Source: Ignavibacteriota bacterium
GTDB taxonomy: Bacteria > Bacteroidota > Ignavibacteria > SZUA-365
Direction of reading: 5' to 3'
NCBI GenBank assembly: GCA_016218045.1
Contig: JACRFB010000037.1
Location: 1 to 40,976 of the forward strand
DNA length: 40,976 nucleotides
Shown here: positions 1-40,976 of the stretch, piece by piece
How positions within the stretch are numbered: the stretch's first letter is position 1
How the letters are laid out: each line of letters starts with the position of its first letter
Notes under the pieces: model-generated
The model's database searches: none
Seen by the model: the letters and a program-made list of their open reading frames with translations, nothing else
What the model was told of the DNA's origin: nothing
Made by a program: the position numbers and the translations under genes

Positions 1-34
1 GGCGTGTACGTCTGGCAGCCGTCGCTCTAGCCCA

Positions 35-66
35 TTTGCACCAACCCGCCGCGTTTGCTACATTGC
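35..66 (+). promoter_or_regulatory. Bacteroidota-type promoter of tRNA-Ser
   Basis: TTTG (35-38), a 20-nt spacer and TACATTGC (59-66) match the Bacteroidota primary sigma pattern TTTG-N19-21-TAnnTTTG closely. Transcription would begin near 71-73, about 20 nt before the tRNA. The same arrangement recurs upstream of several other genes in the window, which strengthens the call. Confidence 0.6.
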
Positions 67-93
67 GTCTTCGCCATTCGCGATTCGACACCC

Positions 94-183
94 GGAGGGG
101 TGGGTGAGTGGCTGAAACCAACGGTTTGCTAAACCGTCGTAGGGTGTTAAGCTCTACCGAGGGTTCGAATCCCTCCCCCTCCG
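94..183 (+). tRNA. tRNA-Ser (anticodon GCU)
   Basis: A complete class II tRNA can be folded by eye. The acceptor stem is GGAGGGG (94-100) with CCCCTCC (176-182), and G183 is the discriminator base. The anticodon stem ACGGT/ACCGT (121-125/133-137) holds the loop TTGCTAA with GCT at 128-130, and a long variable arm follows, as expected for serine. The T arm is GAGGG-TTCGAAT-CCCTC (159-175). No CCA is encoded, since the following bases are CTCC. The gene decodes AGC/AGU. It is the apparent parent of the degenerate repeats at 217-440, 2193-2380 and 3700-3806. Confidence 0.97.
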
Positions 184-187
184 CTCC

Positions 188-214
188 AAGGTCAAACCTC
201 GTTTGACCTTTTTT
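188..214 (+). terminator. Intrinsic terminator of tRNA-Ser
   Basis: A perfect 10-bp stem, AAGGTCAAAC (188-197) with GTTTGACCTT (201-210), has a 3-nt loop and runs into a T tract. The same hairpin, with 11-bp stems, is repeated after two of the tRNA-like copies (315-342 and 2258-2284), so tRNA and terminator were copied as one unit. Confidence 0.85.
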
Positions 215-216
215 AT

Positions 217-342
217 TGTGGCTGAAACCAATCTGCCTTTGGCGGACTAAACCGTCGTAGGGTGTTAAGCTCTACCGAGGGTTCTCCGCCGACGGCGGAC
301 TCCCCCTCCGCTCCAAAGGTCAAACATCGTTTGACCTTTTTT
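217..342 (+). repeat. tRNA-Ser-derived repeat, copy B, with terminator
   Basis: From the D arm onward this copies the tRNA-Ser gene, but the 5' acceptor strand is missing. CGGTTTG of the anticodon arm is replaced by TCTGCCTTTGGCGGA (232-246). GAATCC of the T arm is replaced by TCCGCCGACGGCGGA (285-299). The rest, including the variable arm and CTCCCCCTCCG, is nearly identical to the parent. The duplicated terminator hairpin lies at 315-339 with its T run to 342. It cannot act as a tRNA because both the anticodon and the T-loop are gone. Confidence 0.9.
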
Positions 343-344
343 AT

Positions 345-440
345 TGTGGCTGAAACCAATCTGCCTCTGGCGGACTAAACCGTCGTAGGGTGTTAAGCTC
401 TACCGAGGGTTCTCCGCCAAAGGCGGATTCCTCCACCGCA
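345..440 (+). repeat. tRNA-Ser-derived repeat, copy C
   Basis: This is a second tandem copy directly after copy B. The anticodon-arm palindrome is TCTGCCTCTGGCGGA (360-374) and the T-arm palindrome is TCCGCCAAAGGCGGA (413-427). The spacer triplets differ from copy B while the arms are kept. The 3' end has drifted (CTCCACCGCA), and the usual terminator is replaced by a different hairpin at 444-470. Confidence 0.88.
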
Positions 441-443
441 CTC

Positions 444-470
444 AACGCCAGATCGCAAGGTCTGGCGTTG
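444..470 (+). terminator. Hairpin after copy C, possible terminator
   Basis: AACGCCAGA (444-452) can pair with TCTGGCGTT (461-469) across an 8-9 nt loop. Only a short T-containing tail follows, so termination would be weak. The promoter of the next gene begins immediately downstream. Confidence 0.4.
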
Positions 471-473
471 CTG

Positions 474-505
474 TTTGCAGCATCGGAGGAGAAACTCTAC
501 GTTGG
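474..505 (+). promoter_or_regulatory. Promoter of the secreted protein gene at 556
   Basis: TTTG (474-477), a 20-nt spacer and TACGTTGG (498-505) fit the Bacteroidota promoter form. The predicted start near 510 gives a leader of about 45 nt. The -33 element covers an in-frame TTG at 475, which argues against that TTG as the start codon and favours ATG 556. Confidence 0.55.
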
Positions 506-555
506 GGAATAATTCTCGCCTCCATGTGCCTGGGTCACAACTGACAGAGGACGCC

Positions 556-2160
556 ATGTGTAATACAACGCCACGTTTCAGCATGATGATGCTCGTCGTG
601 CTGATCTGCACTTGCCATGCCCAGCAGATGCTGCCTGGATCAGCCGAGGTACTGCTGTCGGATACTCCCGCCATGCGGTTCACCCGTCCGTGGATTTCCG
701 TGAATGGCCGCGGCGAGGCGCTTGTGCTGTGGGATGGCGGGCGCGCATGGGTCGATGCGAATCTGGACAGGCGGCAACGCGCACTTCCTGGTCCCGAAAT
801 CCAAGCACTCTTCGGACTCCAGGACACCATGTGGTTCGGGATGATCTCGCGCACCACCGTGTACGACGGCGGGTGGCTGGGGAACGAATCCGATTATCGT
901 CTCGTTCGCGGCGCAGGGTCGTCCATTCTGGATTCGACGATCATTGTGCTCACTTCGGCTGGTCTGTTATCTCGGGCGGAGCCTGGAGAATTCCGCAGCG
1001 AACGAATCTCGGTGCTCGACGGCTTTCTGCATGATTCCAAAGTGTTCCTTACCTCGCATGTGCGGCTCGCTTCCTCTTCCACAGGCCTAAGCTTCAATGG
1101 GACTCAGCACAAAGTGCGGCAGTGGGATCCGGTCCTCCACAGGATACGTGACGTGCACACCTACACGTTTCCCAATTGGTCAGACCTGGGCTGGGTGACG
1201 GGCGATACGCTCCCTACGCTCGCGCACGTGTCCCGCCCGGCGAACAATGCACTCACCTTGTACTGGCGAACTCGCGCCGAATCGTTCAGGCAAGGCATCA
1301 ACTACTACCATCGTTTCCTCTGCATTCTCGATCTTCCGTCTGTCACACAGCAGCCACAGTTTCTGATCGATTCCGTGCGCAGCGACTCACTCGACCTGTC
1401 GGATCAGGCGCTGGCACCGGAGGGTGCAACGGTTGATATCGTCCGGCGGGACACGAAGTCGTCCCAGCTCTTTGTAGATCGATTCAACATGGTCGACAGC
1501 TCGCTGCAACGCTCCACCCTCACGGGAGCCGTCCGTGCGCATGACGTCATGTACGCGGGAAACGAACTTCCGCCCGCTCAGCCTGCACACTACAATGCAC
1601 AGGCGGATTACGTCGTCCGCCGACTTGACGACGGCAGGCGGCTGCTCGTCTGGTCCTCTCCCGATCCTGACGGGGAGCATGACATCCTCGCCTGTGTCTA
1701 CGACAAGGACTGGCGGGTGCTGGGTGCGGTCAAGCGTGTCAACCTCGATACCACAGGTCAGAAGGTGTTTCCGTCGGTCGCCGTCGCCGGTTCCCGGGTG
1801 TATGTCACATGGCAGGATACGCGTCGTCGTGTGATCGACACATATGTGCGCAGCTTCGAACTGGATCAGTTGACATCGACAGATCCTATGCCGGCTCCTT
1901 CTGTCCTGCGTCTCGACGGACCCTGGCCGCAGCCTGCTTCGTCGTTGCTCCGGTTCAACGTTCATGCGCCCGTCGGGGCTGCCTCGATGCATATCGGGCT
2001 GTACGACGTCCTTGGTCGCATTGTCGTTTCAGAACAACAGGATCTTAAGAATATCTACCACCATTCCCTTGATCTTCGACACCTGCGCACCGGGCACTAC
2101 ACGCTCGTGCTCACAGCGGGAACGTCACGCCTCTCCCGTTCGATTCTTGTCGCCCGTTGA
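556..2160 (+). CDS. Secreted T9SS cargo protein of unknown function
   Basis: This is a 534-residue exported protein. ATG 556 was chosen because AGAGG (546-550) precedes it and a promoter ends at 505. It opens with a short hydrophobic stretch (MMMLVVLICTCHAQQ) that looks like a signal peptide. The middle shows loosely repeated beta-rich segments such as SRVYVTWQDTR, of the kind seen in beta-propeller surface proteins, but I do not recognise a family. The last ~85 residues (LRFNVHAPVGAA, GLYDVLGRIV, LRTGHYTLVL) have the shape of a T9SS type A sorting domain, though without the classic PNPFNP box (here PWPQPAS). It lies between tRNA-Ser-derived repeats. It is probably displayed on or released from the cell surface. 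Confidence 0.8.
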   Translation: MCNTTPRFSMMMLVVLICTCHAQQMLPGSAEVLLSDTPAMRFTRPWISVNGRGEALVLWDGGRAWVDANLDRRQRALPGPEIQALFGLQDTMWFGMISRTTVYDGGWLGNESDYRLVRGAGSSILDSTIIVLTSAGLLSRAEPGEFRSERISVLDGFLHDSKVFLTSHVRLASSSTGLSFNGTQHKVRQWDPVLHRIRDVHTYTFPNWSDLGWVTGDTLPTLAHVSRPANNALTLYWRTRAESFRQGINYYHRFLCILDLPSVTQQPQFLIDSVRSDSLDLSDQALAPEGATVDIVRRDTKSSQLFVDRFNMVDSSLQRSTLTGAVRAHDVMYAGNELPPAQPAHYNAQADYVVRRLDDGRRLLVWSSPDPDGEHDILACVYDKDWRVLGAVKRVNLDTTGQKVFPSVAVAGSRVYVTWQDTRRRVIDTYVRSFELDQLTSTDPMPAPSVLRLDGPWPQPASSLLRFNVHAPVGAASMHIGLYDVLGRIVVSEQQDLKNIYHHSLDLRHLRTGHYTLVLTAGTSRLSRSILVAR

Positions 2161-2192
2161 GAGTGTGATGCAACTGTAAGATGGAGATGGCA

Positions 2193-2284
2193 AGACCGTC
2201 GTACTGCGCAAGCTGTACCGAGGGTTCTCCGCCGACGGCGGACTCCCCCTACGCTCCAAAGGTCAAACATTGTTTGACCTTTTT
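2193..2284 (+). repeat. tRNA-Ser-derived repeat, copy D (truncated), with terminator
   Basis: Only the 3' half of the tRNA remains, beginning at ACCGTCGTA and diverged in the variable arm (CTGCGCAAGCTG). The T-arm palindrome TCCGCCGACGGCGGA lies at 2228-2242. The copied terminator hairpin AAAGGTCAAAC/GTTTGACCTTT is at 2258-2282. It follows directly on the gene ending at 2160 and may serve as that gene's terminator. Confidence 0.85.
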
Positions 2285-2286
2285 CT

Positions 2287-2380
2287 TGTGGCTGAAACCA
2301 ATCCGCCTTTGGCGGACTAAACCGTCGTAGGGTGTTAAGCTCTACCGAGGGTTCTCCGCCGAGGGCGGACTCCCCCTCCG
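2287..2380 (+). repeat. tRNA-Ser-derived repeat, copy E
   Basis: This tandem copy after copy D has the perfect palindrome TCCGCCTTTGGCGGA in the anticodon arm (2302-2316) and TCCGCCGAGGGCGGA in the T arm (2355-2369). The 5' acceptor strand is missing. No terminator hairpin follows; the sequence changes to less GC-rich unique DNA. Confidence 0.88.
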
Positions 2381-3000
2381 CACTGATTGCCCTTGTTGCC
2401 ATTTGTCGATATGGCTCCAGGGGCAATCGTCGTTTGTGACCCTCCTTTGCCAGTAACCGATTCATCCTTTAGTTTCCGCTAAATGGCAACTTGGTGGCAA
2501 CCCGACCTGCCATTACCACTGCGTTCCGCAGTCCGATCAACGCTAGTTCAGGTCGTTGCCATATGTCGTTGCCGTGAGTCATCTGAACTCAATCTAACAA
2601 CCGGACGGATGCTGGTAAATAGAGGACAAGACCATCTGGAATGATGATCACGGGCGGAGCGATGGATTCCATCGGACGGATTGACCGGACGGTGCCAGAG
2701 GGCATCGCTGGGTCTCCGAGAGGCTTGTCTGTGACAGGACTACTATTGATAGCGATGAAATGTGGTGACCGAAATCTTCCGGATGGCCCGACAATAAACT
2801 TGTCTATGCCCAACTTTATCCACCATCATGCGCGTGATGATCGAGCCCAGCTAGTAGGTACGATTGTTCATCTTCACGTTGAAGAGCGGCATCCTCCGGC
2901 TCGTCGGCGAGGAAATTTCTCATTCCATGATCAGGCGATGAGTGACCTGACGTGTCCTGACAATCATCTCATCTAGCGGTACCGCTTTAACACAGACGAC
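2381..3000 (+). other. Non-coding stretch with GTTGCCAT repeats
   Basis: I find no convincing gene here. By eye it is less GC-rich than the flanks. GTTGCCAT occurs at 2395-2402 and 2555-2562 (extended match GTTGCCATWTGTCG, 160 bp apart). Its inverse ATGGCAAC is at 2483-2490, with the related GGTGGCAACC just after. TGCCATTACC (about 2508-2517) reappears near 3649. An open frame at 2641-2976 has unremarkable composition, no homology I recognise and no ribosome site. Confidence 0.45.
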
Positions 3001-3432
3001 ATGAAAGCACGCATGCTTGAAAAGTGGTGGCAACGTGTGGCGAGTTTCGGATTTGTGTATTCGGTATTGGGGATCAGCTCGGCAATTATCTCCAATGATC
3101 TAGAGACCGCGCTGGTCCAGGCATCCATCAGAGTTGGATTCTTCCTGCTTGCCATTGCGGTCTTTTATTACCATTTCCGTGTCGAACTCCACCGATCTAC
3201 GGAGAGGTTGCTGGCATCCGCCTGTATCACGTCCGGGGCTGTAGCATTTGGAAGCTTCCTGCTCGCCGCCTATGCCGTCGGCATAGCATTACTGGAGACC
3301 TCACATGTGCCAGCGTCCTTGCTCTCGGCGCTGCTTGTCTGGCCGGCGGCGACGGGCCTTCCCGCGCTCGTCGCGGCGCTGGTACTGGGAAAGTCGATCA
3401 TTTTGTTCCTTAGACGGACGAAAGACCAGTGA
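3001..3432 (+). CDS. Small integral membrane protein, unknown function
   Basis: This 143-residue protein has about four hydrophobic segments: near residues 15-32, 44-60, 71-96 and 105-134. They are separated by short charged loops (FRVELHRSTER), and the tail is basic (LFLRRTKDQ). The pattern fits a polytopic inner-membrane protein. No catalytic motif is visible and I do not recognise the family. No clear ribosome-binding site precedes ATG 3001, which is common in this phylum. It is the only plausible gene between tRNA-like copies E and F and may be cargo of that region. Confidence 0.6.
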   Translation: MKARMLEKWWQRVASFGFVYSVLGISSAIISNDLETALVQASIRVGFFLLAIAVFYYHFRVELHRSTERLLASACITSGAVAFGSFLLAAYAVGIALLETSHVPASLLSALLVWPAATGLPALVAALVLGKSIILFLRRTKDQ

Positions 3433-3699
3433 CCAACATCGACCCGCCCTGATATTAGCGGGCAATGGACTTCACTTTTAACCAATTACGTCAGAAGTAC
3501 GAAGAAACTCGGATGTAAGCACGTACACTTGGTTCGGACGGTGTCAACCGGTGATTCGAGGTAACGGACAGGTAATGGACTACGCTCCGTCAACCTCCAC
3601 ACGACCCGATAAACAAAACTTGTCCGTGCCCTGCCCGATCCTCAAATTGCCATTACCTGATATGGTCGAATGCAGGACAAGCCGGTCCGGTACGCTCAA

Positions 3700-3806
3700 G
3701 GAGAGATGGGTGAGTGGCTGAAACCAATCCGCCTTTGGTGGACTAAACCGTCGTAGGGTGTTACGCCCTACCGAGGGTTCTCCGCCGACGGCGGACTCCC
3801 CCTCCG
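3700..3806 (+). repeat. tRNA-Ser-derived repeat, copy F (full length)
   Basis: This is the only degenerate copy that keeps the 5' part of the tRNA: GGAGAGATGGGTGAGTGG matches the parent with two changes. The anticodon arm carries TCCGCCTTTGGTGGA (3728-3742) and the T arm TCCGCCGACGGCGGA (3781-3795). The variable arm is slightly changed (TTACGCCCTACC). It shows that both palindrome replacements could occur in an otherwise complete tRNA gene, and it abuts a long hairpin. Confidence 0.9.
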
Positions 3807-3864
3807 CCCAACGAAGCACGCCTTCAACCGACTTCGTCGCTTGAAGGCGTGCTTCGTTGGGCGG
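3804..3864. repeat. Perfect 24-bp inverted repeat (hairpin)
   Basis: Bases 3804-3827 and 3841-3864 are exact reverse complements (core AACGAAGCACGCCTTCAA). The 13-nt loop contains a further small stem, CGAC-TTC-GTCG (3829-3839). It begins within the last bases of tRNA-like copy F. No T tract follows, so it is not a typical terminator. Its loop is the inverse of the CGACGAAGTC motif found at 3914 and 3952. Confidence 0.9.
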
Positions 3865-3907
3865 GCCCCTGTCTTTCAACGCGAGCCGTCTGCAACCCAC
3901 AAATGGG

Positions 3908-3966
3908 CCTGTCCGACGAAGTCCCGCGCAGGCGAACGCAGTCGGACCTGCCCGACGAAGTCCCGC
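3908..3966 (+). repeat. Pair of 20-bp G+C-rich direct repeats
   Basis: A 20-bp unit, CCTG(T/C)CCGACGAAGTCCCGC, occurs at 3908-3927 and 3947-3966 with one mismatch and 39-bp periodicity. The intervening bases contain an inverse fragment, CGCAGTCGGACC. Together with the adjacent hairpin it forms a patch of short interspersed repeats. I see no gene between 3433 and 4181. Confidence 0.75.
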
Positions 3967-4181
3967 ATTGCGCTCAACCCGGTCTAAATTTTCCCACTTT
4001 CCGTATGACAGGTGCGGTGGAAGGGGAGCCGTTGTTCCGTGTGTTTCCCGCGTGTTCAGCGAATATTTTGTTCGCTCTGTGCAGTATAGTCAGGGTCCGT
4101 GTGATGCGGGCGGTCCCGGCATTGGAATTCGACCGGCAATAATCGGATATTGCAATCTGGAACAACAACAAGGAGGGTCCC

Positions 4182-5207
4182 GTGAGTGGCTGTACGATGG
4201 ACGTCCTTCTCGAGGCGGAAAATGCCGAGTATCTGTGCGGGGACACTGTCCGCGGAATCGTTGCGATCCGCGCGCTCGAGCCCGTGCTGGTGCTCAATAT
4301 TTCGCTCGACGCGCGGTGGGAGACAAGCGGACAGGGCATTGCGCAGAATGGAGGGACGGAGCAACTGCACCTCGACGAGGAATGCAGGCTCGCCGCGAAC
4401 GAAGAACGGCAGTGGCCCTTTGAATTGCAGCTTCCTCCATCACCGGCAGGATATGAAGGCGAGCTGTTCTCCGTACGCTGGGAACTTCACGCCGTCGCGG
4501 ATACATCGCCCGGCAGCGATCCCGAGATCACTATCCCCATCAGAGTTCATGCTCCGCCTGGTGCTGGCGATACGGTCCTCGGACCGGCGTATGATCCCGA
4601 GAGTGTCATGGATGAGCAGCCGCTCTCTCCCGCCGCGAATACCTCGCGGCTCATCATTGCGGGATGCCTCGTCGGAGGATTTCTCATCTTTGTGGGATAT
4701 ATGACGGGTGATTGGAGGTACGCGGAACTCAGCAGGCTCATCGGACCGATCGCCTTGATTTCTGTCGGTGTACTCGTGGCCGTGGGATTCACCGCAGGTG
4801 CCATAAGCGCGATGAAGCGCGGCCGCCTGGAGGCCGCGATCGAAAATCCCTTCGTGCAACGCGGCGATGCGCTGCATGCGACCGTTCGTTATACGGCAGG
4901 CAGAACGCAACACGTCGAAGAACTCGTGCTGCGTGTCGAGGCGCGCGAGTCGGTGACTGTAAGAACAGGCAGTCTCAGCAACCTCTGTCATCATACACTT
5001 TTCGAGTTGGAACGGATGAAGAAGCTTCCCGAGATTTTGAGCGCGGGGAGTTCGCAGGAAATGCGGGCATCGATTTCCATACCGAGTGATATCAAGCACA
5101 CGTACGCAGTTTCGTACAACATCGTGGAATGGCGGCTCGTTGCACGCCTCGTTCCTTCGCGCGGTGCGCCCGTTGAGCGTGTCTATCCCTTCGTTGTCCT
5201 GCCATGA
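4182..5207 (+). CDS. Arrestin-like membrane protein
   Basis: The 341-residue product starts at GTG 4182, six bases after a strong AGGAGG (4171-4176). Residues 1-130 form a beta-rich domain resembling arrestin-like/SpoOM-type folds (YLCGDTVRGIVAI, LDARWETSGQG, WPFELQLPPSPAGYEG, SVRWELHAVAD). Two transmembrane helices follow (about 152-170 and 184-208). A second similar beta domain lies after them (ENPFVQRGDALHATVRY, VEWRLVARL). No signal peptide is seen, so the first domain could be cytoplasmic or translocated. The fold assignment is from pattern only. The function is unknown. It stands at the head of a row of secreted-protein genes. Confidence 0.7.
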   Translation: MSGCTMDVLLEAENAEYLCGDTVRGIVAIRALEPVLVLNISLDARWETSGQGIAQNGGTEQLHLDEECRLAANEERQWPFELQLPPSPAGYEGELFSVRWELHAVADTSPGSDPEITIPIRVHAPPGAGDTVLGPAYDPESVMDEQPLSPAANTSRLIIAGCLVGGFLIFVGYMTGDWRYAELSRLIGPIALISVGVLVAVGFTAGAISAMKRGRLEAAIENPFVQRGDALHATVRYTAGRTQHVEELVLRVEARESVTVRTGSLSNLCHHTLFELERMKKLPEILSAGSSQEMRASISIPSDIKHTYAVSYNIVEWRLVARLVPSRGAPVERVYPFVVLP

Positions 5208-5217
5208 TTGTGCTCCC

Positions 5218-5248
5218 TTTGCCGACACCCCTTTCCTTCGTACGTTGC
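5218..5248 (+). promoter_or_regulatory. Promoter of the T9SS protein gene at 5266
   Basis: TTTG (5218-5221), a 19-nt spacer and TACGTTGC (5241-5248) fit the Bacteroidota promoter pattern and nearly equal the tRNA-Ser promoter's TACATTGC. Transcription would start only a few bases before the ribosome site GGAGGTGA (5255-5262). Confidence 0.55.
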
Positions 5249-5265
5249 ATACACGGAGGTGAGGC

Positions 5266-6681
5266 ATGAAACTGGCAGTTGCTCTCTTGCTCGCTGTGTG
5301 TTGCTTGGATGCTGCCGCGTTTGCGCAGGCGCGCTCGCCGTTCCCGTTGCGTTATGGGAATGTGTTCACATACTGGAGAACATCCAGAGCGGGACCCGAA
5401 CTGTTGCTTGTCATGAACGAGCCGGGAAATCCCGGACGCAATGATGTCCGCGATACGGTTCGTATACAAGAGTGGACAAGATTCAAGTACTGGTATCAAC
5501 CGCGGGAAGCCAGGATCGTGAAACTCACCGTGAACGCGAAGGGCAATGTCATGAAAATCTCCGCGGACGGTAATCGTGAACTGTTCCCGGCTTCAGCGCC
5601 CGCGGTGGACACCTTTCACCTCATGTCGCAGCGGGGACGGGACGACACGCTCCGGCATGTGGTGACACGACGCTTCGATACGACGCTCTTCGACCGCTCC
5701 GTTCATGCGTACTCGTTTGTCTCGCCGCCCAGCTCCGAGGAATCCGCCCACACCGAGACCACTGTGGCCGACAGTTTCGGGCTCGTCCGGACTGTGTATA
5801 TCGGCTACGCCGATACCATATCACTCCGTAGCTGCGTCATCGACGGACGCATGTACAACTGGGAACACACCACGCGGCGGTACATGGAACTGTGCGATGG
5901 GAATGTCTACCAGTGGCACGCCTACGGAAGGAACTGGCTTGGTCAGACGTACGATTATCACCAGAAGGTCACGCTGCGTGCCGACACCATCATCGATGGC
6001 AGACAGTATTTTTCAGGATCGCTGTTCGGAACTATCCACCAGGGCGACAGCGGGCTGTACCAGCTCCCGCTTGCGTCGGGTGCTGTGCCATTGCTCCTGC
6101 CGGGCAATGCGACAATCGGGACACCGACAGGTGCGCTCGGCCCTGATGCCCGCCCTGGCATCGTTGTGGATACCGCAACGCGGTGGTACGAGGGAAGGGA
6201 ACGTCATTTCCTGAATATATCGCTGTGGCCGACTATGGGGGAAGGGGCCGGGTATACGCAGTTATGGGCGGAAGGGATCGGTCTGGTTTCCCTTACGAAC
6301 TTCGACAGCCCATGGGGTGGACGGTATGCACTCAACTATGCGAACATCTGCGGAACGAAGCTCGGGACATATGTCGGGCCGACATCGATGGAGTCCGCAA
6401 CGGCTGAGCCATCGATGCAACAGCTCATTCATCCGAATCCCTTCGCCGCGACAGTGGGCACAAACATCCGCTTCACACTTGATGGCACCGCTCCGCGGCA
6501 TGTCATTCTTTCATTGCACGATGCACTCGGCCGGCATGTCGCCACGCTGCTGGATCAGGACCTCATGCCCGGCGAGCATCATGTTCCGTTCAAGCCAGTG
6601 TCGATCGCTCCCGGCTTCTACCTCTCCACGCTGTGTATAGGAGGCCGCACGGTGACAACAACGCTGGTTGCGGTGAGATAG
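5266..6681 (+). CDS. Secreted T9SS cargo protein
   Basis: A 471-residue protein starts after a strong GGAGGTGA. The signal peptide MKLAVALLLAVCCLDAAAFAQA probably ends at AFA-QA. The body has no enzyme motif I recognise. It is rich in tyrosine, tryptophan and short beta strands (FRYGN-type openings, YNWEHTTRRYMELCDGN). The C-terminus carries a T9SS type A sorting domain from about residue 388: IHPNPFAATVGTNIRFTL, LHDALGRHVATLLDQ, APGFYLSTLCIGGR. It is the first of three cargo genes separated by 45-90 bp that each have their own strong ribosome site; they may be co-transcribed. Confidence 0.85.
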   Translation: MKLAVALLLAVCCLDAAAFAQARSPFPLRYGNVFTYWRTSRAGPELLLVMNEPGNPGRNDVRDTVRIQEWTRFKYWYQPREARIVKLTVNAKGNVMKISADGNRELFPASAPAVDTFHLMSQRGRDDTLRHVVTRRFDTTLFDRSVHAYSFVSPPSSEESAHTETTVADSFGLVRTVYIGYADTISLRSCVIDGRMYNWEHTTRRYMELCDGNVYQWHAYGRNWLGQTYDYHQKVTLRADTIIDGRQYFSGSLFGTIHQGDSGLYQLPLASGAVPLLLPGNATIGTPTGALGPDARPGIVVDTATRWYEGRERHFLNISLWPTMGEGAGYTQLWAEGIGLVSLTNFDSPWGGRYALNYANICGTKLGTYVGPTSMESATAEPSMQQLIHPNPFAATVGTNIRFTLDGTAPRHVILSLHDALGRHVATLLDQDLMPGEHHVPFKPVSIAPGFYLSTLCIGGRTVTTTLVAVR

Positions 6682-6771
6682 TCCGATGACCTGTGTTCGC
6701 GGTGAGATGCTGACGATCAGGCGCGACGCATTTTTTTCGATGCAGGAACAACACGTCCGTTTGGAGGTCTC

Positions 6772-7851
6772 ATGAAAACATGTTCCCTTTTTTGTTGCGC
6801 GGTGTTGTTGTGCATCACATCCGCATTGTTCGCTCAGGGCCGGACGGGCATGGCCCTGCGTTTCGATGGAGTCGATGATTACCTGATCATTCCCGACGCG
6901 CTTTCGCTGCACTGCGCGGCGGAGATCACCATCGAGGCACGCGTGAGTGCGGCGACCTTCGCGCGGAAGGATGGCGGTCGCGGAACACCGTTTTACAACA
7001 AGTGGAAGACGAGTTATCCGACACAGGGCGCGTGGTCGCTCGCCATCGATACCGGCGGCTGCCCCGCGCTCGTCGTCAGTGCGGACGGGAAGGACGGGGC
7101 GTACCGCGCGACATCGGCGACGCAGGTGCCGCGCCGCATGTGGAGTCATGTCGCCGCCACGTACAGTGTGGCGACGAACATCATGGAGGTGTTCGTCGAT
7201 GGTGAACTTCAGGCGCGCATCTCCGGCCCCGCCGGACTGTTCGGGTCCGACTCCCCGATCCTCGTCGGCGCAGCGATCTACGACCTCCCCTGGACGCGCA
7301 GCATGTTCAACGGAGCGGTGGACGAACTGCGCCTGTGGAACGTGGTCCGTACACAGGAACACATCCGCGCGCTCATGGAAGTACCGCTGCCGGCTGCATA
7401 CTATACAACCACCGACAGCGGCCTCGTCGGCTACTGGCCCTGCGATGTGATAGAGGACCTTGGTGTCTTCAACGATGGAGAGGACGACATCCGCGATCTG
7501 TCCGTGTACCGCAATCACGGCGACCTGGTCGGCGGTCCGCGTCTCGTGTCGGCGGACACACCGCTCGCCGCGGATATCCCGCCCGGACCTGCAGTGCTGT
7601 CGCTCGCATGTGTCCCGCAGCCGGTGTCCGGACAGGCGGTGATCCACTACGCTCTCGAGAAGCCGGGCACAGTGAGTCTTCGCGTCTTTGATCAGCTCGG
7701 GCGCTTTGTACAATCGATCGATGCGCCATCGGCAGCGGCCGGAGCCAACACCGCCGCGTGGGATACACACGCGCTGCCGCAGGGAGTATACAATCTTGTG
7801 TTTCACACACGTGAAAGTGCCCGTGCCATACGGGTGATGGTTGTGCGATGA
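6772..7851 (+). CDS. Secreted LamG-domain protein with T9SS sorting domain
   Basis: This 359-residue protein begins after GGAGGT (6763-6768). A signal peptide ends near SALFAQ. Residues ~27-240 form a LamG/concanavalin A-like domain with classic marks: LRFDGVDDYLIIP, ITIEARVSA, WSHVAATY, EVFVDGEL, and FNGAVDELRLWNVVRTQEHI. Such domains bind carbohydrate or protein ligands. The C-terminal ~80 residues (LACVPQPVSGQAVIHYAL, LRVFDQLGRFVQSI, LPQGVYNLVF) are a T9SS type A sorting domain. It is likely an adhesin or glycan-binding surface protein; the ligand cannot be told. Confidence 0.88.
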   Translation: MKTCSLFCCAVLLCITSALFAQGRTGMALRFDGVDDYLIIPDALSLHCAAEITIEARVSAATFARKDGGRGTPFYNKWKTSYPTQGAWSLAIDTGGCPALVVSADGKDGAYRATSATQVPRRMWSHVAATYSVATNIMEVFVDGELQARISGPAGLFGSDSPILVGAAIYDLPWTRSMFNGAVDELRLWNVVRTQEHIRALMEVPLPAAYYTTTDSGLVGYWPCDVIEDLGVFNDGEDDIRDLSVYRNHGDLVGGPRLVSADTPLAADIPPGPAVLSLACVPQPVSGQAVIHYALEKPGTVSLRVFDQLGRFVQSIDAPSAAAGANTAAWDTHALPQGVYNLVFHTRESARAIRVMVVR

Positions 7852-7895
7852 GACACCAGTTCGAGTAGATATTTTCACCGTATCAGGAGGATGGT

Positions 7896-9623
7896 ATGAT
7901 ACACCGTGTGGTGTTGCTTTCAATACCGTTGTTCATCTGCGCCATGAATGGAGCTGCTGCCCAGAGTGTTCAACGCTGGCCACTGCCATTTCCATCTCAC
8001 CGCGTGGTCTACCTGAACCTCGACGGTGACGACAGGGGTGTTTTGGTGCACGGGGCCGCCGATACGACCTTCGCCACTCCACCTCCACCAGACGATTTCG
8101 TATACCGTGGCATCCGTTTCCCGTTCGTGCTGGAAGCAGATGCAGGGGGCATAAAACGAGTGTATCCGCTTCCGGATACAGCCCGCACCACGTGGTTCGA
8201 TTATGGCCACACGACAGCCGACATGTACACCGCGGCGGTGCGTGACGCTGACGACAGCATCTTCGTGGCGTGGAGTTCGCAGCCGCAACGTCACAATTGC
8301 GCGAGCGTCTCCCTGCAGGAGCCTGCGCTCTCAGTCGGGAGGATCGAACACGGGCGCTTCTCACTCTTGATGCACTATCCCGGAGCGTCCGAGCCGAAGG
8401 TGTTCCGCGGAGCGGATGGCACCGTGCATCTGCTGTGGACTCATCAAACACCAGTCCCCGTCGGTCGCGGCCCCGAGTACTTCGATTACCTCGGCGAGGT
8501 GATATACTCCGCGTGGCGCGCGGGCGCGCAGATCGTCGCACCGCGCCGTATCATTCCCGGTCTCTGCGCCGCTGCGTCGCTCGACGGTGCGGGAAGATTG
8601 CATGTCTTCACGATGGAGTACGACAGTCTGCCGCGTCCGCACGGTCGTCTCCTCCATGTGTCGGGTTCGGGTACACGCTGGGATCAGCCGCGTGCGCTTG
8701 CGGAAATTCCCACCGAGGCGCTCAATCAATACAAGCCCACGAAGGATGTGTTCCCGACAATAGTAGCATGCGGGGCTGTGACCGACGGCAGCGCGCGTCT
8801 CGTCCTGCAGCGGAGCGTTCCCACTCTCTCCGTAGAGGTACTGCGCGCATACAGTTCCGACGGCGGCAGCGTGCTCATCGACTCCGTACCAGGGCGCCGG
8901 TACTCCCAGTCTCTCCGTACACTGGCCTCTGCCGTGGACGCGGATGGCCGCATCATATGCGCCTTTGCATTCCGGACACCGCCACTACCGCCCTCGAGAG
9001 ACACCGTTCTGCTTGTCGAGGTCGACGCGGCAATGACCGTGGCGACTTCGCGTGTCCTTGCATCCAGCCCGAATACTCTGTCAAACATGTGCCTGTTGCA
9101 GCCGAAATCCGAAAACACATGCCTGTTTTACTCAGAGAATTTGTCGGCTTCTCTCATCAGTGGGCTGGGATCGGGTACGCAGCACTCGCAACCCATCATC
9201 GACTCCTGTTCCAGCATTCTCTTCGGGAACATATCGGCATGTGATTCCACCGGCGCGATGTGGCTGGCCTATCAGCCGAGGGGAACGAGTGCGGGCAACG
9301 CGCCGGGCTGGCTCCTGCGATTACCGCCGGGAACCGTGGCAGTCGATGCCACGCAACAAGTGGATCGGATCACGCCGTACTGCGCGCCGAATCCCGCACG
9401 GAACACAGCGACGATGTATGTGACACTCGAGACCGAGGAGACCGTGTCGGTGACCGTTCACGACATGCTCGGCAGGGAAGTGTCCGTCGCAGTCCGCGGG
9501 CGGCGTGTCCCAGCAGGACCGCATGCCTTTACCCTGCCGCTCGTGGGTCTCCCTGCCGGCATGTATTTCGTACGGCTGAGCACGGAGAGCCGCACGATGA
9601 CGCGCCCGCTTGTGCTGCGATGA
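7896..9623 (+). CDS. Secreted T9SS cargo protein of unknown function
   Basis: The 575-residue protein starts at ATG 7896, five bases after AGGAGG (7885-7890); the ATG at 7891 lies too close to that site. A signal peptide ends near NGAAAQ. The central region has repeated strand-turn segments (DDSIFVAWSSQP, DGTVHLLWTHQTP, DGRIICAFAF), resembling a beta-propeller of BNR-like type, as in the protein at 556, and the two may be distant paralogues. The C-terminal domain (YCAPNPARNTATMYVTL, VHDMLGREVSV, LPAGMYFVRLS) is a T9SS type A sorting domain. No catalytic residues are evident. Confidence 0.83.
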   Translation: MIHRVVLLSIPLFICAMNGAAAQSVQRWPLPFPSHRVVYLNLDGDDRGVLVHGAADTTFATPPPPDDFVYRGIRFPFVLEADAGGIKRVYPLPDTARTTWFDYGHTTADMYTAAVRDADDSIFVAWSSQPQRHNCASVSLQEPALSVGRIEHGRFSLLMHYPGASEPKVFRGADGTVHLLWTHQTPVPVGRGPEYFDYLGEVIYSAWRAGAQIVAPRRIIPGLCAAASLDGAGRLHVFTMEYDSLPRPHGRLLHVSGSGTRWDQPRALAEIPTEALNQYKPTKDVFPTIVACGAVTDGSARLVLQRSVPTLSVEVLRAYSSDGGSVLIDSVPGRRYSQSLRTLASAVDADGRIICAFAFRTPPLPPSRDTVLLVEVDAAMTVATSRVLASSPNTLSNMCLLQPKSENTCLFYSENLSASLISGLGSGTQHSQPIIDSCSSILFGNISACDSTGAMWLAYQPRGTSAGNAPGWLLRLPPGTVAVDATQQVDRITPYCAPNPARNTATMYVTLETEETVSVTVHDMLGREVSVAVRGRRVPAGPHAFTLPLVGLPAGMYFVRLSTESRTMTRPLVLR

Positions 9624-9743
9624 CGGCGCATCTAACGTGAGTACATCGTCGATACAATGGAACAAGGAACAGCCCGCGTTATTCCGTTCGATGAGCGGCA
9701 TATGCCGCAAATTCACGGCAACGCGGCATGCATGGAGAAATGT

Positions 9744-10256
9744 ATGGATGGATCAATGAAGCGCTGCGTGCGCGGAGTGTTGTTGATTTTGGCGCTGCTC
9801 TCTCTTGCCGCCGCGGAGGGCCGTTCACAGGAATGGGTAGTCGCGATCAATCCCGGACTCAAGGTGGGATGGGTGCTTGGCGAGGGAGGCGGACCCTTCT
9901 ACGGCGTGGAAATTTCACTCAGTGCCATGCTGAACTCGTACGATGCGGGAAAGTCCGGTGGATATGGATTCGGACTCGTGTTCAACCGTTACTCGGTAAA
10001 CGGCCGCCGTGTGACACATGTCGGAGTGGAGGCCATGTACAGGGGACTTGGCCTGCAGGCAGGGCCAACCTTCGTACGCGAACAGGATGGTGGCTCGAAC
10101 ACCGGCATCTCGGTGGAGGGATTCTTCGGGGCCGTCGTGTTTGCGCACGCGGAACGCACCTTCATGTTCGATGGGACAAGCTGGTGGCATGCGGGTTTCT
10201 ACGGAAAGCTGCCCATACCGATTGCAGGACGGCTGAAGGGACTCGGACCCGGCTGA
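9744..10256 (+). CDS. Small exported protein, possibly outer membrane
   Basis: The 170-residue product from ATG 9744 is favoured because GGAG (9734-9737) lies six bases upstream and a signal peptide follows at once (KRCVRGVLLILALLSLAAA, cleavage near GRSQ). Earlier in-frame ATGs (9657, 9732) would put a charged extension before it. The mature part is glycine- and aromatic-rich with alternating polarity (GYGFGLVFNRYSV, HVGVEAMYRGLGL, WWHAGFYGKLPI), as in small beta-barrel or outer-membrane proteins. There is no T9SS domain and I do not recognise a family. It is the last of the exported-protein run. Confidence 0.65.
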   Translation: MDGSMKRCVRGVLLILALLSLAAAEGRSQEWVVAINPGLKVGWVLGEGGGPFYGVEISLSAMLNSYDAGKSGGYGFGLVFNRYSVNGRRVTHVGVEAMYRGLGLQAGPTFVREQDGGSNTGISVEGFFGAVVFAHAERTFMFDGTSWWHAGFYGKLPIPIAGRLKGLGPG

Positions 10257-10399
10257 AACACGTCCACATACCCCGGGCTTCAAACGCGATCATTCGGCAG
10301 ATAGTCAGAGAGTGTGCGGCACGGCTGCAACCAAAGACGCACGGTCCCGTATTGCAGGGACTGGTCACGGGTTGTGTTCCTGCAGAGAAAGTGCCGCAC

Positions 10400-11374
10400 A
10401 TGAGAGCGATAGAGTACAAAAAATACGGGCCGCCGGAAGTGCTGCACATGGTGGAGCGCGTGAAGCCCGTGCCCGGTGACAACGACGTTCTGATCCGGGT
10501 TCATGCTACAACAGTGACCTCGGGCGATTGCAGATTGAGGAGCTTGAGGGTGCCGCTGGGATTCGGTCTGCTTTCCCGCCTGGCCTTGGGTGTGACAGGA
10601 CCGCGGAACAGAGTACTCGGAGTTGAATTCGCCGGCGTTGTTGAGGCGCCGGGCAGCGCGGTTGATCTATTCAAGGCCGGAGATGAGGTGTTCGGATTGA
10701 GCGGAAGCCGCATGGGCGGGTATGCGGAATACGTCTGTCTTCCACAGGACGCACCGCTCGCTCTCAAGCCGCCGGCGCTGTCGTTTGTGGAAGCCGCGGC
10801 GTTGTCCTTCGGCGGCACAACGGCGCTGGATTTTTTTCGCAGGGCAGGGCTGCACAGTGGAGAATCGGTGCTCGTGAATGGAGCGTCCGGAGCCGTGGGC
10901 ACCGCTGCCGTGCAACTCGCCCGGCACTTCGGCGCGGAGGTCACCGCCGTGTGCAGCGCGGCCAATGCGGAGCTGCTTCACACACTCGGCGCCGCGGAGG
11001 TGATCGACTACTCGCGGACAGATTTCAGCTCGAACGGAAAAAAATACGATGTGATTGTTGATGCGGTAGGCAACGCGCCGTTCTCGCGCAGCGCTTCGTC
11101 CCTCGCTGAAAACGGCCGTCTGCTCTTGCTCGTTGCCGATTTGCCAGCAATGCTGTCGATACCGGTTGTGTCACTTCTGGGAAGAAAAAAAGTCATTGCC
11201 GGATCGGCGCGTGAGAGAGCCGAAGATCTGCGCTTCCTTGCGGAGCTGGCGCAGGCGGGTGTCTTCACACCCGTGCTCGACAGATGTTACTCCCTCGAAC
11301 AGATTGTGGAAGCGCATCGCTACGTCGACACGGGACGCAAGGCCGGGAATGTGGCAATCACCGTCGCCGTGTAA
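10400..11374 (+). CDS. NAD(P)-dependent quinone oxidoreductase-like (MDR family)
   Basis: This 324-residue enzyme belongs to the zinc-independent branch of the medium-chain dehydrogenase superfamily. Its start is typical (MRAIEYKKYGPPEVL). The GroES-like N-domain contains VLGVEFAGVVEAPG and GDEVFGL. The Rossmann domain carries the nucleotide motif GASGAVG (161-167) followed by AAVQLARHFGAEV. The C-terminal part shows GRKAGNVAI. The structural-zinc cysteine cluster of true alcohol dehydrogenases is absent. It probably reduces quinones or enones with NADPH; the substrate is unknown. The frame is open upstream, but family alignment places the start at ATG 10400. Confidence 0.9.
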   Translation: MRAIEYKKYGPPEVLHMVERVKPVPGDNDVLIRVHATTVTSGDCRLRSLRVPLGFGLLSRLALGVTGPRNRVLGVEFAGVVEAPGSAVDLFKAGDEVFGLSGSRMGGYAEYVCLPQDAPLALKPPALSFVEAAALSFGGTTALDFFRRAGLHSGESVLVNGASGAVGTAAVQLARHFGAEVTAVCSAANAELLHTLGAAEVIDYSRTDFSSNGKKYDVIVDAVGNAPFSRSASSLAENGRLLLLVADLPAMLSIPVVSLLGRKKVIAGSARERAEDLRFLAELAQAGVFTPVLDRCYSLEQIVEAHRYVDTGRKAGNVAITVAV

Positions 11375-11462
11375 TACCGCATCGTGAAGCCGCCGCGTCA
11401 TCTCGTGTGGGGTGTTGAATCCAGGAGCCGGCTTTGCGCGTGAATGGGCATTATGATATCAT

Positions 11463-12203
11463 GTGACAGTGTACACCGATCATCACATGCCAGGAAACGC
11501 CCACACTCTTGCAGGCCGCGTTGTCGCCGTCACGGGCGCCAGCCGCGGCATCGGGCGCGCGATCGCCGAATTGCTGCACACGTCGGGCGCGACGGTCGTC
11601 GCAGGCGCGCGGACTCCTTCGGACGACTTCCCGCGGGGAATCACCATGCTCCGGCTCGACGTGACTGACGAAGACAGCGTCCGTGCCTTTGCGGATGTGG
11701 CTATCGCCGCGGGTGTCGACTCGCTCGTAAACAATGCGGGCGTCGGAGTGTTCGGGTCTATCGAGGAGGCCACTGTCGAAGAGTACCACAGGATTTTCGA
11801 TACGAACGTGTTGGGTATGTTGCTTGTGACAAAGCACTTCATCCCCGCGTTCAAGACGCGCCATGCGCAGGGTCTGACGAGTTCGCTCGTCAACATCACC
11901 AGCGATGTGAGCGCGCGCACGTTCGCGGGAGGCGCCATCTATACAGCCAGCAAACACGCGCAGCGGGCGCTGACACAGTCGGCTGCACGCGAAGGGGCCG
12001 GGTATGGATTGCGCGTCACGGAGATACGACCCGGCATGACCGACACATATTTCAACGGGGGAGTTCCGGGCAGTGCCGAACATGCCACCTTGCTTCAGGC
12101 GAGCGACGTGGCTCGCGCCGTACACTATGCGCTGGCCGCGCCACAACACGTGCGTGTCGACGAGGTGGTTGTGCATCCGGTCGTGCAGTCCGTCGAGTTC
12201 TGA
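11463..12203 (+). CDS. Short-chain dehydrogenase/reductase
   Basis: A classical SDR of 246 residues from GTG 11463; ATG 11487 is an equally possible start and loses only eight residues. The cofactor motif TGASRGIG is at 24-31, NNAG at 90-93, catalytic Ser147 in NITSD, and the Tyr160/Lys164 pair in YTASK. The arginine after TGAS hints at NADPH preference. The catalytic set is complete, so it should be active; the substrate is unknown. It follows the MDR gene by 88 bp on the same strand, so the two reductases may share a role. Confidence 0.92.
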
Positions 12204-12337
12204 GCCCTGTGGTCCTGTACCGCGAGAGAACGATGCGAGGTAATCGGCGGCGAAACCTTCCCTGAGTTGAAAGGGTGCTGTGCTCGCCAGGAACAAATAC
12301 TCTCCATGTCAGGGGCAAAAATTAATATTGGGAATAT

Positions 12338-12370
12338 CTTGACACGGGTGAAACGAGTCGTGTATATTTA
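12338..12370 (+). promoter_or_regulatory. Strong promoter upstream of the six-cysteine protein
   Basis: CTTG (12338-12341), a 21-nt spacer and TATATTTA (12363-12370) match the Bacteroidota form. The same site also reads TTGACA-N18-TATATT in E. coli style. The transcript would carry a leader of about 180 nt before ATG 12554. The remainder of 12204-12553 shows no gene. Confidence 0.65.
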
Positions 12371-12553
12371 GGACGTTATTTCTCCCAATTCTTACGAAAT
12401 CAGAAACCCGGATCTCCGGTCGTCCTTGCGGCGTGAGCGGATCTTCTGCCGCTTCACGCACCGATCGCAGTTCCGGGAATCGGACGCGTCATCCCCGTAT
12501 CGGAAACACCGATACCCCCTTTCAACGCTCCATTCTCACAGTAGAGTAAGTCC

Positions 12554-13063
12554 ATGAAAACCATACATCGTTTCTCTTCCACGGCGCTCACCGTGCTCGG
12601 CCTCGCCGCCTTGTTTCTCGTCCTCGTCCCCGGTTCCGCCTTCGCGCAGAAACCCACAAAAGACCGCATGGTGTACGAGGACCATTGGATGATGATGAAT
12701 CCCTGCAATAACGAGATGATTCACATAACTGATCGCTACCAGGTGATCACCGCCTACCATCCCGACAAGGACGGTTGTGACCGTTACAAATTCCACGTGA
12801 ACGACATGGGAACGAAGGGTGTCAGCGAGTCGGGCGCGAAGTACCAGTTCCCCTATGCATACATGTCACATGCGTCTACGTCCTGCGATGGATGTATATA
12901 CTCCGAAACGTATACAGTGGCATGGCAGCTCGTCGGCCAGGGTAAGGCACCGAATTTCAAGGTCCATGCCACGGTCCGCCTCACGTACAATGCCTGCACC
13001 GACGAATTGACCATCGTGCGCGAGAATGTGTCCATCACCTGCGATGGCGAACCGTTGAACTGA
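12554..13063 (+). CDS. Small exported six-cysteine protein
   Basis: The product is 169 residues. The signal peptide (HRFSSTALTVLGLAALFLVL, then GSAFA-Q) is clear. The mature domain of about 135 residues contains six cysteines (PCNNE, DGCDRY, SCDGC, NACTD, SITCDG), an even number that suggests disulfides or a metal site. Paired acidic-aromatic segments (YEDHWMMMNPC, TAYHPDKDGC, AYMSHAS) are notable. It lacks a T9SS domain, so a periplasmic or outer-membrane-associated location is likely. I do not recognise the family. It has its own strong promoter and a strong terminator 25 bp after the stop, so it is a monocistronic unit. Confidence 0.8.
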   Translation: MKTIHRFSSTALTVLGLAALFLVLVPGSAFAQKPTKDRMVYEDHWMMMNPCNNEMIHITDRYQVITAYHPDKDGCDRYKFHVNDMGTKGVSESGAKYQFPYAYMSHASTSCDGCIYSETYTVAWQLVGQGKAPNFKVHATVRLTYNACTDELTIVRENVSITCDGEPLN

Positions 13064-13088
13064 CGCTGAGCTGCACCCCGCATTGAGT

Positions 13089-13116
13089 AGTCCGCCCGCG
13101 TGGCGGACTTTTTTTT
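13089..13116 (+). terminator. Intrinsic terminator
   Basis: AGTCCGCC (13089-13096) pairs with GGCGGACT (13102-13109) over a 5-nt loop and ends in eight Ts. It closes the six-cysteine gene. The arms contain TCCGCC/GGCGGA, the same half-sites as the 15-bp palindrome found in the tRNA-Ser-derived repeats. Confidence 0.9.
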
Positions 13117-13318
13117 ACCTCGAAACATCTCCTGTCGCTGTTCCACCTGCGTACGCGTCACCCCTCCCGCAGCGACTCTGGATACTGCGGCACCGATCGC
13201 ACTGCCGCGAGTCTCCGCGATGTGTCCAATTCCGAAATGACGTGGTGATGGAAGGCCGAATTGGTGCCGTGGAATATCGTCATGAGGGTGAGCGCGGTTC
13301 CGATTCAGCGCGGCAGGT

Positions 13319-13897
13319 TCAGCCCAGACGTCCCCTTGCGCTGAAGGTCGCGACGAGGGCATCGGCCTCGTGGCGTCGCGACACAGGGATGGGCACCACC
13401 GCTTCGTACGATGCCACGCCGGGCGTGCGGCCGCCGCGAGGGAGCGTGTACGAAAATGTGAGCAGCGCAATGGGACCTTCGGTGATGAAGATGTTGCCGA
13501 GGCCGCCGCTGGATGCGCGCCACATGCGTAATAATCCTGAGAAATAGATTCCGCCGGCCGTGATGCGCGCGTCACAGCGCGGGAATCGTTTCCGATGCGC
13601 CTTGGAAGTGAAACCGCGCGCCTGCAGGTACAACTCCCATTCCTTATCGGTGTACGACCAGTGTACAAGCAGAAGAGCGGGATCGAAAAACTCCGCCAGA
13701 TCGCGCGCGCGTCCAATGCTGCTCCATGCCGCCAGCAGGCACACGAGGCCAAGCACCAACGCGAGTCCCTGCGCCACGATGTGTATGCCGAGTGATGTTG
13801 CCGTGATCTGACCAAGGGCAAAAAACAGAACACCCGCGCAGCCGATCAGAAAGAGCATACGAGCGCGGGTGTGGTAGTGATTCTTGCTGCCGGTCAT
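13319..13897 (-). CDS. Small membrane protein with a cytoplasmic C-terminal domain
   Basis: A 192-residue protein read leftward. Residues ~13-31 and ~39-59 are two transmembrane helices (MLFLIGCAGVLFFALGQI; IVAQGLALVLGLVCLLAAW). A ~130-residue domain follows (FFDPALLLVHWSYTDKEWELYL, GGIYFSGLLRMWRASSG, ALLTFSYTLPRG). The domain resembles bacterial PH-like/YcxB-type modules only in general layout; this is not a firm assignment. There is no Shine-Dalgarno site. It faces the rsgA gene divergently across 243 bp. Confidence 0.7.
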   Translation of the reverse strand: MTGSKNHYHTRARMLFLIGCAGVLFFALGQITATSLGIHIVAQGLALVLGLVCLLAAWSSIGRARDLAEFFDPALLLVHWSYTDKEWELYLQARGFTSKAHRKRFPRCDARITAGGIYFSGLLRMWRASSGGLGNIFITEGPIALLTFSYTLPRGGRTPGVASYEAVVPIPVSRRHEADALVATFSARGRLG

Positions 13898-14140
13898 GGT
13901 GGAGGTCCATCGTTTGGGAAATTTTCACAATGTGCGTTGGTGACTGATCGGAAAAAAATTCTTCGCCGGGCATGAAACACACATCCATGCAAAGCATATT
14001 TTTGATGATGCCGCACCACATGCTGCTACCATACCACATGATGATGCCGCACAACAGTCGCACGTATCTACACAACGCGCCATCCGCTGCGCCGCGGTGA
14101 GCGGACCGACGCCGCGTCGTATCGACCGCATGGAAAACTC
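13898..14140 (+). promoter_or_regulatory. Divergent intergenic region before rsgA
   Basis: A perfect -7 element TATTTTTG (13997-14004) lies 137 bp before rsgA, but no TTG stands at the right distance upstream, so this is only a candidate promoter. TGATGATGCCGCAC is repeated exactly at 14003-14016 and 14039-14052, 36 bp apart, with CACATG-rich sequence between; a regulatory role is possible. Confidence 0.3.
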
Positions 14141-15220
14141 ATGAACCTGACGAATCTGGGCTTCGATTCCTTCTTCGTGCAAAACATCGACACGCGGCAG
14201 TATCCCGACTGCACGCCCGCGCGTGTGAGCCGCGTGGATCGCGACCGCTATCTGGTTTTAAACGAGCACGGGGAAGTGTCGGCCGAGCCCACGGGCAAGC
14301 TGCTTTTCGCGGCGGAGTCGCCCGTGGATCTCCCCTGTGTGGGCGACTGGGTGCTGGTGCAGTATCACAACGAGGGCGCGCTCGCGATAGTGCACGCGGT
14401 GCTGCCGCGACGCACACGACTGCGCCGCAAGGCCGCGGGGGACAACATCGAGTATCAGATGATCGCGGCGAACATCGATGTGGCCCTGCTCGTGCAGTCC
14501 TGCGACACAAACTTCAATCTCCGCCGGCTGGAACGCTACCTCGTTATGACCGCCGAAGGCGGCATGGAGCCGGTGATTCTTCTGAGCAAAAGTGATCTGC
14601 TGAGCCCCGAGCAGCAGGCCGCGCATGTTGCGGCCATTCGTGAGGCGCGTGTCGAGGCGCGGGTCGTGATGGTGAGCAGTGTCGCCGAGGAGGGCATCGC
14701 CACCCTGCAGCCCCTGCTTGAGGCGGGGAAAACCTATTGTCTGCTCGGCTCCTCCGGAGTGGGGAAAACCACGCTGCTGAACCGCTTGCTTGGTGATGAA
14801 GTGTACGCGACGGGACCGATCCGGGAAAAGGACGGGCGCGGGCGTCACACGACCTCGCAGCGGCAATTAACCGTGCTCGCCGACGGAGCGCTCGTCATCG
14901 ATACGCCCGGCATGCGCGAACTGGGACTGCTGGGCGTGGAGGAAGGTATTGAGACAACATTCTCCGATATCGCGGAACTTATGGAACACTGCCGTTTCGA
15001 CAACTGCACACACACAGTCGAGGCGGGCTGCGCGCTGCTGGAGGCCGTGGAACGTGATGCATTGAGCCGGGAACGGTATGAAAGTTATATGAAGCTGCTT
15101 CGCGAGTCGGCGTATTACGAGGTGTCGTATGTGGAGCGCCGCAAGCGCGACAGGGAGTTCGGACGTTTTCAGAAAAACGCGATGGACGAATTGAGCAAGC
15201 GCAAACCGTCGGCCTACTGA
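14141..15220 (+). CDS. rsgA: Small-subunit ribosome biogenesis GTPase RsgA
   Basis: This 359-residue protein is a circularly permuted GTPase that helps mature the 30S subunit and is activated on the ribosome. An N-terminal OB-like domain (~20-100) is followed by the GTPase motifs in permuted order: G4 as SKSD (149-152), the P-loop GSSGVGKTT (203-211), the switch region GRGRHTT (232-238) and G3 DTPG (254-257). The C-terminal zinc site has all four ligands: Cys284, Cys289, His291 and Cys297. G4 has Ser where most GTPases have Asn (NKxD). Length and ending are normal for the family. Confidence 0.96.
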   Translation: MNLTNLGFDSFFVQNIDTRQYPDCTPARVSRVDRDRYLVLNEHGEVSAEPTGKLLFAAESPVDLPCVGDWVLVQYHNEGALAIVHAVLPRRTRLRRKAAGDNIEYQMIAANIDVALLVQSCDTNFNLRRLERYLVMTAEGGMEPVILLSKSDLLSPEQQAAHVAAIREARVEARVVMVSSVAEEGIATLQPLLEAGKTYCLLGSSGVGKTTLLNRLLGDEVYATGPIREKDGRGRHTTSQRQLTVLADGALVIDTPGMRELGLLGVEEGIETTFSDIAELMEHCRFDNCTHTVEAGCALLEAVERDALSRERYESYMKLLRESAYYEVSYVERRKRDREFGRFQKNAMDELSKRKPSAY

Positions 15221-15667
15221 CAGCACGCTCCCGCTCGCGGCGGAGCGCCAGGGGCCGCCTCCCGCGCCACAGCGCCGCAGGGTGTGTGACCCGCGACCGC
15301 TGTTTGTGCTCCCGCTCTGACATCGCGGGCATAGGGGAAAGGGCCACCGGAAGGAAATTCGATATTCGTCCTTGCAGGACTTGATAATCGGATATCAGGG
15401 ATCTATATTAGGACATCTCAACTCTCATTTCCCTGTACCTCTGACCATCCCGCGTTTTGGATGGCCATGCAGTCACGCGACAACGATCCCTCTCTGCATC
15501 GATGGACCGCGATCAGCGTGTGTCCCCGCGGCGTTGTGTCTCCACAACCCCGGCCGTTTCGCTGAACTGGTTCAACTCGCACGGGGATGGGCATTGGCGC
15601 GAGCAGCCCTTACTGAACGCGAGGCGAGGTGCGCCCGCGTGTTCAACACTTTTACAAGGGATTTTTT
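15221..15667 (+). promoter_or_regulatory. Promoter and long leader of the NIDO/HYR gene
   Basis: CTTG (15380-15383), a 20-nt spacer and TATATTAG (15404-15411) form a good Bacteroidota-type promoter. Transcription from about 15416 would leave a leader of roughly 250 nt before ATG 15668. I could not identify a known riboswitch in it, and the open frame through it looks incidental. The G+C-rich stretch 15221-15340 after rsgA has inverted segments (GGCGG/CCGCC) but no T tract. Confidence 0.5.
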
Positions 15668-17893
15668 ATGAGAAAACATACACTCTCCGTCGCGGCATTC
15701 TGCCTTTTCGCCCTCGTTGCAACAGGCGCCATGAGCCAGAACCGCGAACGTCAACGCGACGTGGTCGTAAAAGACCTCGTCTATCCTGAATTCCGCAATA
15801 CCGGCGATCTCGAGAAGAGTGTGGCCGACCATGAGCGGGCGTTGCGGGACTACGATCAGAAAAAATCGTCGCTCGTCACGATGCCCGACGTGATGGGTAA
15901 TACCTCCTCAGCGCTTCCGTCGGCCGCTCCGAGCCGCGCAGGCAAAAACACGCAGAACACGATTCAGTCGAATTGTATCATTCCGCGTGACGGCTCGTGG
16001 ATCGCGGTGCCGCGTAATGACGACGGTTCTCTCGGGCCGATCGGCCTGCCTTTCACCTTCGATCTCTATGGCAGCAGCTACACGAGTGTCTGGATCAACA
16101 CCAATGGCAACCTGACCTTTACAGGACCTGTCTCGGCATTCACTCCGTCAGGATTCCCGATAGCCACACCCATGGTTGCGCCCTTCTGGGCGGATGTCGA
16201 CACCCGTAACGTCGCGTGCGGACAGGCGTGGTATAAAATCGAAGCGAGTCGCCTGCTCGTCACCTGGGAAAACGTCGGCTACTATAGCAACGTCTGCGCC
16301 CTGCAGAATACCTTTCAGGTCATAATCGGCACATATACCGATCCGGTGATCGGCATAGGCAACAACGTGAAATTCAACTACGGCGACATGCAGTGGACCA
16401 CCGGACAGGCCTCCGGCAGCGGAAGCGGTTTTGCCGGAACTCCCGCCACCGCCGGCATCAACAAAGGCAACGGCATCGACTTTCTGCAAATCGGTCGATT
16501 CAATGTCAACAGTTCGGTGTACGACGGACCCGGCGGAGCCAGCGACGGCATCAGCTTCCTCGATGACCGCTGTTACGGTTTTAATGTCTCGACAGCCGGC
16601 AACATCGCTCCGGTCTTTTCGGGTCTTCCCGCGGGGAATACTGTTTCCCTCGAAGTGGGACAGACGGCGCAGTTGAACATCCAGGCCATCCCGCCCGAAG
16701 TCACACAAACCAACTCGGTGTCCGTGAATTACGGCCTTCTGTGCGGCGTCTCGGCAACGACCACGAGCGGAGCAATCGCCGATGCGACGATCGACATCAC
16801 TGCCTCGCTGTGCAATCTCGGTTCGAACGTTATCACGCTGTCGGCCACGGACAATGCCGCGACGCCGCTGACAAGCAGTGTCGACATCACACTCAATGTG
16901 ACATGTCCCTCGCTTACCTTCACAACGTGTCCGCTGGACATCGTCACGTCGAACGACCTCGATAATTGCAGCGCGGTTGTGAGCTACGATGCCTTTGCGG
17001 CCAGCACGATTCCCGTCACGTACTCGTACGTTTTCGGCGGCGCAACAAGCGGAGGCGGTGCGGGCACAGGAAGCGGCCAGACCTTTGCCAAGGGCGTCAC
17101 CACTGTGACCGTGTCCGCGACGAACGGCTGCGACACCAGGACGTGCAGCTTTACCGTGACGGTGAACGACACACAGGCGCCTGTGGCAACAGTGAAGCCG
17201 GACCAGTACATGTGGCCGCCAAATCACGAGTACCAGACCGTGAGTGCGGCCGAAATGGTCGCTGCGGTCACCGACAACTGTGCGACGATGAGCACGGCTG
17301 ATGTGCGCATCACATCGGTGAGCAGCGACGAGCCGGAAAATTCGACGGGCGGAGGCGACGGCAACACCTCCGACGACATCGTGATCGCGGGCGATTGCAA
17401 TTCAGTACAGCTTCGCCGCGAGCGCAAGGGCGGCGGCAACGGCCGCGTGTACACAGTGCACTTCTCGGTCAGTGATCCCGACGGCAACACGTCGTCATAC
17501 ACCTTCAGGGCTTATGTCCCGCACAGTGAGTTGGGCACGTCCGTCGATGATGGCGCAGTGAGCGGATACACCGTCAACTCGCCGTGCTCCGCGTCACCGA
17601 AGCCGGGCGACCGCATGGAAATTATCCCCGCCGGGTATGCGCTCGAGCAGAATTTCCCGAATCCGTTTAATCCCTCGACGCGAATCAGCTACAGCATCCC
17701 GCAGGACGTAGCAGTGAAGTTGACGGTGTTCGATATGTTCGGTCGCACTGTCGCGGTGCTCGTCGACGGCGAACGTGCCGCGGGCGCGCACTCCGTGTCG
17801 TTCGACGCCTCGAACCTCGTCAGCGGCACGTACATGTACACGTTCGAAGCGAACGGCGTGGTGATCAATCGCACGATGAATCTCCTGAAATAA
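15668..17893 (+). CDS. Large cell-surface protein with NIDO and HYR-like domains, T9SS cargo
   Basis: A 741-residue exported protein; AAGGG (15656-15660) precedes ATG 15668 and the signal peptide ends near TGAMSQ. Residues ~110-240 resemble a NIDO domain: VWINTNGNLTF, PMVAPFWADVDTR, then RLLVTWENVGYY and FQVIIGTY. Next come Ig-like/HYR-type repeats (VSLEVGQTAQLNIQA; TTVTVSATNGCDTRTCSFTV with VNDTQAP). A region rich in Asp and Gly follows (SDEPENSTGGGDGNTSDD), which could bind calcium. The end is a textbook T9SS type A domain: YALEQNFPNPFNPSTRIS, VFDMFGRTVAVLVDG, LVSGTYMYTF. It is likely an adhesive surface protein. Confidence 0.92.
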   Translation: MRKHTLSVAAFCLFALVATGAMSQNRERQRDVVVKDLVYPEFRNTGDLEKSVADHERALRDYDQKKSSLVTMPDVMGNTSSALPSAAPSRAGKNTQNTIQSNCIIPRDGSWIAVPRNDDGSLGPIGLPFTFDLYGSSYTSVWINTNGNLTFTGPVSAFTPSGFPIATPMVAPFWADVDTRNVACGQAWYKIEASRLLVTWENVGYYSNVCALQNTFQVIIGTYTDPVIGIGNNVKFNYGDMQWTTGQASGSGSGFAGTPATAGINKGNGIDFLQIGRFNVNSSVYDGPGGASDGISFLDDRCYGFNVSTAGNIAPVFSGLPAGNTVSLEVGQTAQLNIQAIPPEVTQTNSVSVNYGLLCGVSATTTSGAIADATIDITASLCNLGSNVITLSATDNAATPLTSSVDITLNVTCPSLTFTTCPLDIVTSNDLDNCSAVVSYDAFAASTIPVTYSYVFGGATSGGGAGTGSGQTFAKGVTTVTVSATNGCDTRTCSFTVTVNDTQAPVATVKPDQYMWPPNHEYQTVSAAEMVAAVTDNCATMSTADVRITSVSSDEPENSTGGGDGNTSDDIVIAGDCNSVQLRRERKGGGNGRVYTVHFSVSDPDGNTSSYTFRAYVPHSELGTSVDDGAVSGYTVNSPCSASPKPGDRMEIIPAGYALEQNFPNPFNPSTRISYSIPQDVAVKLTVFDMFGRTVAVLVDGERAAGAHSVSFDASNLVSGTYMYTFEANGVVINRTMNLLK

Positions 17894-17910
17894 TCACTCC
17901 GTCCAATCAC

Positions 17911-17946
17911 AGAAAGGCCGTCTGGATTCCGGGCGGCCTTTCTCAT
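17911..17946 (+). terminator. Intrinsic terminator after the NIDO/HYR gene
   Basis: AGAAAGGCCG (17911-17920) pairs perfectly with CGGCCTTTCT (17934-17943), with extra wobble pairs possible inside the 13-nt loop. The short pyrimidine tail TCTCATTT follows. Confidence 0.75.
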
Positions 17947-17979
17947 TTCGCGATGGTTCGGAAATTGCCTCGCACCAAG

Positions 17980-18011
17980 GTTGGAATGTGTGCGGGGCTG
18001 AGCTATTTTTT
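17980..18011 (+). promoter_or_regulatory. Promoter of the histidine kinase gene
   Basis: GTTG (17980-17983), a 20-nt spacer and TATTTTTT (18004-18011) match the shared pattern. The expected start near 18016 gives a ~50-nt leader with AGGAG (18057-18061) before GTG 18068. Confidence 0.5.
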
Positions 18012-18067
18012 CTGCGGATCGTCGCGGATCTGAGAACCGGAATCACCCTGAAATTCAGGAGTGGCAC

Positions 18068-19291
18068 GTGGCATCAACGAACGAAGCGAACGAAGCGCTG
18101 GTCATCCGTCAGGCGACTGAAGCACTGATGGCGGAGGGGGAGGAGGTGTTCCGGCTGATCTTCGAGAGCAATTCCGCGGCGCTCGCGATCATCAATCCCG
18201 ACACCACCATCGCGCTGGTCAATGACGCGTACTGCGCCATGAGTGGCTACAGCAAAGTGGAGGCGATTGGCCTGAGCTGGACCACACAGATCCCACCCGA
18301 GGATCTCGGCCGTCTGCAGGAGTACAACCGCCGGCGCCTCGCCAATCCTGCCGACGCTCCCGACTCCTACGAATTTTCCTTCTACCACAAGAACGGGGAG
18401 ATCCGCCACGGCCTCATGTCGGTTGCAATGATGGCGAATGCCCGGAAAATCATCGCATCGTTCTCCGACATCACCGATAGAAGACGCGCCGAAGCGGAAC
18501 TCGCTCTTGCGAACCGGCTTGTCTCGGCAATCAATGCCGAGTTGCAGGCCAGTCTCGCCGAAGTGCATGCGCGGAACGAAGGTCTGGAGATCATGAGCCG
18601 CGCCATCGTGCACGATCTCCGCAGCATGTTGAACGTGGTGATCGGCTATGCGGATTTTCTTGCCGAACACACAGCCGATGCTGCACCGCCGGAATACCGG
18701 CAGGCGACAAAGGGGATCAACACCGCCACGTCTCGGATGATGCAGACGCTCGACGACCTCCTCCTGCTCGCGAAAGTGGACGGAGTGGCGGCGCCGCGTG
18801 TACCTCTCGACATGGAACAGCTCGTGCTCCGCGTTCTTCACGATCTCGCACCCACCATCGCCGCTGTCGGAGCGGATGTTACTCTGCCGTCGAGCTGGCC
18901 TCGTGTGCTCGGGCATGGACCCTGGGTAGAGGTGATCTGGCGGAACTACCTCGCCAACGCCTGCAAATTCGGCGGGAAAAATCCGCGTATCAGTATAGAG
19001 GCGACGCTGCGAAAGGATGCCTCCGAACGCGAGGAGGGATTGTTTACGGTGCGCGATTCAGGTGTGGGAATCGATCCTGCCGAGCAGGATCTAATCTTCC
19101 AGCCCTTCTCACGCCTCGAAACCGTGCGAGTGGAAGGGCACGGACTCGGGCTGTCCATCGTCCGCCGTATCGCCGAAAAACTGGGCGGGTCCGTGTGTGT
19201 CGAGTCGAGCGGACGCGATGGCGAGGGCAGCGCGTTTTGTTTCACGCTGCCCGTCGTCTCACCCGATACGCCCGTGAGGGACAACAGCTAG
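18068..19291 (+). CDS. PAS-domain sensor histidine kinase
   Basis: A 407-residue soluble kinase without transmembrane segments, so it senses an internal cue. A PAS domain spans ~25-140 and ends in the usual FSDITDRRRAEAEL linker. The phospho-acceptor His182 lies in AIVHDLRSMLNVVIGYADFL. The catalytic domain has the N box (EVIWRNYLANACKFG, Asn293/Asn297), G1 DSGVG (330-334), F box IFQPFS (343-348) and G2 GHGLGLS (357-363). GTG 18068 follows AGGAG by six bases. No response regulator gene is adjacent, so its partner lies elsewhere. Its last four bases overlap the convergent BNR-protein gene. Confidence 0.94.
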   Translation: MASTNEANEALVIRQATEALMAEGEEVFRLIFESNSAALAIINPDTTIALVNDAYCAMSGYSKVEAIGLSWTTQIPPEDLGRLQEYNRRRLANPADAPDSYEFSFYHKNGEIRHGLMSVAMMANARKIIASFSDITDRRRAEAELALANRLVSAINAELQASLAEVHARNEGLEIMSRAIVHDLRSMLNVVIGYADFLAEHTADAAPPEYRQATKGINTATSRMMQTLDDLLLLAKVDGVAAPRVPLDMEQLVLRVLHDLAPTIAAVGADVTLPSSWPRVLGHGPWVEVIWRNYLANACKFGGKNPRISIEATLRKDASEREEGLFTVRDSGVGIDPAEQDLIFQPFSRLETVRVEGHGLGLSIVRRIAEKLGGSVCVESSGRDGEGSAFCFTLPVVSPDTPVRDNS

Positions 19292-20415
19292 CGGAACATG
19301 TCCTCCGGCAGTTCCTCGTCCACGAGTCGGTAGATGCCGTGTTTCAGTGTCACACAGAACACACGCACCGGGTAGCCCGGTGCGATGCGCACACGCATGA
19401 AGGCCGGCGTGTTCGGCTGTACAGGAAGCCCGTCGGAAATGAGTTTCCACGTCGTGCCACCGTCGGTGCTGCGATACACACCCTTGTACACATGTGAGAA
19501 GTAGATCAGCTTGGGATTCCGCGGATGCACGGCGATCTCGGAGATCTGATCTTCGCCGATGAGACGCGACCAGTTTATCCCGAGATTCGTAGTGCGGTAT
19601 AGTCCGGAGTTGTACCCTGTGACTCCGGCGAGGGCAGTGAGCGGGTCCGACGGATCGAAAGCGATGGCGCGCACGCCTGTTCCACCGTCAGGATGAAAAT
19701 CTGTGTCCACTGCTGTCCACGTTGCGGCACCATCCCGCGTCAAAGCGAGGCACCCTGTAGATTTCCGTCCTGAAAAACCGGCCAGAAGATTGCGAGGTGA
19801 GTTCGGATGGCCGCCGATCGCCTGTACGCCGTTGCCGTTCAGCACCTGCGTCCACGTTGCCCCTTCGTTTGTGGAATACCACACGCCGCTGTACCAACCG
19901 AGTCCGCAGTACAGGATGGACGGCGGACCCGTTACGCGGTAGATATGCAGAATGCCGCCGTCCGGCCAGGACGCGGGCGTGACGATCTGCGACCAGCTCT
20001 CTCCGCGGTTTGTGCTTTTAAAAAGGTTCTGCTTCTGCTTGCGACCGCCGAACCCCACATACAGGAGATTTCTGTCCACCTTGTCGAGCCACATGGCCGA
20101 CGTGAGTTCGTTGTCGTAGGCCGACGGAATGCCTGTTCGTTTTACGACCCAGTTGTACCCGCCGTCGGTGCTTTTATACACGTTGCCGTATTCCGTGCCG
20201 CAAAACATCACGAGCGAATCGACCGGATCCACCTCGATGGTGTACACGAGCAGATGTTGTAATCCGCGGTTCATCGGTTCCCAGGTGGAGGTCTGCGCGA
20301 CGCATGGCAAGATGGCGGCCATGGCAAGCGGCAGCGCGAGCGCGAGGGCCCGAAGAGCGGGAGATAAGGGCAGGGATGTGCCGCGTGAAAGTGTGGAGCT
20401 TGCTGTGCGATTCAT
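19288..20415 (-). CDS. Exported BNR/sortilin-like repeat protein
   Basis: The 375-residue protein has a signal peptide ending near LPCVAQ. At least five BNR (Asp-box) repeats are visible: STDGGYNW, STNRGESW, STNEGATW, TTNLGINW and STDGGTTW, so it is a beta-propeller of the kind found in sialidase-like and photosystem assembly-like proteins, but without the catalytic residues of a sialidase. No T9SS domain closes it (ends LPEDMFR). It starts only three bases after the stop of the vWA gene, with GAGGTGA overlapping that stop, so the two form an operon. Its stop overlaps the kinase gene at CTAG. Confidence 0.88.
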   Translation of the reverse strand: MNRTASSTLSRGTSLPLSPALRALALALPLAMAAILPCVAQTSTWEPMNRGLQHLLVYTIEVDPVDSLVMFCGTEYGNVYKSTDGGYNWVVKRTGIPSAYDNELTSAMWLDKVDRNLLYVGFGGRKQKQNLFKSTNRGESWSQIVTPASWPDGGILHIYRVTGPPSILYCGLGWYSGVWYSTNEGATWTQVLNGNGVQAIGGHPNSPRNLLAGFSGRKSTGCLALTRDGAATWTAVDTDFHPDGGTGVRAIAFDPSDPLTALAGVTGYNSGLYRTTNLGINWSRLIGEDQISEIAVHPRNPKLIYFSHVYKGVYRSTDGGTTWKLISDGLPVQPNTPAFMRVRIAPGYPVRVFCVTLKHGIYRLVDEELPEDMFR

Positions 20416-20418
20416 CGT

Positions 20419-22506
20419 TCACCTCGCCAGTGTCATCGTGATCGTGCGCATCTGTCCGCCACTGCGCAGGACGCAGTAATACACGCCCGACGGGAGCGCC
20501 GCGCCGTGCTCGTCGCGGCCGTCCCACAGCACGCGCTGCAAGCCCGGAGTGGCTGCTCCGTCGACAAGTGTTCGGACCAGCCGCCCCCGGGCATCGTACA
20601 CGCGCAGCGTCATGTGCTGACCGCGTTGCGCGTCCGGAATGAAGTACTCGATGAGTGTTGTCGGATTAAACGGATTCGGGTAGTTCTGCCGCAGCGCAAT
20701 GCGCTCGGGCGGCACGGTTTCGCCCTTGTCCACATCCTGAGGCGTTTCGATCTTGACGACGATGAAGGCGGTGAACGGCGTGAGTATGTTGAACCGTTCG
20801 CTTAATCGGATGATCGACTCCTTTATTTCGGTGGAATCGGTCACGAAGCGCAAATCGTTCAACAGATCGTTGATGCGCTGCGCCGCCCAGTACCGCGCTA
20901 TCTGGACGGGCTCGAGTGAGTCCGGTGTGAAGGGCACGGGACGTGTGATGTCCTGGTTCACACTGTGCAGAGGTTCCTTGTATCGGAAGCGGACATCACG
21001 CACCGCGCTTCCGACTGTGCGGCCTGTCGTGTGTAATTCGTTGACTGTCGACGAGGCGTTGAACGTCCGCGGGTATGTGTGATATGCCTCTGTGGGAAGC
21101 GTGAGGAGTACGTCGCTAAAGGAAGGACTCGAAAAATCAAAGGTGAGGTCGCGCAGCACCGTCGCAATTGTATCGGCCTGTTCGATCGAGACTAGACGCC
21201 CCGCGTTGCGCCTTGCGGCCTCGCTCAAGATGTTCACATTCTCCGTGTACATGGTGAGCGGGTAAAAACGCGCCAGGGAACCGCCGCCGGGAGCCAGCAC
21301 GCTGTCGAGTCCCGCCGCGGTCTTGGGACCTCGGTTGGGAAGGCCGTCGGTGACGAACAGCAGCCGTCGTTCGGCGGCGGATCGGAACGCGCTTTCGAGA
21401 GCCGCCCTGATTCCGGTGCCGTAGTCGGTGATGCCCCGCGGGGTATATGCGGAACGAAGGAATGTGATCGCGCTTGTCACGTTTGCCGTCGTGGCGAAGA
21501 GCATCGCTGTGTCGGCCGGATACGATGTTGTTGCACCCGAGAACAGGACGATGCGGAAACGATCCGATGGCAGAAGCATGCCCAGAAGCTGCTCCACAGT
21601 CTCGCGGACGACATTGATGCGCAGTCCCGTCATGCTGCCTGATGCGTCCAGGGCAAAGACAAAATCCGCCTTTGCTCCCATGTCGGCAAACGCTTCGGTC
21701 GGCGGCGTCCACAGGATAAAAAATCCGTCGGCGACCGTGTCGGGCATACTGTAATTCAGGACTGGAAAGGTGTTCTGCCAATCGCGCTGTGCGAAGGTGA
21801 GAGTGAAGTCTCGCGTGTACTGCAGCGACTCCACGCCGAAATCCACGGTCGCGTGTGAGGTGTCGGCATAGGTGACGGACACCGCGGTGAGGAGGGAGTC
21901 GTGATTTGTCTTGATGGTTTCGAGTGCGAAGTCCGATGCCAGTGAGATGCGGAGGGCGGTGAACCGCACGGGCGTCGTCTGATAATCTGCTATTGCCATG
22001 GGGTACGTGAAGAGCGCGCGGCCCTGTGCGTTGAGCGGAAGCAGTTGAAAGTATTGTATCTCGATGCGACGCGTCGAGTTGGCCTTGATGGGATAGATGC
22101 GCAACTGGAAACGATTGGAGCCAAGTGATTGCAGCAGTGCAGGATCGCCGTAACCGTGCTGCACAAGACTGTCATACTGCTGCTGCGCCGTCTCCTTTCT
22201 GCGCACGCCGAATGTGTAGCGTTTTCCGTCCACCCACATCCAGAGCCCGTCGACGATTGCGCCTTCAGGCAGTTGGAACACGTAGAAGCCCTCGAGGTCG
22301 ATGGGCTCGGGATTGTAGAAGGTCTCGTCCACATGTGTCGTGGCGAGCAGATTGCGGATGGTCACGGTTGACCGTACGGAATCGAGTCGAAGATTATACA
22401 GCGGCGACGCCGTCATCGGCTTGCGCGCGTACAGCCGTCCCGCGTCCGCACTTGCTGCGCATCCCAGCAGCAGCAACATCACACAGACAACGCTCCGTCG
22501 ATTCAT
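20419..22506 (-). CDS. VIT and von Willebrand A domain surface protein, T9SS cargo
   Basis: A 695-residue exported protein preceded by GGAGGG (22513-22518). After the signal peptide comes a VIT domain (~35-165: VDETFYNPEPIDLEGFYVFQLPE in part, RRKETAQQQYDSLVQ). A vWA domain follows (~279-460), with a metal-ion site DASGS (287-291). This pairing is that of inter-alpha-trypsin inhibitor heavy-chain relatives. The end carries a T9SS/FlgD-like domain: LRQNYPNPFNPTTLIEYF, VYDARGRLVRTLVDG, LPSGVYYCVL. LLLLGC (11-16) could be read as a lipobox, but the sorting domain makes a normal signal peptide likelier. First gene of a two-gene operon. Confidence 0.93.
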   Translation of the reverse strand: MNRRSVVCVMLLLLGCAASADAGRLYARKPMTASPLYNLRLDSVRSTVTIRNLLATTHVDETFYNPEPIDLEGFYVFQLPEGAIVDGLWMWVDGKRYTFGVRRKETAQQQYDSLVQHGYGDPALLQSLGSNRFQLRIYPIKANSTRRIEIQYFQLLPLNAQGRALFTYPMAIADYQTTPVRFTALRISLASDFALETIKTNHDSLLTAVSVTYADTSHATVDFGVESLQYTRDFTLTFAQRDWQNTFPVLNYSMPDTVADGFFILWTPPTEAFADMGAKADFVFALDASGSMTGLRINVVRETVEQLLGMLLPSDRFRIVLFSGATTSYPADTAMLFATTANVTSAITFLRSAYTPRGITDYGTGIRAALESAFRSAAERRLLFVTDGLPNRGPKTAAGLDSVLAPGGGSLARFYPLTMYTENVNILSEAARRNAGRLVSIEQADTIATVLRDLTFDFSSPSFSDVLLTLPTEAYHTYPRTFNASSTVNELHTTGRTVGSAVRDVRFRYKEPLHSVNQDITRPVPFTPDSLEPVQIARYWAAQRINDLLNDLRFVTDSTEIKESIIRLSERFNILTPFTAFIVVKIETPQDVDKGETVPPERIALRQNYPNPFNPTTLIEYFIPDAQRGQHMTLRVYDARGRLVRTLVDGAATPGLQRVLWDGRDEHGAALPSGVYYCVLRSGGQMRTITMTLAR

Positions 22507-22542
22507 TGGAATCCCTCCAGGTGTGCCGCGATTCAGGTTATG

Positions 22543-22574
22543 TAAAACTATGCGCGGACGGGGTCAATATCAAT
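22543..22574 (-). promoter_or_regulatory. Promoter of the vWA-BNR operon
   Basis: On the minus strand, ATTG (22574-22571), a 20-nt spacer and TAGTTTTA (22550-22543) fit the shared promoter form. It lies between the DUF2279-like gene and the vWA gene and gives a leader of ~30 nt. Confidence 0.5.
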
Positions 22575-22607
22575 GGAAAAAGACGTGAAAATACACTTTT
22601 GACCTGC

Positions 22608-23654
22608 TCAACGAAGCTGCAGCACATGCCACGACGGGGTGTGTCCGCGAGAGAAGGTCACCGCTGGCATAGGGACGTGGAAATGGTTCACGATGCGTTG
22701 TGCGAGATGCAGCTCGCGCTGCGACACGGGCCATGCCCCGAGATCGAGATCGAGGCCCACAACAAATTCACCCGTGCCCGGCGCGTGGTTCCACGCCGTG
22801 TAGTGGTCGCGGACGCTCCAGCCGACCGCAAGCTGCAGCGCATCGGGCCACCACCGATCGAGCGATTCCGGAAGAAAGTCGTTGACCCGCACAGCCAACC
22901 AGTAGGTGTGCGCGTCGTAATGCTCGGTAAATCGGGGCGGAAACACGTATCCTTCTGCGGGCACATAACTCCACTTCACCCGGAAGGTATTCAACACGGG
23001 GTATTGGCGCTGCAGCATCCCGTACACAAGCCCGGCGGTATTGTAGACAAGATCCTGATAATCGAAACCGAGCGTTGTCGTGCCGTCGCCCACTTCCACC
23101 AGGACGGCGAAACCGAACGTGACCGCCGCCGATCCCCAGAGGGATGCGTTGTGATCGAAGCCGCCCCAGCGCAGCGCATCGTACATGGTGTGAAAATAAA
23201 AGTGTGACGTGAAGAGATGCCCGAGCTTGTCGACGCCGGTGTTTTTCTCGCCGAACCAGCCGTCTTCATGGAAGAGGAAGGAGCTCTCGCGCTTCTGCCA
23301 CCAGGCGTAGTACGAGTCGATCATCGAACCCGCGAATAAACCGCTCACAAAGCCCCCGGCGACAATTTTCCGCAGAGTCCATCCCGTGTCCACCGTAAAC
23401 GGCGACACGTACCCTGCGGGATTTTCGACGAACGGCTGTGCCATGTCCTGATCCAATGCCTGCGCCCGGCATGGTCTCGCGACACAGATCATGCAGGCCA
23501 GGAGCAATACACGCCACACGACCGCAGTGACAAGGTGGACGTGTGGACGCGACTCAAGATGCTCGAGTGCGGTCACGGAAATCCTTGGTAGAATTCTGAA
23601 GAAGAGAGTGAGCAAGGTACATAAAACACGCATGGTTTGCATGTGTACGCACAT
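22608..23654 (-). CDS. DUF2279-like (YfiM-type) exported protein
   Basis: The 348-residue frame encodes a hydrophobic export segment (WRVLLLACMICVARPCRAQ) and a body with marks of the DUF2279/YfiM group: VDKLGHLFTSHFYFHTMYDALRW, GFAVLVEVGDG and GFDYQDLVYNTAGLVYG. Conserved Asp, His and aromatic residues lie in membrane-like segments. These proteins are of unknown function and are thought to be envelope-associated. The start is uncertain. ATG 23654 has AAGG before it but puts ~45 residues ahead of the signal segment; GTG 23519 would begin directly at it. The assignment is by motif memory, not search. Confidence 0.7.
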   Translation of the reverse strand: MCVHMQTMRVLCTLLTLFFRILPRISVTALEHLESRPHVHLVTAVVWRVLLLACMICVARPCRAQALDQDMAQPFVENPAGYVSPFTVDTGWTLRKIVAGGFVSGLFAGSMIDSYYAWWQKRESSFLFHEDGWFGEKNTGVDKLGHLFTSHFYFHTMYDALRWGGFDHNASLWGSAAVTFGFAVLVEVGDGTTTLGFDYQDLVYNTAGLVYGMLQRQYPVLNTFRVKWSYVPAEGYVFPPRFTEHYDAHTYWLAVRVNDFLPESLDRWWPDALQLAVGWSVRDHYTAWNHAPGTGEFVVGLDLDLGAWPVSQRELHLAQRIVNHFHVPMPAVTFSRGHTPSWHVLQLR

Positions 23655-23769
23655 GTCCGTGCCTTGTGAATTCGCCGGCGTTCACACACATTGTCGTGGT
23701 CGCAGCGCCTGATATCGGTCTCGATCGCCGGACGGACGCGGCAGAGCTACCACAGAACGGGAATAGACC

Positions 23770-25026
23770 ATGCCGGACCTTTCGCGTTTGTATTCCGATC
23801 CCACTCTCCAATCACTTCGTGCGGAATGCGCCGCAGTGACCACCGGGACTGCAGTGTCCGATGTGGTTGAATATCGCGACGGCCGCACGCTTCAATACGT
23901 GGATCTTGTGATGGAAGGCGGCGGCATGCTGGGCATCGCGCTACTGGGCTATGTGCACGCGCTCGAATCCGCCGGGATCCGCTTCCTGTCGGTCGGAGGC
24001 GCATCGGCGGGATCCATCCTGTCGCTGCTGCTTGCCGCCTGCGCCGATCGCGGCGAGGAGAAAACGCCTGGGCTTGTCGATGCGGTGTTCGGCATGAACC
24101 TCGCCTCGTTTGTTGACGGCGACGACGATGCGCGCGATGTGAGTCTGCTCCTCGCGCGGGCGGACGTGGGCCGCCTCGAGGCCGTGTGGAAGGGTCTGCA
24201 AGTCATCGACAACATCACGGGGGATATCGGGTTGAATCCGGGCGACGCCTTTTGTGACTGGCTCGACAGGTTGCTGCGCGGATACGGGACCCCGACACTC
24301 GCGGATCTTGAAACGCGGCTGCAGCGGAATCCGGCGAACCTCTCGCTGCGCGGCACCGGTGAATCACTCGCGGGCATCCGGAGCGAACTGGGCATTGTGG
24401 CGGCGGATCTGAGCACCGAGACCAAGGCCGTGTTCCCTGCCATGGCGCCATTGTACTGGGCCGATCCGCAGCGTGTCTCCCCGGCGTTGTTTGTGCGTGC
24501 CTCGATGTCGATCCCTTTTTTCTTTCTCCCGTTCCGCGTGCACGGTGTCTCGAAGATTCCCGACGTAGCCGCCCGCTGGTCGCATATCGCCTCGTATGAA
24601 GGTGAGATTCCCGATACAACCGTGTTCGCCGACGGCGGACTCATGTCCAACTTCCCGATCTCCCTCTTCCATGCGCCCGGTGTGCCAGTCGCGCCGACGT
24701 TCGGTGTGAAACTCGGCGCCCGCGGTCGCCGTGTGCATGAGAGCATCTCGCCGCTCTCCTACGGCGCGAACCTGTTTAACGCCATGCGCCACTACGCCGA
24801 TTTCGATTTCATCGCGCGCAATCCGGACTACAAACACCTCCTCGGATACATCGACACCCGCGGTCACAACTGGCTCAATTTTTTTATGGGCGAGGAAGAA
24901 AAGTGGACGCTGTTCCGGAAGGGCATGACCGCCGGACTTTCCTTCCTGCGTTCGTTCAAATGGGAGGAGTACAAACAGGTCCGCGCAGACCTCGAAGCCC
25001 GCAAGTCGGAGGGCAGGGAATCGTGA
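23770..25026 (+). CDS. Patatin-like phospholipase
   Basis: A 418-residue acyl hydrolase of the patatin family, which cleaves acyl chains from lipids with a Ser-Asp dyad. The oxyanion-hole motif GGGMLG is at 50-55, the nucleophile Ser79 in GASAG (77-81), and the catalytic Asp288 in DGG (288-290). All three family landmarks are in place. There is no signal peptide, so it is probably cytoplasmic or membrane-peripheral. The region ~245-270 (SIPFFFLPFRV) is hydrophobic. It overlaps the next gene by GTGA, so the two are translationally coupled. Confidence 0.93.
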   Translation: MPDLSRLYSDPTLQSLRAECAAVTTGTAVSDVVEYRDGRTLQYVDLVMEGGGMLGIALLGYVHALESAGIRFLSVGGASAGSILSLLLAACADRGEEKTPGLVDAVFGMNLASFVDGDDDARDVSLLLARADVGRLEAVWKGLQVIDNITGDIGLNPGDAFCDWLDRLLRGYGTPTLADLETRLQRNPANLSLRGTGESLAGIRSELGIVAADLSTETKAVFPAMAPLYWADPQRVSPALFVRASMSIPFFFLPFRVHGVSKIPDVAARWSHIASYEGEIPDTTVFADGGLMSNFPISLFHAPGVPVAPTFGVKLGARGRRVHESISPLSYGANLFNAMRHYADFDFIARNPDYKHLLGYIDTRGHNWLNFFMGEEEKWTLFRKGMTAGLSFLRSFKWEEYKQVRADLEARKSEGRES

Positions 25027-27200
25027 GTCTAAAAGCCCCTGTTCCACGTGATGGAAAAGCGAGAACCTCCGACGCGAAGCCGTTGCTTCGCCTGCCGCGT
25101 GTTGTGGGCATACTCCTCGCGGTTGCGACGCTCGTGCGCGTCGCTGCGTTGTTTACTCCGCCAACATGGCCTCTCTGGGGTTTCGATTATGTGGCATTTC
25201 TGCCGTCCCGCGGCATCGCTGTCGTCCTCGTCTTGTTCCCGCTCGTACTGCTCATCCCACGTGTCAATCACTTCGTGACAGGACTGCTCGACGCATCATC
25301 ACGCGGGCGGCGGAGCGACGGCGCATATTTTTTTCTCGTCATCGCCGCGCTCGCGCTCGGAAGCTCCTTGTCACTGCCCGTGGCGTACCCATTCCTCGGT
25401 GATGGGGCGTTGTATATCACGGAAGTGTTCCGATCATCAATCAGTGAGGCCGGACAGAGCAGCCTTGTCAAACCGAGCGCCTGGTTGAGCGGGCATGTTG
25501 TCATGCTTGTTTCACATATGCTCGATCCGGAACAGCTTTCCCTTCCGTATCGGGTCGTGTCCGCGTCGGCTCTGATTCTGACCATCGGCGCGTTGTGGTA
25601 TTTTCTTCGAGCCGAGCCGCGTCGAACAATGCTCCTGTATACCACGGCCGCGCTCGCGACACCGGCGACGCTCGTATTCTTTGGCTATGTCGAACTGTAC
25701 GCGATACCCTACGCCCTGACCGTCACGTATTTGCTTTCCCTCCGGGCGCTGTTTCTGGGACGAGTGCATGCGCTTGTCCCCGCGGTGATCCTCGCGCTGG
25801 GTATCATGACGGGAGCGTCGCTGGTGGTATTTATTCCGGCGTACATCATGGTCCTTTTGGAACGGTCCCGGTTTCTCTCGGACAGTCGTCGGCGCAAACA
25901 CGCGGCCGTCGCGGTAGAGTCTCTTCTCCTCGCCGCCGCGGTGATTCTCGTCCTGCTGACGCCACGAACGCCGCAGCTCCAGCCATATGTGCTCGCACTG
26001 TCGTCCTCGCTCCCGGCGGCTGTTGCCACGGGAGGGGTCCATCCATCATATGCGATCGCAGATTGGAGTCACTTGCTCGACGTGACAAACGTGTTGTTCT
26101 TTCTACTCGGTCCGGCAGTGCTTCTGGGACTCGGTCGCTTTCTCATCGCTCGAAAGACGGATGCGGCCACAACACAGTCGACGTATTATCAGCGTGTGCT
26201 GGTGACCGGCACGTATCTTTTTATTCTCTGCGCGAATGCCGTCTTCGGGTGGGCGCGCGATTGGGATATGGCTGTCATTCCCGTAACGGGAGTAATATTT
26301 GTATGGGCCGGAAGTTTGGAGCAGGCATTTGCGCGCGACTCAAAACAGCTCACGATGTTCTCCGTCGTCTTCGCGGCGCTCGCACTGTCGATGACCCTTC
26401 CGTGGATTATGCTGAATGCCGATGCGCAGGCGTCCGCAGCGCGCTTCGAGCGCATCGTGGAAAATAACAGCAGGCTCGTGACTCCGCATGCGACGTTCAA
26501 CGGTCTCGAAAATCTCCGGAAATATTACACGCGTGAGCGGGATGGAGCGCGGACCCTTGGCGCGGTGAAAAAAATGATTGAGAATGGATGGGAGCGAAGC
26601 ATCGCGTACCGTCACGTCTTCCCCCTCCTCGATGCCATGCCCTCGGGTGCGGAAAAGTGTGCGGCATTCGAATGGATGTTTTCGCGATTGGCGGGTGAAC
26701 GGTCGTCACCCTTCTCGCGGCACGCGGGTGAGTTCGGCGAAAGGGAGTACAGGGAAATCGCGACACGGATGTTGCTGTTGGCTGTCGGAGAGGGCGAAGC
26801 GGAGCGCGCGGCGAAGTGGGCGGCGCGATTGCGGAGCATCATTCCCGCCTGGAAGGAGGAAGGATTCTACCGCGTGTTCACGGACGCGAATTCACCGCCG
26901 GCTGAACGTGCCGCAGTTGTGCGATCGAGCATGGATGCGCGCACCGCGGATCCGGTCTTGCTCGACCTCGCCGGGCAGGTGTTCGAAATGAACAACGAAC
27001 CGCGGTTCGCCGCCGGGATATACGCGCAGGCACTGCGGGCCGATCCGGTCTCGATCCCCGCTCTGTACCTCAGTCTGGCTCGCGTATACGACACGCAACT
27101 GTCTCGTCCTGTGAGTGCCGACTCCGTTCTTGCGCTCTGTGTTTCGCGCTGTGTAAACACGCGCGAGGCCGCCGAGGCGCGGCGCTTACTCGGGCGTTGA
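25023..27200 (+). CDS. Polytopic membrane protein with C-terminal repeat-like domain
   Basis: From GTG 25023 (overlapping the patatin stop as GTGA) the product is 725 residues. The first ~470 residues hold about ten or more hydrophobic helices, with long loops containing GDGALYITEVFR and NAVFGWARDWDMAVIPVTG. The layout recalls GT-C-type glycosyltransferases or O-antigen ligase-like proteins, but no diagnostic motif can be confirmed. The last ~250 residues are soluble and helical, with TPR-like spacing (AAGIYAQALRADPVSIPALYLSLARVYD). Coupling to a phospholipase suggests envelope lipid or glycan metabolism; this is inference. Confidence 0.75.
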   Translation: MSLKAPVPRDGKARTSDAKPLLRLPRVVGILLAVATLVRVAALFTPPTWPLWGFDYVAFLPSRGIAVVLVLFPLVLLIPRVNHFVTGLLDASSRGRRSDGAYFFLVIAALALGSSLSLPVAYPFLGDGALYITEVFRSSISEAGQSSLVKPSAWLSGHVVMLVSHMLDPEQLSLPYRVVSASALILTIGALWYFLRAEPRRTMLLYTTAALATPATLVFFGYVELYAIPYALTVTYLLSLRALFLGRVHALVPAVILALGIMTGASLVVFIPAYIMVLLERSRFLSDSRRRKHAAVAVESLLLAAAVILVLLTPRTPQLQPYVLALSSSLPAAVATGGVHPSYAIADWSHLLDVTNVLFFLLGPAVLLGLGRFLIARKTDAATTQSTYYQRVLVTGTYLFILCANAVFGWARDWDMAVIPVTGVIFVWAGSLEQAFARDSKQLTMFSVVFAALALSMTLPWIMLNADAQASAARFERIVENNSRLVTPHATFNGLENLRKYYTRERDGARTLGAVKKMIENGWERSIAYRHVFPLLDAMPSGAEKCAAFEWMFSRLAGERSSPFSRHAGEFGEREYREIATRMLLLAVGEGEAERAAKWAARLRSIIPAWKEEGFYRVFTDANSPPAERAAVVRSSMDARTADPVLLDLAGQVFEMNNEPRFAAGIYAQALRADPVSIPALYLSLARVYDTQLSRPVSADSVLALCVSRCVNTREAAEARRLLGR

Positions 27201-27215
27201 CGACTGGCCGCGTCC

Positions 27216-28412
27216 TCAGCTTTTCGCGATCCAATCTGTGACCGGCCGCATGAGAAAATCGTTCACCGGAATACCATCCGCTCCAACAAGCAACACTGCG
27301 TCCGTCCGGAATTGTTGACGGAAACGTGCGAGACCCGGAAGGACCTCGCGCGGGCGGCCACTTTTTACTTCTATGCCGATGAGCCGTCGGCGTGCATGGA
27401 CGATGAAGTCCACCTCATGTATTCCGTCACGCCAGTAGTACAATTCGATCACTCCCGATGCGGCTGCATTCAGCAGATGTGCACCCACGGACGATTCGAC
27501 CATACGGCCCCACAACGCGGGTTCCTTCCGTACATCCTGCAGCCGATACCCCGCGAGCGCCGTGGAGAGTGCGGTGTTGTAGACTTGAAGTTTCGGACTC
27601 GACGCGCGTCGGCGCACGGTTTCACCCGCCCACTTCTGCAGACCGCACACCATTCCCGATGCCGAGAGCAGCTCGAGATAGTGCGCGAGAGTTGTGGTGT
27701 TGCCCGCATCCTGCAATTGCCCGAGCATTTTTGTAAACGACAGTATCTGGCCCGAGTACATACATCCGAGCTCGAACACGCGGCGTAGCAACGCCGGTTT
27801 GTCGATGCGTGCGAGTTGGAATACGTCCCGCGAAATCGTGGTTTCGACCAGCGCGTTGCGAATGTAATCGCCCCATCTGTCCGGATCGTCGATGAGAGAC
27901 GCAGCTCCGGGATAACCACCGTAACAAATGTATGTGTCCACATCCCACCCGAATGCGTCGCGCATTTCTCTTGCCGACCAGTGGGGGAGGTGCAGGATCT
28001 CGAACCTTCCAGCGAGACTCTCCGTCATTCCCTTTCGCAAGAGCAGCGGCGCCGATCCGAGCAGCACGACCCGCAGGGCTCGCCGTGCGTGCGTATCCTC
28101 ATCCCACAGTCGTTTCACCGTCTCCGACCAGCCGTCGATTTTCTGCACCTCATCCAATACGAAGACACCGCCTCGCTTTCCCATCATGTGCCGTGCGATT
28201 TCCCATTGCTGGGCGATCCATACCCTGTTTTTCAGCTGCGGTTCGTCGGCGCTTGCGATATGAACGGGCATGGAAAGGCGCTCCGAAATCTGTCGCACCA
28301 GCGTGGTCTTTCCTACCTGCCGGGCGCCAGCCAGCACGAGCAGGAATCTGCGTGGCTCCAGAAGACGCGCCTTTAGCGTCTCCGCGTAAGGCCGGGTGTA
28401 CTCCGCACTCAT
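27216..28412 (-). CDS. AAA ATPase with DUF4143 C-terminal domain
   Basis: A 398-residue ATPase of the family often annotated as ATP-binding DUF4143 protein. The Walker A motif is GARQVGKTT (29-37) and Walker B GGVFVLDEVQ (81-90). The C-terminal half has the nuclease-like segment EVDFIVHARRRLIGIEVKSGR, whose Asp, Glu and Lys resemble a PD-(D/E)XK core. The cellular role of the family is unsettled. Copies are scattered and often horizontally transferred. It is convergent with the membrane-protein gene and has a near-perfect palindrome ~80 bp upstream of its start. Confidence 0.92.
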   Translation of the reverse strand: MSAEYTRPYAETLKARLLEPRRFLLVLAGARQVGKTTLVRQISERLSMPVHIASADEPQLKNRVWIAQQWEIARHMMGKRGGVFVLDEVQKIDGWSETVKRLWDEDTHARRALRVVLLGSAPLLLRKGMTESLAGRFEILHLPHWSAREMRDAFGWDVDTYICYGGYPGAASLIDDPDRWGDYIRNALVETTISRDVFQLARIDKPALLRRVFELGCMYSGQILSFTKMLGQLQDAGNTTTLAHYLELLSASGMVCGLQKWAGETVRRRASSPKLQVYNTALSTALAGYRLQDVRKEPALWGRMVESSVGAHLLNAAASGVIELYYWRDGIHEVDFIVHARRRLIGIEVKSGRPREVLPGLARFRQQFRTDAVLLVGADGIPVNDFLMRPVTDWIAKS

Positions 28413-28489
28413 GTGTCAGGGTCCTCTCATTGGTGGGGCCGTTCGTCGCCGCGCCACCGACGCGGTACTGACGCCCGGCAAGAGGGTCG

Positions 28490-28539
28490 ATTTTTACTCA
28501 CAGCGTTGAGTATTTTTACTCAATGCTGTGAGTAAAAAT
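28490..28539. repeat. Near-perfect 50-nt palindrome upstream of the AAA ATPase
   Basis: Two 23-nt arms (28490-28512 and 28517-28539) are reverse complements with one mismatch, around a TTTT centre. Each arm carries TTTTTACTCA and TGAGTA, so the motif TACTCA/TGAGTA is present four times in alternating orientation. It sits in the gap between the divergent ATPase and aminotransferase genes. It could be an operator, a double hairpin terminator or a mobile-element end. Confidence 0.9.
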
Positions 28540-28591
28540 ACGCAGCGGTTACTCTCATGTCAAGTCCGGCGACAAGCCCGGTGTGCCCGCG

Positions 28592-28623
28592 ATTGCGTCG
28601 GTCCGCGCTGTGTGATACTTTCG
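28592..28623 (+). promoter_or_regulatory. Promoter of the aminotransferase gene
   Basis: ATTG (28592-28595), a 20-nt spacer and TACTTTCG (28616-28623) fit the shared form, predicting a start near 28628 and a ~55-nt leader before ATG 28684. Confidence 0.45.
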
Positions 28624-28683
28624 CGGGACAGGATTTCACCGCGCCACCATCCCCCCACGCACGTCCACACCGCGAGAACCTCC

Positions 28684-29997
28684 ATGAATGCCATTCCCAT
28701 CGACCGCGCGCTCGTGCAGCGCCAGCTTTCCGAAAACGGCCTCACCAACGTCGGGCGCGCCTCCATACGCGAGATCCGTACGCTGATCAACGGCATAGAA
28801 CGCGATTCGGGTGTACACTTCGTACGCATGGAAATGGGCATTCCCGGACTTCCCGCGTCGCGCATCGGCATCGATGCCGAAAAAAAGGCGCTCGATGAAG
28901 GATGCGCGTCGTTTTATCCGAGCATCGAGGGTATCCCCGAATTGAAGCTCGAGATATCCCGCTTCGTGAAGCAGTTCATCGACATCGATGTTGATCCCGC
29001 CGGATGTATTCCGTGCACCGGATCCACGTCGGGAAGTTTTGTCACCTTCCTCGTGGCGGCGCGCATGGATCCCGCGAAAGACACCACGCTCTTTCTCGAT
29101 CCGGGTTTCCCCGTGCACAAATCGCAATTGAAGGTGCTCGGTCTGAAGCAGATGAGTCTCGACGTGTACGAACATCGCGGGGCCAAACTGCGTGAGGCAC
29201 TCGAGAACATCCTCTCGGCCGGGAACATCTCCTCGATCCTCTATTCGAATCCGAACAATCCCACGTGGATCTGTTTCACCGACGAGGAATTGCGCATCAT
29301 CGGCGAACTCGCCACCAGGTACAAGGTGGTCGTGATGGAGGATCTCGCCTACTTCACCATGGACTTCCGCAAGGACTACTCCATACCCGGCCAGCCGCCT
29401 TTCCAGCCCTCGGTCGCAAAATACACCGACCGGTACGTGCTGCTCATCTCGAGTTCCAAGGCGTTCAGCTACGCGGGTCAGCGCGTGGGCATGATCGCCG
29501 TGTCGGATGCGCTTTTCCGCGAGGAGGCCGACGGCCTTCTGCGCTATTACACACGCGCGAGTTTCGGTCATTCGCTCGTGTACGGCGCGGCCTACGCAGT
29601 GTCGGCGGGTGTCACACATTCGAGCCAGTACGGACTCGCCGCAATGCTGCACGCGGTGAACACCGGCGCATACCGTTTTATCGACGATGTGAAGATTTAC
29701 GGCGAACGCGCGCGCGTCATGAAAAAAATGTTTCTCGACAACGGCTTCCGCATCGTGTACGATACCGATGTCGATCAACCGATCGCCGACGGATTCTATT
29801 TCACCGTCGCGTACGGCGACCTGAGCGGTGAGGATCTGATCTTCGAATTCCTGCATTACGGCATCAGCGCCATCTCGCTCTCGAACACGGGCAGCGAACG
29901 CAGGGAGGGCATACGCGCCTGTGTCTCGCTGGTCGCCGACACGCAGCTCCCCGAACTCGAGGCCCGACTCCGTGCCTTCCATGCCGATCATCCCTGA
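28684..29997 (+). CDS. Pyridoxal-phosphate aminotransferase, class I/II
   Basis: The 437-residue enzyme has a fold-type I layout: YPSIEGIPELK near 78-88, the phosphate-binding GSTSGS (113-118), YSNPNNPT (187-194), Asp220 and Tyr223 in MEDLAYF that contact the cofactor ring, and Lys259 in SSSKAFSYAGQRVGM as the Schiff-base lysine. The ending, with an arginine in GIRACVSL, is normal for the substrate carboxylate. Such enzymes transfer amino groups between an amino acid and 2-oxoglutarate; the substrate is not predictable here. ATG 28684 is chosen because the frame upstream overlaps the promoter and palindrome. Confidence 0.93.
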   Translation: MNAIPIDRALVQRQLSENGLTNVGRASIREIRTLINGIERDSGVHFVRMEMGIPGLPASRIGIDAEKKALDEGCASFYPSIEGIPELKLEISRFVKQFIDIDVDPAGCIPCTGSTSGSFVTFLVAARMDPAKDTTLFLDPGFPVHKSQLKVLGLKQMSLDVYEHRGAKLREALENILSAGNISSILYSNPNNPTWICFTDEELRIIGELATRYKVVVMEDLAYFTMDFRKDYSIPGQPPFQPSVAKYTDRYVLLISSSKAFSYAGQRVGMIAVSDALFREEADGLLRYYTRASFGHSLVYGAAYAVSAGVTHSSQYGLAAMLHAVNTGAYRFIDDVKIYGERARVMKKMFLDNGFRIVYDTDVDQPIADGFYFTVAYGDLSGEDLIFEFLHYGISAISLSNTGSERREGIRACVSLVADTQLPELEARLRAFHADHP

Positions 29998-30021
29998 CGG
30001 ACGCATACACGACTGAATCCG

Positions 30022-30057
30022 CAGCACACCGGCCACCTCCGGTGTGTTGTGTTTTTA
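30022..30057 (+). terminator. Intrinsic terminator after the aminotransferase gene
   Basis: CAGCACACCGG (30022-30032) pairs with CCGGTGTGTTG (30039-30049), one G-T pair included, over a 6-nt loop. TGTTTTT follows. Confidence 0.85.
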
Positions 30058-30147
30058 GGAGAGCCGATTCGGTTCGTCCGTCCCGCGGGTCAGGATCACC
30101 GTGTCGAATTGAGCGGTGGATGCGGTTTTTTTGTATTTTATCACGAT

Positions 30148-30915
30148 ATGCGCGGAATTGTTTCAATATCTGCCGCACGCGTCGTGCCGTTCGCGGCGGC
30201 GCTCTGGGCCCTCCTTGCGCAGCCGCTCGCTGCGCAGACGCGCGCCGCTGTGCCACCACTGCGGGAGGTCCGGCATGTCGTGGACGGCGACACGATTCTT
30301 GTCGTCACCGCGCTGCCCGACACACAATCACCGCGACCGCTCGTCGTGGTGCTGCCCGACCGCTTCGGCATGCAGCCCGCCGTAGGCCGCATCGTGCAGG
30401 TGTTCGCCTCACAGGGCTTCCGCGCCTGCGCCATTCCGCTGCGCAGCGCTCCGACCCGCCCGGTCGCGGGACTGCCTGCGTGTGCACCCGACAGACGTGA
30501 CATCCGAAGAATCTCCTCCGTTGTTGCCGATATGCTCGGCGATCCCGGGTGCAACGGCAAGGCGGCGCTGTGCGCCTTCGATGCCGGCGCGGGCCTGGGC
30601 GCTCTTGCCGCGGCGTCGCTGCCGCTGTTCCGCAGTTGCGCGTTTTTTTACCCCACGCCCGATTCGATGACCACGCGCGTCATCCCCGCGCTGCGCATGC
30701 CGGTCGTGCTGACCGTGTGTGAAGGTGACGCGGGAATGGCGGAGGTTGACCGTATCCGCGAATCGGCTCCCGAGCGCGACAGTAAACTCCGCATCACGGT
30801 GCTGCGCAACACGCGGCCCTTTTTCTTCAACAGCGCGCATCCCGCGTACGACAAAAAAACCATGAACCGCGCCTGGATCGAGACCATCGCGTTTTTCCAC
30901 GGCACGCTCAAATAA
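30148..30915 (+). CDS. Exported dienelactone-hydrolase-like protein, probably inactive
   Basis: From ATG 30148 the product is 255 residues, with a signal peptide (VVPFAAALWALLAQPLAAQ). The body follows the dienelactone hydrolase plan: PLVVVLPDRFGM, VFASQGFRACAIPL, then the elbow LCAFDAGAG (141-149) and VVLTVCEGDAG with Asp194. At the elbow the nucleophile position is Asp145 instead of Cys or Ser. Where the family has the catalytic histidine of HGF, this protein reads PFFF (224-227), followed by the usual HPAY..K....AW...IAFF. Two of three catalytic positions are therefore altered, and it may be a binding protein. An earlier start at 30049 would lie inside the terminator. Confidence 0.75.
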   Translation: MRGIVSISAARVVPFAAALWALLAQPLAAQTRAAVPPLREVRHVVDGDTILVVTALPDTQSPRPLVVVLPDRFGMQPAVGRIVQVFASQGFRACAIPLRSAPTRPVAGLPACAPDRRDIRRISSVVADMLGDPGCNGKAALCAFDAGAGLGALAAASLPLFRSCAFFYPTPDSMTTRVIPALRMPVVLTVCEGDAGMAEVDRIRESAPERDSKLRITVLRNTRPFFFNSAHPAYDKKTMNRAWIETIAFFHGTLK

Positions 30916-30940
30916 CAGCCCTGCGATTTCAGGACACTCC

Positions 30941-31942
30941 ATGATTTTTTCCGCTGAACGATTAGAAGACATCTTCGCGCCGATGCGGCGCAAATTCATC
31001 GCCATCGTGGGCGACGTCATGCTCGACCGCTACATCTGGGGGCAGGTCTCGCGTATTTCACCCGAGGCGCCCGTGCCGGTGGTCGATGTGTTGCGCGAGA
31101 ACAGCAATCTCGGCGGCGCCGCGAATGTCGCGCTCAACATCAAGAGTCTCGGCGCGATACCCGTGCTGATAGGCGCCATCGGCGACGACAACAACGGCCG
31201 CGAGCTGCAGCGCATCCTCCGCGAGGAGACCATCATCACCGACTTCCTCGTCACCGACACGGCGCGTCCCACCACGGTGAAGACACGTGTCATCGCGGGG
31301 CATCAGCACGTCGTGCGCATCGACCAGGAGGAGCGCACTCCCGTCAGCGATTCGGCGACACTGCGCATGCTCGACAAACTCGAGGAGCATCTCGGCTCGC
31401 TCGAGGGCATCATCCTGCAGGATTACAACAAGGGCGTCATCGGCGCCGACGTCATCGAGGGTGTTGTGCGCATCGCGGCGGGCCGCGGCATACCCGTGTT
31501 TGTGGATCCGAAATACCACAACTTCTTCAGCTACCGCGGTGTCGCCGTGTTCAAACCGAACAGGAAGGAAACCGAGGACGCTCTCGGTCTGCGGCTCCGC
31601 GACGAGGACGCCTTCCTCCAGGCCGCGCGCACGCTGCGCGAACGGCTCGGCTGCGAACATGTGCTGCTCACGCTGGGAGAACTCGGCATGCTGCTGCTGC
31701 AGAGCGACGGCTCAGTGACCCGCGTGCCGACGCGCGCCCGCAAAGTGGCCGACGTGTCGGGAGCCGGCGACACCGTCATCGCCACACTCGCCACGACCAT
31801 GGCCTGCGGCGCCACCGTGTCCGAGGCCGCGCATCTCGCCAATCTCGCGGGCGGACTCGTCTGCGAAGAAGTCGGCATCGTGCCCGTCAATCTCGAGTCG
31901 CTGCTCGATGCCGCGACCGGCAAACTCGGGATCACCGACTGA
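30941..31942 (+). CDS. rfaE1: D-glycero-beta-D-manno-heptose-7-phosphate kinase
   Basis: A 333-residue PfkB-family sugar kinase that makes heptose 1,7-bisphosphate for the LPS inner core. The start IAIVGDVMLDRYIWGQVSRI is characteristic of the HldE kinase domain, followed by LGGAANVALN (57-66), DYNKGV (161-166), FVDPKYHN (187-194), FKPNRKE (204-210) and the active-site DVSGAGDT (271-278, base Asp277). AGGA precedes ATG 30941 by six bases. Its stop overlaps the next start (TGATG), so the kinase and adenylyltransferase, fused as HldE in enterobacteria, are split but coupled. Confidence 0.95.
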   Translation: MIFSAERLEDIFAPMRRKFIAIVGDVMLDRYIWGQVSRISPEAPVPVVDVLRENSNLGGAANVALNIKSLGAIPVLIGAIGDDNNGRELQRILREETIITDFLVTDTARPTTVKTRVIAGHQHVVRIDQEERTPVSDSATLRMLDKLEEHLGSLEGIILQDYNKGVIGADVIEGVVRIAAGRGIPVFVDPKYHNFFSYRGVAVFKPNRKETEDALGLRLRDEDAFLQAARTLRERLGCEHVLLTLGELGMLLLQSDGSVTRVPTRARKVADVSGAGDTVIATLATTMACGATVSEAAHLANLAGGLVCEEVGIVPVNLESLLDAATGKLGITD

Positions 31943-32421
31943 TGGGACGTCTCGTCGATCTCGACACCATGCGCGCCATACGCGACGGCCTTCGTCGCGA
32001 GAACCGCGCGCTCGTTTTTACGAACGGCGTCTTCGATATCATTCATCGCGGACATTGCGAGTACCTCGCCAAGGCCCGCGGGTGTGGCGACGCTCTCTGC
32101 GTCGGACTCAACACCGACGCCTCCGTGCGACGGTTGAAGGGCGAGAAAAAACCCATCGTGCCCGAGGACGACCGCGCCTACGTGCTCTCGCAGCTCGCGT
32201 GCGTCGACTACGTCACATTCTTCGACGAGGACACGCCGCGGGCGCTTATTCAGGCCCTGCTGCCGGACGTGCTCGTCAAGGGCGCGGACTATACGCTCGA
32301 CGCCATCGTCGGCCGCGACGAGGTCGAGGCCGCGGGCGGCCGCGTGCTCACCATTGAACTCACGCCGGGACGGTCTTCGACGAACATCGTGCAGACCATC
32401 ATTGACCGATTCTGTCCATAA
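31942..32421 (+). CDS. rfaE2: D-glycero-beta-D-manno-heptose 1-phosphate adenylyltransferase
   Basis: The 159-residue enzyme is a nucleotidyltransferase that converts heptose 1-phosphate and ATP into ADP-heptose. The family start FTNGVFDIIHRGHCEYL (26-42) contains the HxGH motif as HRGH (35-38); GLNTDASVRRLKG and LLPDVLVKGADY follow, and PGRSSTNIV near the end is the usual ISTSxI-like motif. It overlaps the kinase gene by one base and shares about 20 bases with the likely start of tamB. Its position supports an LPS-core operon. Confidence 0.96.
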   Translation: MGRLVDLDTMRAIRDGLRRENRALVFTNGVFDIIHRGHCEYLAKARGCGDALCVGLNTDASVRRLKGEKKPIVPEDDRAYVLSQLACVDYVTFFDEDTPRALIQALLPDVLVKGADYTLDAIVGRDEVEAAGGRVLTIELTPGRSSTNIVQTIIDRFCP

Positions 32422-35400
32422 AACGACCCGTGCGCCGAAGGCGAAGAAACGGCGATCCGTGCCTGTCAGGATCGTGCGCTTCTTCGCGATGAGCGGCATC
32501 GTGCTGGTCCTTCTCTTCGCCGGCCTCGTCGGTTTCACCGAGACACAGATGTTCCGCTCGCTCGCGCGCGATTTTATCGTCGAGAGCGTGGACTCGTCAC
32601 TGTATGCCACGCTCGAGATCGGCGAGATCGAGGGCAACATTTTTTCCGGTTGGAAAATCTCGGATGTGCGTCTGAACGGCGCGACGGGACCCATCGTGTT
32701 TGTCCCGAGTCTCACCGTCCGCTACAACATTTTCACCATCCCGTGGAAACGCATCGAGATCAGCGAGGTGACGCTGTACGCGCCGCGAATCTCCGTCACC
32801 AGGGGCTTTTCCGGAAAATGGAATATCGAAGGGCTCGTCCGCGACACGAGCAGCACGCCTTCCGAGGGCGGTGCATTCGACTGGCGCATTATCCTGCGCA
32901 ATCTCTCGATCGTTTCCGCGCAGGTGGTTGTGTGGGATTCGACCACATCGTTCGCCGCGACCGAATCCGTCTTCGACACGCGGCACATGTTCATCGGCAA
33001 CATGGATATCGACATGGAGGCCGATATCGCACCGGCGTTGAAACGACTGTCCATCGACAACATCAGCTTCCGGAATTTCACCAACGGTGTATCGCTGCAA
33101 TCCCTCTCGGGCGACATCGAGGTGGGCAGGACCGGCGCGGCCGTCAGCGGACTCGCAGTGCGCACCGACCGTTCGAACTTTCTGCTCACCGCGCATTTCA
33201 CGGGGGCGGATCCGCTGTCCGACACCGCGTTCACCAACCTCGCGCAGCGCGAATTCGGCGTCGACCTGACTGCACCTGCGGTGGATACGCGCGACATCCA
33301 GTACTTCCTTCCCTCCTTGTCCTTCCTCGGTGACGCGCCCGCGCTGCGGCTCTCCGCCTCGGGATCGCTGCGGCATCTCACCATCCCCGTGCTCGAGATA
33401 CGCGCGCGCGAAACAGCCCTGACCATGCGCGGCGAGCTGCGCGATATCGATCGCGGCGCGGACCTGCGGCTCGATGTAATGCTCGACGGCTCCGTGGTAC
33501 AGGGACGAGATATCAACACACTCGTGCCGGGTTTTGGACTGCCGGACTATTCCGGGATCGGCACGGCCACCTTCCGCACCTTGCGCTATAACGGCACGCC
33601 GCTCGCATTTCATGCGGAGCTGGATCTCGAATCGGACGCGGGCGCCGTGTCGGGCACGGCCGACATGGACATCAACAAACCCGAAATCGAATACGCCTAC
33701 GATATCACGACCCGCGGCCTCGACCTCGCGCGGCTGCTGCAGATGCCCCTGCTGTCGTCGTCGCTCACGTTGCGGGCCGCGTTGCGAGGTCGTGGCTTCA
33801 CACCAGGACGCATGTTCGCCGATGCGGTGGTGACCGCCGACACGTCGCGCTACCAGCGGTATCGTACCGATTCACTTGCCGCGACACTGACCGTGAGGCC
33901 CGACACCCTGCGTTTCGACGCGCGCACGGCTCTCGGCCGCAGCACGCTCGCCGTCGGCGCGGCGCTCCGTTTCACGGGCGACAGCGTCATGGCCTTTCAT
34001 CTCGACCTCGACGCGCGCGCGCTCGATTTGGCCATGGCTCTCGACGACGACAAACTCGCGAGCAATCTGACGTTCCATCTCAATGCCGACGGCAACGGCC
34101 TCGATCCCTCGAGCGCGTCCGCCCGCGCGAAACTCTCCATGGCGGCGTCGACCTTCGCCGGCACCGCATATGACGCCGATACAATGCGTGTCGAGCTGGA
34201 TCAGCGCGATCCCGCGCACCGGTTGCTTCATGTTGGAACACGCTACGCCGATTTTGACGCGCGCGGCCGATTCGATCTGCCACGCTTTATCAGCGACGTG
34301 TCCGTCCGTTCGGATTCGATCGTCTCGGGATTGCGCGAGTACCGCCTCGGTGTCGACAGCACCGCGATTGCCGCGGCGCTCCCCGCCCCGCCGACAACCC
34401 GCGCGCGCCGTGCCGCCGGCCGTGCGCGGCTCCCCGTCGTGGTGCCCGATACCGCGTCGTACATGGATGCAAAACTCACTCTCCGCCTAAAGGAGACGGA
34501 TCCCATAGCGCGACATCTGGGAGCCGAATTGCTGATGGTGCACGGCAGCTATGAGGGCACTGTGCGCGGCGGAGCGAACCGCTTCGATCTCGACGGCTCA
34601 CTGAAAATCTCAGATCTGTACTATGTGGATACGAGTCTCGATGCAATGGCCGCGGGCATACGCGTCGATTTCGGACTCAACGACCTGCGCCGTGCGGAAC
34701 CCCTGCGCACTGTGAAGATGGACCTGCGCGCCGCCGCGCAGGAGATTTCGATCGGCGGCTTTCTCGCCAGCTCCGTCGGCCTGCGCGTGCAGATGTCCGA
34801 GGGCATCCCGCGCTTCCAGATGCGCGGTCGTATGGATACGACGTTGAGTGTGCTCCTCGAAGGTTCGGCGCGCAAGGGTGACAATGCGTACGACATCACC
34901 GTGCCGTCGCTGCAGCTCGTGTGGATGCAACGCGAGTGGCGCAACGCGGCGCCGATCCGGCTGCTGATCGATTCGGGCTCCATCGGCGTGCAGTCGTTCG
35001 AGATGGATCGGCTCGGCACGCGGATCTCGCTCGCGGGCACCCGCAGTTTTACAGGCGCGAACAATCTGGCCTTGCATGTCGACGGCCTGCGGCTCTCGGA
35101 TGTGGACTCGCTGCTCCTGTCGGCAGGAGGGGATTTTGAGCGCGGACAATTCTCCGGTGATGCAGTTGTTGATGTGCGCGTGCTCGGCACCGACGACGCG
35201 CCCGAACTCGCCGCGGAATTTTTTGTCCGCAACCTGGCGTACGACAACATGACCTTCGAAACCTTCCGCGCCGAGGCGACCTATACGCCGTCCGTGCTGG
35301 AGGTGTTTTCGGAACTGAACGCGGCGCCGCGTCAGGGGCCCCGCCGTCCCGTCTTTTCCGCTTCCGGATCGTTGCCCATACACCTGTCCTTCGGCGATAC

Positions 35401-37006
35401 GCGCGACGTCGACGTCCTGGGCGCGGCCAATCTGCATGTGAGCATGCGCGAGTTTCCGCTCGCGCTCACCGAGAAGTTCATCGGGCTCTTCTCTCCCCTC
35501 GAAGGCACCGCGAACGCCGAAATCGACATCGTGGGAAATGCCGACACGCTTGCATACGACGGGGTGCTGACGGTGAACGACGCGCGCGGGCGGCTTGTGA
35601 TGAACAACATGTACTATGGCTTGTCGCTGAAGGTGGAACCGCGCGGCAATACCCTTCATGTGCGCGAACTCACGCTGCGCAACGATCCCGACGACTGGAA
35701 CCGCGGCTCGATGACGGCGGCCGGTACCATCACGATGGACGGCTTCCGCCTCGCGGGCATCGCGATGAACGTCGACGGGCGGCTCAAGGTGCTACGCCGC
35801 GAATCGCGAAGCGCGCTCAAGGCCGTGTACGGCGATCTCTATGTGACCACCGGCACAAAACCGCTGCGATATGTGGCCGACGAGAACCGCGCGCGCATCG
35901 AAGGCAACCTCGACGTACTCGAAGGCAACCTCACGTATGCCAGCGACAATGGCGACCGGCGCGACGGGAACAACCTCAACATCCGCTACGTCGATGTCGA
36001 CGATGTCGCCAAGCAGAAGGAGGCCTCGCTCTCGCAGTCGCGAAAGAGCGGGGGAGGAAGTCTGTTCGGACGCAGCTTGGAGCAAAGACGGAGCGATTCG
36101 CTCGCGGCGGCACGGCGCGCGCTCTCGACCGATCTCGCGTACGACATCTCCGTCTCCACGGCGGGCGTGCTCCGCATACTCATGCCCTTCAGCGCGAATC
36201 TGCAGATGGAACTGAACGCGGCGCTCAATATCGAACAGTTGCGGCTGACGAGTGCGCTGGGAGCGGGCAAATTCAACGGCACGGTGTCGCTCGGACCCGA
36301 CTCGTACTACAAGATGTTCGGAACGCAGTTCAGCGCAAGCGGCTCTTTGGTGTTCATCGGCGATCCGCAGAATCCCGACCTGAATCTGCGCGCTCTCTAC
36401 ACCGATTATCATGTCGACAGGGTCACCGGCGAGCGCCGCAGGGTGTACGTCATCATCACCATCACCGGCAACCGCGTGCAGCCGAACATCGCGTGGGATA
36501 TGCGCTGGGATTCGCCCGAGAGCCAGCAGCGTCCGCGTGCCGGCGACGTGCAGTCCGACGCCTTCTCGTTTATACTGCTCGGCCTGTTCACCGACGAACT
36601 CACGACCGCCGACCGCGGACGCATCATCGACCAGGCCGATAAAATTGCAAACGCCGTGGCATCGTCCGTCGCATCAAGCGCCGCGTCCGAGTTTTTACGC
36701 AAGGCGGGCCTCCAGAGCGTGCTCCAGCGTGTCGAGATAAGCGGCCTCGGGACGCAGGATGCGCGCGTCAAGGCCACGAGCGGCATCGGCCGCGTGCTGC
36801 TGACCTACGACGGCAAGATCAACAATCTGGGCAGCGGCGACATCTCCTTCGAAATTCCGATGGGCACGTTCTTCCCCGATCTCGGCATCGGGAACATGAT
36901 CATACAGGCCTCGAGAAAAACCTCGACCACGGGCGTCGAAACGACAAGCACCGGGCAGGAATCCGCCGTCTACGAGCTGAAATTGCTGTACAGGTTTTCC
37001 TTTTAA
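32402..37006 (+). CDS. tamB: TamB-like translocation and assembly protein (DUF490)
   Basis: About 1530 residues. A basic N-terminus leads into one transmembrane helix (FFAMSGIVLVLLFAGLVGF), then a very long run of short amphipathic beta strands (the repetitive AsmA/TamB groove). A typical C-terminal TamB domain closes it: VSLGPDSYYKMFGTQFSASG, SFILLGLFTDEL, GRVLLTYDGKINNLGSGD, ending in LLYRFSF. TamB-type proteins span the periplasm from the inner membrane and are thought to move phospholipids or assist outer-membrane protein assembly. The start is uncertain: TTG 32402 overlaps the previous gene, while GTG 32459 is the next option. No tamA gene is seen here. Confidence 0.92.
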   Translation: MTDSVHKTTRAPKAKKRRSVPVRIVRFFAMSGIVLVLLFAGLVGFTETQMFRSLARDFIVESVDSSLYATLEIGEIEGNIFSGWKISDVRLNGATGPIVFVPSLTVRYNIFTIPWKRIEISEVTLYAPRISVTRGFSGKWNIEGLVRDTSSTPSEGGAFDWRIILRNLSIVSAQVVVWDSTTSFAATESVFDTRHMFIGNMDIDMEADIAPALKRLSIDNISFRNFTNGVSLQSLSGDIEVGRTGAAVSGLAVRTDRSNFLLTAHFTGADPLSDTAFTNLAQREFGVDLTAPAVDTRDIQYFLPSLSFLGDAPALRLSASGSLRHLTIPVLEIRARETALTMRGELRDIDRGADLRLDVMLDGSVVQGRDINTLVPGFGLPDYSGIGTATFRTLRYNGTPLAFHAELDLESDAGAVSGTADMDINKPEIEYAYDITTRGLDLARLLQMPLLSSSLTLRAALRGRGFTPGRMFADAVVTADTSRYQRYRTDSLAATLTVRPDTLRFDARTALGRSTLAVGAALRFTGDSVMAFHLDLDARALDLAMALDDDKLASNLTFHLNADGNGLDPSSASARAKLSMAASTFAGTAYDADTMRVELDQRDPAHRLLHVGTRYADFDARGRFDLPRFISDVSVRSDSIVSGLREYRLGVDSTAIAAALPAPPTTRARRAAGRARLPVVVPDTASYMDAKLTLRLKETDPIARHLGAELLMVHGSYEGTVRGGANRFDLDGSLKISDLYYVDTSLDAMAAGIRVDFGLNDLRRAEPLRTVKMDLRAAAQEISIGGFLASSVGLRVQMSEGIPRFQMRGRMDTTLSVLLEGSARKGDNAYDITVPSLQLVWMQREWRNAAPIRLLIDSGSIGVQSFEMDRLGTRISLAGTRSFTGANNLALHVDGLRLSDVDSLLLSAGGDFERGQFSGDAVVDVRVLGTDDAPELAAEFFVRNLAYDNMTFETFRAEATYTPSVLEVFSELNAAPRQGPRRPVFSASGSLPIHLSFGDTRDVDVLGAANLHVSMREFPLALTEKFIGLFSPLEGTANAEIDIVGNADTLAYDGVLTVNDARGRLVMNNMYYGLSLKVEPRGNTLHVRELTLRNDPDDWNRGSMTAAGTITMDGFRLAGIAMNVDGRLKVLRRESRSALKAVYGDLYVTTGTKPLRYVADENRARIEGNLDVLEGNLTYASDNGDRRDGNNLNIRYVDVDDVAKQKEASLSQSRKSGGGSLFGRSLEQRRSDSLAAARRALSTDLAYDISVSTAGVLRILMPFSANLQMELNAALNIEQLRLTSALGAGKFNGTVSLGPDSYYKMFGTQFSASGSLVFIGDPQNPDLNLRALYTDYHVDRVTGERRRVYVIITITGNRVQPNIAWDMRWDSPESQQRPRAGDVQSDAFSFILLGLFTDELTTADRGRIIDQADKIANAVASSVASSAASEFLRKAGLQSVLQRVEISGLGTQDARVKATSGIGRVLLTYDGKINNLGSGDISFEIPMGTFFPDLGIGNMIIQASRKTSTTGVETTSTGQESAVYELKLLYRFSF

Positions 37007-37028
37007 TCCCAGGGCGGAGCGTTCTCCC

Positions 37029-38975
37029 ATGAAATCGCACGATCTCTCACGGCGCGTCGCCGAATTTCTTGAGCGCAATCCGCGTCGCTCGTACAAGACC
37101 AAGGAACTCGCCCGCGCGCTCCATCTTCCCAAACAGGGTGAACAGTACCAGGCCCTCAAGGCGGTGTTACGCGCGCTGCTGGAGGAAGGCCGTGTCGTTC
37201 GTGCGGAGGGCCGCGCGTGGATGGTCCGCGCGGACGAGGGTACCGCGCCGGCCGAAGCCGATGCTCCGCGCGAAGTCGTCGGCACGGTGCGTCTCCATCG
37301 AAACCGTTACATCGTGCAGCCCGATGGGAAACGGCAGCAGGGCGAAGTGCTTGTCGCCAAGCGCGACCTCGGCGGCGCCGTCGAGGGCGACAAGGTGGTT
37401 GTGACTCTGACGGATGATTCGCGCTTCGAACCCGAGGGCGTCGTGTCGGAAGTGCTCGGTCGCCGCGGCCAGCCCCGCACCGAGATGGCCGCCCTCGCGC
37501 GACGCTTTGGATTGACGCTTCATTTTCCCACCTCGGTCGAGAGCGAGACGCGCGCGATACCCGACACGATTCCCGACGAGGAAATCGCGCGACGGGTCGA
37601 TCTGCGCGACCGTGTTGTGTTTACCATCGATCCTGAGGACGCGAAGGATTTCGACGACGCCGTGTCCATCGAAACCGATGCGCAGGGAAACACTGTCCTT
37701 GGCGTACATATCGCCGATGTGAGCCACTATGTGACGCAGGATTCCGCCCTCGATCACGAAGCCCTCAAACGCGGCACCAGCGTGTATCTCGTCGATGGTG
37801 TCATCCCGATGCTGCCCGAGCGGCTCTCGAATCAACTGTGCAGCCTGCAGCAGGACAGGGACCGCCTCGCGTATTCGGTGTTCATGACCCTCACGCCGAA
37901 GGGTGTTGTGACGGCTCAGGAGATACACAAGACCGTGATCCGCTCGCGCAGGCGCTTCACGTACGAGGACGCCCAGCGTGTCATCGACACGGGCAAGGGC
38001 GACTGCGCCGCCGAGCTTGCGCAGCTCGACGCGCTGACGCGCATGCTTACGCGCAAGCGTTTGCGCGAAGGCTCGATCGACTTCAACATGCCCGAGGTGA
38101 AATTCGTCTTTGGACCCGGCGGCGAGGTGCTCGACATCGTCGCAAAACCGCGCCTGCAGAGCATGCGCCTGATAGAGGAGTGTATGCTGCTCGCGAACCG
38201 CACAGTTGCGGGCGCCCTGCGGTCGATGGGCGTGCGCGGCTCGCAACTGCCGTTTCTATACCGCGTGCACGACCTGCCGGATCCCGAGAAGGTGCGCGAA
38301 CTCGTCGAGTTTATCCGGCATCTTGGCCTCGAGGTCAAGCTCGATTCCACCTCCTCGAAATCCTTTCAGCGGATGATCGAGGCGGTGGCGGGGAAGGACG
38401 AGGAGGCGGTAGTACAGGACGTGACCATCCGCTCCATGGCCAAGGCCGTGTACAGCGAGAAAAACATCGGGCACTTCGGACTCGGCTTCGCGCTCTACAC
38501 ACATTTCACCTCGCCGATACGGCGGTATCCGGATCTGATCGTGCACCGTCTGCTCCATGAATATCAGAGTGGCGCGGCGGAGCAGGCGCGCCGCGGCTAC
38601 GAGAAACGCATCGCGGATATCGCGCGTCATTCATCCGAGCGCGAACGCCTCGCGGTGGAGGCCGAACGCGAGTCGGTGAAAATCAAGCAGGTCGAATACA
38701 TGCGGCGGCACGTGGGCGATTCCTTCGACGCCATCGTGAGCGGCGTGACATCCTACGGGCTGTATGTGGAGATCATTTCGACACTCGTGGAGGGTCTTGT
38801 GCATATCCGCGCGATGGATGACGACTATTACGAGTTTGATGCCAGGAAAAAATCTCTCATCGGCAGGAGGCGGGGACGCCGGTACCGTCTCGGCGATCAT
38901 GTGCGCGTGCAGGTTGTGCGCGTCGATCCGGTCGACCGCCAGATCGACTTCATACTCGAGGAGGAAAAGGAGTGA
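37029..38975 (+). CDS. rnr: Ribonuclease R
   Basis: A 648-residue 3'-5' exoribonuclease that degrades structured RNA. An N-terminal helix-turn-helix-like region (1-65, RRSYKTKELARALHLPKQ) precedes cold-shock domains (~80-170). The catalytic RNB domain has TIDPEDAKDFDDAV (199-212), with the metal-binding Asp201, Asp207, Asp209 and Asp210. HFTSPIRRYPDLIVHRLLHE is the second family signature. An S1 domain closes it (~565-645, GDSFDAIVSGVTSYGLYVEI). It is somewhat shorter than E. coli RNase R (813). It starts 22 bases after tamB and overlaps coaX by GTGA. Confidence 0.96.
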   Translation: MKSHDLSRRVAEFLERNPRRSYKTKELARALHLPKQGEQYQALKAVLRALLEEGRVVRAEGRAWMVRADEGTAPAEADAPREVVGTVRLHRNRYIVQPDGKRQQGEVLVAKRDLGGAVEGDKVVVTLTDDSRFEPEGVVSEVLGRRGQPRTEMAALARRFGLTLHFPTSVESETRAIPDTIPDEEIARRVDLRDRVVFTIDPEDAKDFDDAVSIETDAQGNTVLGVHIADVSHYVTQDSALDHEALKRGTSVYLVDGVIPMLPERLSNQLCSLQQDRDRLAYSVFMTLTPKGVVTAQEIHKTVIRSRRRFTYEDAQRVIDTGKGDCAAELAQLDALTRMLTRKRLREGSIDFNMPEVKFVFGPGGEVLDIVAKPRLQSMRLIEECMLLANRTVAGALRSMGVRGSQLPFLYRVHDLPDPEKVRELVEFIRHLGLEVKLDSTSSKSFQRMIEAVAGKDEEAVVQDVTIRSMAKAVYSEKNIGHFGLGFALYTHFTSPIRRYPDLIVHRLLHEYQSGAAEQARRGYEKRIADIARHSSERERLAVEAERESVKIKQVEYMRRHVGDSFDAIVSGVTSYGLYVEIISTLVEGLVHIRAMDDDYYEFDARKKSLIGRRRGRRYRLGDHVRVQVVRVDPVDRQIDFILEEEKE

Positions 38976-39721
38976 GCACGCGGCGCATCGTTGTGGTCGC
39001 GGGGAATACCCGCACGCGTGTGGCGCTTTTGCAGGGCTTGGACGTGGAAATGGAATGCGGCCCGATTCCGACACGGCTCCTGACGGAAACGTCGCTCCAG
39101 GAGTCCCTGAACGCCATTCGCGGGCACGGTGCGCGGGACGTTGTGCTCTGCTCGGTGGTTCCGGCGGCGGACGAGCACATCAAGGCGTATTGTGCGCATC
39201 AGGGATTCTCCTGCACGAAGGTCCGTTCCTCCGATGTCCGCGGGATGGTCATACGGTATGAGCCGCCGGATGGTCTGGGTGCGGATCGTTTGTGTGGTCT
39301 GCTAGGACTGCGTGTCCGCTACGGCTCGCCCTCGATGTTTATCGATTGCGGAACCGCAACGACGGTGAACATTCTCGACGCGCGCGGTGATTTCGGCGGC
39401 GGATGCATTTTTCCCGGAGTGGCGGCGAGCCTGCGCGCGCTGCATACGGATACGGCGCTGTTGCCGGCGTTGGAGCCGGAGGCAGGCACGCCGGAGTTCC
39501 CCGCGTTCAGCACGCGCGACTCGCTGCGTGCGGGCGCGTACTGGAGCGCCGCGTGGGCGCTCGAGGGAATGATCAGGCATGCGCGGGAGCGGCATGGAGA
39601 GGCCGTGCGTGTCGTGTTGACAGGGGGCGGAGCGTCCGCGCTGCGTCCGGCATTGCGTGCCGCGATAATAGAGGACCAGCAGCTCCTTTTTATTGGCGCG
39701 GCGGTTTTTTGCGGCGCGTGA
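38972..39721 (+). CDS. coaX: Type III pantothenate kinase, with an altered N-terminal motif
   Basis: The 249-residue product matches CoaX, which performs the first step of coenzyme A synthesis (pantothenate to 4'-phosphopantothenate) with an ASKHA fold. GADR (103-106, Asp105 the likely base), DCGTATT (125-131), GGGCIFPGV (142-150) and LPALEPEAG are all present. The N-terminal phosphate motif, normally DxGNT, reads VAGNT (9-13), so the conserved aspartate is replaced by valine. GTG 38972 overlaps the rnr stop (GTGA) with AGGAG just upstream, so the start is secure. It may be inactive or of altered activity; a sequencing error is less likely because the frame is intact. Confidence 0.9.
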   Translation: MSTRRIVVVAGNTRTRVALLQGLDVEMECGPIPTRLLTETSLQESLNAIRGHGARDVVLCSVVPAADEHIKAYCAHQGFSCTKVRSSDVRGMVIRYEPPDGLGADRLCGLLGLRVRYGSPSMFIDCGTATTVNILDARGDFGGGCIFPGVAASLRALHTDTALLPALEPEAGTPEFPAFSTRDSLRAGAYWSAAWALEGMIRHARERHGEAVRVVLTGGGASALRPALRAAIIEDQQLLFIGAAVFCGA

Positions 39722-39777
39722 ACGCGCGCGCGCGGGCGGAGCGGGGAGCGGCTCCCGAAGAATTTTCTCACGCGGTC

Positions 39778-39808
39778 CTTGCAAAACGGAAAAAAAGGGC
39801 TATATTGC
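39778..39808 (+). promoter_or_regulatory. rRNA operon promoter P1
   Basis: CTTG (39778-39781), a 19-nt spacer and TATATTGC (39801-39808) form an upstream promoter about 205 bases before the 16S gene, directly after coaX. A short G+C stem, GGGAG-CGG-CTCCC, between gene and promoter could stop read-through. Confidence 0.6.
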
Positions 39809-39863
39809 TGGTCCCTCTCAAGCGGGCGTAAAAACAGCGACACGAAAAAAGTTTTCACAAACG

Positions 39864-39895
39864 CTTGACTTCGGGAAAAAGAAGTGTTACCTTTG
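39864..39895 (+). promoter_or_regulatory. rRNA operon promoter P2
   Basis: CTTG (39864-39867), a 20-nt spacer and TACCTTTG (39888-39895) are an exact match to TAnnTTTG, the Bacteroidota -7 element. The A-rich stretch upstream could act as an UP element. The leader that follows contains CCTTTACGAAAGG and AAGTTCTTTGAAAA, the latter in the usual place of a boxA-like antitermination signal, and a 7-bp stem TTGAGTT/AACTCAA (39973-39994). Confidence 0.7.
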
Positions 39896-40013
39896 TAATC
39901 CCTTTACGAAAGGGCGCTGCAAAAAGAAGCAGCAAGTTCTTTGAAAAGTGTTTGTGTATAGCCAACGTCATGTTGAGTTTTTACTTGAACTCAAAGTTGT
40001 GAACTAAAATTTT

Positions 40014-40976
<963 letters not shown>

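What the first reader, a model, noticed from the sequence alone, without database searches (positions are those of the whole stretch)
28490..28539. 50-nt palindrome with four alternating TACTCA/TGAGTA sites before a DUF4143 ATPase
The 23-nt arms differ at one position and the internal motif repeats, giving both direct and inverted sites. It lies about 80 bp upstream of an ATPase whose family is patchily distributed. It may be an operator for autoregulation or the recognition site of the ATPase/nuclease-like protein.
Basis: partly seen in the sequence, partly recalled or inferred. Interest (0 to 1): 0.5.

Follow-up and report, generated by a model that had tools for sequence, protein, structure and literature searches.

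The report
Self-marking DNA switch of a defence-candidate gene
The palindrome is a DNA docking site that travels with a very common but unstudied defence-candidate gene, is probably read by that gene's own protein to control itself, and also turns up without the gene in many phages.

Summary
28490-28539 holds two 18-bp palindromes (TACTCA-N6-TGAGTA) 22 bp apart, at the predicted promoter of an AAA_14-DUF4143 ATPase (PADLOC PDC-S01). The array precedes relatives labelled as 16 phyla: 98 sites in 55 of 73 loci against 0.7 in shuffles, 22 bp apart in 41 of 43 cases. Other clades carry other repeats there, and distant DUF4143 genes their own palindromes (28 of 58 against 6 of 154 neighbour genes). 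The protein is predicted to hold an AAA domain, a winged helix and a PD-(D/E)XK fold. Of 398 residues, T239 of the recognition helix best separates operator classes, and operator similarity tracks the helix-turn-helix. I read it as an autoregulatory operator bound by the ATPase itself; binding was not measured and repression is inferred. Unexpectedly, at least 120 viral contigs carry the array with no such ATPase in the stretch read (0 of 120), mostly outside frames; reversed and re-spaced control patterns gave none. These may be decoys. PDC-S01 is abundant and its mechanism undescribed in what I saw, so this gives a handle on it.

The parts
28490..28539 (.). operator array: 50-nt palindrome = two 18-bp palindromes TACTCA-N6-TGAGTA, 22 bp apart, joined by TTTT
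   Evidence: conserved upstream of homologues
28495..28500 (+). half-site TACTCA
28507..28512 (+). half-site TGAGTA
28517..28522 (+). half-site TACTCA
28529..28534 (+). half-site TGAGTA
28539..28544 (+). degenerate fifth half-site TACGCA (TGCGTA on the minus strand), in the same register
28558..28563 (-). -35 like TTGACA of the ATPase promoter
   Evidence: (consensus match only)
28535..28540 (-). -10 like TATTTT, 17 nt from the -35, overlapping the edge of the palindrome
   Evidence: (consensus match only)
27216..28412 (-). ATPase gene: AAA_14 + DUF4143, 398 aa, PADLOC PDC-S01
27639..27797 (-). codons 206-258: predicted winged helix
   Evidence: model pLDDT 91; the domain reading is mine
27660..27698 (-). 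codons 239-251: predicted recognition helix; T239 best separates operator classes

Best explanation
The palindrome is the operator of an autonomous one-gene unit. The downstream gene encodes an ATPase with three predicted parts: an AAA/STAND-like domain, a winged helix, and a PD-(D/E)XK nuclease fold. Most likely its own winged helix binds the TGAGTA half-sites. Because sites repeat every 22 bp (about two helical turns), several copies would line up on one face of the DNA, cover the -10 region and transcription start, and keep the gene off or low until the ATPase changes state (for instance on phage infection) and lets go. Shown here: the array, its position at a predicted promoter, its conservation and its co-divergence with the gene and the recognition helix, and its rarity elsewhere in the host genomes tested. 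Inferred: binding by the protein, repression rather than activation, the trigger, and the defence role.
For: (1) Array upstream of homologues labelled as 16 phyla: 60 of 78 with the hexamer; 98 sites with up to 2 mismatches in 55 of 73 loci against 0.7 in shuffles, spacing 22 bp in 41 of 43; lag-22 self-similarity 438 against 10.7 +/- 5.7 in shuffles for 59 TGAGTA loci and 251 against 4.0 +/- 3.4 for 13 loci with other sequences, 7 and 0 downstream of the genes. (2) Family-wide tendency: inverted or 18-26-bp direct repeat score of 10 or more in 28 of 58 distant DUF4143 genes and 43 of 70 close ones, against 6 of 154 upstreams of neighbouring genes. (3) Promoter position: in 13 of 94 upstream regions (my count of the printed list) a TTGACA-like -35 stands 16-18 nt before a TAAAWT, TAAACT or TAATAT -10 that lies in or against the operator linker. 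(4) The binder is probably the product: in 1,389 flanking frames neighbours are shared only within one Chloroflexi group; operator classes need 3 changes on a quick protein tree with the winged helix left out (0 of 200 label shuffles as low); the best of 398 columns for operator class is T239 of the recognition helix (T in 75 of 77 TGAGTA loci, in 0 of 14 of two other classes); S at 240 occurs in 2 of 94 proteins, the two with a TGCGTA operator. Over 81 proteins operator similarity tracks helix-turn-helix windows more than the rest (0 of 200 permutations). In the window's own clade alone (25 rows, all four operator classes) the peak is at 238-246 (regional excess 0 of 200, top window 2 of 200); without that clade the regional excess is reached in 2 of 200. 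(5) Structure: pLDDT 91 model with a winged helix; VIA-align's first chains are 2qen and 2fna (Z 16.3 and 16.2, 261 and 258 residues, rmsd 3.3 and 3.5), Foldseek's first is Orc1 with DNA, at TM-score 0.29. Pfam HTH models match this region in a Thermus member, two above cut-off, and below cut-off in 6 of 6 distant members tried. (6) Dedicated site: of 45 exact TACTCAN6TGAGTA sites in 27 of 30 genomes chosen for holding such loci, 40 lie just upstream of an intact ATPase gene by my hand comparison of coordinates, one at a decayed copy and one in a second array nearby. (7) A Thermus DUF4143 gene, TT_P0211, rose 6.6-fold in plasmid-bearing cells (PMC4406477, section 7 read); what I take to be the same gene has a GAATGACTATCATTC palindrome 4 nt before its start.
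Against: No binding, footprint or expression was measured. L028 keeps an intact frame and T239 but has no array; L020 and L137 have TGAGTA sites with A or V at 239. With the window's clade left out, the single best window is not significant (23 of 200 permutations reach it). The three operator changes on the tree are few events, and clustering of classes on a tree is also what plain inheritance gives. 30 of 58 distant genes do not reach the repeat score. Pfam HTH models matched none of the four TGAGTA-operator proteins tried (window, L014, L075, L229) nor the TAATTA-class L063. 5 of 22 bacterial genomes with the longer pattern have an array without the ATPase in the stretch read, and phages carry many such arrays, so the array is not strictly tied to the gene. 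The Thermus rise needed Argonaute and was discussed by its authors in terms of CRISPR loci. Operator-class labels were assigned by me.
Confidence: 0.78

Rival explanations
1. The array is the binding site of a host transcription factor, and the ATPase gene merely uses a host regulon.
For: A palindrome at a promoter is the usual form of a host operator (recalled).
Against: The same array occurs before the gene in genomes labelled as 16 phyla, is rare elsewhere in the genomes tested, and changes together with residues of the ATPase's own helix.
Confidence: 0.08
2. The array is a recombination or cleavage site: the ATPase-nuclease is a mobile or homing-like element that recognises arrays, and solo arrays are its landing or scar sites.
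For: No ATPase within the 1.1-1.5 kb read upstream of the aminotransferase in 9 of 9 same-family relatives; arrays on both sides of the gene in 2 genomes (G289, G324), solo arrays in 5 of 22 genomes and arrays beside decayed copies; arrays in phages without the gene.
Against: 0 of 77 loci have the exact composite downstream; no end or target duplication could be defined; the array sits at the promoter and the intact gene keeps it, so it would cut itself.
Confidence: 0.1
3. The palindrome acts as RNA: a hairpin in the leader controls translation or termination.
For: Strong inverted repeats; in some relatives the start codon lies inside the array.
Against: Half-site letters are nearly fixed rather than merely pairing; several classes are direct repeats with a 22-bp period; the predicted start of transcription falls inside the palindrome, so the transcript would not hold all of it (inferred); Rfam gives only four microRNA-family matches below gathering score.
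Confidence: 0.04
4. The palindrome belongs to the divergent aminotransferase gene (28684-29997).
For: It lies in the shared intergenic region.
Against: In 9 same-family orthologues of the aminotransferase the 300 bp upstream hold no TACTCA or TGAGTA in 8 and a single TGAGTA in one (L114), and none of the 9 has the ATPase beside it; the array goes with the ATPase in the other loci.
Confidence: 0.02

Closest known systems
PDC-S01 (PADLOC phage-defence candidate, single gene)
   Same: The window protein matches PDLC04791 over residues 5-394 with 565 bits. The family is reported as fourth most common defence across prokaryotes, an ATPase domain fused to a PD-(D/E)XK member, with validation pending for most such candidates (PMC12988326, passages seen).
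   Different: None of the passages I saw describes an operator, a winged helix, autoregulation or phage-borne copies of its site.
BrxR / WYL-domain repressors of phage-defence islands (PMC9122601, start of abstract and passages seen)
   Same: HTH repressor binding inverted repeats between its promoter and its own gene; inverted repeats upstream of 193 of 347 homologues. That its HTH is winged is recalled.
   Different: BrxR is a separate regulator with a WYL domain; here regulator and presumed effector would be one protein, no WYL model matched, and sites repeat every 22 bp.
Archaeal ATPases 2qen (PABY2304) and 2fna (SSO1545); Orc1/Cdc6 initiators
   Same: Fold of residues 1-288 (VIA Z 16.3 and 16.2 for 2qen and 2fna); Orc1 bound to DNA is the first Foldseek row.
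   Different: Foldseek TM-scores are low (0.29 for Orc1); the nuclease-like C-terminal domain is extra.
Iterons of plasmid origins
   Same: Direct repeats about two helical turns apart that bind a winged-helix protein and often autoregulate it (recalled).
   Different: I did not look for an origin or replication gene systematically; the arrays seen lie at promoters of one gene.

Membership tests
PDC-S01 / AAA_14-DUF4143 ATPase | profile match over the whole protein | tested here: met
   PDLC04791, 1.9e-170; PF13173 and PF13635 above cut-off
PDC-S01 / AAA_14-DUF4143 ATPase | protects against phage | not testable with these tools
   no experiment; the passage seen calls validation pending for most PDCs
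PDC-S01 / AAA_14-DUF4143 ATPase | lies among other defence genes | not tested
   only the two neighbours were scanned with Pfam
PD-(D/E)XK nuclease fold | conserved acidic residues and lysine of the E..D..ExK core | tested here: met
   E333 and E348 invariant, D335 and K350 at 90% or more in 71 sequences; assignment to the core is mine from the model
PD-(D/E)XK nuclease fold | cuts nucleic acid | not testable with these tools
   no assay
autoregulatory operator | lies at the promoter of the gene and is kept with it | tested here: met
   promoters are consensus matches only
autoregulatory operator | site and recognition helix change together | tested here: met
   weaker outside the window's clade
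autoregulatory operator | bound by the gene's own product, which changes transcription | not testable with these tools
   needs EMSA, footprint and reporter
BrxR / WYL regulator | WYL domain | tested here: not met
   no WYL model among Pfam matches of the window protein up to E 0.1
transposon with terminal repeats | copies of the array at both ends | tested here: not met
   0 of 77 loci; exceptions G289 and G324
Rfam structured RNA | match at gathering score | tested here: not met
   four matches, all below gathering score

The most novel reading that the evidence does not exclude
Phages answer this ATPase with DNA: they carry copies of its operator array between their genes as decoys (or the ATPase recognises phages by such arrays). 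The host protein would sit on its own 22-bp-phased array as a leashed oligomer, and phage arrays would hold it or mislead it. The self-operator would then be part of the sensing mechanism and not only a regulator.
Probability: 0.25. Interest if true: 0.9.

Novelty: new variant of a known kind. Interest (0 to 1): 0.77.

Why it matters
PDC-S01 is reported among the commonest defence candidates in prokaryotes (9,986 copies detected in archaea and 29,494 in bacteria; PMC12988326, passage seen), with no mechanism in the passages I saw. A conserved operator that can be read from sequence alone gives a direct test of what the protein binds, predicts which residues read DNA, and defines specificity classes. 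The arrays in phage genomes give a testable link between this family and phages that does not rest on guilt by association.

Tried and rejected
Empty-site definition: in 7 relatives for which I fetched up to 12 kb left of the aminotransferase, nothing but the aminotransferase itself resembled the window, so insertion borders could not be set (the left neighbour's best matches lie elsewhere). Mobile-element ends: no exact composite downstream in 77 loci. RNA element: only microRNA-family matches below gathering score, which the hairpin shape alone could give. Whether other palindromes in the phage regions match operators of other DUF4143 families: 96 operators scored barely above their own shuffles (2.0% against 1.3% of comparisons at 13 or more), so not supported with this set. 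A second 22-bp repeat of the phage regions (TGATTGATAA) was found in 0 of 395 genomes. The lag-22 excess outside the array in 72 phage regions (139 against 13.9) comes largely from related phages and I do not count it as independent. BLAST of one phage intergenic region against named phages found nothing. The careful tree was not finished; the quick tree was used. Paper searches for this family, an operator, autoregulation or decoys listed nothing that I recognised as describing it; I saw listings, and passages of five papers; subscription journals and preprints are not held. Rows dropped: L072 and L082 (match starts inside the protein) from the upstream scan; L026 (contig edge); L033, L086 and L087 (frames broken in the locus) and L028 (intact, no array) from the periodicity and class statistics; near-duplicates L079 and L089 from some; L212 from then on; eight loci gave no usable frame.

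Full report
The observation. It reads more simply as two 18-bp palindromes TACTCA-N6-TGAGTA, 22 bp apart, plus a degenerate fifth half-site (28539-28544). Its score of 20 compares with at most 12 in 20 shuffles of the window. The ATPase gene runs on the minus strand from 28412 to 27216; a TTGACA and a TATTTT with 17 nt between them abut the palindrome on that strand, so transcription would start inside it (inferred).

The protein. It matches AAA_14 and DUF4143 and PADLOC PDC-S01 with 565 bits. The AlphaFold2 model from 71 sequences has mean pLDDT 91. I read it as AAA core (about 1-145), a lid, a winged helix (206-258) with its recognition helix at 239-251, and a PD-(D/E)XK fold with E333, D335, E348 and K350. 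VIA-align puts 2qen and 2fna first (Z 16.3 and 16.2, 261 and 258 residues, rmsd 3.3 and 3.5). Foldseek's first row is Orc1 with DNA, at TM-score 0.29. Pfam HTH models match this region in the Thermus member, two of them above cut-off, and below cut-off in 6 of 6 distant members; they match none of the four TGAGTA-operator proteins tried, nor L063 of the TAATTA class.

Close relatives. A scan of public genomes gave 80 loci, of which 78 were usable for an upstream scan. In 60 of 78 the hexamer occurs within 300 bp upstream, often right before or over the start codon. Of the 18 without it, 13 carry other sequences: taken one by one, 12 of these show repeats at lag 21 or 22 (3 hits or more) and L063 shows 1. 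Of the remaining five, L026 is at a contig edge, L033, L086 and L087 have frames broken in the locus, and L028 is intact without an array. Allowing 2 mismatches there are 98 sites in 55 of 73 loci (0.7 expected from shuffles), and successive sites are 22 bp apart in 41 of 43 cases and 44 in the other 2. The lag-22 signal is 438 against 10.7 +/- 5.7 for 59 TGAGTA loci and 251 against 4.0 +/- 3.4 for the 13 others; downstream controls give 7 and 0. By record label the TGAGTA carriers fall into 16 phyla (52 of 76 rows have a label); many are MAGs, but isolates such as Parapedobacter and Mucilaginibacter are among them. Plasmid copies in Bacteroides and Collinsella have the array, and a Thermus oshimai one a changed form of it.

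Distant relatives. Other DUF4143 genes, including a paralogue in the window's own genome (26% identity), often have different repeats or palindromes at the same place. With one scoring rule, 28 of 58 distant and 43 of 70 close genes reach 10 or more, against 6 of 154 upstreams of neighbouring genes. A repeat or palindrome at the start thus looks like a tendency of the whole family, with letters that differ by clade; 30 of the 58 do not reach the score.

Who reads it. Among 1,389 flanking frames, neighbours are shared only within one Chloroflexi group. On a quick tree with the winged helix left out, operator classes need 3 changes (shuffled mean 15.6; 0 of 200 as low). The best column of 398 for operator class is T239: T in 75 of 77 TGAGTA loci and in 0 of 14 of two other classes; S at 240 occurs in 2 of 94 proteins, the two with a TGCGTA operator (class labels mine, L028 left out). 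A scan over 81 proteins puts the strongest link between operator similarity and protein similarity in the helix-turn-helix (regional excess and top window 0 of 200 permutations). In the window's own clade alone (25 rows with all four operator classes) the peak is 0.42 at 238-246 (regional excess 0 of 200, top window 2 of 200). Without that clade the regional excess is reached in 2 of 200 and the top window in 23 of 200. This argues that the ATPase reads its own operator.

Dedicated site. In 30 genomes chosen because they hold such loci, 27 have the exact 18-bp palindrome, 45 sites in all, and the reversed control has none. By my comparison of coordinates 40 stand before an intact ATPase gene; of the other five, one is before a decayed copy, one belongs to a second array near the gene in G004, and three have no such gene within the 1.3 kb or more read on each side. 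With the longer pattern, 22 of 395 genomes of the phylum have it (reversed control 0): 17 beside the ATPase or a remnant of it, 5 without. In two genomes arrays stand on both sides of the gene.

Phages. The same longer pattern has at least 120 matching stretches in viral contigs (the scan stopped at its limit); the reversed and the re-spaced control have 0 each. None of the 120 loci encodes a DUF4143-like protein. The 4-nt linker is all A/T in 120 of 124 sites although the pattern left it free. The 124 sites fall into 22 context clusters, one of 91 sites; two of the clusters are the two strands of one locus. By a mechanical test 115 of 120 arrays lie outside frames of 80 aa or more, and in 95 of 120 no start of a frame of 70 aa or more lies within 200 bp; a few of the 115 (such as L315, L360, L414) may still be coding by my reading. 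In 10 contigs tested, the longest frame is a portal, tail, terminase or ribonucleotide-reductase relative in 6, a PHROG of unknown function in 2 and unmatched in 2. L365 carries a terminase-like gene. 17 of the 120 arrays lie within 400 bp of an end of the stretch held, and stretches may be parts of longer contigs, so absence of the ATPase elsewhere in those phages is not shown. Of 4 contigs with the TTGAGAATTTT array, one has the ATPase and three do not; no reversed control was run for that pattern. I take these arrays as the best lead for the most novel reading: DNA decoys, or sites by which the host protein meets phage DNA.

Mechanism and limits. Best reading: autoregulation by the ATPase on a helically phased array at its promoter. 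That it represses is inferred from the overlap with the -10 and start region. A Thermus DUF4143 gene rose 6.6-fold in plasmid-bearing, Argonaute-positive cells (PMC4406477, section 7 read), which fits an inducible gene but does not show the mechanism; that TT_P0211 is the gene I read in L230 rests on position and domains.

What is known. PDC-S01 is called the fourth most common defence across prokaryotes, with 9,986 archaeal and 29,494 bacterial copies, ATPase fused to PD-(D/E)XK (PMC12988326, passages), and is abundant in rumen genomes (PMC13356809, passages). BrxR (PMC9122601, passages) is the nearest working analogue. My paper searches listed no description of this operator that I recognised.

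Noticed in passing
L296-L415 (viral contigs): At least 120 viral contigs carry the operator array without the ATPase in the stretch read; in the largest group the intergenic regions look like mosaics of several further palindromic modules in changing order.
   Followed up: partly
window 3804-3864: A stronger inverted repeat (score 26, 61 bp, G+C-rich); looks like a terminator or repeat element.
   Followed up: no
L172 / L281 (own genome, G000:C24): The genome's second DUF4143 gene has about six 23-bp direct repeats (TGAACTAGCATTCAGCCGAC...) just upstream.
   Followed up: partly
L291 (G043), L292 (G004), L423, L425, L438: Decayed or deleted ATPase copies with the array still present, and a second array near the gene in L292: traces of gain and loss.
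   Followed up: partly
L421 (G324), L427 (G289): Arrays on both sides of the ATPase gene; in L427 the downstream array begins 3 nt after the stop codon.
   Followed up: partly
L227 (Thermus oshimai plasmid pTHEOS01): The ATPase gene stands in the same orientation within a run of ABC-transporter genes, with gaps of about 65 bp on each side, as if inserted into an operon.
   Followed up: no
L051, L055, L057-L059, L061, L062, L086: In one Chloroflexi group the gene has shared neighbours (some look like guaA/guaB, recognised from memory), so there it seems vertically inherited.
   Followed up: no
L074, L083: Long arrays of a 22-bp unit holding TTGAGAATTTT or close forms before the gene; copy number varies between relatives.
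   Followed up: no
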